A DNA stretch of 64,000 nucleotides from Erythrobacter sp. BLCC-B19 (GTDB lineage: Bacteria > Pseudomonadota > Alphaproteobacteria > Sphingomonadales > Sphingomonadaceae): NCBI RefSeq assembly GCF_028621955.1, contig NZ_CP117516.1, positions 3,494,001-3,558,000 of the forward strand. The letters are read 5' to 3'. Below are positions 1 through 64,000 of the stretch, in pieces. Within the stretch, counting starts at the first letter, position 1; the number at the start of each line of letters is the position of its first letter. The notes below the pieces were generated by a model. It was not told the origin of the DNA. It ran no database searches and saw only the letters and a program-made list of their open reading frames with translations. A program made the translations under genes and the position numbers.

Positions 1-889
1 CGATCGGGAACGGGGTGCCGCCGACGATGCCGTAATTGTCGGTCAGACGGTAGGCCTCGCTCTGGGGCACCTGCATCCAGGTGCTGGTCATGCCGCAGGG
101 ATCGAAGATGCGCTGCTTGAGGAACGCCTCGAACGGCATTCCGCTGGCCACTTCGATCACCCGGCCGAGCAGGTCGATCGAGCAGGAATAGCTCCACTTG
201 GTCGCGGGCTGATACATCAGCGGCAGGGTGGCGAGCCGGTCGGCCCATTCGGCAAGTCCGGGCGCGGGCGTGACCGGCTCGATCCCCGGAATCGGCATCC
301 GGCTGACCCGGCCACCCACAAGGCCAAGCTCGTTATAGGCCTTCTGGAGCGGCCCCTTGCTAATGATCTGATAGCCGAGCCCCGATGTGTGGGTCAGCAG
401 CTGGCGGATCGTGATCGGCTGGTTGGCCGGCACGACATTGTCGAGCGGGCCTTCAGGATCAACCAGCACCTGCATATCGCGGAAGGCCGGCAGAATGTCG
501 GCGACCGGTTGATCAAGGCCCAGCTTGCCTTCCGAAATCAGGATCATCGTCGCCATGCCGGTGATCGGCTTGGACATCGAATAGATGCGGTAGAGCGAGT
601 TTTCGTCCACCGGCGTCGGCTTGGCGAGCGAGAGCGTGCCGCCGCCGACGGTATGGGCATGATCCTCCTGCCGCCAGCCGAAGGTGAGGAACAGGTTGGC
701 AAGCTTGCGCGTGCTGACATAGCGGTCCGCAAGCGCTGCGACCGCAGGCCAGTCCTCGGCGACATCATGGGCGAAGGCCATCCGCCCGAACGGCAGGCCG
801 GACAGCGCCGCGCCCCCCGCAAGCAGCGCGCTGGAGCGCAGCAGCGAACGGCGAGAGACGGCAGGGATGTTGAGGGGCTGTACGGACAT
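1..889 (-). CDS. Serine hydrolase, class C beta-lactamase/esterase family (C-terminus cut by window edge)
   Basis: A serine hydrolase of the beta-lactamase/penicillin-binding-like family, reading leftwards off the window, so only the first ~296 residues are present. The start is ATG at 889. The N-terminus has a twin-arginine type signal (SRRSLLRSSALL, residues 12-23) followed by an Ala/Gly/Leu-rich stretch, suggesting Tat export. The nucleophile motif SxxK is S104-M-S-K107. A Y-S-C-S tetrad at 234-237 fits the second (YxN/YxS) motif. The KTG-like third motif would lie beyond the edge. Such proteins are usually esterases or peptidases rather than true beta-lactamases, and the substrate cannot be read from sequence. 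It is divergent from the small membrane protein at 1001. Confidence 0.9.
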   Translation of the reverse strand, partial: MSVQPLNIPAVSRRSLLRSSALLAGGAALSGLPFGRMAFAHDVAEDWPAVAALADRYVSTRKLANLFLTFGWRQEDHAHTVGGGTLSLAKPTPVDENSLYRIYSMSKPITGMATMILISEGKLGLDQPVADILPAFRDMQVLVDPEGPLDNVVPANQPITIRQLLTHTSGLGYQIISKGPLQKAYNELGLVGGRVSRMPIPGIEPVTPAPGLAEWADRLATLPLMYQPATKWSYSCSIDLLGRVIEVASGMPFEAFLKQRIFDPCGMTSTWMQVPQSEAYRLTDNYGIVGGTPFPI

Positions 890-978
890 GAGCGCAGAAT
901 CTCCGTTGCTGCGGGGTCTGCGCGCCTGTCTGCGTCACGGCTGCGCAGGGGTCAATCGCCGAGACTTGCATTTGCAGG

Positions 979-1000
979 GTGTCTTGCACATATAAGACAC
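979..1000. promoter_or_regulatory. Inverted repeat (operator/promoter candidate) abutting a start codon
   Basis: A perfect 7-bp inverted repeat, GTGTCTT and AAGACAC separated by 8 nt, ends one base before the ATG at 1001. A TATAAG hexamer at 991-996 inside it looks like a -10 box. If it is one, the downstream transcript would be leaderless or nearly so. It lies in the 111-bp divergent gap between the serine hydrolase and the small membrane protein, so it could serve either gene. Confidence 0.4.
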
Positions 1001-1222
1001 ATGCTCAACGCGCTCGCCTATATCGTCGGCCTCATCAGCCTCGTCATTGTCATCCCGGCGCAAATTCCGCTGCTGGGCTGGGCCAACTGGTTTGCCCTGC
1101 CGCTGATCGTGACCGGCATCATTCTGGGCGCGCTGTCCTCGAAGGATGGCGGGCGCAATTTCTGCCTCGTGGTGCTGCTGATTGCGGGCGTGCGGCTGAC
1201 GCTGGGCGGCGGCCTGTTCTAA
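1001..1222 (+). CDS. Small integral membrane protein, 73 aa
   Basis: Two hydrophobic segments (about residues 5-45 together, including LISLVIVIPAQIPLLGW, and 56-72) with a short polar SSKDGGR loop. The start is taken at ATG 1001 because the translation is a sensible membrane protein from there. A longer upstream reading is Arg/Gln-rich and antisense to the hydrolase. No ribosome binding site is visible, which fits a leaderless message. The stop overlaps the stop of convergent mutY by 4 bp. I do not recognise the family and assign no function. Confidence 0.7.
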   Translation: MLNALAYIVGLISLVIVIPAQIPLLGWANWFALPLIVTGIILGALSSKDGGRNFCLVVLLIAGVRLTLGGGLF

Positions 1223-2265
1223 TCCACAGCCGCCTGCGCGAGCGCGGCGGCTTTGGCGAACAGCGTCGCCAGCCCTGCCTCGCCCAGCCTTGCGGTCGGC
1301 CACCACTGCCCCTCTCCGGGCGGATCGCCTGCGGCATCCAGCGCCACCACCTCAAGCGTCAGGCTGGCATGGGTAAAGCCATGCCGCACCGCACCCAGTG
1401 ACCGCCCCTCGCCCGCGACCGGCGGCGGGCCCGCACCATCCTGGCGCGCGGTCCAGCCATCATCCGGCAGCGCGCGCATCCCGCCGAGCATCCCGTCGGC
1501 CGGGCGGGTGACGAGCCACACCTCCGCCCCGCCGCCCCGCGTGATCCAGAAGGCCGTGCCGCGCCGTTCGGGCACCTGTTTCTTGGGCGGCTTGACCGGC
1601 AGGCGCTCGGGCTCGCCCTGCTTGCGGCCCGCGCACACCTCGGCCAGCGGGCACAGCAGGCAGCGCGGTGCCTTGCTGGTGCAGACATGGCTGCCCAGAT
1701 CCATCATCGCTTGGGCAAAATCGCCCCCGCGCGCGGCAGGCGTGATCGTGTCCGCTGCCGCGCGGATCGCCTTCCTCGCCTTGGGGAGCGGTTCTTCGAT
1801 GGCAAACAGCCGCGCCACCACCCGCTCGACATTGGCATCGACCACCACTGCGCGCTCGCCAAAGGCAATCGCGGCAATCGCCGCCGCGGTGTAATCGCCA
1901 AGTCCGGGGAGCGCGCGCAGTTCGGCCTCGGTGGAAGGAAACCCGCCGCGCGCCGCGACCACGCGCGCGCATTTCACGAGATTGCGGGCACGCGAATAGT
2001 AGCCCAGCCCCGCCCAAGCCGCCATGACATCATCATCGGATGCGGCAGCGAGCGCCTCGACCGTCGGCCATATGGACAGGAACTTCGCAAAATAGGGCTT
2101 CACCGCCGCCACGGTGGTCTGCTGGAGCATGACCTCGGATAGCCACACCCGGTAGGGCCAGGCCGGATCATCCGGCACCGCGCTGCCCGGAGGCGCACGC
2201 CACGGCAGATCGCGGGCGTTGCGGTCATACCAGCTGAGCAATTGTTCCGGGATACTGGCAGTCAC
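1219..2265 (-). CDS. mutY: A/G-specific adenine DNA glycosylase MutY
   Basis: Removes adenine mispaired with 8-oxoguanine in base excision repair. At 348 aa it has the usual family length. The catalytic Glu is E44 (LSEVMLQQT), the helix-hairpin-helix is LPGLGDY at 119-125, and the catalytic Asp is D143 (VVDANVER). The [4Fe-4S] ligands are C195, C202, C205 and C211, with the exact C-x6-C-x2-C-x5-C spacing. The C-terminal third is the NUDIX-like 8-oxoG recognition domain. It is divergent from the DUF721 gene with 29 bp between starts, an arrangement I know from other alphaproteobacteria. Confidence 0.97.
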   Translation of the reverse strand: MTASIPEQLLSWYDRNARDLPWRAPPGSAVPDDPAWPYRVWLSEVMLQQTTVAAVKPYFAKFLSIWPTVEALAAASDDDVMAAWAGLGYYSRARNLVKCARVVAARGGFPSTEAELRALPGLGDYTAAAIAAIAFGERAVVVDANVERVVARLFAIEEPLPKARKAIRAAADTITPAARGGDFAQAMMDLGSHVCTSKAPRCLLCPLAEVCAGRKQGEPERLPVKPPKKQVPERRGTAFWITRGGGAEVWLVTRPADGMLGGMRALPDDGWTARQDGAGPPPVAGEGRSLGAVRHGFTHASLTLEVVALDAAGDPPGEGQWWPTARLGEAGLATLFAKAAALAQAAVD

Positions 2266-2294
2266 GCGCCGCCTATGGCATGGGGCAGGCGATC

Positions 2295-2849
2295 ATGGGA
2301 AGCGACAAGAAACCTCCGGCCCCCAAGCCCGCGACGAAACCCTATGCCCGTCCGCGTGGGCAGGGTGCCAGGGCGATCGGCGATCTCATGCCCGAAATCG
2401 GCCGCACCGCCTTTCGCCGCTTCGGTTTCGTGCAAAGCTCGGTCGTCACCCGCTGGCCCGAGATCGTCGGCCCCAGCCATGCCCGCGTGTGCAGCCCCGA
2501 AGCGATCCGCTTTCCCCCCGGCGAGAAGGCCGAGGGCATCCTCGATCTGGTGGTGGTGCCGGCCCATGCGCCGCTGATCACCCAGGTGATCCCCGAAATC
2601 ATCGAGCGGGTGAACCGCTTCTTCGGCTACCGCGCCGTCGCGCGGGTCAAGCTGCGGCAAGGCGTCGTTCAGCCGCCGGCGGATAATCGTCCGGCCAAGC
2701 CGCCGCCCTCGCTGAAACCGATCCCGCTGGAATTGGGCGACAGCTTGCGCGATATCGGCGACCCGGAGCTTCGCACCGTGCTCGAATCGCTCGCGCGCAG
2801 CCTTTCCAACAGCGAACCTGTCACCCCACCGGACCAAGACCAGCCATGA
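2295..2849 (+). CDS. DUF721 domain protein (DciA-like)
   Basis: A 184-aa DUF721 protein. The family includes DciA, which helps load the replicative helicase DnaB in bacteria lacking DnaC; the role here is inferred from the family only. The core runs roughly from residue 25 (ARAIGDLMPEIGRTAFRRFG) to 125, with the typical VTRWPEIVG and VPEIIERVNRFFG-like elements. The N- and C-termini are Pro/Lys-rich and probably disordered. ATG 2295 is preferred over an in-frame ATG at 2280 because GGCAGG precedes it at usable spacing; 2280 has no Shine-Dalgarno. Its stop overlaps the next start (ATGA at 2846), so the pair is translationally coupled. Confidence 0.88.
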   Translation: MGSDKKPPAPKPATKPYARPRGQGARAIGDLMPEIGRTAFRRFGFVQSSVVTRWPEIVGPSHARVCSPEAIRFPPGEKAEGILDLVVVPAHAPLITQVIPEIIERVNRFFGYRAVARVKLRQGVVQPPADNRPAKPPPSLKPIPLELGDSLRDIGDPELRTVLESLARSLSNSEPVTPPDQDQP

Positions 2850-3610
2850 TCAAGCCGCTTCTCCTCTCTGCCGCCGCTGCCGCTCTGGCACTTGCGACCG
2901 GGCCCGTGCTGGCCGAACAGCAACCGGGCGCGCAGGACTTGTCGCGCCCCAAGAGCGCATTCGGCGCGCAGGACAATCCCGGCAACTGGCCCGCCACCAT
3001 CGTCCGCACGCCGCGCGGCCATCTGATCGGCAATCCCGAAGCCGAAACGCAGCTGATCGAGTTCATCAGCTACACCTGCCCGCACTGCTCCGATTTTGCC
3101 GCGCGCGGCGAGCCGGCGCTCGAGATCGTGCTGCTGAAGCCGGGCAAGATGAATGTCGAAGTGCGTCCCGTGATCCGCAACGAGATCGACACGATGGTCT
3201 CGCTGCTTGCCCAATGCGGTGATCCGGCCGGGTTCAAGGGGCGGCATCAGGCGCTGATGCTGTCGCAGGCGGACTGGCTCGGCAAGGCCCGCGCCGCGCC
3301 CGAAAGCCAGAAGGCGATCTGGTTGCGCGGTGACAAGGCCGGGCGCACCAATGCGGCCAACGCGCTGGGCCTCATCGCCATGCTCGCGCAGCGCGGGCAG
3401 GCCGTGGCCGAGCTCGACGCCTGCGTCGCCGACGATGCCGCCGCCGCCGCACTGCGGGACAACAGCAAGGCCGACTACGACGATTTCGGCGTCCCGGGCA
3501 CGCCCAGCTTCGCCCTCGACGGCAAGCTGGTGCCTGAGGTGTTCACCTGGGAGGGGCTCTATCCGGTGCTTTCGGCCCACTTCAGCGCCGCATCCGCCCC
3601 TTCGGGCTGA
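2846..3610 (+). CDS. Periplasmic DsbA-family thiol:disulfide oxidoreductase
   Basis: A thioredoxin-fold protein of 254 aa with a cleavable signal peptide (hydrophobic 5-20, probable cleavage after VLA at 23). The redox site is C78-P-H-C81, preceded by LIEFISYT, as in DsbA/BdbD-like proteins. A cis-Pro element appears as VPGTPSF near residue 220. It likely acts in the periplasm on disulfide formation or isomerisation. It overlaps the DUF721 stop by 4 nt and is followed 98 bp later by a second, diverged copy of the same fold, suggesting a duplicated pair with distinct partners. Confidence 0.9.
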   Translation: MIKPLLLSAAAAALALATGPVLAEQQPGAQDLSRPKSAFGAQDNPGNWPATIVRTPRGHLIGNPEAETQLIEFISYTCPHCSDFAARGEPALEIVLLKPGKMNVEVRPVIRNEIDTMVSLLAQCGDPAGFKGRHQALMLSQADWLGKARAAPESQKAIWLRGDKAGRTNAANALGLIAMLAQRGQAVAELDACVADDAAAAALRDNSKADYDDFGVPGTPSFALDGKLVPEVFTWEGLYPVLSAHFSAASAPSG

Positions 3611-3708
3611 CCTGGCCGATTGTTCACAGTCCCTTTGCCCGCACGCTTGCTGCACGGGTGCGTCAGGGGCTATTCCTTGTCCCTTCACTCCCTGAGGATC
3701 CATCGACA

Positions 3709-4455
3709 ATGACTGTCTCGCGCCTGTTCTCGCTTCCCCTGCTGGCTCTTGCTCCGCTGCTGCTGGCCGCGTGCGGGGATGAAGCCGTCACCGGCGATGT
3801 CGCCAATGGCGAGCCGCTGCCGGTGGTCGCTGCGCCTGCGGGATCAAGCTGGGCGCAGAAGGTGACCGTCACCGATGAGGGCGGCTATCTGATCGGCAAC
3901 CCCGATGCCCCGCTCAAGCTGGTCGAATATGGCTCGCTCACCTGTCCGGGTTGCGCCGCCTTTGCGGGCGAGGCAATGGAGCCGCTGATGGCGAACTACG
4001 TCAACTCGGGCCGCGTCAGCTTCGAATTCCGCAGCTTCCTCATTCACGGCCCGATCGACCTTGCGCTGACCCGCCTGATCGGCTGCTCCACCCCCGAAGC
4101 CGCGCTGCCGCTGGCCGATCAGGTGTGGGCGAACCTTGCCGACATCCAGATGCGCCAGCAGGCCGCCCAGCCCGCGCTCGCCAGCATCAACAGCCTGCCG
4201 GAAAACCAGCGCTTCGTGAAGTTTGCCGAAGTGCTCGGCTTCTACGAATTCTTCGCCGCGCGCGGGATCAGCGAAGATCAGGCGCGCACCTGCATGGCTG
4301 ACTTTGCCGCGCTCGAAAAGCTCGACAAGCATTCCACCGGCTATGCCAATGACGGGATCAGCGGCACGCCGACCTTCGTGCTCAACGGCAACAAGCTGAA
4401 CGCGGGCAGCTGGGCACAGCTCGAACCCCTGCTCAAGCGCGCCGGCGCGCGCTGA
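3709..4455 (+). CDS. DsbA-family thiol:disulfide oxidoreductase, predicted lipoprotein
   Basis: A 248-aa second DsbA-like protein. ATG 3709 is chosen because it gives a compact signal peptide ending in a lipobox (LLAA then C22), so the protein is probably lipid-anchored. The open frame extends upstream to 3658 but without a signal. The redox motif is C79-P-G-C82, and the cis-Pro element is SGTPTFVLNG. Compared with the preceding paralogue it has CPGC instead of CPHC, which would shift redox potential and perhaps role. It ends 10 bp before smc, suggesting co-transcription. Confidence 0.88.
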   Translation: MTVSRLFSLPLLALAPLLLAACGDEAVTGDVANGEPLPVVAAPAGSSWAQKVTVTDEGGYLIGNPDAPLKLVEYGSLTCPGCAAFAGEAMEPLMANYVNSGRVSFEFRSFLIHGPIDLALTRLIGCSTPEAALPLADQVWANLADIQMRQQAAQPALASINSLPENQRFVKFAEVLGFYEFFAARGISEDQARTCMADFAALEKLDKHSTGYANDGISGTPTFVLNGNKLNAGSWAQLEPLLKRAGAR

Positions 4456-4465
4456 CCGCGCAACG

Positions 4466-7400
4466 ATGCAGATCCACCGGCTCAAGCTCAGCGGTTTCAA
4501 GAGCTTCGTCGAGCCGGCGGAACTGCGCATCGAGCCGGGGCTGACCGGCGTCGTCGGCCCCAACGGCTGCGGCAAATCCAACCTGCTCGAAGCGATCCGC
4601 TGGGTCATGGGGGAAACCTCGGCCAAGTCGATGCGATCGGGCGGGATGGAGGACGTGATCTTCGCGGGCACCTCCACGCGGCCCCCGCGCGATTTCGCCG
4701 AAGTGGTGCTGCACGCGAGCGATGATGCCGGGGACGAGCTGGTCGTCACCCGCCGGATCGAACGCGGCGCGGGCAGCGCCTACCGCGTCAATGGCCGCGA
4801 TGTGCGCGCCAAGGACGTCGCCCTCACCTTCGCCGATGCCGCCACCGGCGCCCATTCGCCCGCGCTGGTCAGTCAGGGCAAGATCGCGCAGGTGATCGCC
4901 GCCAAGCCCGCCGAACGCCGCGCGATGCTGGAAGAAGCCGCCGGGATAGCGGGGCTGCACGTGCGCCGCCGCGATGCCGAAAGCAAGCTGCGGGGGGCCG
5001 AGGCGAACCTCGCGCGGCTCGAAGACCTGATGGCCGGGCTTGACGCGCAGATCGCCTCGCTCAAGCGGCAGGCTAAGCAGGCCGAGCGCTATACCGAACT
5101 CACGAACCGCATCCAGGCCGCCGAAGCGCGCCTGCTGTTCGCCCGCTGGCGCGAAGCCGCCGCCGCCGCCAAGGCCGCGCGCGCGGCGGCAGAGGATGCA
5201 GAAACCAAGGTTGGACAGGCGCAAAAGCTGGTAGAAATCGCGCAAAAGCAGCAAGCCGAGGCCGCACAGGCCCTCGCCGATGCGCGCGACGAACTCGCCG
5301 ATCGCCGCGATGATGCCAGCGCCCACGGGCACCGCATGGCAGCCCTTGCGGAAAAGCTCGATGCCGCCGAAACCCGGCTGCGCGATCTGGAGCGCCAGCG
5401 CAAAAGGCTCGAAGAAGACCGCTCCGATGCCGACCGCCTCACCAATGCCGCGGTCGAAGCTTTGGCGCGGCTCACGACAGAGCTTGCCGCCAGCCGCGAA
5501 GCCGCCGCCGCTGCCGAAGCCGCGCGTCCGCTGCTCGCCGAAAAGGCCGAGGACAAGGAACGCGCCAGCCGCGCCGCCGAACTCGCGCTTGCCAAGGCCA
5601 CCGCCGATCAAGCCGGGGTCGAGGCGGAGTGGCGGGTGGCCGAAGCCGCTCTCGATCAGGCCAAGGCCCGCCTCGCCCGGATCGAAAGCGAGGCTGCACG
5701 CATCGCCCGCACCCGCGCCGAGCTTGAAGCCGCAGGCGATCCCGAGGCCGATGTCATCGCCGCCCGCGAGGCTGCCGATGGGGCGGCGGATGATCTGGCC
5801 CGCCTGCGCACAAAGCTGGCTCAAGATCAGGCGCGCAAGGCCGACCTGCAATCCCGCCGCGACGACGTGGCAAGCCAGCTCGCCGCCGCCCGCGCCGAAC
5901 TCGCCGGGGTCGAGCGCGAGCATACCGCGCTCGCCCGTGACCGCGAGGCGCGTGCCAAGCGTGAAGCCGGACGGCTAGGCATGGCAACCCCGCTCGACCG
6001 CGTGACCGTTGCCCCAGGCTATGAACGCGCGCTCGCCGCAGTGCTGGGGCGCGACGGGAAATCGCCGCTCGGCGCACCTGCAGGAACGCCCGACGGGCGC
6101 TTCTGGACGGGAGCAGCGGCACCCGCACCAGTGGCGGACAGCCTTGCCAAGCGCCTCTCGCAATGCCCCGATGAACTCGCGGCACGCCTCGCGCTGGTGC
6201 ATTGCGTGGACGCGGATGATGGCCGCGCGCTCGCTCCCGGCGAATGGCTCGTCACCCGCGCCGGGCACTTGCGCCGCTGGGACGGCTTTGTCGCGCGCGG
6301 CGAAGGCGCGGCGGAAGCCGCGCAGCTTGAAGCCGCCAACCGCTTTGCCGAACTGGACGCCGCCCTCCCCCCCCTGCGCGCCGCCGCCGCCGCCGCCGAG
6401 GCCGAGGACAAGGCGGTGCGCGACGAACTCGCCAGCCTCCAGACCGCCCTCATCGCGCAGGAGCGCGCCATCGCCGGCGCGATCGAGGCCGAGCGACAGG
6501 CGCTGCGCAAGCTCGATCAGGCCGAAGCCGCCAAGGAACGCCTCGCCGCGCGCCTCGCCGAACTCGCCGCCAGCGCCAGCGACATCGACGCCCAGATCGC
6601 CGCCGCCCGCGCCGAGGTCGAAACCGCCCGCGAAGCCTGCGCTCGCCTGCCCGCCAAGGACGCCGGACGCGCCGCTCTGGAAGCCGCGCAGGCGAAGAAC
6701 ACCGCCGCCCGCGCCGCCGTGCAGGCCGCACTGGCTGATCTTGCCGCGCAGGATCAGGCGCTCGCCGTCGCGCGCGAGCGGCTGGCGGCGCAGCAGGCCG
6801 ACCATGCCGGATGGCAGGCGCGCTCCTCCGATGCCGAGCGGCGCATGGCCGAGACCACCCGGCGCCTCGCCGAAATCGCCGAGGAACACGCGGTTCACGC
6901 CGCCAAGCCTGCCGCGCTCACCGCCGAGATCGAAGCGGGCGAGGCGACCCGCACCCGCCTCGCCGCCGAGCTCGCCGAAGCCGATGCGGCAATGCGCGAG
7001 GCCGAGGCGCGCAGCCGCTCCGCCGACACCGCGCTCTCGCAGGCAACCGAGGTGCTGGCCCAGGCCCGCGAAGCCCGCGCCAGCCTCACCGCGCGCGCCG
7101 AGAACGAGGAACTGCGCCGCGCCGAAATGGCCCGCATCTCGGGCGAACGCTTCCAGTGCCCCCCGCCCCTGCTCGGCTCCCGCTTCGGGTTCGACGAGAA
7201 CGACCTTGCGCCCGCCGCCGAGGAATCCGCCGAGCTGGAAAAACTCACCGCCGCGCGCGAACGGATTGGCCCGGTCAACCTTGTGGCCGCTGACGAACTC
7301 GCCCGGATCGAGACCGAACATGGCACCAGCGCCGAGGAACAGGCCGAGCTGGTCGAAGCCATCGCGCGGCTGCGCGGCTCGATCGGCAGCCTCAACCGCG

Positions 7401-7888
7401 AGGGCCGCGAGCGGCTGCGCGCGGCGTTCGAGGCAGTCGACGGCCATTTCCGGGTGCTGTTCACCCGGTTGTTCGAGGGCGGGCAGGCGCACCTTGCGCT
7501 GGTCGATTCGGACGATCCGCTGGAGGCAGGACTGGAGATTTACGCCCAGCCGCCCGGCAAGCGGCTGCAATCGCTCTCGCTGCTGTCAGGCGGCGAACAG
7601 GCGCTCACGGCAACCGCGCTGATCTTCGCGCTGTTCCTCACCAACCCCGCCCCGATCTGCGTCCTCGACGAAGTCGACGCGCCGCTCGACGATGCCAACG
7701 TCGAACGCTTCTGCGACCTGCTCGAATCGATGGTCGCCACCACCACCACCCGCTACCTCATCGTCACCCACAACGCGGTGACAATGAGCCGGATGCACCG
7801 CTTGTTCGGGGTGACAATGGCGGAAAAGGGCGTCTCGCGCCTGGTCAGCGTCGATCTGGGAGAAGCCGCGCTGCTGGCGGCGGAATAA
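4466..7888 (+). CDS. smc: Chromosome partition protein SMC
   Basis: Condensin ATPase of 1140 aa that organises and segregates the chromosome with ScpAB. Walker A is GPNGCGKS at residues 31-38. The middle is two long Ala/Glu/Arg-rich coiled coils flanking a hinge (about 500-620). The ABC signature LSGGEQ starts at 1040, and Walker B CVLDEVD is at about 1065-1071. ATG 4466 gives the canonical MQIHRLKLSGFKSF start. It is the last gene of a plus-strand run and ends 4 bp before the convergent MerR gene. A perfect parS site lies in the same window at 34453, relevant because ParB loads SMC at parS. Confidence 0.98.
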   Translation: MQIHRLKLSGFKSFVEPAELRIEPGLTGVVGPNGCGKSNLLEAIRWVMGETSAKSMRSGGMEDVIFAGTSTRPPRDFAEVVLHASDDAGDELVVTRRIERGAGSAYRVNGRDVRAKDVALTFADAATGAHSPALVSQGKIAQVIAAKPAERRAMLEEAAGIAGLHVRRRDAESKLRGAEANLARLEDLMAGLDAQIASLKRQAKQAERYTELTNRIQAAEARLLFARWREAAAAAKAARAAAEDAETKVGQAQKLVEIAQKQQAEAAQALADARDELADRRDDASAHGHRMAALAEKLDAAETRLRDLERQRKRLEEDRSDADRLTNAAVEALARLTTELAASREAAAAAEAARPLLAEKAEDKERASRAAELALAKATADQAGVEAEWRVAEAALDQAKARLARIESEAARIARTRAELEAAGDPEADVIAAREAADGAADDLARLRTKLAQDQARKADLQSRRDDVASQLAAARAELAGVEREHTALARDREARAKREAGRLGMATPLDRVTVAPGYERALAAVLGRDGKSPLGAPAGTPDGRFWTGAAAPAPVADSLAKRLSQCPDELAARLALVHCVDADDGRALAPGEWLVTRAGHLRRWDGFVARGEGAAEAAQLEAANRFAELDAALPPLRAAAAAAEAEDKAVRDELASLQTALIAQERAIAGAIEAERQALRKLDQAEAAKERLAARLAELAASASDIDAQIAAARAEVETAREACARLPAKDAGRAALEAAQAKNTAARAAVQAALADLAAQDQALAVARERLAAQQADHAGWQARSSDAERRMAETTRRLAEIAEEHAVHAAKPAALTAEIEAGEATRTRLAAELAEADAAMREAEARSRSADTALSQATEVLAQAREARASLTARAENEELRRAEMARISGERFQCPPPLLGSRFGFDENDLAPAAEESAELEKLTAARERIGPVNLVAADELARIETEHGTSAEEQAELVEAIARLRGSIGSLNREGRERLRAAFEAVDGHFRVLFTRLFEGGQAHLALVDSDDPLEAGLEIYAQPPGKRLQSLSLLSGGEQALTATALIFALFLTNPAPICVLDEVDAPLDDANVERFCDLLESMVATTTTRYLIVTHNAVTMSRMHRLFGVTMAEKGVSRLVSVDLGEAALLAAE

Positions 7889-7892
7889 GGCC

Positions 7893-8324
7893 TCAGGCCT
7901 CCAGCGCCGCCGCGAGCCTTGCGCGCACCGCCTTCAGCCCGGCGATGATTTCGGGCAGATCCGGCCCCTCGCTCACCACCAGCCGCACGCCCGGGCCTTC
8001 GGCGTCGCCCGCATCGGCGCGGCGGTCGCCCGAGCGGCGTTCGTCCTTGCGGCGGTCGAGATCGGACTTGCCCGAGGAGCGCAGCACCGCTTCGGCTCCC
8101 TTGAGGGTATAGCCTTCGCGGTTGATCAGGCGGTCGATGGTCTTGACCAGTGCGACATCGGCAGGGCGGTAATAGCGCCGCCCGCCGCTGCGCTTGAGTG
8201 GCTTCAAGAGCGGGAATTGCGCTTCCCAATAGCGCAACACGTGCGGTTTGATGCCCAGCGCTTCGCTGACTTCGCCGATGGTGCGCAGTGCGCCCTCGTC
8301 CTTGCCGTCATCGAAACCGGTCAT
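7893..8324 (-). CDS. MerR-family transcriptional regulator
   Basis: A 143-aa regulator with an N-terminal MerR winged helix-turn-helix (residues ~14-85: [19 protein letters not shown], then [11 protein letters not shown]). The C-terminal tail is charged and short, with no Cys cluster for metal sensing. ATG 8324 is chosen over an in-frame TTG at 8327 because GAGG lies at good spacing. It sits immediately downstream of ihfA in the rpmF-plsX-fabH-ihfA order, a position where alphaproteobacteria commonly carry such a gene. The ligand is unknown. Confidence 0.9.
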
Positions 8325-8344
8325 CAAACCTCACCTGTGTCAGA

Positions 8345-8644
8345 TCAACCCTTGGCGATCCGTTCCTTGAGCAGCTGGCTTGCGCGGAAGGTCATCACCC
8401 GGCGCGGCGTGATCGGCACTTCGATCCCGGTCTTGGGATTGCGGCCGATCCGTTCATTCTTGTCGCGCAGCACGAAGCTGCCGAAGCCCGAAATCTTGAC
8501 GTTCTCACCCTTGGCGAGCGCATCGCTCATCTTGGCGAGGATCGCCTCGACCAGATCGAGCGACTCGGCGCGGCTGAAACCCATCTTGCGGTTGATGGTT
8601 TCCGCCAGATCGGCGCGAGTTAGAGTGCCAACCGAACGCATCAT
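8345..8644 (-). CDS. ihfA: Integration host factor subunit alpha
   Basis: A DNA-bending HU/IHF-family protein of 99 aa, the normal size. It has the family pattern: an N-terminal helical pair ([20 protein letters not shown]), then KISGFGSF, then the DNA-intercalating arm with GRNPKTG at residues 67-73. It would pair with IhfB, encoded elsewhere, for recombination, replication and promoter architecture. A strong AAGGGGAA precedes ATG 8644. The MerR gene follows after 20 bp. The genes are probably co-transcribed from fabH or from a promoter in the 140-bp gap to fabH. Confidence 0.96.
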
Positions 8645-8784
8645 GCGAGTTCCCCTTCACGGCGCGACCCGAAAGAAGGCCTGCACATTACGATTTTCCG
8701 GCGCTTTTGCAATGCGATGCTGCACGCTTTTAGAGGTTTTCAGCAATTGTGTTAGCAGGCAGCGGGCGCTTGGCCCGGTGCAGC

Positions 8785-9750
8785 TTACATCCGGACGAGG
8801 CTGGCCCCCCAGGTGAAGCCGCCGCCCATGGCTTCGAGCATCACCAGATCGCCGGGCTTGATCCGCCCGTCCTTGCGCGCGCAATCGAGCGCGAGCGGCA
8901 CCGAGGCCGCCGAGGTGTTGGCATGATCCTGCACGGTCACCACCACCTTGTCGGGCGAAATGCCGAGCTTGCGCGCGGTTGCATCGAGGATCCGGGCATT
9001 GGCCTGATGCGGCACGACCCAATCGATGTCTTCGGCAGAAACCCCCGTCTCCTCAAGCACTTCTTTGAGGACATCGGAGAGATTGACGACCGCATGGCGG
9101 AACACTTCCGGCCCCCTCATGCGGACATGGCCAGTGGTCTGGGTGGTCGAGGGACCACCGTCGACATAGAGCAGATCGTGCTGCGCCCCGTCGGCATGAA
9201 GGCGCGTGCCGAGGATGCCTGCACCATCAGCAGATCCGCCGGGCGCTTCGAGCACGACCGCGCCCGCGCCATCGCCGAACAGCACGCAGGTGGTGCGATC
9301 TTCCCAGTCGAGGATGCGGCTGAAGGTTTCCGCGCCGATCACCAGCGCACGGCGTGCCATGCCTGTCTTGAGCATCGAGTCGGCGACACTCAGCGCGTAA
9401 AGAAAGCCCGAGCACACCGCCGCAACGTCGAAAGCGATCCCGCCATTGCAGCCGAGCGCGGCCTGCACCTTGGTGGCGGTGGCGGGGAAGGTCTGGTCGG
9501 GCGTTGCCGTGGCGAGCACGATCAGCCCGATGCTGCCCGGCTCGATCCCGGCATCTTCCAGCGCCGCACGCGCCGCGGCAATCGCGAGGCTGGACGTGGT
9601 CTCGTCAGGCTCGGCGATGTAGCGCTGGCGGATTCCGGTGCGCGCGGTGATCCATTCGTCCGACGTATCGACCCGCGTGGCAAGCTCGGCATTGGTCACA
9701 ACCCGGCGCGGCAGAGCCGAACCGGTGCCGAGAATCCGCGATCCGCTCAC
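8785..9750 (-). CDS. fabH: 3-oxoacyl-[ACP] synthase III (KAS III)
   Basis: Starts fatty-acid synthesis by condensing acetyl-CoA with malonyl-ACP in the cytoplasm. At 321 aa it is full length. The catalytic triad can be placed: C113 (AAVCSGF), H248 (VPHQAN) and N278 (DHANTSAAS). The start overlaps the plsX stop by 4 nt, so the two are translationally coupled, linking phospholipid and fatty-acid initiation. Confidence 0.97.
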
Positions 9751-10847
9751 GCCTCGCCCCCGCCCGCGTTCTCGCCGCCGGTCGGCGCGGGCTTGCTGCG
9801 GCCGGTGCGCGACAGCGCTCCCTCGCCGAGCTGCGACAGATCATGGGCGATCCGTTCCGTGAGCTTGTTCTCGAGCAGCCGCGCCGTCACCGCGACCGCG
9901 TGGGCGACACCCTTGGCCGTCGCGCTGCCGTGGCTCTTCACCACCACACCGTTGAGGCCGAGGAACACCGCGCCATTGTGGTTATTGGGATCGAGATGGT
10001 GCTTCAACAGCTCGGTCGCCGGGCGCGAGACCAGGAAGCCGATCTTGCTCCGCAGCGACGAAGTGAAGGCCTGCCGCAGCAGATCGGTGACGAAGCGCGC
10101 CGAACCTTCGATCGCCTTCAGCGCGATATTGCCCGAAAAGCCGTCCGTGACGACCACATGGGTCTCGCCCCGGTTGATCTTGTCGCTTTCGACGAAGCCA
10201 TCGAACTGCAGTGCCAGCCCGCCTTCGGCCGAAGCGGCGGTCAGCATCGCGGCGGCATCGCGCAGTTCTTCGGTGCCCTTGATCTCTTCGGTGCCGATGT
10301 TGAGCAGGCGGACGACCGGCTTGTCGAAGCCGTTGACGATCCGCGAATAGGCCGCGCCCATCACCGCGTATTGCACAAGGTTGCGCGCATCCGCCTCGGT
10401 ATTGGCGCCGAGATCGAGCATCACCACGTCATGCGCCTGCAAGGTCGGCATGATCGCGGCGAGCGCGGGGCGATCAATCCCCGGCATGGTGCGCAGGGCA
10501 AGCTTGCTCATCGCCATCAGCGCGCCGGTGTTGCCCGCGCTGACGGCGGCACCTGCGTCACCCGTCTTCACGGCATTGACGGCAAGGCCCATCGACGTGG
10601 TCTTGGCGCGGCGAATCGCCTTGCTCGGAAGCTCGTCCCCGCCGACGACATCGTCGCAATGGAGGATTTCGGAGGCCGCGCGCAGGTTCGGGTGGTTTTC
10701 GAGCGCCGCTTCGATGCGCGCCTGATCCCCCACCAGCAGGAACTTGAACTTCTCGTGCTGACGGCGGGCGAGCGCCGCGCCCTCGACCATGACGCGCACG
10801 CCTTCATCGCCGCCCATCGCGTCAACGGCGATACGCGGGAGGTTCAT
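9747..10847 (-). CDS. plsX: Phosphate acyltransferase PlsX
   Basis: Makes acyl-phosphate from acyl-ACP for PlsY in phosphatidic acid synthesis. It is 366 aa, with the family N-terminus [11 protein letters not shown] and the conserved blocks [11 protein letters not shown] and LDLGANTE. It is second in the rpmF-plsX-fabH operon, 38 bp after rpmF and overlapping fabH by 4 nt. Confidence 0.97.
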
Positions 10848-10885
10848 GCTGCGTTACTCCGGTTCAAGATGTGAGCCACCGGCAC

Positions 10886-11062
10886 TTAGCCGACGGCGAC
10901 GACCTGACGCCCGTTGTAGTGGCCGCAATGGCCGCAAATGTTGTGCGGGCGCTTCAGTTCACCGCAGTTGGGGCATTCGTGGAAGGCTTCGACCTTCAGG
11001 GCATCGTGCGAACGACGCATGCCACGACGGGACGGCGATACTTTTCTCTTGGGGACAGCCAT
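10886..11062 (-). CDS. rpmF: 50S ribosomal protein L32
   Basis: A 58-aa ribosomal protein starting [20 protein letters not shown], diagnostic for bacterial L32. The two Cys pairs of the zinc-binding form are C30/C33 (CPNC) and C43/C46 (CGHC). It is the first gene of the operon with plsX and fabH. The 236-bp gap upstream to the MAPEG gene must hold the operon promoter, but I cannot name its boxes with confidence. Confidence 0.97.
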
Positions 11063-11298
11063 GGTCGCACCATTTCCTCAAATAACTGACGTGGCAACGC
11101 CTGTTGGATGCGGCGGCGCCTGCGATTCTCGAAGGCCGCCCTTACGGCAAGGAGTGTGCGCACACAAGCACGAGACTTGCGCGCATTCCTTGGCCAGCAG
11201 CGGCGGGAAGGCGCGCGCTATAGCGGAAAAATCGCGCGTTGCAACCCGCGCAAGGCGGCCCTAGCAAAGCGCCATATCAACGAGGGGATCTCGCAACC

Positions 11299-11694
11299 AT
11301 GATCGTGCTTCCTGTAACGCTCGCCGCAGCGGCGGCGGCGGCCATTCTCAACATCTGGCTTGGCTTGCGCATCGGCGCACTGCGCACCGCGCTCCAGATC
11401 AGCGTGGGCGACGGCGGCAAGGAGAGCCTGCAACGCCGGATGCGCGCGCAATTGAACTATGTCGAGAACACCGGCTTCGTGCTGGTGCTGCTCGCCGCGA
11501 TCGAACTGGCGGGCGCAGGCAGCTGGTGGCTGGCCTATGTCGCGGGGGTCTATTTCCTCGGCCGCATCGCCCATGGATTCGGCATGGACGGCGGCAAGTG
11601 GGGCATGGGGCGCACCATCGGCACGGTGGTGACAATGCTGGTGCAGCTGGGTCTGGCCGTCGTTGCCGCTCTGACCGCGGCAGGCGTGCTTTAG
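11299..11694 (+). CDS. MAPEG-family membrane protein
   Basis: A 131-aa protein with four predicted transmembrane helices. It has the MAPEG pattern LRxxAQxNxxE (here RRMRAQLNYVENTGF at about 51-65) and a following YFLGRIAHGFGM block. The family contains glutathione S-transferases and peroxidases of eicosanoid and glutathione metabolism; bacterial members are poorly defined, so no reaction is assigned. ATG 11299 is chosen because it opens directly into a hydrophobic helix. The stop overlaps the convergent desaturase stop by 4 bp. Confidence 0.85.
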   Translation: MIVLPVTLAAAAAAAILNIWLGLRIGALRTALQISVGDGGKESLQRRMRAQLNYVENTGFVLVLLAAIELAGAGSWWLAYVAGVYFLGRIAHGFGMDGGKWGMGRTIGTVVTMLVQLGLAVVAALTAAGVL

Positions 11695-12629
11695 GAGACC
11701 TTCACCAGCTTGTCCGCCCGCGCGGGCATATCGGCCGGCAGGCATACGTCCCAGGCCAGCCCCGCCCGCTCCAGCAGCGCGATGAAGCGATAACCCCAGT
11801 CGCTCTGCCCCGGATGGAGGCCGATCCGCGCGCTGCCGGGATAGGCGTGGTGATTGTTGTGCCACGCCTCGCCCATCGTGACGAGGCCCGCCCACGGCAC
11901 ATCATGCGCCTGCACGCCGGCCCCTGCCACCTGCCAGCTCTGCGGCCCGCGGCGGTGGGCGAGATGGCCCACAAGCCAGTGCCCGTGCACCGTCAGTGCG
12001 ACCCGCACGCAAACGCCCCAGACCACAAAGGGCCAGCTCCCCAGGGCATAGAGCATCCCTGCCACGGGGAGCTGCTGGAGCATCCATGTCCGCTCCAGCC
12101 AGCCGATCAGCGGATCTGCCTCCAGCCGCGCGGTATCGAAGCGCGGCGGGCGGGCAAGGTCGAGACGGCAATGGAGCTGCCACCATGCATCGATCAGCAT
12201 CGCTCGGCGGTGCGCGAGGTAATCGTGGCAATGCGGCTGGCGCTGCGCCCAGTCGCGCAGATCGTGCGTGCGCACGATCCAGACCGGCCCGCTCATGCCC
12301 GCCACGGTGCCGCACCAGATCAGGAAGGCGCGCAAGGCGGGTGTGGTGCGAAAGCTGCCGTGGATCAGCAGGCGGTGGAACCCGACCGAATGGCCGAGCA
12401 GCAGCATGGCGCCGGTCAGCCCCACCCCTACGGCAACGGCAGCAGGCGTGGTGAAGAACGGCGTCAGGCCGAGCGCGCCCAGCAGCATCCCGCCATTCCA
12501 CAGGCTGTGCCCCGGATCCCAGCGCACCCGCCCGGCAACCGGATCGGCCTCGGGCGTCTCGACGATCCAGTTGACCTCGCACCGGTCCCGCGCCTCTGCC
12601 GCTACCATTGCCGCTCTCCCCAGACTCAC
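11691..12629 (-). CDS. Membrane fatty-acid desaturase-like protein with altered second His box
   Basis: A 312-aa polytopic protein of the acyl-CoA/fatty-acid desaturase superfamily. The first box is H80-SVGF-H85 and the third is H257-NN-H260-H261, as in delta-9 desaturases. The usual second box HRxHH is replaced by H122-D-L-R-D126, followed by a Trp and a second His cluster (HCHDYLAHRR, about 133-142). Additional His appear at 215-225. The di-iron site is therefore rearranged, and the substrate may not be an ordinary acyl chain. It is divergent from an SdpR/ArsR-type regulator across an 85-bp gap containing a direct repeat, suggesting regulation by it. Confidence 0.82.
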   Translation of the reverse strand: MSLGRAAMVAAEARDRCEVNWIVETPEADPVAGRVRWDPGHSLWNGGMLLGALGLTPFFTTPAAVAVGVGLTGAMLLLGHSVGFHRLLIHGSFRTTPALRAFLIWCGTVAGMSGPVWIVRTHDLRDWAQRQPHCHDYLAHRRAMLIDAWWQLHCRLDLARPPRFDTARLEADPLIGWLERTWMLQQLPVAGMLYALGSWPFVVWGVCVRVALTVHGHWLVGHLAHRRGPQSWQVAGAGVQAHDVPWAGLVTMGEAWHNNHHAYPGSARIGLHPGQSDWGYRFIALLERAGLAWDVCLPADMPARADKLVKVS

Positions 12630-12644
12630 TATCAGATGCGTAGA

Positions 12645-12669
12645 TAATTAATGCATCGCTTAATTAATG
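12645..12669. promoter_or_regulatory. Direct repeat in divergent promoter (operator candidate)
   Basis: TAATTAATG occurs at 12645-12653 and again at 12661-12669, a 16-bp period, and each copy contains the palindrome TAATTA. It is an AT-rich block in a G+C-rich genome, placed between the desaturase start (12629) and the regulator start (12715). This is a good candidate operator for the ArsR/SdpR-type protein. Confidence 0.5.
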
Positions 12670-12714
12670 GATAGCGCTGGAAAGAATTTAAGCAAGCGCT
12701 TATACGCTCGCCCG

Positions 12715-13044
12715 ATGCAGAAAGTGTTTGAAGCCCTCGCCTCGACCGTGCGCCGCAAGATTCTCGCTTACCTGTCGGAATCCGAGCTGACCGCCGGGCA
12801 AATCGCCGAGCGGTTCGAGATTTCGAAGCCCGCCGTCTCGCAGCACCTCAGCGTGCTCGAGAATGCAGGGCTCGTGGAGAGCGAGAAGCGCGGGCAGTTC
12901 GTGCATTACCGGCTGGTGCGCGAGAACCTTGCCAACACGCTCAATTCCTATGTGCAGGAAGTCTGCCCGGTCTCGCGCCCGCTCAAGAAGGAGAGCAAGG
13001 CGCTGAGCGAGGCGGCCAAGGGCGGCGGCGAGAACACAGACTGA
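12715..13044 (+). CDS. ArsR/SdpR-family winged-helix transcriptional regulator
   Basis: A 109-aa regulator. The DNA-binding winged helix covers residues ~5-80 (STVRRKILAYL, then the recognition helix region SKPAVSQHLSVLENAGLV and a short wing KRGQFVHYRL). There is no ELCVCDL-type metal motif, so it is closer to the SdpR autorepressor branch than to metal sensors. ATG 12715 opens the domain directly; an upstream in-frame ATG at 12667 lies inside the AT-rich operator region and is less likely. It is divergent from the desaturase, its most likely target. Confidence 0.88.
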   Translation: MQKVFEALASTVRRKILAYLSESELTAGQIAERFEISKPAVSQHLSVLENAGLVESEKRGQFVHYRLVRENLANTLNSYVQEVCPVSRPLKKESKALSEAAKGGGENTD

Positions 13045-13210
13045 TTTTCCCTAGCGCTGGCCTCGGCCCGCCAAAGGACGGGGCCGCAAGGCCGACCGGC
13101 GGCCCGCAGGTGCCCGTAGCGCAGCGCAGGAACAGCACCGAGGGAAGCGCAGCTGTGCTGCCGTAGGCGGCACACCACCCGCGGAGGCGGGGTCGCAATC
13201 AAGGTGGCAA
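13045..13210. other. Intergenic, convergent, no gene seen
   Basis: This 166-bp G+C-rich spacer between the convergent regulator and MBL genes has no supported gene. It contains an imperfect 9-bp stem with a 3-nt loop at 13154-13174 (TGTGCTGCC/GGCGGCACA, one mismatch). A T-tract is lacking, so it is at best a weak terminator candidate. Confidence 0.4.
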
Positions 13211-13882
13211 TCAGCTCAAAATATAATCGCTCACAAACGCATTGGTCTTGCGCTCGCGCCCGAAGGTGCTGGTGGGGCCGTGGCCGGGAATGAACATCAC
13301 GTCCTCGCCCAAGGGCCAGAGGCGCTGGGTGATCGAATCGATCAGATCCTGATGATTGCCGCGCGGGAAATCGGTGCGCCCGATCGAGCCCTGGAACAGC
13401 ACATCGCCCACGATCGCAAAGCGGCTGGGCTCGTGGAAGAACACGACATGGCCGGGCGTGTGACCTGGGCAGTGGATCACGTCCAATTTGAGTTCGCCCA
13501 CCGTCACCGTGTCACCGTGCTTGAGCCAGCGGGTCGGCGTGAAGCTCTTGGCGACCATCCCCCAGCGCGGGCCGTCATCGTCCAATTGGTCGATCCAGAA
13601 GCGGTCATCCTCGTGCGGGCCTTCGATGGGCAGGCCCAGTTCGTCCGCCAGCATCCCGGTCTGCCCGCAATGGTCGAGATGCCCGTGGGTGACGAGCAGC
13701 TTTTCGAGCGTAACGCCCGCCTTGGCGACGCCCTCCTTGAGCTTGTCGAGATCCCCGCCGGGGTCGACCAGCGCGCCCTTCATGGTCTTGGTGCACCAGA
13801 TCAGCGAGCAGTTCTGCTGGAGCGGCGTCACCGGAATGATCGCGGCGCGCATGGGGGGGAGGGGCTTGGGAGTGTCGGTCAT
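13211..13882 (-). CDS. MBL-fold metallo-hydrolase (glyoxalase II-like)
   Basis: A 223-aa metallo-beta-lactamase fold hydrolase. The metal-binding motif is THGHLDHCG at about residue 70-78, followed by a second His in CPGHTPGHVVFF and an Asp in IVGDVLFQGSIGRTD. The layout matches small YcbL/glyoxalase II-like thioesterases, but no C-terminal substrate domain is present, so the substrate is open. ATG 13882 is preferred; an in-frame ATG at 13900 and the longer reading overlap the neighbouring gene. It is followed convergently by the regulator gene. Confidence 0.9.
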   Translation of the reverse strand: MTDTPKPLPPMRAAIIPVTPLQQNCSLIWCTKTMKGALVDPGGDLDKLKEGVAKAGVTLEKLLVTHGHLDHCGQTGMLADELGLPIEGPHEDDRFWIDQLDDDGPRWGMVAKSFTPTRWLKHGDTVTVGELKLDVIHCPGHTPGHVVFFHEPSRFAIVGDVLFQGSIGRTDFPRGNHQDLIDSITQRLWPLGEDVMFIPGHGPTSTFGRERKTNAFVSDYILS

Positions 13883-13928
13883 ATTCGGGGGACTGCGCAT
13901 TTTGTCGGAGATACGCAACCGAGATTTT

Positions 13929-14222
13929 TCAGGATTGGCGCAGCACCGGCTCTTCCCAGGGGCCAACGTCCAACTCGATGGCGAGCGGCTCTGTGGGAAC
14001 AAGGTCAGTCCTTGATTTCAGCTTGGCCTGCAATCCGGCGACAGCATCATCCCGGCGCGAATATAGGCCTGATGGCGGATAATCGTTCATCCAGTAGCCG
14101 CCGCATTCCTCGTCCGGCTCGTTGAACGTTTCGGTCGCGAACTGGAAAAGACCGTCAGGGCGCACGAGAAGGCGTCCCCTCCGGTTGCCTGCCATCAACA
14201 ATTCGATCGCGGTGACAATCAT
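13929..14222 (-). CDS. Hypothetical protein, 97 aa
   Basis: Soluble, acidic small protein (start ATG 14222) with aromatic-rich elements GLFQFATETFNEPDEECGGYW and a Gly/Pro-rich SGLYSRRDD. No signal peptide, membrane segment or recognisable motif. It lies 9 bp after the S24 repressor gene on the same strand, so it may be its cotranscribed partner. I do not recognise the family. It is judged real because its codon third positions are as G/C-biased as its neighbours and there is no overlapping gene. Confidence 0.6.
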   Translation of the reverse strand: MIVTAIELLMAGNRRGRLLVRPDGLFQFATETFNEPDEECGGYWMNDYPPSGLYSRRDDAVAGLQAKLKSRTDLVPTEPLAIELDVGPWEEPVLRQS

Positions 14223-14231
14223 ATAGCAGGG

Positions 14232-14891
14232 CTAGACCCGCCCCCCCTTCCACACAACCCGCCCGATGATCTCCACCTCATCGGCCGCCACCTCCACCGG
14301 CGGATAGGCGAGGTTCTGCGAGAGCAGCGCCACCCGCCCCGGCCCGGCGCTCGCCACGCGCTTGACCATCAGCGTGTCGCCCACACGCACCACGTGGATG
14401 CCGTCGCGAAAGGCGCGCGGGGCGCGGTCGATCAGGATTTCGTCGCCGTCGTTGAGGAGTGGCTCCATCGAGTCCCCCTCGACCCGGATCGCCGAGAGCT
14501 CGGCGCGCGCCAAGCCCTGCTCCTCCAGCCAGCGGCGCGAGAAGCGGAAGGTGTCGAAGGCGGCTTCCCCGCCCGCCACCCGCCCCGGCCCGGCGGAGGC
14601 GCCAAGATCGAGCCGGGGCACCACGACCCATTCGCCCGTTTCGCGCTGGAGTGGCTTTACGTAGGAATTTTCCTGCGCCTCCCGCAGCTCCTCCTCCCCC
14701 ACCCCAAGGAAGCGGGCAAGCGTGGCGCGATCCTGCTCCTCCAGCTTGCGCGGGCTGCCTTTGCGAATGAATTGCTGAAGATAGGACGGATTGCGCCCGA
14801 GCAATTCGGACAGGGACGCGAGGCTTACCCCTCGCTCTTGCGACAATTCGAGCAGCCTGGCGCGGGGGTCGGAGAGGGTTCGGTCAGCCAT
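14232..14891 (-). CDS. CI/LexA-like S24 repressor with helix-turn-helix
   Basis: A 219-aa repressor. Residues ~10-60 form a helix-turn-helix (SLASLSELLGRNPSYLQQFI). The C-terminal half is a peptidase S24 domain with the serine in VEGDSMEPLLNDGD (about 138-151) and the lysine in LMVKRV. An Ala-Gly pair (SAG) lies between the domains at a plausible self-cleavage position, so inactivation during DNA damage is possible but unproven. Palindromic AGGA/TCCT elements lie just upstream and once inside the gene, suggesting autoregulation. It is divergent from a tiny DNA-binding-like protein, a CI/Cro-like arrangement outside any visible prophage. Confidence 0.87.
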   Translation of the reverse strand: MADRTLSDPRARLLELSQERGVSLASLSELLGRNPSYLQQFIRKGSPRKLEEQDRATLARFLGVGEEELREAQENSYVKPLQRETGEWVVVPRLDLGASAGPGRVAGGEAAFDTFRFSRRWLEEQGLARAELSAIRVEGDSMEPLLNDGDEILIDRAPRAFRDGIHVVRVGDTLMVKRVASAGPGRVALLSQNLAYPPVEVAADEVEIIGRVVWKGGRV

Positions 14892-14895
14892 TTGT

Positions 14896-14938
14896 AGGGT
14901 TTCCTTTATGGATACTTCCTACACGAAGGATTTTTCCT
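14896..14938. promoter_or_regulatory. Cluster of AGGA/TCCT half-sites, S24 repressor operator candidate
   Basis: AGGGTTTCCT at 14896-14905, TCCT-N6-AGGA at 14917-14930 and AGGATTTTTCCT at 14927-14938 lie between the S24 repressor start (14891) and the divergent small gene. A near-identical 12-mer (AGGAATTTTCCT, one difference) is inside the repressor gene at 14663-14674. Spaced repeats of one element around a repressor gene fit multi-site autoregulation. Confidence 0.5.
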
Positions 14939-15033
14939 AGACAAGCGCGAAAAAACATGGAACATTTCAGGAACATCAGGCGATTCGCCCGATGCATCAC
15001 CTTCGACTCGGCAATCAACAGGGACGCAAAACC

Positions 15034-15237
15034 ATGCTGCTTCGGACCATCGAAACCTTCCTGCGCGAGCACCGGCTCGCTCCTACCAAATTCGGCCGCC
15101 TCGCCGCCCACGACCCGCGCTTCGTGCTCGACCTACGCATGGGCCGCAGCCCCCGGCGCGAGACCGAACTGCGCACCCGCGCGTGGATGCAGGGCTATGC
15201 CGATCACGCCGCCGTGCAGATGAAGGAGACCGTCTGA
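15034..15237 (+). CDS. Small Cro-like/DNA-binding-like protein, 67 aa
   Basis: A 67-aa basic protein beginning MLLRTIETFLREHRLAPTKF (residues 1-20), then GRLAAHDPRFVLDLRMGR and a C-terminal helix. The pattern (helix, PTKFGRLA turn, then DPRFVxDLRxGR) looks like a compact helix-turn-helix protein of a type I associate with Sphingomonadales, where it is near S24 repressors; this is from memory and not searched. ATG 15034 is chosen; an upstream in-frame ATG at 14992 would add a low-complexity leader. It overlaps the next start by 1 nt (TGATG), so it is coupled to the 140-aa gene downstream. Confidence 0.7.
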   Translation: MLLRTIETFLREHRLAPTKFGRLAAHDPRFVLDLRMGRSPRRETELRTRAWMQGYADHAAVQMKETV

Positions 15238-15659
15238 TGCTCACCGAATCCTTGCGCGATCCCTTCGCGCATATCCTGGGCGATTTCGCCGCGATCGAGG
15301 TCAAGTCCGCACCGCTGCTGGGCCTCACCCGCTTCCAGCGCCCGCGCCGCACGCTGGCCGACCGGGTGCGCAGCGGCCTGCTCGAGATCACCGCCGGAGC
15401 AGGCACGGTGCTGGGCCATGAGGAGAAGGCCTGGGCCTCGATTACCTTTTCGGGCACCCGGCACGAAGTGGTGCTGGAGTTCTGCGGGGCCGAGGCGGTC
15501 GCGGCGGGCGAGGAACTCATCGAGCGCCTGCCCGATCACGAATTCACCCTCCCCGGCCAGCTGGTCGCCGATGCGACCATCACCAAGGTCGACCACCGCT
15601 TCGGTGCGATGGAGCGGCTGGAGGTGACGGCGGTGCTGCTGCTGCTGGAAGAGGGCTAG
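15237..15659 (+). CDS. Hypothetical protein, 140 aa
   Basis: A soluble predicted alpha/beta protein starting at ATG 15237, which overlaps the preceding stop (TGATG). Notable segments are IEVKSAPLLGLTRFQRPRRT, a central GTRHEVVLEFCGAEAV and a C-terminal TAVLLLLEEG. No signal peptide and no known catalytic motif. Its tight coupling to the small Cro-like protein suggests a shared function, but none can be named. Confidence 0.75.
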   Translation: MLTESLRDPFAHILGDFAAIEVKSAPLLGLTRFQRPRRTLADRVRSGLLEITAGAGTVLGHEEKAWASITFSGTRHEVVLEFCGAEAVAAGEELIERLPDHEFTLPGQLVADATITKVDHRFGAMERLEVTAVLLLLEEG

Positions 15660-15673
15660 TTATAGCCGCGCCT

Positions 15674-15746
15674 TCCCGGGCTTGACCCGGGACCCCGCTG
15701 CCTTCCTGCCACGAAGAAAAGCGGGGCCCCGGCTCGGGGGCCGGGG
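15674..15746. repeat. REP/BIME-like array of three palindromes
   Basis: Three G+C-rich hairpins in 73 bp: TCCCGGG/CCCGGGA (15674-15692, 5-nt loop), CCCCGCT/AGCGGGG (15693-15726, 20-nt loop) and CCCCGGC/GCCGGGG (15727-15746, 6-nt loop). It lies between the convergent ends of the 140-aa gene and the aldehyde dehydrogenase. It could act as a bidirectional terminator and resembles intergenic palindromic repeats that recur in sphingomonad genomes. Confidence 0.6.
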
Positions 15747-15757
15747 AGACGAAGGGG

Positions 15758-17191
<1,434 letters not shown>

Positions 17192-17227
17192 GGTCACTTC
17201 CTTCGCACCTCCTGACTGCGGGAGGGG

Positions 17228-17255
17228 GTGATCGGAGGCGCGTGACTCCGATCAC
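17228..17255. repeat. Perfect 10-bp stem-loop
   Basis: GTGATCGGAG and CTCCGATCAC separated by 8 nt form a perfect hairpin 37 bp upstream of the aldehyde dehydrogenase start. With no T-tract on either side it is more likely an operator or mRNA structure than a terminator. Confidence 0.5.
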
Positions 17256-17304
17256 GGGTGGGCCTGTCCGGGCAAGCGCAGTCACTTGACGCGCCCACCC
17301 CTAG

Positions 17305-17326
17305 CCCCTCCCGCAAGCGGGAGGGG
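17305..17326 (-). terminator. Perfect 10-bp hairpin downstream of the TPP enzyme gene
   Basis: CCCCTCCCGC-AA-GCGGGAGGGG lies 12 bp beyond the stop of the acetolactate-synthase-like gene. The stem is very stable, but there is no T run on the minus strand, so termination or transcript 3'-end protection are both possible. Confidence 0.45.
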
Positions 17327-17337
17327 GATGCGAAGCC

Positions 17338-18996
17338 TTACAGCTCCTTCGACAACCGTTTGATGTCCTTGTTCAGGATCTGGTCGTTCTCGGTGTAGTC
17401 CACCGGGCAATCGATCAGATGCACGCCGGGCGTGTCGCGGCAGTGGGCGAGCAATTCGCGCAGGTGATCGGACGAGGTCACGCGGTGCCCGGTCGCGCCG
17501 TAGCTTTCGGCATATTTGACATAGTCCGGGTTGCCATAGGTCAGGCCGAAATCGACAAAGCCCATGTTGGCCTGCTTCCAGCGGATCATCCCGTAGGCAT
17601 CGTCGCGCAGGATCAGCACGGTGAGATTGAGGCCGAGACGCACCGCGGTCTCCATCTCTTGGCTGTTCATCATGAAGCCGCCGTCGCCGCAGATCGCCAT
17701 CACCTTACGCTCGGGATAAAGCATCGCGCTCATCATGGCAGAAGGCAGCCCCGCGCCCATGGTGGCCAGCGCGTTATCGAGCAGCACGGTGTTGGGCAGG
17801 TAGGCGGTATAACCGCGCGCGAACCAGATCTTGTAGACCCCGTTGTCGAGGCAGATGATCCCGTCATGCGGCATCGCGTCGCGCACCTGCTGGACGAGAT
17901 GCGGCGGGAAGATCGGGAAACGGGTGTCGGCGGCGAGCGCGTTGGTGTGGTCGACCTCGGCCTTGTGATAGGCCAGAAGGTGGCCGAAATCCCAGCTGCG
18001 GTTGGGGCTGATGTCTTCCTTCATCTGCCAGATCGCGTTGGCGATATCACCGATCACCTCGATCTGCGGGAAGTAGACCGGATCGACTTCCGCCGTGCGG
18101 GTCGAGACGTGGATCACGGTGACGCCGTTGTCCTTCATGAAGAAGGGCGGCTTTTCGATCACGTCATGGCCGACATTGATGATGCAATCCGACGCCTCGA
18201 CCGCGCGGTGGACGAAGTCCCCAGCCGACAGCGCCGCGCAGCCCAGAAACTTGGGATGGCGCTCGTCAATCACGCCCTTGCCCATCTGGGTGGTGAGGAA
18301 GGGGATCCCGGTCTTCTCGACGAATTGTTCGAGCATCCGCCCGCACAGCTTGCGGTTCGCACCCGCGCCGATCACCAGCACCGGGTTCTTGGCCTTCTCG
18401 ATCGCCTTGACCGCCGCGCGCACCGCCTTGGGCTCGGCGCTAGGGCGGCGGGCGATGGACTTGGGCAGCGGCTTCCAGTCGGTGGTGGGTTCCTCGGCAA
18501 TATCCTCGGGCAGCTCGATCAGGGTGGCGCCGGGCTTTTCCTCCTCGGCGAGACGATAGGCCTCGCGCACGCGGCTGGGGATGTTGTCGCCCGCGGCGAT
18601 TTGGATCGCATATTTGGTGATCGGCTTCATCAGCGAGACAATGTCGACGATCTGGAAGCGGCCCTGCTTGGACTTCTTGATCGGCTTCTGCCCGGTGATC
18701 ATCAGCACCGGCATCCCGCCCAATTGCGCATAGGCCGCAGACGTCACGAAATTGGTCGCCCCCGGGCCCAATGTGGCGACGCAAACCCCGGTCTTGCCGG
18801 TGTGGCGGCCGTATGTGGCGGCCATGAAGCCCGCACCCTGTTCGTGGCGGGTCAGGATCAGCTTGATCTTGGTCGACCGGCTGAGCGAGTCGAGAAAATC
18901 GAGGTTCTCTTCCCCCGGAACGCCGAAAATATACTCGCAGCCCTCGGCCTCGAGACACTCGACAAAAACATCCGACGCTTTCTTGGTATCGCTCAT
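17338..18996 (-). CDS. Acetolactate synthase-like thiamine pyrophosphate enzyme
   Basis: A 552-aa TPP-dependent enzyme of the POX/AHAS family. The activating Glu is in GVPGEEN (about 25-31), with FAD/central-domain-like features, and the TPP/Mg motif is GDGGFMMNSQE ending in LILRDDAYG (about 437-470). There is no regulatory small subunit next door, so it looks like a stand-alone catabolic AlsS-like or related carboligase rather than the branched-chain biosynthetic IlvB. The substrate cannot be fixed by reading. The aldehyde dehydrogenase gene follows on the same strand, 147 bp downstream with two strong hairpins between. Confidence 0.85.
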   Translation of the reverse strand: MSDTKKASDVFVECLEAEGCEYIFGVPGEENLDFLDSLSRSTKIKLILTRHEQGAGFMAATYGRHTGKTGVCVATLGPGATNFVTSAAYAQLGGMPVLMITGQKPIKKSKQGRFQIVDIVSLMKPITKYAIQIAAGDNIPSRVREAYRLAEEEKPGATLIELPEDIAEEPTTDWKPLPKSIARRPSAEPKAVRAAVKAIEKAKNPVLVIGAGANRKLCGRMLEQFVEKTGIPFLTTQMGKGVIDERHPKFLGCAALSAGDFVHRAVEASDCIINVGHDVIEKPPFFMKDNGVTVIHVSTRTAEVDPVYFPQIEVIGDIANAIWQMKEDISPNRSWDFGHLLAYHKAEVDHTNALAADTRFPIFPPHLVQQVRDAMPHDGIICLDNGVYKIWFARGYTAYLPNTVLLDNALATMGAGLPSAMMSAMLYPERKVMAICGDGGFMMNSQEMETAVRLGLNLTVLILRDDAYGMIRWKQANMGFVDFGLTYGNPDYVKYAESYGATGHRVTSSDHLRELLAHCRDTPGVHLIDCPVDYTENDQILNKDIKRLSKEL

Positions 18997-19156
18997 CTAT
19001 GCAATTCCTTCCTTGCTACCGAAAGCCTTTAGCCCCGGTATCCCCCCCAGGCGCAGACGTGCATTCAAGTGACGGCAAAGTGATGACCTGCCGCCGGCAA
19101 CAAGTATTGCAGAAAAGCGCCAAACCGCCAGCGAGATTCTCGCTCGGGCGCTTGGG
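18997..19156. other. Intergenic, no gene seen
   Basis: A 160-bp spacer between two minus-strand genes (the TPP enzyme and the hydroxyacid dehydrogenase). It presumably holds the promoter of the TPP enzyme gene. I see no hairpin, operator repeat or small gene that I can support. Confidence 0.4.
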
Positions 19157-20095
19157 TCAGTAGCCCAGCCTCGGGTCAAACACCGGGGCGACCGGCTCCC
19201 CGCGCAGGTATTTGCCGAGATTGTCGAGGAAGCGTTCGCCCGAGCGAATGAACATCTTGGATTGCGCCCGGCCCGACAGGTGCATGGTGACATGGGCATT
19301 GTCGAGCGCCCACAAGGGGTGGTCGGCGGGCAGCGGTTCGGGCGTGGTGACATCGAGGAACGCGCCCCCGATTGCCTTGTTTTCAAGCGCTTCGACGAGG
19401 GCCGGCTGATCGATCACGCTGCCGCGCGCGATGTTGACGATCACTGCATCGCTCTTCATCGCGGCGAGTTCGGCAGCGCCGATCATCCCCTCGGTCTCAG
19501 GCGTGGCGGGGACGGCGAGGATCACCCAGTCGAACTCTCCCAGCCGCGCGCGCCATTCGTCGGGGCGCAAGGTGCCCTCCCCGCCCGAACGGCGCACCAC
19601 GCTGACCTCCACATCGAAGGCTTCGAGCCGCGGCTGGATCAGCTTCCCGATCGCGCCATAGCCGAGCAGCAGCGCCTTCGAGCCTGCCAGCTCGCGCTTG
19701 CCGGGCGAATCGAACAGCCATTCATGGCGTTCCTGCGCGCGCACCACCTCGCGGTAGCCCTTGGCGATGTTGAGCATTCCCATCACGACATATTCGGCGA
19801 TGGTGATGGCGTTGATCCCGGCCCCGTTGGTGACGGTGATATTGCGCTCGATCAGAACGTCCATCGGCAGGAAATCGAGGCCCGCGTAGATCGAATTGAG
19901 CCACTTCAGTTTCTTGGCAGCGCGCAGGGTGGCGGCCATCGCCTGCTGATCGTTCATGTCGAACCAGCCGATCTCGGCGTCCGCCACGGCGACCTGTGCT
20001 TCCTCGGCCGACATGAACCAGCGCACGTCGAGGCCTTCGGGCAGGCGGTGTTCGAGCATCGGGCGGATGAGGCCGGAAATGGCGAGAATGGTCAT
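19157..20095 (-). CDS. D-2-hydroxyacid dehydrogenase (NAD(P)-dependent)
   Basis: Interconverts 2-oxoacids and D-2-hydroxyacids. The 312-aa protein has the dehydrogenase Rossmann motif GYGAIGK (about 144-150) and the catalytic Arg in NIARGSVID (about 222). The Glu is in TPEPLP (about 256) and the His in MHLSGR. The family includes glyoxylate/hydroxypyruvate reductases and phosphoglycerate dehydrogenase, and this short form fits the former. It stands alone on the minus strand with a palindromic repeat element upstream. Confidence 0.92.
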   Translation of the reverse strand: MTILAISGLIRPMLEHRLPEGLDVRWFMSAEEAQVAVADAEIGWFDMNDQQAMAATLRAAKKLKWLNSIYAGLDFLPMDVLIERNITVTNGAGINAITIAEYVVMGMLNIAKGYREVVRAQERHEWLFDSPGKRELAGSKALLLGYGAIGKLIQPRLEAFDVEVSVVRRSGGEGTLRPDEWRARLGEFDWVILAVPATPETEGMIGAAELAAMKSDAVIVNIARGSVIDQPALVEALENKAIGGAFLDVTTPEPLPADHPLWALDNAHVTMHLSGRAQSKMFIRSGERFLDNLGKYLRGEPVAPVFDPRLGY

Positions 20096-20110
20096 GGTCA
20101 GGGTCTCAAT

Positions 20111-20216
20111 TCGTCATTGCGAGGAGCCAAAGGCGACGCGGCAATCCAAGGACCGATGCTGCGCCAAGATGGAAGATCAGTCCATGGATTGCTTCGCCTG
20201 CGGCTCGCAATGACGA
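20111..20216. repeat. 106-bp inverted-repeat element (MITE/REP-like)
   Basis: The ends TCGTCATTGCGAG (20111-20123) and CTCGCAATGACGA (20204-20216) are perfect 13-bp inverted repeats. An inner GCAATCCA (20141-20148) mirrors TGGATTGC (20185-20192). The whole unit folds as a long hairpin with a short middle. It has no coding potential and fills almost the entire gap between cysS and the dehydrogenase. The CGTCATTGCGAG end matches a palindromic repeat I recall as dispersed in several bacterial genomes; copy number here is unknown. Confidence 0.75.
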
Positions 20217-20226
20217 AAAGTGGGGG

Positions 20227-21678
20227 TTAGCCCAGCTTCCACTCCCACCCGAGCGGATCGCCGTCCATCACCTCGACGCCTTGGGCTGCGAGTTCGTCGC
20301 GGATCGCATCGGAGGCGGCAAAGTCCTTGGCGGCGCGCGCTTCCTTGCGGCGGGCGAGCGCGGCTTCGATTTCGGCTTCGGTGATCGTGGCCGCCTTGGG
20401 CCGGATGCGCAGGTCGGCGCGGGTGAGGCCGAACAGGTTCAGCCCGAGCACCGCGTCCATCGCTTCGACCACGCCGCGCTTGATCCCCGCATCGACCTTC
20501 TTCGTCGCCAACGCCTCTTCCAGCGCCGTCAGCGCGATCGGGGTGCCCAGATCGTCGGCCATGGCCTCGGCGAACTTCGCTTCGGCAGGCGCGAACTTGG
20601 GATGCGCCGTGCCGCGCTGGGGTTCGACCTCCGCCAGCGGCGCCACCGCCATCACCATCCGCTTCAATCGCGTGAGCGCCGCGCCCAAGCCCTCCCACGA
20701 GAACTCCAGCTCGGAGCGGTAATGCGCCTGCAAGCACATCAGCCTGTAGGCGAGCGGATGATACCCCCGGTCGATCAGCAATTGCAGCCGCAGGAACTCG
20801 CCCGAGGACTTGCTCATCTTGCCGCTGCGCTCGACGAGGAAGTTGTTGTGCATCCAGATGCGCGCGCCCGAATTCCTCGGATCGTCCAGCCCGTTGGTGC
20901 AGCAATGCGCCTGGTTCTGCGCGATCTCGTTGGGGTGGTGGATCTCGCGGTGGTCGATCCCTCCGGTATGGATATCGAAGGGAAAGCCCAGCACCTCGCC
21001 GCTCATCACCGAGCATTCGAGATGCCACCCCGGCGCGCCCTTGCCCCAGGGCGAATCCCATTCCATCTGCCGGCTCTCGCCCGGCGGGGTCTTGCGCCAG
21101 ATCGCGAAGTCGGCGGCGTTGCGCTTGCCCTCAACAGCCTCGATCCGACCCTCGCCCTCCTCGGTGTTCGCGCGCGCCAGCCGCCCGTAGTCGGCGACAG
21201 TCGACACATCGAAATAGAGCCCGCTCTCCAGCTCGTAGCAGTGTTTGTCCGCAATGCCCTTGGCGAACTCGATCATCTGCGGGACGTAGTCGGTCGCCAC
21301 CGTCCACTGCGCCGGCTGGCGGATATTGAGCGCGCGCACATCGGCCCAATAGGCCTGCTTGTAATGCTCGGCGATGTCCCAGATGGATTGGGCCTTCTCG
21401 GCCGCCATCTTCTCCATCTTGTCCTCGCCTGCGTCCGCATCGTCGGTGAGGTGGCCGACATCGGTGATGTTGATGACGTGGGTGAGTGTGTAGCCCTTCC
21501 AGCTCAGCGTGCGCCCCAGCACATCGGCAAACACATAGGCGCGCATATTGCCGATGTGGGGGTAGTTATAGACCGTCGGCCCGCAGGAATAGACGCGCGC
21601 CTCGCCGGGATGGACGGGCTCGAACACCTCGAGCGAGCGGGTGAGCGAGTTGAACAGCTTGAGCGGCGCGTCGGTCAT
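20227..21678 (-). CDS. cysS: Cysteinyl-tRNA synthetase
   Basis: Charges tRNA-Cys. It is 483 aa, class I. The HIGH motif is H41-I-G-N44 and KMSKS is at 287-291. The catalytic zinc ligands are C32, C222, H247/H248 and E251, in the normal pattern. The C-terminal DALR-like region and tail are present. It appears monocistronic; the nitroreductase gene ends 40 bp upstream on the same strand. Confidence 0.98.
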   Translation of the reverse strand: MTDAPLKLFNSLTRSLEVFEPVHPGEARVYSCGPTVYNYPHIGNMRAYVFADVLGRTLSWKGYTLTHVINITDVGHLTDDADAGEDKMEKMAAEKAQSIWDIAEHYKQAYWADVRALNIRQPAQWTVATDYVPQMIEFAKGIADKHCYELESGLYFDVSTVADYGRLARANTEEGEGRIEAVEGKRNAADFAIWRKTPPGESRQMEWDSPWGKGAPGWHLECSVMSGEVLGFPFDIHTGGIDHREIHHPNEIAQNQAHCCTNGLDDPRNSGARIWMHNNFLVERSGKMSKSSGEFLRLQLLIDRGYHPLAYRLMCLQAHYRSELEFSWEGLGAALTRLKRMVMAVAPLAEVEPQRGTAHPKFAPAEAKFAEAMADDLGTPIALTALEEALATKKVDAGIKRGVVEAMDAVLGLNLFGLTRADLRIRPKAATITEAEIEAALARRKEARAAKDFAASDAIRDELAAQGVEVMDGDPLGWEWKLG

Positions 21679-21718
21679 GGGCGCGCTTTGGCCAGCGGCG
21701 GCGCGTCCGTCAATTCTC

Positions 21719-22381
21719 TCAGTCGAACCCGATGAACTTCACTTGGCTTTCCAGCGGCACGCGCTCGCGCTCGAAGTTGTTCACCGGCGCGTCCGGATCG
21801 CGGTAACCGATCGCCATGCCGCAGAAGAACATATAGCGCTCGTGATCGAGGCCTAGGAAGTCGCGGATCGTGTTCGCATAGAGCGCCATGAATTCCTGCC
21901 AGCAGGAATCCAGCCCCTCCTCGCGCAGCAGAAGCGCGACGGTCTGGAGCCACATACCCACATCCGACCACTGCGGCTCCTTCATCAGGCGCGGGAAATA
22001 GACGAACAGCACCGCGGGCGCGCCGAAGCTGGTGGTGTTCTTGGCCATCGCCGCCATGCGCCCCGCACCATCATCGCGCGCAATGCCCATCGCGCCGAAC
22101 ATTCCCGCCGAAACCCCGTCGAGCCGCTTCTTGTAAGCCTCTTCCTGCCCCGGCGCGGCCCAGTCATATTCGGCAGCGCCCGGCCCATTGGCGATGATCT
22201 TGGCCTGCAAGTCCTTGAGCGCCTGCCCGGTGACAATGCTCGCTTCCCACGGCTGGTAATTGCACCCCGACGCAGCCCAGCGCGCCTTGTCCATCACGCG
22301 GGTGAGCGTTTCGAGATCGACGGGCTTGTCGAGAAAAGCGCGGATCGAGCGGCGGGTGGTGACGGCTTCGGTGACGTTCAT
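21719..22381 (-). CDS. Nitroreductase-family FMN oxidoreductase
   Basis: A 220-aa FMN-dependent oxidoreductase. The FMN phosphate-binding arginines are in TTRRSIRAF (about 8-16), followed by [13 protein letters not shown] and the C-terminal [15 protein letters not shown] motif, typical of nitroreductase/NfsB-like proteins. BluB-type hallmarks are not evident. The start overlaps the cobT stop by 4 nt (ATGA), so the genes are coupled and probably expressed together; any functional link to CobT is speculative. Confidence 0.9.
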
Positions 22382-24216
22382 TTTCGTTTTGTGCCCTTCT
22401 CATCCTCGAACAGCTCGGCAAGCTGCTCCATGATCGTGCCGCCGAGCTGTTCCACGTCCATGATCGTCACCGCGCGGCGATAGTAGCGCGTCACATCGTG
22501 GCCGATGCCGATGGCGACCAGTTGGACGGGCGAGACCTTCTCGATCCACTCGATCACGCTGCGCAAATGCGCTTCGAGATAGCCCGCAGAATTCACCGAC
22601 AGGGTCGAATCGTCCACCGGCGCGCCGTCGCTGATCACCATCAGGATGCGGCGTTCCTCGGGGCGGTAGAGCAGGCGGGAGTGCGCCCAGATCAGCGCCT
22701 CGCCGTCGATGTTTTCCTTGAGCAGGCCTTCTCGCATCATCAGCCCGAGATTGCGGCGGGCGCGGCGCCAGGGCTCGTCGGCCTGCTTGTAGATGATGTG
22801 GCGAAGATCGTTGAGGCGGCCGGGGTTCTGCGGCTTGCCGTCGGCGAGCCATGCCTCGCGGCTCTGCCCGCCCTTCCACGCGCGGGTGGTGAAGCCGAGG
22901 ATCTCGGTCTTGACCCCGCAGCGTTCGAGCGTGCGCGCCAGAATGTCGGCGCTGATCGCGGCAATCGAGATCGGCCGCCCGCGCATCGAGCCGGAATTGT
23001 CGATCAAGAGCGTGACGATGGTGTCCTTGAACTCGACGTCCCGTTCGACCTTGTAGGACAGCGCGGTGCCCGGCGAGATGATCACGCGGGCCAGCCGCGC
23101 GGCATCGAGCACGCCCTCTTCCTGATCGAAATCCCAGCTGCGGTTCTGCTGCGCCATTAACCGGCGCTGCAAGCGGTTGGCGAGGCGCGTGACCACGCCC
23201 TGAAGACCGGTCAGCTGGCTGTCGAGATAAGCGCGCAGGCGATCGAGTTCCTCGGAATCGCACAGGTCGGGGGCGGCGACTTCCTCGTCGAAGCGGGTGG
23301 TGAAGGCCTTGTAGTCGACGCTCGCGGGGACTTCGGCCTGCGGGCGGTTGGGGCGCACGGGGGCGTTGGCGGCGTCGCTGTCGTCACCCGGTTCGCCCTC
23401 GGCCATGTCGCTGTCGGTCTGGGTGTCGGAGGATTGCTCCCCTTCCCCATCGCCCTCGGCCATGTCGCCCGCCATTTCGGCCGACTGCGGATCGCCCTCG
23501 CCCTGATTGTCGTCGTCGCCCTGCTCGTCGTCGCTCGGGGCGTCATCGTCATCCGCGTCGTCGCTGTCGCTCTCGTCGGGAGCTTCGGTTGGGCGGGTGA
23601 GATCGAGTTCGCGCAGCATATCGAGCGCGAGTTTCTGGAAGGCTTCCTGATCGCCGATCTTCTCGGCCAGCCCCGCGAAATCGCCGCCGACCTTCTCCTC
23701 GAGGAAGTCGCGCACCAGCTCGATCCCGCCCTGCGCCTTCTGCGGCACAGCCTCCCCCGTCAGCGCCTCGCGCACCAGCAGGGCGAGCGCGGTCTGGAGC
23801 GGGACTTCGGACGAGTTCTGCGCGCGCACAATCTTGTCGCCTGCGGTGCGCATTTCGGTGGCAGCATCAAGATTGGCGCGAATCCCGCCAAAGCGGTTGG
23901 CACCGAGCGCCTCATACCGCACCTGCTCGATCGCATCATAACAGGCGCGCGCAATGGGTTCGGGCGGGGCCGAGCGGGCGTGGAGCGCGGCGTCATGGTG
24001 GCGCAGCTTCAAAGCGAACGAGTCGGCAAAGCCGCGCGCCTCGGTCACCTGATCGGGCGGCAGATCGCGCCCCGGCAGCGGCACGCGGAAGCGGTTGCCC
24101 GCGCTTCCGGGCACATCCGCGCTCCAGGCGACCTCAACCTCGGCATCGCGCGCAATCGCCCGCGATGCGCCGGTAAGCGCCTGCTTGAACAGATCGAGCG
24201 GGGACTGGTCAGCCAT
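22378..24216 (-). CDS. cobT: Cobaltochelatase CobT subunit
   Basis: A 612-aa CobT-type protein. It has an N-terminal CobT domain, a long acidic low-complexity linker (about 200-290, rich in Asp/Glu/Ser) and a C-terminal von Willebrand A-type domain with a MIDAS site D406-N-S-G-S-M411. In aerobic B12 synthesis CobT works with CobS (AAA+) and CobN to insert cobalt into hydrogenobyrinate diamide. No other cob gene is in view. The CobS/CobT pair is often retained in organisms without the B12 pathway, so the true target may differ. It is coupled to a nitroreductase gene. Confidence 0.93.
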
Positions 24217-24272
24217 TATCGGTTTTCTTTAGCAACTAATCTGGCGCGCGGAAGTGGCAAAAAGGCGAGGCC

Positions 24273-24926
24273 TCAGAGGATCGACTGCCCGGTCTTGGCC
24301 CAATCAGCCATGAAGCCTTCGATGCCCTTGTCGGTCAGCACGTGCTTGAACAGCGCGTGGATCACCGCAGGCGGCGCGGTCATCACGTCGGCGCCGATCT
24401 TGGCGGCCTGCAACACGTGGGTGGTGTGGCGCACGGATGCGACGAGGATTTCGGTGGCGAAATTGTAGTTGTCGTAGATCAGGCGGATGTCCTCGATCAG
24501 GTCCATCCCGTCGAACCCGTTGTCGTCATGCCGCCCGACGAAGGGCGAGATGAAGGTCGCGCCCGCCTTGGCCGCAAGCAGCGCCTGATTGGCCGAGAAG
24601 CACAGCGTGACATTGACCATCGTCCCCTCGGACGACAGCGCCTTGCAGGTCTTGAGGCCGTCAACCGTCAGCGGCACCTTGATGCAGACATTGTCGGCGA
24701 TCTTCCTGAGGACTTCGGCCTCTTTCATCATCGTCGCGTGGTCGAGTGCCACCACCTCGGCGCTGACCGGCCCGTCGACGATCCCGCAGATTTCCTTGGT
24801 CACCTCCATGAAATCCCGCCCCGACTTGGCAATCAGCGAAGGGTTGGTCGTAACGCCATCGAGCAGGCCGGTGGCAGCCAGTTCGCGGATCGGCTCGATC
24901 TCGGCGGTGTCGACGAAGAATTTCAT
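24273..24926 (-). CDS. fsa: Fructose-6-phosphate aldolase/transaldolase (short type)
   Basis: A 217-aa short transaldolase family enzyme. The Schiff-base lysine is K83 (VCIKVPLT), with the [11 protein letters not shown] and [11 protein letters not shown] blocks. Members are either transaldolase (pentose phosphate pathway) or fructose-6-phosphate aldolase; sequence alone does not separate them here. It is transcribed alone, with a 57-bp gap from cobT on the same strand. Confidence 0.93.
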
Positions 24927-24984
24927 GGGTTCACTCCGGTAGATTGCGATAGTCAGCGCGGCAGCGCGGGCTTAGGGGGTGAGC

Positions 24985-25641
24985 ATGACTCGGACCCCCA
25001 TGCGAATTGCGTCGCTGCTTGCCGCCATGGTTGCCGCTTGGCAACCGTCGATAGCGCTTGCCGACAATGACGATACGCAATTGTGGCAGTTCGTGTTCCT
25101 GACGGGCGATCTCGACAAGGACACACGCCTGACCGTGGATGCCACGCAGCGCTGGCGCGAGGATGCGCGCGGGGGCGAACAGCAGACCCTGCGCGTGACG
25201 CTGGAGCAGACCGTGGCAGAGGGCGTGCGCATCGGCGCAGGCGGCGCGGTGTTCGATGCGGGCGGAAATACCGAACTGCGCCCGCACCAGCAGATCATTT
25301 TCACCGAGGGCCGCTTCGAATTCCGCACCCGGCTGGAAGAGCGGTTCTTCGACGGGGCCGACCGGATGGAACTGCGGCTGCGCCAGCGGGTGCAGTACAA
25401 CCAGCCGCTAGGCGACGGCTGGCGCGCGAGTGTCGGGGGCGAATGGCTCGGGCTGCTGCAAGGGCGCAACAGCGGCCAGGGCGCATCGACCGAGCAATGG
25501 CGCGCGCAGGCCGGCATCGCCTACAAGATCAGCGACAAGCTGGAGATCGGCGCGAATTACTGGCTGCTGGCGTTCCCGCGCGGGGGCTTGCCGGCGCGCT
25601 ATACCCATGTCCCGCAGACGGTGCTGACCTACCGGTTCTAG
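24985..25641 (+). CDS. DUF2490 outer-membrane beta-barrel-like protein
   Basis: A 218-aa protein with an N-terminal signal peptide (cleavage near ALA at about 27) and many alternating-hydrophobic strands (RLTVDATQRW, LRLRQRVQYNQPL, LEIGANYWLL) ending in an aromatic residue (LTYRF). This fits an outer-membrane barrel of the DUF2490 family. ATG 24985 follows AGGGGG at good spacing; a GTG at 24979 is also open but sits on the Shine-Dalgarno. Function unknown. Confidence 0.8.
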   Translation: MTRTPMRIASLLAAMVAAWQPSIALADNDDTQLWQFVFLTGDLDKDTRLTVDATQRWREDARGGEQQTLRVTLEQTVAEGVRIGAGGAVFDAGGNTELRPHQQIIFTEGRFEFRTRLEERFFDGADRMELRLRQRVQYNQPLGDGWRASVGGEWLGLLQGRNSGQGASTEQWRAQAGIAYKISDKLEIGANYWLLAFPRGGLPARYTHVPQTVLTYRF

Positions 25642-25651
25642 ATCGCGCGTT

Positions 25652-26350
25652 CTAGATGCTCCGGCCCAGCCCGAACACCCCGATCAGCAGCGGATCGCGG
25701 GTTGCCTCGGGGTTGGCGCGGATCGCGGCTTCCTCGCGGCCAATCTCGCCCCAGATGGCATCGTCGATCTCGGCGCCGAAGCGGCTCGCCATGCCCGCCG
25801 CATCCACGCCGGTGAGCGCGCCGAGCAGCTGGCCGATCACCGGATCGCGGCTGATGCGGATCGCCTCGCCCAGTTCGGGCACCACCGCATCGAGCAGCGC
25901 CGTGCCGACTTCCTGCCTGAGATAGAGGCTCGCCGCATCCGGACCGCCGCGTACCAGCGCCACGGCATTTTCGACCCCGATGATCCGGATCGCGTCGGTC
26001 ACCACCGGGGCGGCGCGGAAGCTCGCATCGATCGCGAAGGTGGCGAAGCGTTCCTCCAGCTGATCCTTGACCAGCGCCGAGGTCAGGATGCGCGAGACCA
26101 CATCGCCCCGTGCACCGAGCAGCGCGGCAAGATCGAGCCGGGCGACCTGTTCGTCCCAGAACCCGCCGGGCGCGGTAAGGCGGGCAAAGGCGTTCTCCGA
26201 GGCGACGAGCAGCAGACGGCGCACCGCCTCGACCAGCGAGAAGCCCCCGCCGGTGCTGGCGCAGCCGGGCAACAGCAGCAGCGCAGCCCCGCTTGCGGCT
26301 CCGGCGAGCAGGGTGCGGCGGGTCGGGGCGGCAGTGAGAATTGCGGTCAT
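25652..26350 (-). CDS. DUF4197 lipoprotein
   Basis: A 232-aa protein with a signal ending in a lipobox (LLLPGC, Cys about 30). The arginine pair in TRRTLL resembles a twin-arginine motif. The body is mostly helical (VRRLLLVASENAFARLT, then DPVIGQLLGAL), matching DUF4197 envelope proteins. ATG 26350 is used; the frame extends further but antisense and without a signal. It is convergent with the DUF2490 gene and divergent from priA. No function is known. Confidence 0.85.
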   Translation of the reverse strand: MTAILTAAPTRRTLLAGAASGAALLLLPGCASTGGGFSLVEAVRRLLLVASENAFARLTAPGGFWDEQVARLDLAALLGARGDVVSRILTSALVKDQLEERFATFAIDASFRAAPVVTDAIRIIGVENAVALVRGGPDAASLYLRQEVGTALLDAVVPELGEAIRISRDPVIGQLLGALTGVDAAGMASRFGAEIDDAIWGEIGREEAAIRANPEATRDPLLIGVFGLGRSI

Positions 26351-26405
26351 TGGTCCAGTCTCCAATCTTGCCCTAGGCCTATGCGCGTCTCCATATAACT
26401 GCACA

Positions 26406-28574
26406 ATGAACCGCGTTCGCCTGCTTGTCCTCAACGCCGCGCTCGGCCCGCTGGATTACCGGCTGCCCGAGGGTGTGGATGCGCCCGCAGGCAGCGTGGT
26501 GATCGCCCCGTTGGGGCCGCGCAAGGTCACTGGCATCGTATGGGACGAAGGCCGTCTGCCGGGGGACGCGATCGCCTTTGAACGCCTGCGCCCGATCCTT
26601 GAGGTGCTGCCCGTGCCCCCGCTGCCCGCACCCCTCAGGCGGCTGATCGAGTGGACGGCGGACTATTACTGCGCGCCGCTCGCCGCGGTCGCGCGCATGG
26701 CGCTGTCGAGCGGCGGGGCGCTGGGCGGGCCTGCGACCATGACCGAATATCGCCTCACCGGAGCGGAGATCGCCGGGCGGCTGACCGCGCAGCGCAAGGC
26801 CGCGCTGGAAAAACTCGCCGGCGCGCAAGGCACCATGCGCGAGCTTGCCGCAATCGCGGGCGTTTCGGAAGGCGTGCTGCGCGGGATGGCGGGCGCAGGC
26901 TTGCTGGGGCCGGTGACGGTCAAGATCGACCGCCCCTATCCCCCCGCCGATCCCGACCACCACCAGCCCGATCTTTCGCCGGTGCAGGCCGAGGTCGCCG
27001 CTACGCTGGTCGAAGCGGTGCGGGCGCGGGCCTTTGCCCCTTTCCTGCTCGACGGGGTAACCGGTTCCGGCAAGACCGAAACCTATTTCGAACCCGTCGC
27101 AGAGGCCATCCGGCAGGGGCGGCAGGTGCTGGTGCTGCTGCCCGAAATCGCGCTGACCGAGAACTTCCTCGCGCGGTTTGCGGCGCGGTTCGGGGCGAAG
27201 CCGGTGCTGTGGCACTCTTCGCTCAAGTCCACCGAGCGCCGCCGCGCATGGCGGGCAATTGCCGATGGAAGCGCGCAGGTCGTGGTCGGCGCGCGTTCGG
27301 CGCTGTTCCTGCCCTATGCCAAGCTCGGCCTGATCGTCGTGGATGAAGCGCACGAGATCAGCTTCAAGCAGGATGACGGCGTGCGCTACAACGCCCGTGA
27401 CGTGGCGGTGATGCGCGCGCGGTTTGAAGGGGTGCCGGTGATCCTCGCCAGCGCCACCCCGGCCTTGGAAAGCCTGCACATGGCGGCGCAGGGCATCTAC
27501 ACCAAGCTCGACCTGCCGAGCCGGTTCGGCGGGGCGACGCTGCCTGCGGTCAGGCTTATCAATCTCACCGAGGAAAAGCCGGGCAGCCAGCGCTGGCTGG
27601 CAGGTCCGTTGATCGAGGCTCTGCGCGACCGGCTGGACAAGGGCGAGCAATCGCTGCTGTTTTTGAACCGGCGCGGCTATGCCCCGCTGACGCTGTGCCG
27701 CAATTGCGGGCACCGCTTCAAATGCCCCTCGTGCAGCGCATGGCTGGTCGAACACCGCCTCTCGGCCCGCCTTGCCTGCCACCATTGCGGGTTCGAGACG
27801 CGGGTGCCCGACGCCTGCCCCGAATGCGGGGAGAGCGATTGCCTCGTCGCCTGCGGGCCGGGGGTGGAACGGATCGCGGCCGAAGTCGCCGACCTCTTCC
27901 CCGAAGCGCGGGTGGCGGTGGCGACCTCGGACACATTGAACACCCCCGACCGCGCGGCCGAGTTCATCGCCATGGCCGAAAGCAAGGCGATCGACATCAT
28001 CATCGGCACACAGCTGGTGACCAAGGGCTTCCATTTTCCTGATCTCACGCTGGTGGGCGTGGTCGATGCCGACCTCGGCCTTGAAGGCGGAGACCTGCGC
28101 GCGGGCGAGCGCACCTATAGCCAGATCGCGCAAGTCGCGGGCCGCGCAGGCCGCGGGGCCAAGCCGGGCGAAGTGCTGATCCAGACCCGCCACCCCGATG
28201 CGCCTGTGATCGCCGCGCTGGCAGGCGGCGACCGCGACGCCTTCTATGCCGCCGAAACCCAAGGCCGCCGCGATGCGGGCGCGCCGCCGTTCGGGCGCTG
28301 GGCTGCGATCATCCTCAGCTCCGAGGACGAAAAGGAAGCGCGCGAGGCCGCCGCGCGATTGGGCGATGTCCGCCCGCGCCTCGCCGACGTCCAGATCCTC
28401 GGCCCCGCCCCTGCCCCACTCGCCTTGCTGCGCGGGCGATACCGTTACCGCTTCCTCGTCAACGCGCGGCGCAGCGCCAATGTGCAAGGCGTCCTGCGCA
28501 ACTGGATCGGCGCGGTGAACTTTGCTCCGGGGGTGCGCGTGGGGGTGGACATCGACCCCTATTCCTTCGTCTGA
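26406..28574 (+). CDS. priA: Primosomal replication restart helicase PriA
   Basis: Restarts stalled replication forks by loading the primosome. It is 722 aa. The N-terminal 3'BD and winged domains are followed by an SF2 helicase with Walker A GVTGSGKT at 217-224 and DEAH at 313-316. A zinc-binding module with eight Cys starts at C431 (C431, C434 onward to about 475) inside the helicase. The C-terminal helicase motif GRAGRG is present. ATG 26406 has the usual N-terminus. It is followed 67 bp later by a secreted protein gene. Confidence 0.97.
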   Translation: MNRVRLLVLNAALGPLDYRLPEGVDAPAGSVVIAPLGPRKVTGIVWDEGRLPGDAIAFERLRPILEVLPVPPLPAPLRRLIEWTADYYCAPLAAVARMALSSGGALGGPATMTEYRLTGAEIAGRLTAQRKAALEKLAGAQGTMRELAAIAGVSEGVLRGMAGAGLLGPVTVKIDRPYPPADPDHHQPDLSPVQAEVAATLVEAVRARAFAPFLLDGVTGSGKTETYFEPVAEAIRQGRQVLVLLPEIALTENFLARFAARFGAKPVLWHSSLKSTERRRAWRAIADGSAQVVVGARSALFLPYAKLGLIVVDEAHEISFKQDDGVRYNARDVAVMRARFEGVPVILASATPALESLHMAAQGIYTKLDLPSRFGGATLPAVRLINLTEEKPGSQRWLAGPLIEALRDRLDKGEQSLLFLNRRGYAPLTLCRNCGHRFKCPSCSAWLVEHRLSARLACHHCGFETRVPDACPECGESDCLVACGPGVERIAAEVADLFPEARVAVATSDTLNTPDRAAEFIAMAESKAIDIIIGTQLVTKGFHFPDLTLVGVVDADLGLEGGDLRAGERTYSQIAQVAGRAGRGAKPGEVLIQTRHPDAPVIAALAGGDRDAFYAAETQGRRDAGAPPFGRWAAIILSSEDEKEAREAAARLGDVRPRLADVQILGPAPAPLALLRGRYRYRFLVNARRSANVQGVLRNWIGAVNFAPGVRVGVDIDPYSFV

Positions 28575-28641
28575 CGGGCCAATCTTCAAGAATTTTAAGG
28601 TAACTTTACAGCATCTTAGCCCATGTTATCAGAGGGCCATG

Positions 28642-30141
28642 ATGCTGCGCATCGGCTTTGCCCTGTGGGCCTTGTGCCTCGCGATTCCCGCCAGCGCCGC
28701 CGATTGGCTGCGCGCCGAAAGCGAGCACTATGTCATCCACGCCCGGATGGACGAGGCAGAGCTGCGCGCGCTGGTGCAGACCATCGAGGATTTCGACCGC
28801 GTTCTTCACGGCCTGATGCCGGGCGAGACCTGGCACGGGCGCAAGCCCGAATTCTACCTGACCGCCGATCCGCGCCGCATCCGCCGGGTGGTCGATTTCG
28901 GCGCGAGTGCGGTGTGCGAAAGCCATGCCGAATTGCCGATGGCCTATGCGCTCTACACGCCAGGCGCGCAGGGCGAGGAGGCCGATGCGGGCGAAATCTT
29001 CTACTGCCTCGCCAGTCTCCACCTCGAAAACGCCTTCTTCCGGCCCAAGCCGATGTGGCTGTCGGCCGGGCTTTCGCACTTCTTTGAGACCGCCGTCCGC
29101 AACCCGGACGGCAGCTTCCTGATCGGCACGCCGCGCCGCCTGCAACGGGTGCAGGGCATAACGCCCGGTAGCCTCGGCGACACGCTGGTGGTGCGCACCC
29201 GCCACCGCAGCGAGGCGGACTATGCCCGCTTCCTCGAACTCAGCCGCGCGCTGGCCAGCCCGCTGCTGCTCGAAACGCGCTTTGCCGGCGTGCTCGACCG
29301 CTATCTCGATGCCTATGCGGGCGGACGCAGCATGGCCGAGGCGGCGCGCGAGCTGGGCGATCTGGATGCGCTCGCCCGCGAACTGGCGCGGCGCCGGGTG
29401 GTCGCGCCGGTGCGGCGGGTGGTGGTGTCCCCGCATTTCACCGCCAATATGGAGGTGCGCCCGATGCGCGCGGACGAGATCGCGCTGATCGACCTGCGGC
29501 TCGAACGGCTGCTCGAAACCCGCCCCAAGGCCACCTCCGACGATCTACGCGCTCTGACCAACCGCCATCCCGAAAGCGCGCTGGTGTGGTACGAATATGC
29601 CGCCGCCGAATATGTCCGCGTCCAGCACAGCGATTTCGGCGGGCGGCCGGTGTTCCGCGGTTTCGGCTTTTCGAACGGCGATCTGATCGTGATGACCAAC
29701 CCCCATTCCGATGCGGAAGCGTGGCGTGCGGTCAACGTGGCGCTCGCGATCGATCCCGGTCTGGCCGAGGCCCAGCGGCTCAAGGCCGAGATCATGCTCG
29801 CCCGGCTGGTGCGCGAGGGCAATCCCGACGATCCGCCCTCCTATGACGAGGTGCGCAAGCTGCTGCGCCCCCTCGCCCGCACGCCCGAGCGCCATCCGTT
29901 GGCCGCGGCGCTCTATCACCAGACCTATATCGAACAGGGCCGCGCTGCCCCCAAGTCCGCCGCCCGCCAGCTGGAACGCGCCTTCGTCCACAACGCCGGG
30001 GTCGGCGATTTCCGCTACGCGCAGGCCACCGCGATGAGCCGCCGGGGCGAGACCGGCTTGGCGCGCGGGCTGCTGATCTCGATGCTGAATGATCCCGCCT
30101 TTTCCGCCGCCGCGCTGCGGGCCCTGGAGGCGGAGCCCTAG
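28642..30141 (+). CDS. Secreted protein, 499 aa, tetratricopeptide-like helical C-terminus
   Basis: Signal peptide of about 19 residues (LCLAIPASA then A). The N-terminal third has the pattern of a surface/peptidase-adjacent domain (ESEHYVIHA, LHGLMPGETW, WLSAGLSHFFETAV). The last third has repeated helical pairs with many Ala/Leu/Arg, like TPR solenoids (EAQRLKAEIMLARLV). ATG 28642 is favoured because AGAGGG at 28631-28636 is better spaced than for ATG 28639. It resembles the DUF1570-like/peptidase-adjacent secreted proteins but the active-site HExxH is not obvious. Function unknown. Confidence 0.72.
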   Translation: MLRIGFALWALCLAIPASAADWLRAESEHYVIHARMDEAELRALVQTIEDFDRVLHGLMPGETWHGRKPEFYLTADPRRIRRVVDFGASAVCESHAELPMAYALYTPGAQGEEADAGEIFYCLASLHLENAFFRPKPMWLSAGLSHFFETAVRNPDGSFLIGTPRRLQRVQGITPGSLGDTLVVRTRHRSEADYARFLELSRALASPLLLETRFAGVLDRYLDAYAGGRSMAEAARELGDLDALARELARRRVVAPVRRVVVSPHFTANMEVRPMRADEIALIDLRLERLLETRPKATSDDLRALTNRHPESALVWYEYAAAEYVRVQHSDFGGRPVFRGFGFSNGDLIVMTNPHSDAEAWRAVNVALAIDPGLAEAQRLKAEIMLARLVREGNPDDPPSYDEVRKLLRPLARTPERHPLAAALYHQTYIEQGRAAPKSAARQLERAFVHNAGVGDFRYAQATAMSRRGETGLARGLLISMLNDPAFSAAALRALEAEP

Positions 30142-30184
30142 CGTTTCGCGAAACCAAACATGGGGCGGGCGCGTATCCCTTCGC

Positions 30185-31753
30185 ATGACCCGTCCCGTTC
30201 TCGTGCCGATCCTCGGCGACCAGCTGTCGCGCAATATCTCAAGTCTTGAGGGTCTCTCCCCCGCAAGCACCGTCGTGCTGATGATGGAGGTGTGGGACGA
30301 GGCGACCTATGTGAAGCACCACAAGCAGAAGATCGTGCTCATTTTCTCGGCAATGCGCCACTTCGCGGCGGAATTGCGGGCCGAGGGCTGGCAGGTCGAT
30401 TACGTGCCGCTGGACGACGCGGAGAACACCGGCAGCTTCACCGGCGAAGTCGCCCGCGCGGTGGCACGCCACGCCCCGTCCGAAATCCGCGTCACCGAAA
30501 GCGGCGAATGGCGCGTCCATAACGCCATGCTCGAATGGGAGGGCCGCTTCCCCTGCCCCGTCTCCATCCTCCCCGACACGCGCTTCATCGCCACCCACGC
30601 CGAATTTCGCGCCTTTGCCGAGGGGCGCAAGCATCTGACGATGGAGTATTTCTACCGCGAGATGCGGCGCAAGACCGGGCTGCTGATGGAGGGCGACAAG
30701 CCCGTGGGCGGCGTCTGGAACCTCGATGCGGAAAACCGCGAGCCGCCCAAGGAAGGCCTGCGCGCGCCCCCTGCCCCCAAATTCGCGCCCGACGCCATCA
30801 CGCGGGCGGTGATAGCGCTGGTGGGAGAACGCTTTGCCGATCACTTCGGCGATCTCGAGCCTTTCGGGTGGCCGGTGACCCGTGCCGAGGCGCTCGAAGC
30901 TGCCGAAGCCTTCTTTGCCCGGCGCCTCAGCCTGTTCGGCCCCTATCAGGACGCGATGGTGCACGGGGAGGACGATCTCTACCACTCGATGCTGTCAACC
31001 AGCCTCAATATCGGGCTGCTCGATCCGCTGGAGCTGTGCCGCGCGGCGGAGGCTGCCTATAAATCAGGCAGGGCTCCGCTCAATTCCGTAGAGGGCTTCA
31101 TCCGCCAGATCATCGGCTGGCGCGAATATGTGCGCGGGTTCTACTGGCACCAGATGCCGGGGCTCGCCGCTGCCAATGAATTGGGCGCGCACCGCCCGCT
31201 GCCGGAGTTCTTCTGGACAGGGCAGACCGATATGCGCTGCCTCGCCGACTGCATCCGCACCACCCGCGAAGACGCCCATGCGCACCACATCCAGCGGTTG
31301 ATGGTGCTCGGCAATTTCTGCCTGATTGCCGGGATCGACCCTGGCCAAGTGGCCGACTGGTATCTGGCGGTCTATGCCGATGCCTTCGAATGGGTCGAGC
31401 TGCCGAACGTCGCCGGCATGGTGCTCTATGCCGATGGCGGCCGCCTCGCGACCAAGCCCTATGCGGCAAGCGGCAATTACATCAACAAGATGTCGGACTA
31501 TTGCAAAGGCTGCCGCTACAAGGTGGCCGAGAAGACCGGGCCCAGGGCGTGCCCGTTCAACCCGCTCTACTGGCATTTCATGGACGCGAACCGTGCGCGG
31601 CTGGAAAGCAACCACCGGATCGGGCGGATCTATGCGACGTGGGACAAGATGGGCGAGGCGAAGCAGCGGGAATATCTGGATACGGCAGAAAAATTCCTCG
31701 ACAGCCTCGAACCCGCGCGCGAAGGCTGGGCCAGAAACGCCGAAAGCAACTGA
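30185..31753 (+). CDS. FeS-cluster (6-4) photolyase/cryptochrome (PhrB-like)
   Basis: Light-driven repair of (6-4) pyrimidine dimers, using FAD, a ribolumazine-type antenna and a [4Fe-4S] cluster. Length is 522 aa. The four cluster cysteines are C352, C440, C443 and C456; their spacing (88, 3, 13) equals that of the Agrobacterium PhrB cysteines 350, 438, 441 and 454 as I remember them. The antenna-domain N-terminus PVLVPILGDQLS and the FAD region HHIQRLMVLGNFCLIAGI are typical. ATG 30185 starts the domain. A GST gene follows 14 bp later, and the DUF2256 protein often linked to photolyases is also in the window (61472). Confidence 0.93.
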   Translation: MTRPVLVPILGDQLSRNISSLEGLSPASTVVLMMEVWDEATYVKHHKQKIVLIFSAMRHFAAELRAEGWQVDYVPLDDAENTGSFTGEVARAVARHAPSEIRVTESGEWRVHNAMLEWEGRFPCPVSILPDTRFIATHAEFRAFAEGRKHLTMEYFYREMRRKTGLLMEGDKPVGGVWNLDAENREPPKEGLRAPPAPKFAPDAITRAVIALVGERFADHFGDLEPFGWPVTRAEALEAAEAFFARRLSLFGPYQDAMVHGEDDLYHSMLSTSLNIGLLDPLELCRAAEAAYKSGRAPLNSVEGFIRQIIGWREYVRGFYWHQMPGLAAANELGAHRPLPEFFWTGQTDMRCLADCIRTTREDAHAHHIQRLMVLGNFCLIAGIDPGQVADWYLAVYADAFEWVELPNVAGMVLYADGGRLATKPYAASGNYINKMSDYCKGCRYKVAEKTGPRACPFNPLYWHFMDANRARLESNHRIGRIYATWDKMGEAKQREYLDTAEKFLDSLEPAREGWARNAESN

Positions 31754-31767
31754 CACGGGAGAGAGCC

Positions 31768-32403
31768 ATGCTGACCATCCACCACCTGCGCCTGTCGCAA
31801 TCCGAACGCATCGTCTGGCTCGCCGAGGAGCTGGGGCTGGAATATGATTGCAAGCTCTACACCCGCCGCACCGACAACCGCCTCGCGCCTGATGAATACA
31901 AGGCGCTGCACCCGATGGGCATTGCCCCCGTCATTACCGACGGCGATCTGGTGCTGGGCGAGAGCGGCGCGATCATGGACTATATCATCGCCAAGTATGC
32001 CCCCGATACGGCGCTGGTGCCGGGCGTGGACCATCCGGACTTTGCCGATCACCTGTTCTACTACCACTGGGCCAACGCGACCTTCATGACCAACGGCATG
32101 ATGGCGCTGGTGGCGCAGTTCATGGGTGCAAGCGAACTGCCCCCCTTCGTCGCCGACCGGGTGCAGAAAGGCTGGGCGATCGTCGAGAAGCGGCTGGGCG
32201 AAGCGGACTATTTCGGCGGATCGCAGCTGACCACGGCGGACATCATGATGGGCTTCCAGCTCACCACCAGCCGCGCGATGAGCGGCATGAGCATCGATCA
32301 CCTGCCCAACCTGAAGGCCTATCTGAAGCGCATCGGCGAACGCCCAGCGTACCAGCGCGCTATGGCCAAGTGCGAACCGGGGATGCCGCCCAAGCTGGAT
32401 TGA
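31768..32403 (+). CDS. Glutathione S-transferase
   Basis: A 211-aa cytosolic GST: thioredoxin-like N-domain (MLTIHHLRLSQSERIVWLAEEL, residues 1-22 in part) with the cis-Pro PMGIAPVI and ESGAIMDYI, then an all-helical C-domain. The catalytic residue is probably the Ser/Tyr near the N-terminus. Close to the photolyase (14 bp) and with its own GAGAG Shine-Dalgarno; co-expression is likely but not proven. Confidence 0.9.
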   Translation: MLTIHHLRLSQSERIVWLAEELGLEYDCKLYTRRTDNRLAPDEYKALHPMGIAPVITDGDLVLGESGAIMDYIIAKYAPDTALVPGVDHPDFADHLFYYHWANATFMTNGMMALVAQFMGASELPPFVADRVQKGWAIVEKRLGEADYFGGSQLTTADIMMGFQLTTSRAMSGMSIDHLPNLKAYLKRIGERPAYQRAMAKCEPGMPPKLD

Positions 32404-32524
32404 GGGGGCAATTGTCCCGCCATTCATAGGTTTAAGCAGAAAAAGCACCAAATGCATCGAACCGCGCCTATTGCGCTGGGGCCCTGCTCTGCCATATTCT
32501 CCACTTGCTAGGAGAATTATTGAA
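32404..32524. other. Leading edge of an AT-rich segment, no gene seen
   Basis: From just after the GST stop, base composition drops noticeably compared with flanks. No gene is supported in these 121 bases. They include the promoter and ribosome-binding region (GGAG at 32511-32514) of the DUF2188 gene. Confidence 0.5.
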
Positions 32525-32749
32525 ATGGCTAAGCCTGGTCAGCACGTGGTACCGTCGGCGGACGGATGGAAGGTTCGGCGTGCCGGGTCGTCAAAGGCGT
32601 CAAGCACACATCCTACACAACAAGAAGCGATTGACGCAGCAAAGCGCATTGCACGTAACCAAAAGACGGAACTCTATGTTCATGGACGCGACGGACGCAT
32701 CCGCGAACGAAGTTCTTTTGGCAATGACTCTCACCCGCCAAAAGGATGA
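32525..32749 (+). CDS. DUF2188 protein, 74 aa
   Basis: A small protein matching the DUF2188 consensus: HVVPSADGWKVRRAG, then TQQEAIDAAKRIARNQKTEL, then YVHGRDGRIRERSSFGNDSH. The fold is expected to be a small beta-alpha-beta unit. ATG 32525 follows a GGAG (spacing 10 nt). Its TGA overlaps the ATG of the next gene (ATGA at 32746-32749), indicating translational coupling and a shared function. Base composition is AT-rich compared with the genome, consistent with acquisition by transfer. Molecular function unknown. Confidence 0.85.
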   Translation: MAKPGQHVVPSADGWKVRRAGSSKASSTHPTQQEAIDAAKRIARNQKTELYVHGRDGRIRERSSFGNDSHPPKG

Positions 32750-33387
32750 ACGAGGCACCTGCATTCGAGCGTTCAGTTTTCATCAACTGCCCGTTCGATG
32801 CAAGCTTTGCCCCAATGCTACAGGCACTCGCGTTCTGCGTCGTAGATATTGGCTTTATCCCAAGGCTTGCGCCAGAAAACTCTGACAATGCTGCAAACCG
32901 ATTAGATCGGATAATTGAACTTGTGGCCAAGTCAAAATTCGGCATTCATGACTTAAGTCGCTGCAAAGCCTCGACCGCGGGCGAGTACGCGCGGATGAAT
33001 ATGCCTTTCGAATTGGGAATAGATCACAGTTGCGCCCGATTTGGGGTAGGTCCCTTAAGCACCAAACGCATACTGATCCTTGAAAACTCTAAGTATGACT
33101 ATCAGAAATGCCTTTCGGATATTGCGGGTTGGGATATTGAGTCCCACGACGGAGATTACTTGAAATTGATCCGAAAGGTTCGCAATTGGCTCGTGAGGCA
33201 GGAAGGCTCTTACCCGATTGGCGCGGCGCAAATCGAAACTGATTACGCGACATTTCAGGAATGGTATTGGGAGCGCGAGCTATCGAGGGGCGCGACTGAA
33301 AATGACATTCTCGAATACCCCACGATCAATATGATCCTAGCGATGCAGGAGTGGCATTCGGCAGGAAAGCCAGCCGAATGGCTGTAG
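32746..33387 (+). CDS. TIR/nucleoside-deoxyribosyltransferase-like protein, 213 aa
   Basis: Predicted Rossmannoid (flavodoxin-like) fold. Beta 1 is RSVFINCPFD (10-18), then a helix (21-36) and a second strand near GFIPRLA. Next come helix NRLDRIIELVAKSK, strand FGIHDLSRC (66-73) and the block NMPFELGIDHS (85-95) with Glu E89. The E-L-G after a short Asp/Ser segment is where nucleoside deoxyribosyltransferases and TIR NADases carry their catalytic Glu. The strand KRILILEN and a helical C-terminus follow. I infer a nucleotide or NAD N-glycosidase-like enzyme; no assay-based support exists. It is coupled to DUF2188. The interior is AT-rich by hand count (32881-32940 about 40%, 33061-33120 about 38% G+C). 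Confidence 0.75.
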   Translation: MNEAPAFERSVFINCPFDASFAPMLQALAFCVVDIGFIPRLAPENSDNAANRLDRIIELVAKSKFGIHDLSRCKASTAGEYARMNMPFELGIDHSCARFGVGPLSTKRILILENSKYDYQKCLSDIAGWDIESHDGDYLKLIRKVRNWLVRQEGSYPIGAAQIETDYATFQEWYWERELSRGATENDILEYPTINMILAMQEWHSAGKPAEWL

Positions 33388-33425
33388 GCTTGAGTTAACT
33401 GCAAGATGCAAAATGCACTATCCCC

Positions 33426-34496
33426 TCACACCCCTTCGCGCCGCAGCAACTCCGCCTTGATCTCAAGCCCATAGGCATAGCCCCCCAGCGTGCCGTCCGC
33501 CGCGATCACGCGGTGGCAGGGGATCAGCACCGCGACATGGTTAGCCCCGTTCGCCCCGCCGACCGCGCGGCTGGCCTTGGGGTTGCCCAAAGCCGCCGCC
33601 AGTTCGCCATAAGACCGCGTCTCGCCTGCCGGGATGCGGCGCAACTCCTCCCACACCCGCTGCTGGAACGCGGTGCCGTGGACGTCGAGCGGGATCGCGG
33701 CGCTGCCCGGCCCCGGTTGCTCGACCGCCGCCACAACCTGCGCGAACAGAGCGCGGAAGTCCTCGCCGGCGGGCACCAGTTCGGCGCGCGGGAACCGTGC
33801 CTGCAACTCGGCCTCGCCCTCCCCGAAGGCAAGACAGCACACACCCTTGTCGGTCGCGGCTACCAGCATGTCACCGAGCGAGGTCGCCAGCACCGTCCAA
33901 TGCACCTGCTTGCCCGCCCCGCCCTTGCGCCACTCGCTCGCTGTCATGCCCAATTTGCCTCGTGTTGCCGTGTAGAAGGTTTTGGGCGCGTCAAAGCCCG
34001 CCTTTGACAGCGCTTCGGTCACGTTCAGACCCGCGCTGAGCGCCGCGCGCACCCGATCCTCGCGCAAGGCCTTGGCAAAGGCGGCAGGCGAGAGGCCGAC
34101 GGTGCGTTTGAACAGGCGCTGGAAATGCGTGGGGGTGTAGCCGGTGAGGTCGGCCAGCTGGTCCAGCGTCATCGCCCCCTGCTCGCGGATCGCGGCCATC
34201 GCGGCGAGCACGCAGGCCTCCTCGGCGCTTTGTGTGTTGGGCGAGCAGCGTTTGCACGCCCGCAAACCGGCTTTTGCCGCCGCCTGTGCGCTGGGATAGA
34301 ACCGCACATTCCTGCGCAATGGCGCCCGCGCCGGGCACGAAGGGCGGCAATAGATCCCGGTCGAATGAACGCCGGTGACAAAGGCGCCGTCGAACCGGCG
34401 ATCCTTGTCCAGCACCGCCTGCCAGCGGGCATCATCGGAGATGTTCTCAAAATGTTTCACGTGAAACAATTTGCCACACCCCGGTGATGCGCGCAC
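33426..34496 (-). CDS. ada: Bifunctional DNA-repair regulator Ada (O6-methylguanine/phosphotriester methyltransferase)
   Basis: Repairs alkylated DNA and activates the adaptive response. Domains in order: N-terminal zinc phosphotriester domain (C50, C54, C81, C84), an AraC-type helix-turn-helix (about 105-190), and the methyltransferase domain with the acceptor in P326-C327-H-R-V. The longest reading begins at GTG 34496. A perfect parS lies across codons 10-15 (LFHVKH), so the true start could be later. Placed after the AT-rich cassette. Confidence 0.94.
   Translation of the reverse strand: MRASPGCGKLFHVKHFENISDDARWQAVLDKDRRFDGAFVTGVHSTGIYCRPSCPARAPLRRNVRFYPSAQAAAKAGLRACKRCSPNTQSAEEACVLAAMAAIREQGAMTLDQLADLTGYTPTHFQRLFKRTVGLSPAAFAKALREDRVRAALSAGLNVTEALSKAGFDAPKTFYTATRGKLGMTASEWRKGGAGKQVHWTVLATSLGDMLVAATDKGVCCLAFGEGEAELQARFPRAELVPAGEDFRALFAQVVAAVEQPGPGSAAIPLDVHGTAFQQRVWEELRRIPAGETRSYGELAAALGNPKASRAVGGANGANHVAVLIPCHRVIAADGTLGGYAYGLEIKAELLRREGV
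34453..34468. promoter_or_regulatory. parS site (ParB-binding), perfect 16-bp palindrome
   Basis: TGTTTCACGTGAAACA at 34453-34468 is a full palindrome and matches the chromosomal parS consensus TGTTNCACGTGAAACA. It lies within the 5' part of ada and encodes FHVKH, the same coding disguise seen at parS sites elsewhere. ParB binds such sites near the replication origin and loads SMC. Confidence 0.85.
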
Positions 34497-34525
34497 CCCT
34501 CTGGTTTGCGCTCAATGTCGGGCGA

Positions 34526-35185
34526 TCAGGCGCCGGCCGGGGCGATCGAGGCGGCGATGGTCCGCGTCCGGGCCTTGAGTTCGGCATCGGTCACGCCCAT
34601 GCCTTCGACCGCATAGGCGTTGACGTTGATGAACTGGCCTTCGATCACGGTCATGCAGATCAAGCCGCTGATCTTGATGGTGCCGTTCTGGCCCACCACG
34701 TCGCCGCGCAAGGCCATGTAGACGCACATATCATCCTGCCCGATGTAGCGGGGCACGGTGTTGGTGAGCTTGACGGTGTTTCCGGTACCTTCGGCGACTT
34801 CGCGCGCGGCATCATCAAGCGCATCATCGACGAGCTGCTGGCCATTGGCGGTCTGGAGCTCACGCGCGATCAGCGCGAGGAAATCTGCGCGCGGCATATC
34901 GACAGGCATCGCCTCGCGCGGCGATTTGATGTGGACATAGTCCTCGCCAAAGGTGCCGCAGCGTTCGAGATCGGCGTGGGTGAGGTTCATCGAATCGAGC
35001 GCCGCCGACCTCTCGGCCAGGGCCACGGTAGCGCCAGAAGGCAGGCAATAGCCCTGCGGGACAGGCACGGTGAAGGCCTTGCCGCCGACCGAGAAACGGT
35101 GCTGCGCCGCACCTTGGGCCGCGGCCATGCCGGGCACCAGCGCGAGCGCCGCCAAGGCCAGTGTCACATAACGAATGCCAATCAT
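34526..35185 (-). CDS. Secreted hypothetical protein, 219 aa
   Basis: Start ATG 35185 gives a clean signal peptide (hydrophobic LALAALALVPG, probable cleavage AAAQ). The mature part is globular with three or more Cys (GYCLPSG, ERCGTFG, DDMCVY), so disulfides are likely in the periplasm. It recalls DUF-type periplasmic proteins of sphingomonads, but I cannot name a family. It lies 29 bp after ada on the same strand. Confidence 0.72.
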   Translation of the reverse strand: MIGIRYVTLALAALALVPGMAAAQGAAQHRFSVGGKAFTVPVPQGYCLPSGATVALAERSAALDSMNLTHADLERCGTFGEDYVHIKSPREAMPVDMPRADFLALIARELQTANGQQLVDDALDDAAREVAEGTGNTVKLTNTVPRYIGQDDMCVYMALRGDVVGQNGTIKISGLICMTVIEGQFINVNAYAVEGMGVTDAELKARTRTIAASIAPAGA

Positions 35186-35268
35186 TGCTGCCCCCGTGTG
35201 CATTGGGTAGATCATGGGTTTACGGCAGGCATTGCAGCTATTGCTGCCGGATCAAGGATTTTCTCGCG

Positions 35269-36879
35269 ATGCATGGCTCCCGCCCCCGGTCATTCCCCTT
35301 GCCCCGGCTGATCGCGGCGCTTTTGTTGGCGGGCATGATGCTGGCAGGCCTTGTGCGCACAGGCCCGCTCGCCGCCGATCCGGGCGACGTTGAGGCCGCC
35401 TCGCGCGGCGTGGTGCGGGTGGTGATCATCGGCGAGGAGAACGACCAGCCCACGCCCGTCAGCCACGGCACCGGCTTTGCCGTCTCGCCCACCCGCATCG
35501 TCACGAACGCCCATGTCGTCGCCGAGGCCGCGCAGGACGATACCTTGCGCATCGGCATCGTCCCGCCCGAAGGCGCAGGCGGTGCCTTTGCGCGGGTGGT
35601 GGCGATCTCGCCCAAGAACGATCTGGCGCTGCTGGAGATTGCGCAAGGCTCCCTGCGCCTGCCTCCGCTGGCGCTGGCGGGCAGCATCGATTCGAAACTC
35701 GGCGAGGTTTCGGCGGTCGGCTATCCGATGAATGTCGATCTGGCGCAGGGGCTTGATATGGCGGATATTTTCCGCGCCCAGCCGCCGGTCAAATCGCGTG
35801 GATTCTTATCGGGGGAGCGGCCCAGCCGCCAGTTCGACACGATCCTCCACACCGCGCCCATCGCGCGGGGCAATTCGGGCGGGCCGCTGCTCGATCCGTG
35901 CGGGCGGGTGATTGGGGTCAACTCGTTCAGCGCGGATTCGGCGAGCGGGGATGCGGAGTTCTACTTCGCGGTGTCCTTGCGCGAACTCGGCCCGTTCCTG
36001 CGCAATAACGGGGTCGAGCCGGTCACCAATGCGCTGCCCTGCCGCTCGATCGACGAGCTTAATGCCGAGGAACGCCAGCGGCTTGAGGCGGAACAGTCCG
36101 AAGCGCGCGAGCGGATGGCGCAGCGCGCCGAGGAATTGCGCGAGGTGCGCGAGAAGGCGCGGCTTGCGGCGCAGATGGAGGTGCTGGGGCAGCGCGAGAA
36201 CCGCATGGCCGCCGCGCTGATCGCGCTGCTTGCTGCGATCGGCGCAGGCTATGCCGCGCTGGTGTGGCGCGGGGACGAGGCGCGCCGCACCCACGTCCGC
36301 CTCGCCGCCGCAGGCTCCGCCGCCGCGCTGCTGGGGGCGGTGCTGCTGTGGATCACCCGTCCGGGGCTTGCCGAAATCGAAGACCGGGTCGCCGCCGCGG
36401 TCACCAAGGCGCAAGGGGGCGAGACGGACGGCTCTGCCCCTGCCGCCGCCGACGCTGCTGCCGAAGGCGCGCTGATCTGCACCCTCGTCCCTGATCGCAG
36501 CCGCGTGACCAGCGCCCGCACCGATGATGTCGCCTTCCAATGGCAGGCCGATGGCTGCGTCAACGGGCGCACCCAATATGGTCTCGGTCAGGGCGGGGAA
36601 TGGCAACGCGTGTTCGCCGCCAAGGAAGACGAGGCTGTCGCAGTCAACACCTATGACCCCGATACCCGCACCCTGCGCACCGACCGTTACCTGTTGGGGC
36701 AGGAGGCGCTCGCCGCCGCGCGTGAGGCCCGCGCGGCCTACACGCCGCCTGCCTGCGGAGTCAGCGACGGGGCGCGCACGCTGGGCGAACAGCAGTCGGC
36801 ACTGATCGCCAAGCTGCCCGAACGGCCCAACGAGCGGCTGGTCTATAGCTGCACCGCCAAGGCAGCCGGCGCAAAATGA
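35269..36879 (+). CDS. Trypsin-like serine protease with membrane segment (536 aa)
   Basis: A secreted or membrane-anchored S1/DegP-like protease. N-terminal signal or anchor (ALLLAGMMLAGLV), catalytic triad H82 (NAHVV), D118 (KNDLALL) and S203 (ARGNSGGP). A coiled segment rich in Glu/Arg (~280-325) is followed by two hydrophobic helices (about 330-375) and a Cys-bearing C-terminal domain. No PDZ domain was found. The C-terminal ~150 residues look like a separate substrate-binding or regulatory domain. It overlaps the next start by 4 nt (ATGA at 36876). ATG 35269 is used as it opens the signal sequence. Confidence 0.82.
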   Translation: MHGSRPRSFPLPRLIAALLLAGMMLAGLVRTGPLAADPGDVEAASRGVVRVVIIGEENDQPTPVSHGTGFAVSPTRIVTNAHVVAEAAQDDTLRIGIVPPEGAGGAFARVVAISPKNDLALLEIAQGSLRLPPLALAGSIDSKLGEVSAVGYPMNVDLAQGLDMADIFRAQPPVKSRGFLSGERPSRQFDTILHTAPIARGNSGGPLLDPCGRVIGVNSFSADSASGDAEFYFAVSLRELGPFLRNNGVEPVTNALPCRSIDELNAEERQRLEAEQSEARERMAQRAEELREVREKARLAAQMEVLGQRENRMAAALIALLAAIGAGYAALVWRGDEARRTHVRLAAAGSAAALLGAVLLWITRPGLAEIEDRVAAAVTKAQGGETDGSAPAAADAAAEGALICTLVPDRSRVTSARTDDVAFQWQADGCVNGRTQYGLGQGGEWQRVFAAKEDEAVAVNTYDPDTRTLRTDRYLLGQEALAAAREARAAYTPPACGVSDGARTLGEQQSALIAKLPERPNERLVYSCTAKAAGAK

Positions 36880-37412
36880 GCCGCCGCAAGACATGGCTGG
36901 CGCTGATCGCGGGGGCGATTCTTGTGCTGGCGGGCGGGCGCATGGCGCTGCGCTATCTCGACTGGCACTGGACCGAAGCGGCGCGGACGGACGTTGCCCA
37001 ATTGCAGACCCTCGCCACCTCGGCCTGCCGCTGCACCCGCGAAAAGGGCGAGGCAGCGGAAGCCGCCTGCTGGCAGGACTACAAGGCGGCCATCGCAGAT
37101 TACAACGTCAGCAGTGTCGCAACGATGTGCGCTCCCATCTCGACCGAACTCGATTGCATCACCACTGCTGCGGGCGAGGAATGCATTGTCACCGGCTACG
37201 GCAACGGAATCTGCACCGAAGGCGAGGCGCAGGCGGTTGAGGCCGCCTATAGCGCGGCGTGGAAGGCCGAGGGCGATTTCGAAACCCTCGACGAGGCCGC
37301 ACAGCGCCGCGCCAACGACCGGGCCAATGCCGCCTTCGACGCCATTCTCGAGCGCATCAAACGCGGCGAGACAGTCACCGCCAGCGCCCCATCGGGAGGC
37401 TGCGCGGGATAG
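36876..37412 (+). CDS. Membrane-anchored hypothetical protein, 178 aa
   Basis: Coupled to the serine protease by an ATGA overlap. One N-terminal hydrophobic helix (LALIAGAILVLAGG) follows a basic start. The soluble part has at least six Cys (RCTREKGEAAEAACW, TMCAP, DCITTAAGEECIV, GICTEGE), so a disulfide-stabilised periplasmic domain is likely. No recognisable family. The coupling suggests it is a partner or inhibitor of the protease. Confidence 0.7.
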   Translation: MSRRKTWLALIAGAILVLAGGRMALRYLDWHWTEAARTDVAQLQTLATSACRCTREKGEAAEAACWQDYKAAIADYNVSSVATMCAPISTELDCITTAAGEECIVTGYGNGICTEGEAQAVEAAYSAAWKAEGDFETLDEAAQRRANDRANAAFDAILERIKRGETVTASAPSGGCAG

Positions 37413-37583
37413 CCACTGGCCCGCCCTCAATTCGCACTTGCACAATTACTGCCCCCGACGGCTTGCAGGAACCGGAATCAATTGCTAGGCGCGCGCCAAC
37501 TTTGACGGGGTGCCCTTGTGCGCGCTCCGACCCCAAAGCCCAAGCAAGACCCCTTACGAGTATTCCGAGAGGACGAGACGCGC

Positions 37584-39679
<2,096 letters not shown>

Positions 39680-39691
39680 GGACGCCCCGCA

Positions 39692-40561
39692 GTGCCCTCA
39701 CTCAAGGAACTCAAGGGCCGGATCAACTCGGTCAAGTCGACCCAGAAGATCACCAAGGCCAAGCAGATGGTCGCGGCGGCCAAGCTGCGCCGTGCCCAGG
39801 CTGCGGCCGAGGCGGCGCGGCCCTATGCCTCGCGCCTCAGTGCGGTGATGGCATCGCTGGCGAGCAAGGTGTCCGGCTCGGCCGCGCCCAAGCTGCTGGC
39901 CGGCACCGGCGCGGATCAGAAGCACCTCCTCGTGGTGGTCAACACCGACAAGGGGCTGTGCGGCGGTCTGAACTCGAACCTCGTCAAGGCCGCCAAGGCC
40001 AAGGCGAAGGAACTGCAAGCCGCTGGCAAGACCGTCGAATTCTACCTCGTCGGCAAGAAGGGCCGCGCGCCGCTGAAGCGCGAATTCCCCTCGCTGATCG
40101 GCGCAGGGTTTGACACCAGCAACGTCAAGACCCCGGGCTTTGACGAGGCCGGAGCCATCGCTGATGAACTGATCGCGATGTTCGACAGCGGCGCCTTCGA
40201 TGTCGCGCACCTGATCTATCCGACCTTCAAGTCGGCGCTGGCGCAGGATCCGACCGTCCGTCAGCTGATCCCCGTCCCTGCCCCTGCTGAAGCGGTCGCC
40301 GCCGATGCCGTGGTCGAATACGAGCCGAGCGAGGAGGAAATCCTCGAAGAACTGCTGCCGCGCTACCTGCGCACCCAGCTGTTCGGCGCGCTGCTTGAGC
40401 GTGAGGCTTCGGAACAGGGCGCCTCGATGACCGCAATGGACAACGCCACGCGCAACGCGGGCGAGCTGATCCAGAAGCTGACCATCCAGTACAACCGCAG
40501 CCGTCAGGCCGCGATCACCACCGAACTCATCGAAATTATCGCGGGCGCTGAAGCGCTCTAA
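39692..40561 (+). CDS. atpG: ATP synthase F1 gamma subunit
   Basis: Rotor shaft of F1, 289 aa. The N-terminal pattern [20 protein letters not shown] and the C-terminal helix [22 protein letters not shown] are diagnostic. It starts with GTG 39692, preceded by GGACG. A somewhat longer central insert (about 195-215, Ala/Glu-rich) is visible compared with E. coli. Confidence 0.97.
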
Positions 40562-40572
40562 ACGAAGGCTAG

Positions 40573-42036
<1,464 letters not shown>

Positions 42037-42042
42037 GGCATC

Positions 42043-42300
42043 ATGCCCCTCCACTTCGAACTCGTCACCCCTGCCAAGCTCGTCCGTTCCGAGGACGTCC
42101 ACATGGTGGTCGTCCCCGGCACCGAGGGCGAATTCGGCGTGCTCGAAGGCCACGCGCCCTTCATGAGCACGATCCGCGATGGTGCGGTGCAGATCTTCGC
42201 CAGCGCCAATGCCGCGCCGGAAATCATTCAGGTGCGCGGCGGCTTTGCCGAGGTGAACGAGAAGGGCCTCACCGTCCTTGCCGAACACGTCGAGAGCTGA
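42043..42300 (+). CDS. atpC: ATP synthase F1 epsilon subunit
   Basis: 85-aa epsilon subunit with the N-terminal beta domain only ([30 protein letters not shown] in part), lacking the long C-terminal inhibitory helices of E. coli epsilon. This short form is common in alphaproteobacteria, where inhibition is taken over by the zeta protein. Last gene of the operon, followed by a terminator. Confidence 0.95.
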
Positions 42301-42325
42301 TCGGCCCCACCGGAACTGACGCAAG

Positions 42326-42352
42326 AGGGCGGGCCGATTGGTCCGCCCTTTT
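42326..42352 (+). terminator. Rho-independent terminator of the atp operon
   Basis: AGGGCGGGCC-GATT-GGTCCGCCCT stem (one G-T pair) followed by TTT, 25 bp after the atpC stop. Confidence 0.85.
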
Positions 42353-42423
42353 CCGTTTATCCCCTTCACTTTGCGCCTGTCCCTCGGCACAACGGGCCGC
42401 AGCATTTCCCGAGGAGAGGACGC

Positions 42424-44574
42424 TTGAAACTTGTCTCCACTTTCGCACTGGCACTCGCAATGAGCATCGCAAGCACCACTGGCGCAAGCGCGCAGGAAAC
42501 CCCGGCAGACGGTGTCCCCGGCCCCGCGCAGGACCCCTATATCTGGCTTGAGGAAGCCCGCAGCCCTGAGGCCCTGGACTGGGTCGCCAAGGAGAACGCC
42601 CGCACCCTCGCCGCCTTCGAAGCCGATCCGCGCTATGCCAAGCTCAAGGCCGATGCGCTGGCGATCTTCGACAGCAACGACCGCATCCCCTTCGTCAGCT
42701 TCCGCCCCGATGGGCTCTACAATTTCTGGCAGGACAAGGCGAACCCCAAGGGCGTGCTGCGCCGCACTAGCCTCGAAAGCTACCGCACCGATGCGCCCGA
42801 ATGGGAGGTGGTGCTGGATGTCGATGCACTCGCCAAGGCCGAAGGCAAGGAGTGGGTCTATCAGGGCTCGACCTGCCTGCCGCCGGCGCAGAACAAGTGC
42901 ATGATCGCGCTGTCCGACGGGGGCGAGGATGCCACCATCATGCGCGAGTTCGACATGGCCACCAAGGCCTTCGTCGAAGGCGGCTTCGTGCTCGACCAGA
43001 AGAGCCAGGGCGGCGTGCAATGGATCGACGCGGACACGCTGCTGGTCGGCCGCAGCTTTGGCGAGGGCACCCTCACCGAAAGCGAATATCCTTTCACCAG
43101 CCGCGTCTGGAAGCGCGGGACACCGATCACCGCAGCCGAGGAAATCTTCCGCGGCGAGCCTTCTGACGTATGGGCGGGCGCAACCCTGCTGCGCGACAAT
43201 AAGGGCACGATCCACGCCCGCACCGCCTTCCGCGGGATCAGCTTCCACGAGAGCCTCAATTACGTCTGGAAGGACGGAAAGTGGCTGGAGCTCGACATCC
43301 CCAAGAAGGCCGGGCTCTATGGTATCGTCGATGGCCACCTGCTGATCTCGACCGATGAGGACTGGGCCACCGATGGCCAGACCTTCCCAGCCGACAGCCT
43401 GATCGCGGTCAATCTCGAAGAATGGAAGGCCAACCCCAACGGCGCGAAGAAGACGCTGGTGTGGGCGCCGGGTGAGCGCCAGACCAAGCAGGGCGGCGCT
43501 GTCACCGGTTCGTCGCTGTTCGTGGCGCTGCTCGACAATGTCGTGGGCAAGGTGCTGCAGTTCAATTTCGAGGGTGGCAAGTGGGTATCGAAGCCCGTGC
43601 CCTTGCCCGACAATGCGACGCTCGGGATCGCCGCCTCGTCGGACGAGACCGACCAGATCATGTACACCGTGAGCGGTTTCCTTGAGCCGACCACGCTCTA
43701 TTACACCGATGGCACCGCGCCCCCGGCGGTGCTCAAGACCAGCCCGGCCTATTTCGACCCCGCCGGGATGGAGGTCGAACAGCACGAGGCGACGAGCAAG
43801 GACGGGACCAAGATCCCCTACTTCATCGTCAAGCCCAAGGGGATGAAGGCCGATGGCTCCACCGCGACGCTGCTGACCGGCTATGGCGGGTTCCAGGTGC
43901 CGCGTCTGCCCGCCTATCTCGGCTCGACCGGCAAGCTGTGGGTCGAGAACGGCGGGGCCTATGTGCTCGCCAACCTGCGCGGCGGGGGCGAATTCGGCCC
44001 GCAATGGCACCAGACCGCGATCCGCGAGAACAAGCAGCGCACCTGGGACGATTTCATCGCGGTGGGCGAGGATCTGGTGAAGCGCGGCTTCACCTCGCCT
44101 GAGCATCTCGGCATCCAGGGCGGATCGCAAGGCGGGTTGCTGGTCGGCACCTTCTTCACTCAGCGGCCCGACCTGCTCAATGCGGCGATCGTGCAGATCC
44201 CGCTGTTCGATATGCTGCGCTATCACCTGATCGGGCGCGGGGCTTCGTGGATCGGCGAATATGGCGACCCGCGCATCCCCGAACAGCGCGCCTGGATCGA
44301 AGGCTATTCGCCCTATCAGAAGATCGTCGCGGGCGTCGATTACCCCGCGCCGTTCCTTTGGGCCTCGACCGCGGACGACCGTACCCACCCCGCCCACGCG
44401 CGCAAGGGTGCGGCCAAGCTGAAGGAGCTCGGCCAGCCCTATTACTACTTCGAGGACACCACCGGTGGCCATTCGGGCGGGGTCGACAATGATCAGCGCG
44501 CCAAGCTTCAGGCGCTGCAATTCATCTACCTGATGCAGCGGCTGATGGGCCCGACCCCGGCCGCAGGCGAGTAA
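42424..44574 (+). CDS. Prolyl oligopeptidase family (S9A) serine peptidase
   Basis: Exported peptidase of 716 aa with a signal peptide (TTG start at 42424, AGGAGAGGA just before it, then KLVSTFALALAMSIA). The S9A seven-blade propeller is followed by the hydrolase domain. Nucleophile S568 in GGSQGG; Asp D651/D652 in TADDRTHP; His H683 in TGGHSGG. Cleaves Pro-containing peptides in the periplasm. The TTG start is accepted because the next ATG would truncate the signal. Confidence 0.93.
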   Translation: MKLVSTFALALAMSIASTTGASAQETPADGVPGPAQDPYIWLEEARSPEALDWVAKENARTLAAFEADPRYAKLKADALAIFDSNDRIPFVSFRPDGLYNFWQDKANPKGVLRRTSLESYRTDAPEWEVVLDVDALAKAEGKEWVYQGSTCLPPAQNKCMIALSDGGEDATIMREFDMATKAFVEGGFVLDQKSQGGVQWIDADTLLVGRSFGEGTLTESEYPFTSRVWKRGTPITAAEEIFRGEPSDVWAGATLLRDNKGTIHARTAFRGISFHESLNYVWKDGKWLELDIPKKAGLYGIVDGHLLISTDEDWATDGQTFPADSLIAVNLEEWKANPNGAKKTLVWAPGERQTKQGGAVTGSSLFVALLDNVVGKVLQFNFEGGKWVSKPVPLPDNATLGIAASSDETDQIMYTVSGFLEPTTLYYTDGTAPPAVLKTSPAYFDPAGMEVEQHEATSKDGTKIPYFIVKPKGMKADGSTATLLTGYGGFQVPRLPAYLGSTGKLWVENGGAYVLANLRGGGEFGPQWHQTAIRENKQRTWDDFIAVGEDLVKRGFTSPEHLGIQGGSQGGLLVGTFFTQRPDLLNAAIVQIPLFDMLRYHLIGRGASWIGEYGDPRIPEQRAWIEGYSPYQKIVAGVDYPAPFLWASTADDRTHPAHARKGAAKLKELGQPYYYFEDTTGGHSGGVDNDQRAKLQALQFIYLMQRLMGPTPAAGE

Positions 44575-44597
44575 TCCCGCCCTTCCGTGTCATCCGA

Positions 44598-44633
44598 AAG
44601 GGGGCGGCGCCGGCGCGGTGCCGCCCCCTTTTT
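44598..44633 (+). terminator. Rho-independent terminator after the S9 peptidase
   Basis: A long stem AAGGGGGCGGCGCC / GGTGCCGCCCCCTT with one mismatch and a short loop, followed by TTT. Lies 24 bp after the stop. Confidence 0.85.
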
Positions 44634-44824
44634 GCGTTAGTCTGTCGCGGGTAATCCAACTGCCTGTAAAACAAGCCGACACTTTGCCCTCAACTCGTCG
44701 CACCCCGCGCACGGTGCGTTTCAACAACGCTCTGTTAACCCTGTCTGGCAAGGTCTCGTTAGGCCTCCCCGTCAACACTCGGCCCATCGGGGGCGATGAC
44801 GAACAGCGACGAGGAGCACATCCG

Positions 44825-45079
44825 ATGGCCTACCCCAGAAACGTGTCGATCGCCGATGCGATCAAGAGCTATTACGCCCTGCCCAAGACCCACCGTGTCC
44901 ACTGGTCGAAAGCCCGCAAGGACGAGGTCGTGCGCGCCGTCCACGACAAGGCGATCAGCTTCCACGAGGCGCGCGAACGCTACCTGCTGAGCCGCAGCGA
45001 GTTCGAGCAGTGGGAGGCTGACTACCTTGCAAGCGCAGGCGACAGCGAAGGCGCAAGGGCCGGGATGCAGGACGCGTGA
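44825..45079 (+). CDS. DUF1153 protein (SciP-like, putative CtrA-pathway regulator)
   Basis: An 84-aa protein of the SciP/DUF1153 family. The core is VHWSKARKDEVVRAVHDKAISFHEA and RYLLSRSEFEQWEADY, with a Trp-repressor-like helix-turn-helix. Caulobacter SciP blocks CtrA-activated transcription. This is a diverged version whose N-terminus lacks the canonical SciP leader, so it may be a paralogue. A GTTAACC box at 44734-44740 upstream resembles a single CtrA half-site. Confidence 0.82.
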   Translation: MAYPRNVSIADAIKSYYALPKTHRVHWSKARKDEVVRAVHDKAISFHEARERYLLSRSEFEQWEADYLASAGDSEGARAGMQDA

Positions 45080-45089
45080 GGCGCTGGCC

Positions 45090-45686
45090 TCACTTTGCCG
45101 CGACGGGGATCAGCACCTCGTTGCGGCGCAGTGGGCCGGGCACCATCGGCGCGTCGTAGAAGGCAAATTCAGCCTCGCCCGCTGGCATCAGGCCCGCTTC
45201 ACGCATCCAGTCGCGCAGCCGTGCTTCCATCAGCGCGAGATCGCGCGCGGCTCCGTTGCCGGCAAACCGCACCGCCGCCATCCGCCGCGCGGGCATCTGC
45301 GTGAGCGTAATGTCCGAAGGCGCGGGCGGTAGCGTTTCGAGCGTGTACTTTGCGGGCATCACAAACCGCATCCGCCATTCGCCGGGCTGGGTCTCGTCCT
45401 GCAAGACCGGCGCGGTCATGGCGATCTTCTCGCCGCCCGCGGGGCGATCCTGTGCGAAGATATAGGCGGCAAGGCGGCGGAAGCTCGCACCGCTAGCGCC
45501 TTCGCGGCTGCCGGTGTGGGTGACTTCGGCGACCACCAGCGCGGGGTAATCGCGCAGTTCGAAATCGCCCTCGGCCTGCACCAGCGCGAAATCGGGCTGC
45601 TCGGTCTGGCGATACTGGGCATAGGCAGCCGCCGCGCCGACAACGGCGAGGCCTGCTCCGGCGGCGATCCAACGTGCAGCTTTCAT
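45090..45686 (-). CDS. SOUL-family heme-binding protein
   Basis: 198 aa: short N-terminal hydrophobic anchor or signal (WIAAGAGLAVVGAAAAYA), then a SOUL domain (YPALVVAEVTHTG, then IAMTAPVLQ, and a C-terminal FYDAPMVPGPLRRNEVLIPV). SOUL proteins bind haem or hydrophobic ligands; function in bacteria is unclear. Convergent with the DUF1153 gene (10-bp gap). Confidence 0.88.
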   Translation of the reverse strand: MKAARWIAAGAGLAVVGAAAAYAQYRQTEQPDFALVQAEGDFELRDYPALVVAEVTHTGSREGASGASFRRLAAYIFAQDRPAGGEKIAMTAPVLQDETQPGEWRMRFVMPAKYTLETLPPAPSDITLTQMPARRMAAVRFAGNGAARDLALMEARLRDWMREAGLMPAGEAEFAFYDAPMVPGPLRRNEVLIPVAAK

Positions 45687-45782
45687 CGGGGTGCTCCTGA
45701 TCGGGTTCCTGCCTGATCAGTGAGCCAGCCGCCGCAAGGTTCCCGCATTCGTCGGAACGATGCGGCGCTCTGTCGTATCGCT

Positions 45783-46058
45783 CTAGCGCGTGGGCGCGTC
45801 GAAATCGGCGGGCTTGTTGGCGATCCAGGCGACGAATTTGGCAATCGCGGGGTTTGCGCGGATCGTGTCCGCATCCTCGCCGATGCGCGCCAGCTCATTA
45901 TTGGTGAAGTTGGCGTGGATGGTCTTGTGGCAGATCGGGTGGATCGGCACCTTCACCTTGCCCTTCTTGGACTTGGGGGTCGGGTGATGCCACTGGACGA
46001 TGTCGCCCAGGGGACGCCCGCACAGCCAGCAGGTGAGGGTTTGGGGTTCGTCACTCAT
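45783..46058 (-). CDS. HNH-type nuclease-like protein, 91 aa
   Basis: A compact HNH-like fold: CWLCGRPL (first zinc Cys pair), then HHPTPKS, then HPICHKTIHANFTNNEL, supporting zinc/metal coordination and a beta-beta-alpha nuclease core. ATG 46058 overlaps the end of the lipoprotein gene by 8 bp. Start at this ATG because a longer reading adds antisense sequence. DNA-cleavage activity is inferred only. Confidence 0.78.
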   Translation of the reverse strand: MSDEPQTLTCWLCGRPLGDIVQWHHPTPKSKKGKVKVPIHPICHKTIHANFTNNELARIGEDADTIRANPAIAKFVAWIANKPADFDAPTR

Positions 46059-46650
46059 TGCCGGGAGGGTCCGCTCTGATGGTTTCTTCAGTGAAAAGCT
46101 CGCGCTCATCCTCCCAGATGGCGTTTGCAGCCTCGTTCCGGAGGGGGATCATATCAGGATCTTCGCACAGCTTGATGTCAACGAACTTGCCTGCCCGCTC
46201 GATCACGATCCCGTCGCTGATTGCGGGGCGGTTGCCATTCTCGTCGAAACCGGTGCGGACCATACGGCTGAAAACAATGTAACGCGTATCACCATTGTCG
46301 AAGGCGATCTGGCCCTCGCCGCCGCCGGAATACATCGTGTAGGCGTAGCTGCCGCCGTTCAGCTCAAGCTCGGCCGTGTCGCGGCCAAAGCGGTATCGTC
46401 CATGCCACTCGCTCACGCCGCACACGGCAACCCGCTTGCCGTCCTTGAGTTTGCAGGCAAAAACGGGCGTTTCGTCGGCGGCGCAGGCAAGTTTGGCGCT
46501 GGCCTTTGCGGGAGCCGCTGTGGGGTCCGCTGTTGTGGCAGATGAAAACGGAGCGATCTCCGCTTCACTCGCACCAGCCTCACCAGCCGGTTGCCCCTGG
46601 CACCCCGCCAGAAGCGCGAAGGCCGTCAGGCCGAGCGCCCGCACCCTCAC
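46051..46650 (-). CDS. Hypothetical lipoprotein, 199 aa
   Basis: GTG start at 46650 overlapping the glmU stop by 4 nt. Lipobox LLAGC (Cys about 17). Then a low-complexity Ala/Thr/Pro linker and a globular domain with four or more Cys (KLACAADETPVFACKL, AVCGVSE, KLCEDP). Function unknown. The coupling to glmU suggests operon membership rather than shared function. Confidence 0.75.
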   Translation of the reverse strand: MRVRALGLTAFALLAGCQGQPAGEAGASEAEIAPFSSATTADPTAAPAKASAKLACAADETPVFACKLKDGKRVAVCGVSEWHGRYRFGRDTAELELNGGSYAYTMYSGGGEGQIAFDNGDTRYIVFSRMVRTGFDENGNRPAISDGIVIERAGKFVDIKLCEDPDMIPLRNEAANAIWEDERELFTEETIRADPPGNE

Positions 46651-48020
46651 CCCTTCTTCTCCGCCGCCTTCTTCTTCTTCATTGTATCATGGAAGCGGTC
46701 GGCCCAGCCGTCCTTCACCAGCTGTTCGGCGCGCACCATGCGCAGTTCGCCGGGGGCGACATCGCGGCTGACGGTGGAGCCTGCCGCGACGATCGCATCC
46801 GCGCCGATGGTCACGGGCGCGACCAATGCCGAGTTGGAGCCGATGAAGGCGCGCTCGCCGATCACGGTCTTGTATTTGAAATAGCCGTCATAATTGCAGG
46901 TGATGGTCCCTGCGCCGATATTGGCGCCTGCGCCGATGGTCGCGTCACCCAGGTAGGTGAGGTGGCTCGCCTTGGCCCCGGCGTGAAGCGTGGCGTTCTT
47001 CACTTCGACGAAATTGCCGATGAAGCTGCCTTCCTCCAGCACCGTGCCGGGCCTTAGCCGCGCGAACGGCCCGACCTTGACCCCGCTCGCCAGCGAAGCG
47101 CCCTCGATGTGGCTGTTGGCGCGGATCAGGACATGGTCGGCGACGCGCACGCCGGGGCCAAAGAAGACGTTTGGCTCAATCGTGACATCGCGGCCCAGCA
47201 CCGTGTCGTGGCTGAAGAATACCGTGTCAGGCGCGATCAGGGTCGCGCCTTCATCCATCGCCTTGAGACGGCGCGCCGCCTGCCAGCGCGCTTCAGCGGC
47301 GGCGAGTTCGGCGCGGCTGTTGATCCCCGCCACTTCGTCCGCACTGTCGGCCACGATCACCGCGCAGGGGCGGCCGTCGGCGATGGCGATATTGACGATG
47401 TCGGGAAGATAATATTCGCCCTGCACATTGTCGTTGCCGACGCGGGCGAGCAGTGCGAACAGATCCCCGGCGCGCGCCGCCAGCAGGCCGGAATTGCACA
47501 GGTGGCACGCCCGCTCGCCCTCGTCCGCATCCTTGTATTCGACCATCTTGACGATCGCGCCCGCATCATCGGCGATCACCCGGCCATAGGCGAGCGGGTC
47601 TTCGGGCTCGAAGCCGAGCACGACGACTGCGGGGACATCGGGCCCGTGGAGCCGTTCGAGCATGGCGCGCATTGTCGCCGCCTTGACGAAGGGCACATCG
47701 CCATAGAGCACCAGCACATCGCCCGCGAAACCCGCCAAGGCGCCCTCGGCCTGCTGCACCGCGTGGCCCGTCCCGAGCTGCGGCTCCTGCAGGCAGGTCA
47801 CCGCACGGCTCCCCACAGCGGCCTCGATCTGATCGCGGCCCGCGCCGACCACCACCGCCGTGCGCTCTGGCCCAAGCTCGGCCACGCTCGCCATCAGGTG
47901 ATCGAGCATCGGATGTCCGGCAATCTTGTGCAGCACCTTGTGGGTGTCGCTCTTCATGCGGGTGCCCTTGCCCGCAGCAAGGATGATGGCGGCGAAGGGA
48001 GAGGTGGTGGTATCGGTCAT
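46647..48020 (-). CDS. glmU: Bifunctional UDP-N-acetylglucosamine pyrophosphorylase/GlcN-1-P acetyltransferase
   Basis: Makes UDP-GlcNAc for peptidoglycan and LPS. 457 aa, start ATG 48020: nucleotidyltransferase motif LAAGKGTRMKSDTHKVLHKI near 14-33, then a left-handed beta-helix acetyltransferase domain (about 250-440) with the SHIEGA and NFVEVKNATLHAGAKASHL blocks. Divergent from gph. Confidence 0.97.
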   Translation of the reverse strand: MTDTTTSPFAAIILAAGKGTRMKSDTHKVLHKIAGHPMLDHLMASVAELGPERTAVVVGAGRDQIEAAVGSRAVTCLQEPQLGTGHAVQQAEGALAGFAGDVLVLYGDVPFVKAATMRAMLERLHGPDVPAVVVLGFEPEDPLAYGRVIADDAGAIVKMVEYKDADEGERACHLCNSGLLAARAGDLFALLARVGNDNVQGEYYLPDIVNIAIADGRPCAVIVADSADEVAGINSRAELAAAEARWQAARRLKAMDEGATLIAPDTVFFSHDTVLGRDVTIEPNVFFGPGVRVADHVLIRANSHIEGASLASGVKVGPFARLRPGTVLEEGSFIGNFVEVKNATLHAGAKASHLTYLGDATIGAGANIGAGTITCNYDGYFKYKTVIGERAFIGSNSALVAPVTIGADAIVAAGSTVSRDVAPGELRMVRAEQLVKDGWADRFHDTMKKKKAAEKKG

Positions 48021-48095
48021 GCTTGCCCCTGTAATCGCACCCGCGCCTGCCAGCAAATGCTTGCGGTTTGAAGAACCTTCCGCCACCCGTCCCCC

Positions 48096-48791
48096 ATGAA
48101 AACCATCCCTTTCGACGCGATCGGCTTCGATCTTGACGGCACCCTGCTCGATACCTTCCGCGATCTGGGCGCTGCGGTGAACCATGCGCTGGTGCTGGGC
48201 GGGTTCGAGGCGGTGTCGGTTGAGACCTCGAAAGACCTGATCGGCGGCGGGGCCAAGATCATGCTGGCGCGCGCGGTTGAGGCGCAGGGCGGATTGCCGG
48301 AAGCGGAGTTCAAGCGGCTCTACAAGGCAATGCTCGGCTTCTACGAGGCGAACAACGCAGTCCACACGGCCCCCTATCCCGGCGTTCGCGAGGGGCTGCG
48401 CGAGCTGGCAGCAGCGGGTGTGCGCATGGCGGTGGTGACCAACAAGTTTGAAGCCTTCGCCCGCTCCGTCCTTGCGCAGCTCGATCTGATCGACGCCTTC
48501 GAAACGGTGATCGGTGGCGATTCCATGGGCAAAGGGCCGGACGGCCAGTTCCTCGCCAAGCCCCACCCCGCCCCCGTTCTTGCCGCGCGCGAAGCTCTGG
48601 GCGGCGGGCGCTTCGTGTTTCTGGGCGATTCGACCTATGACGTGCGCGCCGCCAAGGCGGCAGGCGTTCCGGTGATCGCGGCGGCATACGGCTATTGCGA
48701 CAGGCCGCCGCATGATCTGGGCGCGGATGGCGTGATCGATTCGTTCACGGATCTGATTCCGACCCTGAAGACCTTCGTTCCGTCGACCTGA
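48096..48791 (+). CDS. gph: Phosphoglycolate phosphatase-type HAD hydrolase
   Basis: HAD-superfamily phosphatase of 231 aa: motif I FDLDGTLLDT (nucleophile D11-D13 region), cap helices, motif II VVTNK, motif III and IV near KPHPAPV and LGDSTYDV. Removes phosphoglycolate or a related phosphate. Divergent from glmU. Confidence 0.92.
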   Translation: MKTIPFDAIGFDLDGTLLDTFRDLGAAVNHALVLGGFEAVSVETSKDLIGGGAKIMLARAVEAQGGLPEAEFKRLYKAMLGFYEANNAVHTAPYPGVREGLRELAAAGVRMAVVTNKFEAFARSVLAQLDLIDAFETVIGGDSMGKGPDGQFLAKPHPAPVLAAREALGGGRFVFLGDSTYDVRAAKAAGVPVIAAAYGYCDRPPHDLGADGVIDSFTDLIPTLKTFVPST

Positions 48792-48920
48792 CCCTACGGC
48801 ATCGCCACCTGTCAGTTCGGCTGTTGCAACGCTCGCGCGAAAGTGCCACGCAGCGCGCCGCATATCGGTTTACGCGGGCGTAAAGCACGCCCTCTCACAT
48901 CCAAGAGGAGAGAGAATCCC

Positions 48921-49850
48921 ATGACCATCAGCTTCAAGGACAAGGTCGCCATCGTCACCGGTGCAGGCGGCGGGCTCGGCAAGGCTTACGCGCTCGAACT
49001 CGCCCGCCGCGGCGCGAAGGTCGTCGTCAACGATCTCGGCGGATCGCGCGATGGCACCGGCACCTCGGACGCGGCCGCGCAGGTCGTCGCCGAAATCGAA
49101 GCGATGGGCGGCGAAGCCATCGCCAACGGCGCGTCGGTCACCGAATTCGACCAGATGGAAAAGATGATCGCCGACGCCAAGCAGAAGTGGGGCGGCGTTC
49201 ATGTCCTCATCAACAACGCGGGCGTGCTGCGCGACAAGACCTTCGCCAAGATGGAACCGGCCGACTTCGAATTCGTCGTCAAGGTGCACCTCACCGGTTC
49301 GGCCTTCGCCACCAAGGCCGCTTGGGAAACCATGCGCGAGCAGGGCTATGGCCGTATCCTGATGACCGCCTCCTCGACCGGCCTTTTCGGCAATTTCGGT
49401 CAGGCGAACTACGGCGCGGCCAAGCTTGGTCTGGCGGGTCTTACGAAGACCCTGGCGCTGGAAGGCGCGAAGTACAACGTGCGCGTCAACACGCTGTCGC
49501 CGGTTGCGGGCACCCGCATGACCGAAGACCTCTTCCCTGAAGAAGCCTTCAAGCTCTTCGCGCCCGAAAACGTCGTGCCGGCCGCGCTGTTCCTCGTCAG
49601 CGAAGACGCGCCGACCAACGCCATCGTCGGCGCAGGCGCGGGCGGCTATCACTCCTCGTGGACGGTGATGAACGATGCCGTCTGGCTGCCGGAAGGCGAG
49701 CGCACCCTCGAAGGCTTCGCCGCGCGGTGGGAGGAGATCAATTCCTTCACCAACCTCGTTGCCCCGCAGTCGGGCAGCGAGCAGTCGGGCAACATTCTGC
49801 GCGCGATGCAGAAGGTCACCGGTACGGGGCCGAGCTCGGCGCGGGGTTGA
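48921..49850 (+). CDS. SDR oxidoreductase (multifunctional-enzyme type 2-like)
   Basis: 309-aa short-chain dehydrogenase; NAD-binding [12 protein letters not shown] (16-27), NNAGVLRD, catalytic Ser in TASSTG and Y-G-A-A-K. The C-terminal extension (about 250-309) and VVVNDLGG resemble the hydroxyacyl-CoA dehydrogenase part of peroxisomal MFE2. Probably acts on fatty-acyl or steroid-like substrates. GAGGAGAG precedes ATG 48921. Confidence 0.9.
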
Positions 49851-49922
49851 GCCGCCTTACTGTATTGACAAACTAAGACACCGGGCGCACTCTCCCGCCA
49901 AATCAAGGGGGAGGGATGCCCG

Positions 49923-51125
49923 GTGTATAGTGATGATGATCTCAATTCCGCCGTCGCAGCAGGCGCGCTGAGCGCGGAAGCGGCGGCGAATTTCCGGGCA
50001 CACATGAGCGCAATGCGCGCCCTGCCCCACGCATCGGAAGAAGACTTCCGGCTGCTGAACTCGTTCAACGACATCTTCGTCAGCATCGGGATCGTGATCC
50101 TGCTGGTCGCACTCGGCGCGATCGGGCAGGCGCTGGCAGGCGTAATCGCGCCCGAGCCATTGTGGCCTGATCTCGGCGTCCCGGCCTTCGGCGAATTGTC
50201 GGCTGCGCAGGAAGCGGCAATCGACGCCTATGATGCCGCGTCCAATCGCAACAACGCGTTCACCGCCTTGCTGGCAGGGCTGTTCGTGGCCGCTGCCGCA
50301 TGGCCGCTGGCGCTGTTTTTCACTGCCAAGCGCCGCATGGCCCTGCCGTCGATCCTGCTGCTGCTCGCCTTTGTCGGCGGGGTCTTCGCGACCGGCATGG
50401 GCCTTGTGCTGCTGACGGAGGCAGGCTCCAACGAGAACGACACCCTGGTGGCCGTGCTCGTCGCAGGCGCGGCGCTGGTGGCAGCCGGCGCGGCATGGCT
50501 GCACTGGCGGCGGTTCATGGTGCCGATCACGGTTGCGGCGGGCTCTGCCGCCGTCGCAGGCACGGTGCTGGCGCTGCTGGCAGCCGCGATTGGCCCCGAC
50601 AACCTCTCCGAGCGGCTCGTCCTCTCCCTTGTGCTGGTGGCTGGCCTGTGCGTCTTCGCCTTCGCGATGCGGTGGGATATGTCGGACCGGGCGCGCACCA
50701 CGCGCCGCTCTGACGTTGCGTTCTGGCTCCACCTGCTTGCCGCGCCGATGATCGCGCATCCGATCTTCGCGCTGCTCGGTGTGACCGATGGCGACAATCC
50801 GGGTGTCGGCGCAGCGGTGGCCGTGCTCGGCGCCTATATCGCCTTCGGTCTGGTCGCGCTGGCAACCGACCGGCGCGCGTTGCTGGTCTCGGCGCTTGCC
50901 TATGTGCTGTTCGCGCTGACCTTCCTGTTCCGCGAATTCGGCGCGGTCGAACTGAACTTCGCGCTGACGGCGCTGGTGATCGGGTCGGCGCTGCTCAGCC
51001 TCTCGGCCTTCTGGCAACCGATCCGGCGCGGGGTGGTGACGCTGCTGCCATCCGGCCTTCAGGCGATGCTCCCGGCAACGGAAGAGCCCGCCTACGCCCC
51101 GCCTGCCGGAGCCAGCCCGGCATAA
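49923..51125 (+). CDS. Multi-pass membrane protein (~10 TM), DUF2157-like N-terminus
   Basis: 400 aa, GTG start. N-terminal soluble segment (SAEAAANFRAHMS) of the kind seen in DUF2157/DUF4401 proteins, then about ten hydrophobic helices. No catalytic motif. Function unknown; a strong terminator follows. Confidence 0.75.
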   Translation: MYSDDDLNSAVAAGALSAEAAANFRAHMSAMRALPHASEEDFRLLNSFNDIFVSIGIVILLVALGAIGQALAGVIAPEPLWPDLGVPAFGELSAAQEAAIDAYDAASNRNNAFTALLAGLFVAAAAWPLALFFTAKRRMALPSILLLLAFVGGVFATGMGLVLLTEAGSNENDTLVAVLVAGAALVAAGAAWLHWRRFMVPITVAAGSAAVAGTVLALLAAAIGPDNLSERLVLSLVLVAGLCVFAFAMRWDMSDRARTTRRSDVAFWLHLLAAPMIAHPIFALLGVTDGDNPGVGAAVAVLGAYIAFGLVALATDRRALLVSALAYVLFALTFLFREFGAVELNFALTALVIGSALLSLSAFWQPIRRGVVTLLPSGLQAMLPATEEPAYAPPAGASPA

Positions 51126-51168
51126 GTGCCCGTCTGCCCTTGCAATTCAGGGCGAGCAAGACAGAATG

Positions 51169-51205
51169 GCCCCGTCAGGCGATGGTCTGACGGGGCTCTT
51201 TCTTT
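51169..51205 (+). terminator. Rho-independent terminator
   Basis: GCCCCGTCAG (51169-51178) and CTGACGGGGC (51187-51196), a perfect 10-bp stem with an 8-nt loop, followed by TCTTTCTTT. Confidence 0.85.
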
Positions 51206-51231
51206 GGGGCCAAGCAATTGGGGGCGCAAAC

Positions 51232-51876
51232 GTGATCGAGAAGAGTAACCTGCGCATTTACGCGCTGCTTTCCACCATTGCCGCATGGGTCGTGATCGCC
51301 ATTGCCCTGCTGACAGTGGTGCTGATCGCCTTTTGGTTTTCGAGCGAGACGCGGATTTCGCCCGTCAATCCCTTTGCCATCGGCATCGGCCTTGCCAGCA
51401 TCCTGGGCAATACGATGTTCATGCTGGCAGCCATCCCCTTGCTGCTATGGGTCTACACCGCCCACGCCAATCTGCGCGCCGTGGGGGTGACAGGCCTGCG
51501 CCATTCCCCGGCTTGGGCGACCTTCAGCTTCCTCGTGCCCATCGCCAACCTGTTCGTGCCCTTCGTGGCGATGCGCGAACTGGCCAATCGCAGCGCGGGC
51601 GAGCCAGCGGAATTCGCCGAATCGACGGTCGATGATGTCACCAGCTGGTGGAGCTGCCTGATCGTGGGATCGGTGATGGGTGCGATGGTGGCAGCGACAG
51701 TGCTGGTCGATGCCGTCCCCGGCCTTTATGTCACCACGCCGATCGAGGCGGTGATGGCGCTGCGTCTGTTTTCCCTGCTGCTGAACGCCGGATCGGCCTA
51801 TTTCCTCGTCAAGGTGATCCGTCAGGTCACGCAGAACCAGCTGAGCGGATCGGCCGAAGGCGGGGTGTTCGAGTAA
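51232..51876 (+). CDS. DUF4328 membrane protein
   Basis: 214 aa with four or five transmembrane helices and the DUF4328 signature WATFSFLVPIANLFVPFVAMREL. GTG 51232 is used because it lies after the terminator and starts at the first polar residue before helix 1. Function unknown. Confidence 0.8.
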   Translation: MIEKSNLRIYALLSTIAAWVVIAIALLTVVLIAFWFSSETRISPVNPFAIGIGLASILGNTMFMLAAIPLLLWVYTAHANLRAVGVTGLRHSPAWATFSFLVPIANLFVPFVAMRELANRSAGEPAEFAESTVDDVTSWWSCLIVGSVMGAMVAATVLVDAVPGLYVTTPIEAVMALRLFSLLLNAGSAYFLVKVIRQVTQNQLSGSAEGGVFE

Positions 51877-51884
51877 GCGCGGGG

Positions 51885-52265
51885 CTATTCATCGACCGCC
51901 TTGAGCAGCCGTCGCTCGACCGGCGCAAGGACACCGGCAAGATCGTGTCCGCGCTTCAGGATCTGGCCGTGTTCGCCAAACAGCGTCCACATTCCCTGCT
52001 TGGCGCGCAACGCGGGGCGCTTTTCGACGCGCGCCTGCGGGCGTTCGGCGGCGCGGCGGAAGGCCGCGAAGGTTGCCGCCTGGCGGGTGAAGTCCATCGC
52101 GTAATCGCGCCATTCGCCAGCTGCGACCATGCGGCCATAGAGGTCGAGAATACGCATCAGCTCCGCGCGTTCAAACCCGACCTGATCAGCCCCGCGCACC
52201 TGCGGGAAGGCGAGCACCTGCCCTGCCCCCGGCGGCGGGGTCTGTCGTCCGCTGGCTCCGCTCAA
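51885..52265 (-). CDS. DUF2794 protein
   Basis: 126-aa protein of an alphaproteobacterial family next to cysE: FERAELMRILDLYGRMVAAGEWRDYAMDF (in part) is its hallmark. No catalytic residue is evident. 13 bp from the cysE stop, so probably co-transcribed. Confidence 0.88.
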   Translation of the reverse strand: MSGASGRQTPPPGAGQVLAFPQVRGADQVGFERAELMRILDLYGRMVAAGEWRDYAMDFTRQAATFAAFRRAAERPQARVEKRPALRAKQGMWTLFGEHGQILKRGHDLAGVLAPVERRLLKAVDE

Positions 52266-52278
52266 TCGCCCGCTCCGT

Positions 52279-53022
52279 TCAATCCGAGGTTCCGCTCTTG
52301 CGCAGCTGCACCGGCTCGGGCGAAGGTGCGGCCCCGCCGCGTTCGGCGAGCAGTGCCTTCATCACCGCCATCTCCTCGCGCATGGCCGCCATCTCCGCTT
52401 CGAGCTTTTCGACGCAATCGCGATTGGTGCGGGCGCCTTGCTCATCGCACGGGGGATCATCGCAGGGCGTGCCGTAGGGGATGAATTCGCGCAGCCATTC
52501 CTCGGCCGGAACGAGGGTCGAACGGGCCTTCAACCCGATCATCGTCGCCCCTGCGGGCACATCGTCGGTGACCACCGCATTGGCGCCGACCCGCGCACGT
52601 TCGCCGACCACGATCGGGCCGATGATCTGCGCGCCAGACCCGATGATGACATTGTCCTTCAGCGTCGGGTGGCGCTTGCCGCCCTTGCCGTTGGCCGGGT
52701 TTGTGCCGCCCAGCGTGACGCATTGGTAGATGGTGACATTGTCGCCGATCTCCGCCGTCTCGCCGATCACGGTAAAGCCATGGTCGATGAAGAAGTTCTT
52801 CCCGATGGTTGCGCCGGGGTGGATATCGATTGCCGTGAGCAGGCGGGAAATGTGGTTCACCACCCGCGCGAGGAAATACATCCGCGCTTCGAACAGCCAA
52901 TGCGCGATCCGGTGGAAACCCAGCGCCCACACGCCGGGATAAAGCAGGATCTCCCAGCGCGAACGCGGTGCGGGGTCGCGAGCGCGGACAGAGTCCAGAT
53001 AGTCGATCAGCCGGTCAAACAT
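52279..53022 (-). CDS. cysE: Serine O-acetyltransferase (EpsC/CysE type)
   Basis: First step of cysteine biosynthesis. 247 aa: left-handed beta-helix with DIHPGATIGKNFFIDHG and QCVTLGGT (catalytic His/Asp region), and a C-terminal coiled segment (KLEAEMAAMREEMAVMK) instead of the usual CysE tail, possibly for oligomerisation. Confidence 0.93.
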   Translation of the reverse strand: MFDRLIDYLDSVRARDPAPRSRWEILLYPGVWALGFHRIAHWLFEARMYFLARVVNHISRLLTAIDIHPGATIGKNFFIDHGFTVIGETAEIGDNVTIYQCVTLGGTNPANGKGGKRHPTLKDNVIIGSGAQIIGPIVVGERARVGANAVVTDDVPAGATMIGLKARSTLVPAEEWLREFIPYGTPCDDPPCDEQGARTNRDCVEKLEAEMAAMREEMAVMKALLAERGGAAPSPEPVQLRKSGTSD

Positions 53023-53067
53023 GGCCCGTCATATTCCCACCAAAGTGCAGCCGATGCAATCCGGCTG

Positions 53068-53712
53068 CTAGAGCAGGCGCTGTTGCTCCGGCCCGTGCAG
53101 GGCTTCAAGCGCGGCGCGCCACACAGACATGGTGGCAGGCGACTGGCGTTCAAGAGAGATACGGTCAATTGCCGCCACCAAGGCCTCGATCGCGGCGAAG
53201 CTGCGCTCCGTGCGGGGGACGCAATAATCCGCCGCTCCCTCGGGCAGGCTCAGCCCGCGGGCCTCGGCATGGGCCAGAATCAACTCGCCCGCCATCGCAT
53301 CGTCGGGCGCACCAATGGCCAGTTGGAGCGATCCGCCGATCCGCGAGGCAAGGTCGGGCAGCGCGATGCGCCAGCCCTCCTCCGCGGCATTGACCACCAG
53401 GAGCAGCGCCCCGCCCTCACGGGTGCCGCCCTGCTGCACGGCGTTCCAGCGATGGAACAGCGCGGTCTCATCCCACGTTTCGGCATCGTCGATCACTTCG
53501 AGCGTGTCGCCGTGCAGCCCCGCCGCCCAGCGCGCCAGCAGGCTCTTCCCCGACCGCGCCGGGCCGGTAAGGACGGCGACATGGAAGGGCCAGCGATCCG
53601 GGGACTGCAACGCCTCGATCACCGCGGCATTGGCATCGCCCACCACGATCCGCTGCGCCCCCGCAGGCACGCGCGCGGCGAGCGGCAGGGCGATTTGCGA
53701 AGGCTCGGCCAC
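53068..53712 (-). CDS. hdaA: DnaA-related regulatory AAA+ protein HdaA
   Basis: 214 aa (GTG 53712), a DnaA-like ATPase that stimulates hydrolysis of DnaA-ATP with the sliding clamp. N-terminal clamp-binding-like motif QIALPLAAR, Walker A GPARSGKS, and a Walker B-like LLLVVNAAE with a weakened acidic pair, as expected for Hda. No C-terminal DNA-binding domain. AAGG lies about 8 nt before GTG. Downstream of the DUF2066 gene. Confidence 0.87.
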   Translation of the reverse strand: MAEPSQIALPLAARVPAGAQRIVVGDANAAVIEALQSPDRWPFHVAVLTGPARSGKSLLARWAAGLHGDTLEVIDDAETWDETALFHRWNAVQQGGTREGGALLLVVNAAEEGWRIALPDLASRIGGSLQLAIGAPDDAMAGELILAHAEARGLSLPEGAADYCVPRTERSFAAIEALVAAIDRISLERQSPATMSVWRAALEALHGPEQQRLL

Positions 53713-53722
53713 GCGCGCGGCC

Positions 53723-55012
53723 TTATCGGCTGATGGCGAGCGCGTTTGCCCCTCGCCGCACATTGAACCCGCGCGCTTCGAGCGCGGCGGCCAGATCGTC
53801 GAGCGAACCGGCAAAGCTGACGCTCATCACCGAAGTCCCGCCGATGGCGGTGCTGGTCACGCCCACGCCGCGCACTCCGCCCGTGCCGCGCACCGCGCCC
53901 AGCGCATTGTCGAAGGCGGCGGCATCGGGTGTTGCGAATTGGACGGTGATGCTGCGCACCGGCGCTTCGCCCGGTTCGATCCCGGTGACGGACTGGGGCA
54001 CGATCTGCGGCACCGCACCCGTAGCCGCTGCCGCCTCGGCAGCCTTGCGGGCCTGCGCCGCGCGGCCGATCTCGATCAGGCGCTGGATCGCCGGATCAAT
54101 GGCGCCGCCCGCCCCCAGCCGCAGGCTCGGATCGGGGCGCAGCTTGCCTTCGGCTAGCGCGGTGGTGAAGATCCCGTCCATCCGCTCGACCGCCTGGGCC
54201 AGCATGGTTGGCACCGCATCGGGGTTTTCCACCTTGAGGCGGAAACTTTCGAGCGGCCGGCTGTCCGGGCCGAAGCGCGCGGTGAAGGTGCCGGTCACAG
54301 GCCCGCCGGGGAACTGATGGTCGAGCCGGACGAAGGCCATCAGCACATCGGTCGCGCCATACTGGTCGAGCGTCGAGCGCCACCATGCGCGGCTGCGGCG
54401 GTTTGCCTGCCCGAAATTGACCAGCAGCGAATCGCCCCCTGCGCCAGACAGACGCACGTAATCGATCCGGCTTTGCCCCGGGTTGAACTCGGCCCAGGCA
54501 CGCTGCCAGGGGTTGCGCTGTTCGAAGGTAACGTAAGCGCCCCCGCTCTCCATCACCGGGATCACCAGCAACGGCGCCGATCGCACCGCCTGCGCTGCCC
54601 CTCCGAGATAGGCGCCCGCGCGCTGGCGATCGAACACCACGCCAAGGGTCGCGATGTAGCGCCGTGGCCCGAGCCGCTCCTTCTCGATCACGATGGCCGA
54701 AACGAGCCCTTCGAGCTGGCTGTCGGAAATCTTGGGCCCCTTGAGCTTTTCCCACGCCTTGCGCTGTGCCTCGCGCCAGCCATTGGAGCGCGCGTCCTCG
54801 GCGCTCTTTCCCTGAACATCGACGCTGATCCCGCGCACTTCGATGTCGGCGCTGGCGGCAGTCGGCGCGATCCCGCGCTCGCCTGCGACCTGCGCGATCA
54901 CCGCATAGCCGCCGCCCAGCAGGGCAAGCGCCAAGCCCGCACTGCCCAGCCAGCGCCGCAGCGGTCGGGATGGGGCCGCTGCCGGGCCGGAAAGGGAAAG
55001 CGTGGCGCTCAT
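53723..55012 (-). CDS. DUF2066 exported protein
   Basis: 429 aa with an N-terminal membrane anchor ([20 protein letters not shown]). The body contains the DUF2066 repeat-like blocks ([31 protein letters not shown]). Ends 11 bp before hdaA, with which it forms a conserved pair divergent from purMN. Function unknown. Confidence 0.85.
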
Positions 55013-55081
55013 GGGGAAAATCGCGTCTCCTTTGCCCAATGGCGAGTGGAATTCCAAGCGCGAACCGCTAAAGCGGCGTGC

Positions 55082-56200
55082 ATGACTTCGGGGACAAACG
55101 AGAGCAAGCCGCAAGGCTCGGGCTACACCTATGCCGACGCAGGCGTTTCCATCGCCGCGGGCAATGCGCTGGTGAAGGCCATCGCCCCGCTGGCCAAGGC
55201 CACCGCGCGGCCCGGTGCGACGAGCGAACTGGGCGGCTTCGGCGGGTTTTTCGACCCCAAGGCGGCGGGCTACTCTGATCCGCTGCTGGTCGCCGCCAAT
55301 GACGGCGTCGGCACCAAGCTGAAGCTTGCGATCGAGCATGACAAGCACGACACGGTCGGCATCGATCTGGTCGCGATGTGCGTCAATGATCTGATCGTCC
55401 AGGGCGCAGAGCCGCTGTTCTTCCTCGACTATTTCGCCACCGGCAAGCTCGAGAACGGCGTCGCCGAGCGCGTGATTGCGGGGATCGCGGAAGGCTGCAA
55501 GATCGCCGGCTGCGCGCTGATCGGCGGTGAGACGGCGGAGATGCCGGGGATGTATGCACCCGGCGACTACGACCTTGCGGGCTTCTGCGTCGGCGCGGTG
55601 GAGCGTGGCGAGCAGCTGACGGGCGACAAGGTCGCGCCGGGCGATGTGCTGCTGGGCCTGGCGTCCAGCGGCGTCCATTCCAACGGCTATTCGCTGGTGC
55701 GCCGCCTCGCAGCGGACAAGGCCTGGAAGCTCAATCGCCCTGCCCTGTTCGATCAGGACGTGCTGCTGATCGACGCCCTGATCGCCCCCACCCGCATCTA
55801 TGTCGCAAGCCTCCTGCCTCTGATCCGCGCAGGGCTGATCAATGCGCTGGCCCACATTACCGGTGGCGGCCTGCTCGAAAACATCCCGCGTATTCTGCCC
55901 GATGGCGCGCACGCCCATGTCGATGCCGACCTCTGGCCCCAGCCGCGGCTGATGGCCTTCCTGCAGGCGCAGGGCAACATCGAGCCGGAAGAAATGGCGC
56001 GCACCTTCAACTGCGGGGTCGGCATGGTGCTGGCCGTCAGCGAGGCAAATGTCGCCGAAGTCACCGCCAAGCTCGAAGCGGCGGGCGAGACCGTCGTTAC
56101 CGTCGGCCGCATCGAAGCGGGCGCGAAGGGCTGCACGGTGCGCGGATCGGTCGAAACATGGTCGGCCAAGAGCGACTGGAGCGCGACGCATCTTGGCTGA
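55082..56200 (+). CDS. purM: Phosphoribosylformylglycinamidine cyclo-ligase
   Basis: AIR synthetase of purine synthesis; 372 aa, all family blocks present ([61 protein letters not shown]). The purN frame begins before its stop (8-nt overlap). Confidence 0.98.
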
Positions 56201-57170
56201 CGCCTTGACGCATAAGGCCAAAATCGCCGTCCTCATCTCCGGCGCGGGCACCAATATGGCAGCGCTGGTCTATGCCAGCCGCATGGCCGAATGCCCCTAC
56301 GAGGTGGTGCTGGTCGCCTCCAACGACCCCGCAGCAGGCGGTCTTGCGCTCGCGCAGGCGGAAGGCATTGCGACCTTCGCCTTGCCCCACAAGGGAATGA
56401 CTCGCGAGGCGCACGACGCCGCGATGGAAGCAGCCGTGCTGGAGGCAGGCGCGGACACCATCGTGCTCGCCGGGTATATGCGCATCCTCTCGGATGGCTT
56501 CGCGCGCCGCTGGGCCGGGCGGATGCTCAATATCCACCCCTCGCTGCTGCCCAAATACAAGGGTCTGGACACCCATGCCCGCGCGATTGCCGCGGGAGAC
56601 AGCCATGGTGGCACGAGCGTCCATCTGGTCACGCCCGAACTCGACGCGGGCGAAGTGCTGGCGCAGATCGCGGTGCCGATCACGCCGGGCGAGACGGCGC
56701 AGAGCCTTGCCGAGCGGGTGAAACTCGCCGAACACCAGCTCTATCCGCGTGCCGTGGCCGACTATGTCAGCCGCTGGCGCGATCCTGTCGCACTGCTGGC
56801 CCGCGTGCGTGCGCTCGCCCTTGCCCTGCCCGAGAGCGACGAGCGCGAAAGCCACGGCAGCCCCGGCTTCCGCGTCGGCGGCGAGAAGACCGGCAAATAT
56901 TTCGCCTATTTCGCCGATCAGCACCATGGCACGCCGCACATCGCTTGCCTCGTGCGCACCGGATCGATGGACGAGCTGCTCGCGCTGGTCGAGGATCAGC
57001 CCGAGGTCTATTTCAAGCCCGCCTATTACGGCGCGAGCGGGTGGGTCGGGATCATCCTCAACCGCCCGGGGGTGGACTGGGACGCGGTCGGCGAATGGCT
57101 GGAGCGCAGCTGGCGCGGCGCGGCACCCAAGCGGCTGACCCGGCTGATGGATGTGGCGGACGAGTTTTGA
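56193..57170 (+). CDS. purN: PurN glycinamide ribonucleotide formyltransferase fused to a MmcQ/YjbR domain
   Basis: 325 aa from TTG 56193 (GGAG 11 nt upstream; an in-frame TTG at 56205 is also possible). Residues ~1-196 are Pur[24 protein letters not shown] with the catalytic N-x-H, and the conserved Asp in TPELDAGEV. Residues ~205-325 form a second domain of MmcQ/YjbR type ([18 protein letters not shown], then [12 protein letters not shown]). The fusion is unusual: YjbR domains are normally separate. A role for the added domain is unknown. Confidence 0.9.
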
Positions 57171-57175
57171 AGAGG

Positions 57176-57463
57176 ATGCTTCTCACGCTGGCGTTCGGCC
57201 TTGTGCTGACACTCGGCTTGTCCGCGCTGTCGGGGTGGCAGACCTATTCCGCACCTATTGGTTGCGCCGACAGCGAGGGCCACGGCCCTGATCCCGGAAC
57301 GCGCGAATGCGAAGCAGCAATCCAGCACCAGATCGAGAACCGCTCCAAGATCATTCGTGAAGGGTTTCTCGCCCCGATCCCTTGGTGCTTAGCCCTGCTG
57401 GCCTTCGTTCTTTCCATACAAGGGCTGACCATGCGGCTGCGATCACGCGGGATCGAATTCTGA
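57176..57463 (+). CDS. Small membrane protein, 95 aa
   Basis: Two transmembrane segments (residues ~2-18 and ~68-85) around a loop with two Cys (IGCADSEG, TRECEA). Start assigned to ATG 57176 beside AAGAGG; a TTG at 57167 overlapping the purN stop is the alternative. Its TGA overlaps the next start (TGATG). Unknown function. Confidence 0.65.
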   Translation: MLLTLAFGLVLTLGLSALSGWQTYSAPIGCADSEGHGPDPGTRECEAAIQHQIENRSKIIREGFLAPIPWCLALLAFVLSIQGLTMRLRSRGIEF

Positions 57464-58668
57464 TGCCTCGCCCCACCCGCGATCATCTGCTCGCCCGCGG
57501 CCCACTGGCCGAGAAGGCCAACGACTTCCTCGGCAAGGCGTGGGAACGCGGGTGGCTGCCTCCGCCGCAGCTCGATCCAGACGAGCTGTGGGCGCTGGCG
57601 GCCAAGCCCTATGGTGCGCGGGCCGAGGCGGTCGAACATGGCGGGCGATCGGAGGCAGATGTCGCCGATTTCCGCGAGCGGCTTGCCCGGCTGATCGCCA
57701 GCGTCGAGGCCGAGGCCGATCTCAACCCGCTGGGCCGCGCAATGGCCTGGGGGCAATTGTCGCGGACGGTGAAGAACCGGCTCGCCTTTGGCAGCCTGTG
57801 GCTGGAACGCCCCGAGCTGCTCGACACCCCGCTCGCCCCGCCGATCATCGTCATCGGCCACATGCGCAGCGGCACGACCCGCATCCACACGCTGCTCGCC
57901 GCCGATCCCGCGCATTCCCACACCCGCTACTGCGACGCCTATCACCCCGTGCCCTCGCGCCTCGGCGTCAACCGGGTGAAGGCGGCGATGGAGCTCGCCA
58001 TGCTCGGGCTGCTCAATCCGTGGATGCAGTCGATCCACCCGATGGCCCCTGCCGCGGTCGAGGAGGAGCTGGCGTGGATCTCTGCCGCGCTGCACCACTC
58101 CATCTACGAATCGCAGTGGCATATCCCGACCTATTCGGCATGGAGCGAAGCACGCGATCCCCTGCCGATCTACCGCGAATTCCGACGCATCCTCCAGACC
58201 GACGCCGCACACCGCGGCCTCGCCGACAAGCCCCGCGTGCTGAAGGTTCCCGCCTTTGCCGAAGACCTGTCGACCCTGCTTGCCCTGTTCCCCGACGCGC
58301 GGCTGGTTCTGGCGGAGCGCGAGCATGAGGCCGTGCTCAAGAGCGCGATCAGCCTCGCGGCGAACCAGATGGCGATGCAGTCGGATGGGTGCTGCCTCGA
58401 TCAGATCGAGGCCCGCTGGCGGCACAAGATTGCCTTGCGCGAAGCCCGCATGGCCGCGGCACTCGAAGGCTGGAACAGCCAGCAGGCACGCGCCTGTTTC
58501 GATGCGCTGAACGCCGATTGGGAGGCGGCTATCGCGGGCATCTATGCCGATCTTGGCCTGACCCTCACTCCGCAAGCGCGCGCCGCGATGCGCAAGGTCA
58601 TGGCCGCCAGCGAGGACGGCCACCACCGCGCCCATGCCGAGCAATTGGCGCGATTTGCAGGCGCCTGA
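57463..58668 (+). CDS. Sulfotransferase family protein
   Basis: 401-aa protein with the 5'-phosphosulfate-binding element GHMRSGTTRIHTLLAADP and a 3'-phosphate-binding Arg/Ser region (LAEREHEAVLKSAISLAANQM), as in PAPS-dependent sulfotransferases. The acceptor is unknown. Coupled to the small membrane protein by one-base overlap. Confidence 0.83.
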   Translation: MPRPTRDHLLARGPLAEKANDFLGKAWERGWLPPPQLDPDELWALAAKPYGARAEAVEHGGRSEADVADFRERLARLIASVEAEADLNPLGRAMAWGQLSRTVKNRLAFGSLWLERPELLDTPLAPPIIVIGHMRSGTTRIHTLLAADPAHSHTRYCDAYHPVPSRLGVNRVKAAMELAMLGLLNPWMQSIHPMAPAAVEEELAWISAALHHSIYESQWHIPTYSAWSEARDPLPIYREFRRILQTDAAHRGLADKPRVLKVPAFAEDLSTLLALFPDARLVLAEREHEAVLKSAISLAANQMAMQSDGCCLDQIEARWRHKIALREARMAAALEGWNSQQARACFDALNADWEAAIAGIYADLGLTLTPQARAAMRKVMAASEDGHHRAHAEQLARFAGA

Positions 58669-58672
58669 CAGC

Positions 58673-58703
58673 AAAAAGGCCGCCCCTCGCGGGACGGCCC
58701 TTT
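58673..58703. terminator. Bidirectional terminator between sulfotransferase and ndk
   Basis: AAAAA followed by GGCCGCCCC-tcgc-GGGACGGCC (one mismatch), then CTTT. A-run on one side and T-run on the other serve both convergent genes. Confidence 0.8.
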
Positions 58704-58725
58704 CAAGATCGCAAGGCGCGCAGCC

Positions 58726-59148
58726 TTAGCCGACGATTTCTTCCGGCTTGAAGAAGAACGCGATTTCGATCGCCGCGTTTTCTTCGCTGTCCGAACCGTG
58801 GACGGTGTTCTCGCCGATCGAGAGCGCCAGTTCCTTGCGGATCGTGCCTGGGGCGGCGTCGGCCGGGTTGGTCGCGCCCATGATGTCGCGGTTGCGGGTC
58901 ACGGCGTCTTCGCCTTCGAGCACCTGGACCACCACCGGCTCGCTCATCATGAATTCGACGAGTTCACCGAAGAAGGGGCGCTCCTTGTGAACCGCGTAGA
59001 AGCCTTCGGCCTGCTCGCGGGTCATATGGATGCGCTTGGAAGCGACGACGCGCAGGCCGGCTTCTTCCAGCATCTTGGTGACCGCGCCGGTGAGGTTGCG
59101 GCGGGTGGCGTCGGGCTTGATGATCGAGAAGGTGCGGGTGACCGCCAT
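58726..59148 (-). CDS. ndk: Nucleoside diphosphate kinase
   Basis: 140 aa; catalytic His in NTVHGSDS (about 117), KPDATRR near the N-terminus. Balances NTP pools. Start ATG 59148 preceded by AGGAGC. Confidence 0.98.
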
Positions 59149-59320
59149 GATATGCTCCTGTGAACGTCTTTTGTTGTGGGGGAAGATTTGGCGCGGCCCG
59201 TAGATGGTGCGGTGCAAAATGGCAAGTCTCCCGCTGGCATGGGCGCTGAGGGCGCTGTTTCTATCGCGCAGCGGACATGATACCATCGCGGACGGGGTTG
59301 CTGGTGTTGGGGGGAACAGC

Positions 59321-59965
59321 ATGGGACAGAATCACGGATTGTCGCGCCGTCACTTCGGCAGCGCTGCGCTGGGGGCGGCTGGGCTTGTCTTCGGGGGCGG
59401 GATCGCGCGGGCGGCAGAGCCGGCGCAAACGGCAGGGGGGCCGCTCGGCCCGTTCTATCCGATCATCCGGCCGGGTGACGACGATTTCGACATGACCCAG
59501 ATCAAGGGCCAGTCCGGCCGTGCCTTGGGGCGGGTGATCGAAGTGACCGGACGCGTGCTCGACCGCAAGGGCAATCCCGTCACCGGCGCCGAACTCGAAC
59601 TGTGGCAGTGCAATGCCGCAGGCCGCTACGCCCATCCCGGCGATGTCGCCACCGCGCCGCTCGATCCCAATTTCCAGGGCTTCGCGCGGCTGATGACAGG
59701 GCCGAGCGGCGAGTGGCGCATCCGCACCATCAAGCCGTCAGGCTATGACAGCCCGATCGGTTGGCGCACGCCGCATATCCATTTCGACATCAAGGGCCGG
59801 CAGGCGCGCCTGATCACGCAGATGTATTTCACCGAAGACTACGCCACCAACAGCAAGGACAGCCTCTACAATATGCTGGGCGAAGATGCCGTGACCGCGA
59901 TGGCGCAGCAGCAGGCGGACGCGGCCGACCGCTACCGCTGGGACATCGTGCTCGGCGAGAGCTGA
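59321..59965 (+). CDS. Intradiol ring-cleavage dioxygenase-like, Tat-exported
   Basis: 214 aa; twin-arginine signal [12 protein letters not shown], then a protocatechuate 3,4-dioxygenase-like domain. The non-haem iron ligands appear as Tyr in GRYAHPG, Tyr in SGYDSP and H-I-H in RTPHIHFDI. Preceded by GGGGGGAAC at 59309-59317. Export of an intradiol-type enzyme is known for some homologues; the substrate here is unknown. Confidence 0.85.
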
Positions 59966-59971
59966 GGCGGC

Positions 59972-60478
59972 TCAGCCAGCCTTCTTGGTGGCAAGAATGA
60001 TCTGACCACTGGTCGGCTCGCCGCTGGTGGCCGTGACCGACATGGTGGCCCCGTCGCTCGCGCGCTCGCCGGCGACCATCTGGGTGCCGTTGGTGGTCAT
60101 CTCCATCTGGATCTCGAACCCGGCAGCCTTGGCCGCATCCCGATAATGCGCCACAACCTTGTCCGCGGGCGCATCGGCCTCGAAGGTGATCATCGTGCCC
60201 TGCCCATCAGGCTGATTGACGACCGCGTTGTTGACCACTTTCGACCCCGGAAACAGCGTGAAGCCATCAGGCAAGCTGACGGGGACATTCGTGCCTGCGC
60301 GCAACGAGGCCTCACCGTCCTCGTCCGTGATGGTCATGCTGGTCTCGCCGGTTTCCTTGTCGATGGTATATTCGCCATCCTTGCCGTCGGCGGTGGTGAA
60401 TTCGCCCGAGGTTTCCGAGCCACAGGCCGCAAGGCCGAGCATGGCGGTCGCAGCGACGATGAGTGCAGATGTGCGCAT
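59972..60478 (-). CDS. Hypothetical lipoprotein, 168 aa
   Basis: Signal and lipobox LGLAAC (Cys 19). Acidic Thr/Asp/Gly-rich first half and a second half (LPDGFTLFPGSKVV, FEADAPADKVVAHYRDAAK) of the kind found in secreted proteins of unknown function. Confidence 0.75.
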   Translation of the reverse strand: MRTSALIVAATAMLGLAACGSETSGEFTTADGKDGEYTIDKETGETSMTITDEDGEASLRAGTNVPVSLPDGFTLFPGSKVVNNAVVNQPDGQGTMITFEADAPADKVVAHYRDAAKAAGFEIQMEMTTNGTQMVAGERASDGATMSVTATSGEPTSGQIILATKKAG

Positions 60479-60555
60479 TCGGTTTCCCCCCCAAGGGTTA
60501 CAATGCGCCCAGCATCCCGCAAAGCGTCCGCAAGAGCAAGGGTTTGCGGCGAGCC

Positions 60556-60987
60556 TCAGCCCTTCTTGACCCAGCGCCCGGCTTCCTGAGCGAAATAGGC
60601 ACGCTCCACCCCGGTTCCATCCTGTGCGCGCCAGGCTGCCCGCGCATCTGGGGCACGGTCAGGGGGGAACAGCAGAAAGACGCGGGCAAAGCCGCTGGTT
60701 TCGCGGAAGGTGCCGTCAGCCAGGATCAGATGGCTCGCGCCGTTGGCGGCGACGGGCTCGCTGCCAAGCAGAATCGGCTGGCGATCTGCGCCGGGGGCAC
60801 CGGCTTCGCCATTGGCGAGGAAGGTCTCTGCCCCACCCTGCCACAAGGCGCCCGAAATGGCGGCGCGCTGGGCGGGATCGGCGGCCACCACCAGCACCCG
60901 CTCGCCCTGCCCCAGCGCGCGCTTGGCGATCAGGGCCACGACCTTTTCGACCGGATCATCGGTGACCTGCCAGAAATCGAGCTTCAT
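60556..60987 (-). CDS. holC: DNA polymerase III chi subunit
   Basis: 143-aa HolC-like chi subunit, binds SSB via the clamp-loader. [16 protein letters not shown] and the C-terminal ERAYFAQEAGRWVKKG are typical of alphaproteobacterial HolC. Start overlaps the preceding stop by 4 nt. Confidence 0.88.
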   Translation of the reverse strand: MKLDFWQVTDDPVEKVVALIAKRALGQGERVLVVAADPAQRAAISGALWQGGAETFLANGEAGAPGADRQPILLGSEPVAANGASHLILADGTFRETSGFARVFLLFPPDRAPDARAAWRAQDGTGVERAYFAQEAGRWVKKG

Positions 60988-61475
60988 GGGTCGTGCCGCC
61001 TTACAGCTTCGCTGCTTGAGGACGCTTCTTGCCGTCCTACCGCTTCGCTGCTTGAGGACGCGTCCTCCCCGGTCTCGTGCCGCGCCCGCAGCCGGGCCAA
61101 CAGCCGCGAGAGGCCGAACCAGCACAGCACCATCGCCATCAGAGGAACCGGGAACAGCAGGTCTGCCGCTCCGTCGAGCAAGGCAATAGCCAGGCCCGGA
61201 AAGGGCGTGGGCAGCCATTGCCCTTCGACATTCACAAGCACGGCTGGAGCGAGGACGACTGCAGCAGCGATGCTCAGCACCATGTCGCCTTCAGGCGTGC
61301 CCGGATGGCGCAGACGACGAATGAATGTCACGGTGAGCGCAATCAGCACGCACCCGGCGGCGATCGCCCACCAGAACACGCGGGCGATCCCCGAAAAATC
61401 GCTCGCCAGCGCGGGGCTGGCGCTTGCCAGCACCACCGCCGCCACGCCGACCCGCACCGCGCTGCGCATCCTCAT
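60984..61475 (-). CDS. Membrane protein with repeated Ser-rich C-terminus, 163 aa
   Basis: Signal or first helix ([16 protein letters not shown]), then three more hydrophobic helices. The C-terminus has a 12-residue repeat ([10 protein letters not shown], then [10 protein letters not shown]), encoded by a 36-bp imperfect tandem duplication at 61006-61061. Overlaps holC and the DUF2256 gene by 4 nt each. Unknown function. Confidence 0.75.
61006..61061. repeat. 36-bp imperfect tandem duplication
   Basis: GCTTCGCTGCTTGAGGACGC at 61006-61025 and again at 61042-61061 in the 3' part of the membrane protein gene; it codes for the SSSSEAV repeat. Confidence 0.8.
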
Positions 61476-61618
61476 CCCCCCTTGCCCCTGCGACAGCGGT
61501 CGGAACAATATTTCACATTGTCCCAGTCCCGCTCCCACTTCTTGCGCCAGGTAAAGGGCAGTCCGCAAGCGAGGCAGGTTTTGGTCGGCAGGTCGCTCTT
61601 TTTCCGCATTTTCGGCAT
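61472..61618 (-). CDS. DUF2256 small zinc-finger-like protein, 48 aa
   Basis: [20 protein letters not shown], then [20 protein letters not shown]: four Cys (CxxC and CxxxC) in the DUF2256 pattern. DUF2256 is often a neighbour of photolyases. Overlaps the next gene by 4 nt. Confidence 0.88.
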
Positions 61619-61747
61619 GTTTGTTGCCTCAAACGCCGGCGGGCGCATCCGCGCCCTTGGCTTCCTCGCTCACGCGGCCCGAGGGCCGCATCGCTGCGGG
61701 CGCCCGGTCGGGCTTGCGGCCCTGCGGGCCGAAATGCGCGAATCTGC

Positions 61748-63208
61748 TCAACCCTCGACCACATCCCGCACGAACTGGTCGATCAGGCGCACGCCATAAC
61801 CGGTCGCGCCCTTGTCCCAGGTGTGGCCGGGCTTGTTCGACCAGACCATCCCCGCGATGTCGAGGTGCGCCCAGGGCAGGCCATCCTTGACGAAGCGCTT
61901 GAGGAACTGCGCCGCGGTGATCGACCCTGCCTCGCGCGGGCCGATGTTCTTCATGTCGGCGATCGGCGAGTCGATCAGCTTGTCGTAATTGGCCCCGAGC
62001 GGCATTCGCCACAGCTTGTCGCCGCTCGTCTGTCCGGCGGCGGTCAGCTGGGCGGCGAGGGTGTCGTCGCTGGCGAACATCCCGCCATATTCGTTGCCGA
62101 GGCTGATGATCATTGCCCCGGTCAGCGTGGCGAGGTCGACGATGCGCGCAGGGTCATACTGCTCCTGCGCCCAGTGGAGCGCATCGCACAGCACCAGCCG
62201 CCCTTCGGCATCGGTGTTGAGAACTTCGACCGTCTGCCCGCTCATGGTGGTGACGACATCGCCGGGGCGCTGGGCCTTGCCGTCGGGCATGTTCTCGACG
62301 AGCCCCATGACGCCGATGACATTGGCCTTCGCGCGGCGCGTGACCAGCGCCAGCATCGCGCCCGCGACCGCGCCTGCACCGCCCATGTCCCACTTCATGT
62401 CCTCCATGCCCGGCCCGGGCTTCAAGGAGATGCCGCCGGTGTCGAAGGTGACACCCTTGCCGACGAAGACGGTGGGCTTGTCGCCGGGGTTGCCGCCGTT
62501 CCAGCGGATCGCCAGCAGCTTCGATTCGCGCTCCGAACCCTGCCCGACGCCGACCAGCGCGCCCATGCCGAGCGCCGCCATTTCATCCTCGCCCAGCACA
62601 GTGATTTCCGCCGCCGTGCCCGCAAAGGCCTCCTCGCAGGCGGCCACAAAGGTGGCGGGATAAAGCAGGTTGGCGGGTTCGGTCACGAGGTGGCGGGTGA
62701 ACTCCACGCCCTTGGCGAGAGCGGCTTCGCGTTCCCACGCGGCCTCGGTGCCCTCGGGCGCGCCGGTCACGTGGATCTGATCGAGCGAGGGGCGCTTGTC
62801 GGCAGCAAGGCGGGTGCGATACTTGTCATGCCGCCAGCCGCGCAGACGCAAGCCCAGCAGCAGCGCAGCGGCTTCATCAGCCGACAGCGCGGCGTGACCG
62901 AGATCGAGCACCAGCGCGCGTTCGCCCGAAACGAGATACTTGGCGGTCAGCGCAGCGCCCGCCTTTTCGCAATTGGCACGGCGATCGGCTGCGCCGGTAT
63001 CGCCCGCGCCCACCAGCGCGATCCGCTTGACGCTGCCGCCGGTGCTGGCGAAGCCTTCGAACAGCGTCCCTGCCCGGCCCGTAAACGCCGAAGCCGCTGC
63101 CCCTTCGACCAGCGCCGGATCGAGCCCGGCCAACGCCTGCCCCTGATTGATCACCCGCGCATGAACGCGAACGTCGGACGGGGGCGTGGCGGTGAATTGG
63201 ATCTGCAT
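61748..63208 (-). CDS. pepA: Leucyl aminopeptidase (M17)
   Basis: 486 aa; metal-binding NTDAEGRL near 335-342 and GVTFDTGGISLKP near 250-262 hold the two-metal site. Hexameric cytosolic peptidase; family members also bind DNA. Confidence 0.97.
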   Translation of the reverse strand: MQIQFTATPPSDVRVHARVINQGQALAGLDPALVEGAAASAFTGRAGTLFEGFASTGGSVKRIALVGAGDTGAADRRANCEKAGAALTAKYLVSGERALVLDLGHAALSADEAAALLLGLRLRGWRHDKYRTRLAADKRPSLDQIHVTGAPEGTEAAWEREAALAKGVEFTRHLVTEPANLLYPATFVAACEEAFAGTAAEITVLGEDEMAALGMGALVGVGQGSERESKLLAIRWNGGNPGDKPTVFVGKGVTFDTGGISLKPGPGMEDMKWDMGGAGAVAGAMLALVTRRAKANVIGVMGLVENMPDGKAQRPGDVVTTMSGQTVEVLNTDAEGRLVLCDALHWAQEQYDPARIVDLATLTGAMIISLGNEYGGMFASDDTLAAQLTAAGQTSGDKLWRMPLGANYDKLIDSPIADMKNIGPREAGSITAAQFLKRFVKDGLPWAHLDIAGMVWSNKPGHTWDKGATGYGVRLIDQFVRDVVEG

Positions 63209-63420
63209 GGGGACTCCGGAGAAAGCAAGAAATCGGGGCAAGCAGCCACGATGCCGAGCGCGTGCGACGAGCCGCGCGCACCGGGGCGCAATGGCGATTG
63301 CGATTAGGCCCGAGCGGTGCAATAGGCAAGGCCATGTCGGGAGGCTTGCCAGACGGATCGCGCACCCGCGCGTGCCATGCCCAGCGCGTCCCGGCGAACG
63401 GGCGGACGCGGGGTCGCGCC

Positions 63421-64000
63421 ATGCGTGTGGCTGCGACGCTGCTCTTTGCCGCCAGCCCTGCCGCGCTCGCCGCGCAGATGCCAGCGCAGGCCGAAGCCCC
63501 CGCCGCAGCGGCGACCGCGGATCAGCCGCGCCAGATCGACTTCGAAGCGAGCGAGCTCAGCTACAACAACGAGACCGAAACCGTCACCGCGCGCGGCAAC
63601 GTCATCCTGCGCTCCGAAGACCGCTCGGTGCGCGCCGACGAGGTGGTGTGGTTCCGCGATACCGGCAAGATCATCGCCAGCGGCAATATCCGACTGGTCG
63701 ATGAAGCCGGAAACCAGCTGTTCACCGATCAGGTCGAGTTGACCGAAGAATTCGACACCGGCGCGATGAGCGAATTGCTGATCGCGCTGCGCGCAGGCGG
63801 CCGCCTTGCTGCGCGATCCGCCACGCGCGGGGCCGATGGCGTCGCGGTGCTCGCGGATGCGGCCTATACCGCTTGCCCCGTGACCGATGCAGAGGGCTGC
63901 GCTCAGGATCCCAGCTGGCGGATCACCGCTTCCCGCGTCGCCTATGACCAGAAGGCGGGCGAAATCCGCTTTACCGGCGCCATGCTCGAACTGTTCGGCG
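63421..64000 (+). CDS. lptD: LPS-assembly protein LptD, N-terminal part (cut by window edge)
   Basis: Signal peptide (VAATLLFAASPAALA), then the LptA/OstA-like domain (IDFEASELSYNNETETVTA, GNVILRSEDRSVRADEVVW, GKIIASGNIRL). Translocates LPS to the outer leaflet with LptE. ATG 63421 opens the signal; an in-frame ATG at 63334 is also possible. Only ~193 residues are visible. Confidence 0.9.
   Translation, partial: MRVAATLLFAASPAALAAQMPAQAEAPAAAATADQPRQIDFEASELSYNNETETVTARGNVILRSEDRSVRADEVVWFRDTGKIIASGNIRLVDEAGNQLFTDQVELTEEFDTGAMSELLIALRAGGRLAARSATRGADGVAVLADAAYTACPVTDAEGCAQDPSWRITASRVAYDQKAGEIRFTGAMLELFG

Follow-up and report, generated by a model that had tools for sequence, protein, structure and literature searches.

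Within the window (the whole stretch of 64,000 nucleotides that was analysed), the space between a GST gene and the ada gene is occupied by a cassette of two genes with less than 900 bp of coding sequence. The features are as follows.

31768..32403, forward strand: flanking GST gene (GST matches in the genomes searched)
32404..33425, no strand assigned: cargo block of low GC content, flanked by GST and ada (GC 0.511)
32525..32749, forward strand: DUF2188 gene (PF09954) for a protein of 74 aa, net basic, C-terminus ...GNDSHPPKG; AlphaFold2 model bbb-a-bb
32746..32749, forward strand: ATGA stop/start overlap of the DUF2188 and NCPFD genes, read from the sequence
32746..33387, forward strand: NCPFD gene for a TIR-like protein of 213 aa (translation; profile match to CAP12/Pycsar TIR; AlphaFold2 model and fold search)
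33010..33012, forward strand: codon GAA for E89, the predicted catalytic glutamate in RMNMPFELG (invariant in 40 of 40 sequences; aligned with RQNVIFELG of CAP12-type TIR)
33426..34496, reverse strand: flanking ada gene (ORF list; GST and ada are neighbours in same-genus loci)

The original prediction had described a low-GC block of about 1 kb, and this block is the lowest in the window: its GC content is 0.511, as compared to 0.661 for the window as a whole. The values of 38-40% given at that time refer to single 60-base lines, while the mean of the block is 51%. Among 1260 segments of the same length, taken in steps of 50 bases, only one is equally low or lower (0.509), and it overlaps the block. 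All segments with a GC content below 0.56 start at 32050-32650 and overlap it as well. GC3 is 0.47 for the DUF2188 gene and 0.56 for the 213-aa gene, versus 0.82-0.85 for the photolyase-like, GST and ada genes. The ATGA overlap is present as had been reported. The sequence AAAAGG directly abuts the ATG of the 213-aa gene, a spacing shorter than that of the usual ribosome site. It is therefore likely, judging from this arrangement, that translation of the two genes is coupled through the overlap. No integrase is found in the ORF list for 30500-35500 (inspected by eye), in agreement with the first reading of this region. A scan for promoters and terminators returned 0, and shuffled sequences yield about 1.

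A GST match was obtained in 60 of the 61 genomes searched (distant paralogues counted), and in 34 of the 61 at an identity of at least 71%. The comparison of the GST site returned 30 loci: the window itself, 14 without a visible C-terminus of ada, which are therefore uninformative on the GST-ada gap, and 15 that could be read. In these 15 other same-genus loci, none of which comes from G040 or G057, the further genomes of the genus that carry NCPFD, the gap measures 49-1085 bp (49-265 bp in six, 394-1085 bp in nine). Eight of the nine longer gaps list other ORFs of at least 60 aa, and NCPFD is absent from the ORFs in these gaps. Within the genus, the space between GST and ada is thus a cargo site of variable content, where the ORFs differ from genome to genome. 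Homologues of the 213-aa protein occur in 5 of 100 relatives (own genome counted), three of them in the same genus, and in 8 of 385 genomes of the class (own genome counted; one is a fragment with stops). There are 12 loci in the set of genome contigs and 17 plasmid records. Phage records contain 0 homologues, and viral contigs gave 0 matches with a single-sequence query and seven loci with an alignment query. The genus-variable spot, the patchy presence and the foreign composition fit the proposed horizontal acquisition, and the composition also fits a recent arrival of the block.

The smaller gene codes for a full member of PF09954 (E 7.3e-27, 93.8 bits versus a Pfam cut-off of 22), as had been predicted. 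The family of the larger protein is named NCPFD after its VFINCPFD motif and is represented by 40 aligned sequences: 24 of clade A and 16 of clade B, the latter being weaker homologues with an LPRFNMP motif. A DUF2188 ORF lies directly upstream of the NCPFD gene in all 21 loci scoring above 150 bits, two of which (L028 and L036, on Sinorhizobium plasmids) have a broken large gene. Among the 15 weaker homologues (at most 150 bits), only that of a Bacteroidia MAG (L012) has a DUF2188 gene upstream. Paired loci span from Sphingomonadales to Xanthomonas, Desulfopila and this Bacteroidia MAG. Of the viral-contig loci, two have DUF2188 upstream (L037, L038), two have a hybrid partner (L039, L040) and three have none (L041-L043). 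Co-occurrence with DUF2188 in other genomes, which had been suggested as a check, is thus seen for the closer homologues; the contrary case, homologues that are always single and in core positions of normal composition, did not occur, the block being compositionally foreign. Protein distances within the two families mirror each other across 22 pairs (Mantel r 0.83; 0 of 5000 permutations as good; L011 contributed only part of its sequence, and the DUF2188 of L016 has an odd tail). DUF2188 and NCPFD are co-inherited; the mirrored distances speak for joint inheritance, not for binding.

Clade-B loci mostly have a different small basic gene upstream. Its product may be a shortened DUF2188, but the two do not align significantly (hhalign, P 0.28). 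In L039 (3666-3974) and L040, the partner is a hybrid of a DUF2188 domain and a clade-B type tail, and the DUF2188 match of the one in L040 is at 9e-14. Such an exchange of the small gene, as in antitoxin swaps, is what one would expect of a plain toxin-antitoxin pair, in which a TIR-like toxin and a DUF2188 antitoxin stabilise mobile DNA without sensing of phages. The small upstream gene, the stop/start overlap and the homologues on 17 plasmid records are in line with this, as is locus L144 (6308-6871), where DUF2188 forms an in-frame fusion with a TacA1 antitoxin domain (Pfam), ahead of a gene that resembles a GNAT toxin by eye. We nevertheless consider a mere toxin-antitoxin pair not very likely: CBASS and multiubiquitin operons, which need no such antitoxin, likewise have DUF2188 ahead of them, and one pair resides inside a Thoeris-type locus (L038, see below).

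Searches of Pfam, PADLOC, NCBIfam, PHROGs and the PDB sequences with the 213-aa protein gave no significant match (the best in NCBIfam has an E of only 0.11), and none of eight NCPFD proteins scanned with PADLOC was matched. All three motifs described at first (RSVFINCPFD, FGIHDLSRC and NMPFELG, the last with E89) are present. E89, a lack of conservation of which would have spoken against the original reading, never varies in the 40 sequences; the same holds for R40, R52, H68, D69, R83, N85, M86, G91, K107, S124, D125 and D130. F12, N14, C15 and D18 are unchanged in all 39 rows that have a letter at these positions. The original assignment named both TIR domains and deoxyribosyltransferases. 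Three comparison sets were used: 11 CAP12/Pycsar TIR sequences (from 12 of 150 genomes with a match, one being dropped as under the cut-off), 21 TIR_2 sequences (9 of 30 loci were not put in) and 8 nucleoside deoxyribosyltransferases (NDT; 7 of 15 loci were under the cut-off). The TIR domain of PF10137, typical of the first set, is used in CBASS, Pycsar and TIR-STING effectors.

The alignment of the 40 NCPFD sequences with the CAP12/Pycsar TIR set covers 117 columns (hhalign, P 2.3e-5, score 40.2). It pairs RMNMPFELG, including E89, with RQNVIFELG, and SDIaG with PSDlxG. The match is obtained with each clade alone (P 5.1e-5 for the clade-A rows, P 5.9e-6 for the clade-B rows). The P values must be taken as rough, because an unrelated GST control gave P 0.012, and 0.0051 with clade A alone, on 17-18 columns (18 for the former; scores 24.0 and 26.3). 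The score of 40.2 exceeds both of these controls and all 100 column shuffles, the top shuffle reaching 21.5. The TIR_2 set gave no significant alignment (P 0.24). The window protein has no Pfam match to PF10137, and a clade-B member (L041) matches this domain at E 0.016 with 15.7 bits, under the cut-off of 24.7.

Structure prediction and a fold search had also been proposed. The best AlphaFold2 model of the 213-aa protein (19 aligned sequences) has a pLDDT of 78.6 and a pTM of 0.79, and the remaining four are poorer (pLDDT 61-65). Confidence is low at residues 44-48 and 80-87, the latter stretch, just before E89, having a pLDDT below 50. A TIR-like region (about residues 9-135) is followed by a helical C-terminal part. 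The predicted fold is Rossmannoid, flavodoxin-like and of TIR type, though all fold matches have E values above 1e-3. Among the best 50 of 1466 PDB matches, 24 are TIR chains and 26 are not (counted by title, with SPARTA chains taken as TIR-APAZ). The TIR chains include AbTir, RPS4 and TIR-STING, with probabilities up to 1.00; rank 1 is a flavodoxin-like protein.

This flavodoxin-like protein and other Rossmannoid matches would suit a deoxyribosyltransferase-like or other enzyme of nucleotide metabolism without an immune role, and the non-significant hhalign alignment with the NDT set still places E89 on the glutamate of the NDT motif FELGya. That alignment has a P of 0.25 and a score of only 15.1, as opposed to 40.2 for CAP12 TIR, and no NDT is found among the best 50 of the 1466 fold matches. 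A nucleotide-metabolism enzyme is therefore very improbable, and the deoxyribosyltransferase half of the original assignment was dropped, while its TIR half stands. Profile comparison and AlphaFold model together point to a relative of CAP12/Pycsar TIR rather than a deoxyribosyltransferase, and we assign the 213-aa protein to the TIR family with good, not final, confidence. The equivalent glutamate is catalytic in TIR proteins, and E89 is probably the catalytic residue here.

DUF2188 is by no means restricted to NCPFD loci. PF09954 is matched in 12 of 100 relatives, 35 of 385 genomes of the class and 58 of 398 of the phylum (overlapping sets). It has no convincing relative in the PDB by sequence, and the best PDB fold match of its AlphaFold2 model (pLDDT 85.1) has an E of 0.31. 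The Pfam entry gives no function. Above 60 bits there are 55 distinct DUF2188 loci, 52 of which were classified, partly by eye. The following gene is NCPFD in nine, a CD-NTase or patatin of CBASS in five, a TIR gene in one and multiubiquitin-like in three (one by a sub-threshold Pfam match, two by likeness), which adds up to 18 of 52. In the other 34, no NCPFD, CBASS, TIR or multiubiquitin gene was recognised downstream. Six of these 34 have, within 20 bp, a gene of an unnamed family of 386-478 aa, a candidate immune effector; for the remaining 28, no link to immunity is proposed except in the single cases given in this text. The unnamed family (L104, L122, L126, L134, L138 and L142) has a FIRN.P or FIRKTP motif, and its L122 member has no Pfam match. 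A gene of the ImmA/IrrE type lies opposite to it in L122 (by Pfam) and in L126, L134, L138 and L142 (by likeness).

When 43 genes downstream of DUF2188 were scanned with PADLOC, 132 models were matched; among the 25 of these that were listed, oligonucleotide cyclases account for at most six genes, phospholipase effectors for three and E1-E2 for three. By Pfam, L128 has TIR_2, L124 has bacHORMA_2, and L118 has ThiF together with a Multi_ubiq match below the threshold. The second DUF2188 gene of the same genome (L117, G000:C1:1817500-1831500) heads a CBASS-like operon: an HTH-ImmA/IrrE gene is on the opposite strand, and DUF2188 is followed by a CD-NTase (sub-threshold SMODS), a 164-aa protein and a patatin (Pfam). 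Ten opposite-strand regulator genes, hand-picked by eye from 40 loci, were all assigned by Pfam (seven Peptidase_M78, that is ImmA/IrrE, and three WYL).

On plasmids, DUF2188-like matches occur in 484 records, 342 of them from Klebsiella. Nine annotated neighbourhoods were chosen among the 60 listed of these 484. Three name immune-type operons (patatin; multiubiquitin-E2-ThiF; patatin-nucleotidyltransferase), one names Ku and LigD, two (Klebsiella) have Xre-RES about 0.7 kb downstream, and three have nothing clear after the gene. DUF2188 adjoins genes for Ku or DNA ligase (LigD) in L244, where they are named, and in L140 and L145 by likeness. The neighbours Ku/LigD, the Xre-RES genes on the two Klebsiella plasmids and the many loci without a recognised partner could mean that DUF2188 is a small DNA-damage-regulated protein that merely happens to come first in numerous mobile operons, functionally unconnected to the effector. 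This is unlikely in view of the 21 of 21 paired loci above 150 bits, which include Xanthomonas and Desulfopila (the weaker L012 is paired as well), and of the mirrored divergence of both proteins.

The literature searched (titles only) contains no paper that links DUF2188 or PF09954 to immunity, and searches with the motif strings gave nothing relevant. In PMC9084900, DUF2188 is merely noted as a predicted gene. In PMC13373217, a YegP homologue is reported to follow capKS in 57 of 443 cases, and the word DUF2188 is absent from this paper. As far as this literature shows, the link between DUF2188 and immune operons is new. Since it is located ahead of several known anti-virus systems, DUF2188 may well be a component in the control of bacterial immunity that has so far gone unrecognised. 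It is tempting to speculate, doubtful as this is, that CBASS, TIR, ubiquitin-like and NCPFD systems all use DUF2188 as a small sensor or licensing subunit of general type, and that it drives NCPFD as a minimal TIR effector. Such a subunit would perhaps bind nucleic acid that is foreign or damaged, as DUF2188 is basic and occurs near regulators of the DNA-damage type and near Ku/LigD.

NCPFD loci themselves are associated with immune genes in some cases. On a viral contig (L038), the gene order is KAP_NTPase, DUF4062, TIR_2, DUF2188, NCPFD, ThsA_Macro (E 1.5e-46) and TIR_2. An ABC-3C system (CTD6, MC2 and an AAA-like gene) comes after the pair in L003, and in L002 the pair adjoins a caspase-domain gene. 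The Pfam scan of neighbours covered 10 genes. Of the 15 NCPFD loci inspected, the other 12 showed no recognisable immune gene nearby. L005 and L007 precede a RadA-like gene, and L008 and L009 are beside a ParE-like gene (names by eye).

On balance, we judge it fairly probable that the cassette is a mobile two-gene immune or abortive-infection unit, consisting of a TIR-type NAD-processing effector and a coupled DUF2188 control partner. DUF2188 would be translated first, and the overlap would couple its dose to that of the effector. As a small control subunit, it would bind the effector and either keep it silent or gate it upon infection or DNA stress, so that control could run either way, by restraint or by sensing. 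A trigger would then release TIR-type NAD processing by the 213-aa protein, with E89 as catalytic residue, and the outcome may be NAD depletion or a nucleotide signal. The original interpretation is, overall, partly supported; cleavage of NAD and a role in phage defence are both plausible for this candidate cassette. If this holds true, it would provide the first function for DUF2188, and unrelated immune effectors would share one tiny partner, which might then serve as a marker in the search for other systems. NCPFD would add to the TIR-type effectors a family that has no model in any of the four libraries to which the window protein was compared. The small size of the cassette, only two genes, makes direct tests feasible.

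Three known systems invite comparison. In the immune operons controlled by CapH and CapP, CapW or CapK and CapS (PMC13373217), the regulators have counterparts in the loci analysed here: DUF2188 frequently leads CBASS and ubiquitin-like operons and there adjoins ImmA/IrrE or WYL regulators. Unlike these, the cassette in the window has no adjacent regulator. In Thoeris (ThsB TIR and ThsA_Macro), the likeness is one of position, as the L038 pair sits between the TIR_2 and ThsA_Macro genes, at this one locus only; the cassette in the window has no adjoining ThsA, its neighbours being GST and ada. In the case of the CAP12/Pycsar TIR domain (PF10137), NCPFD remains under the Pfam cut-off, no known receptor domain was found in it, and VFINCPFD and IHD are motifs peculiar to NCPFD, but the two are alike over 117 columns and have in common RxNxxFELG with its glutamate and the PSDxxG motif.
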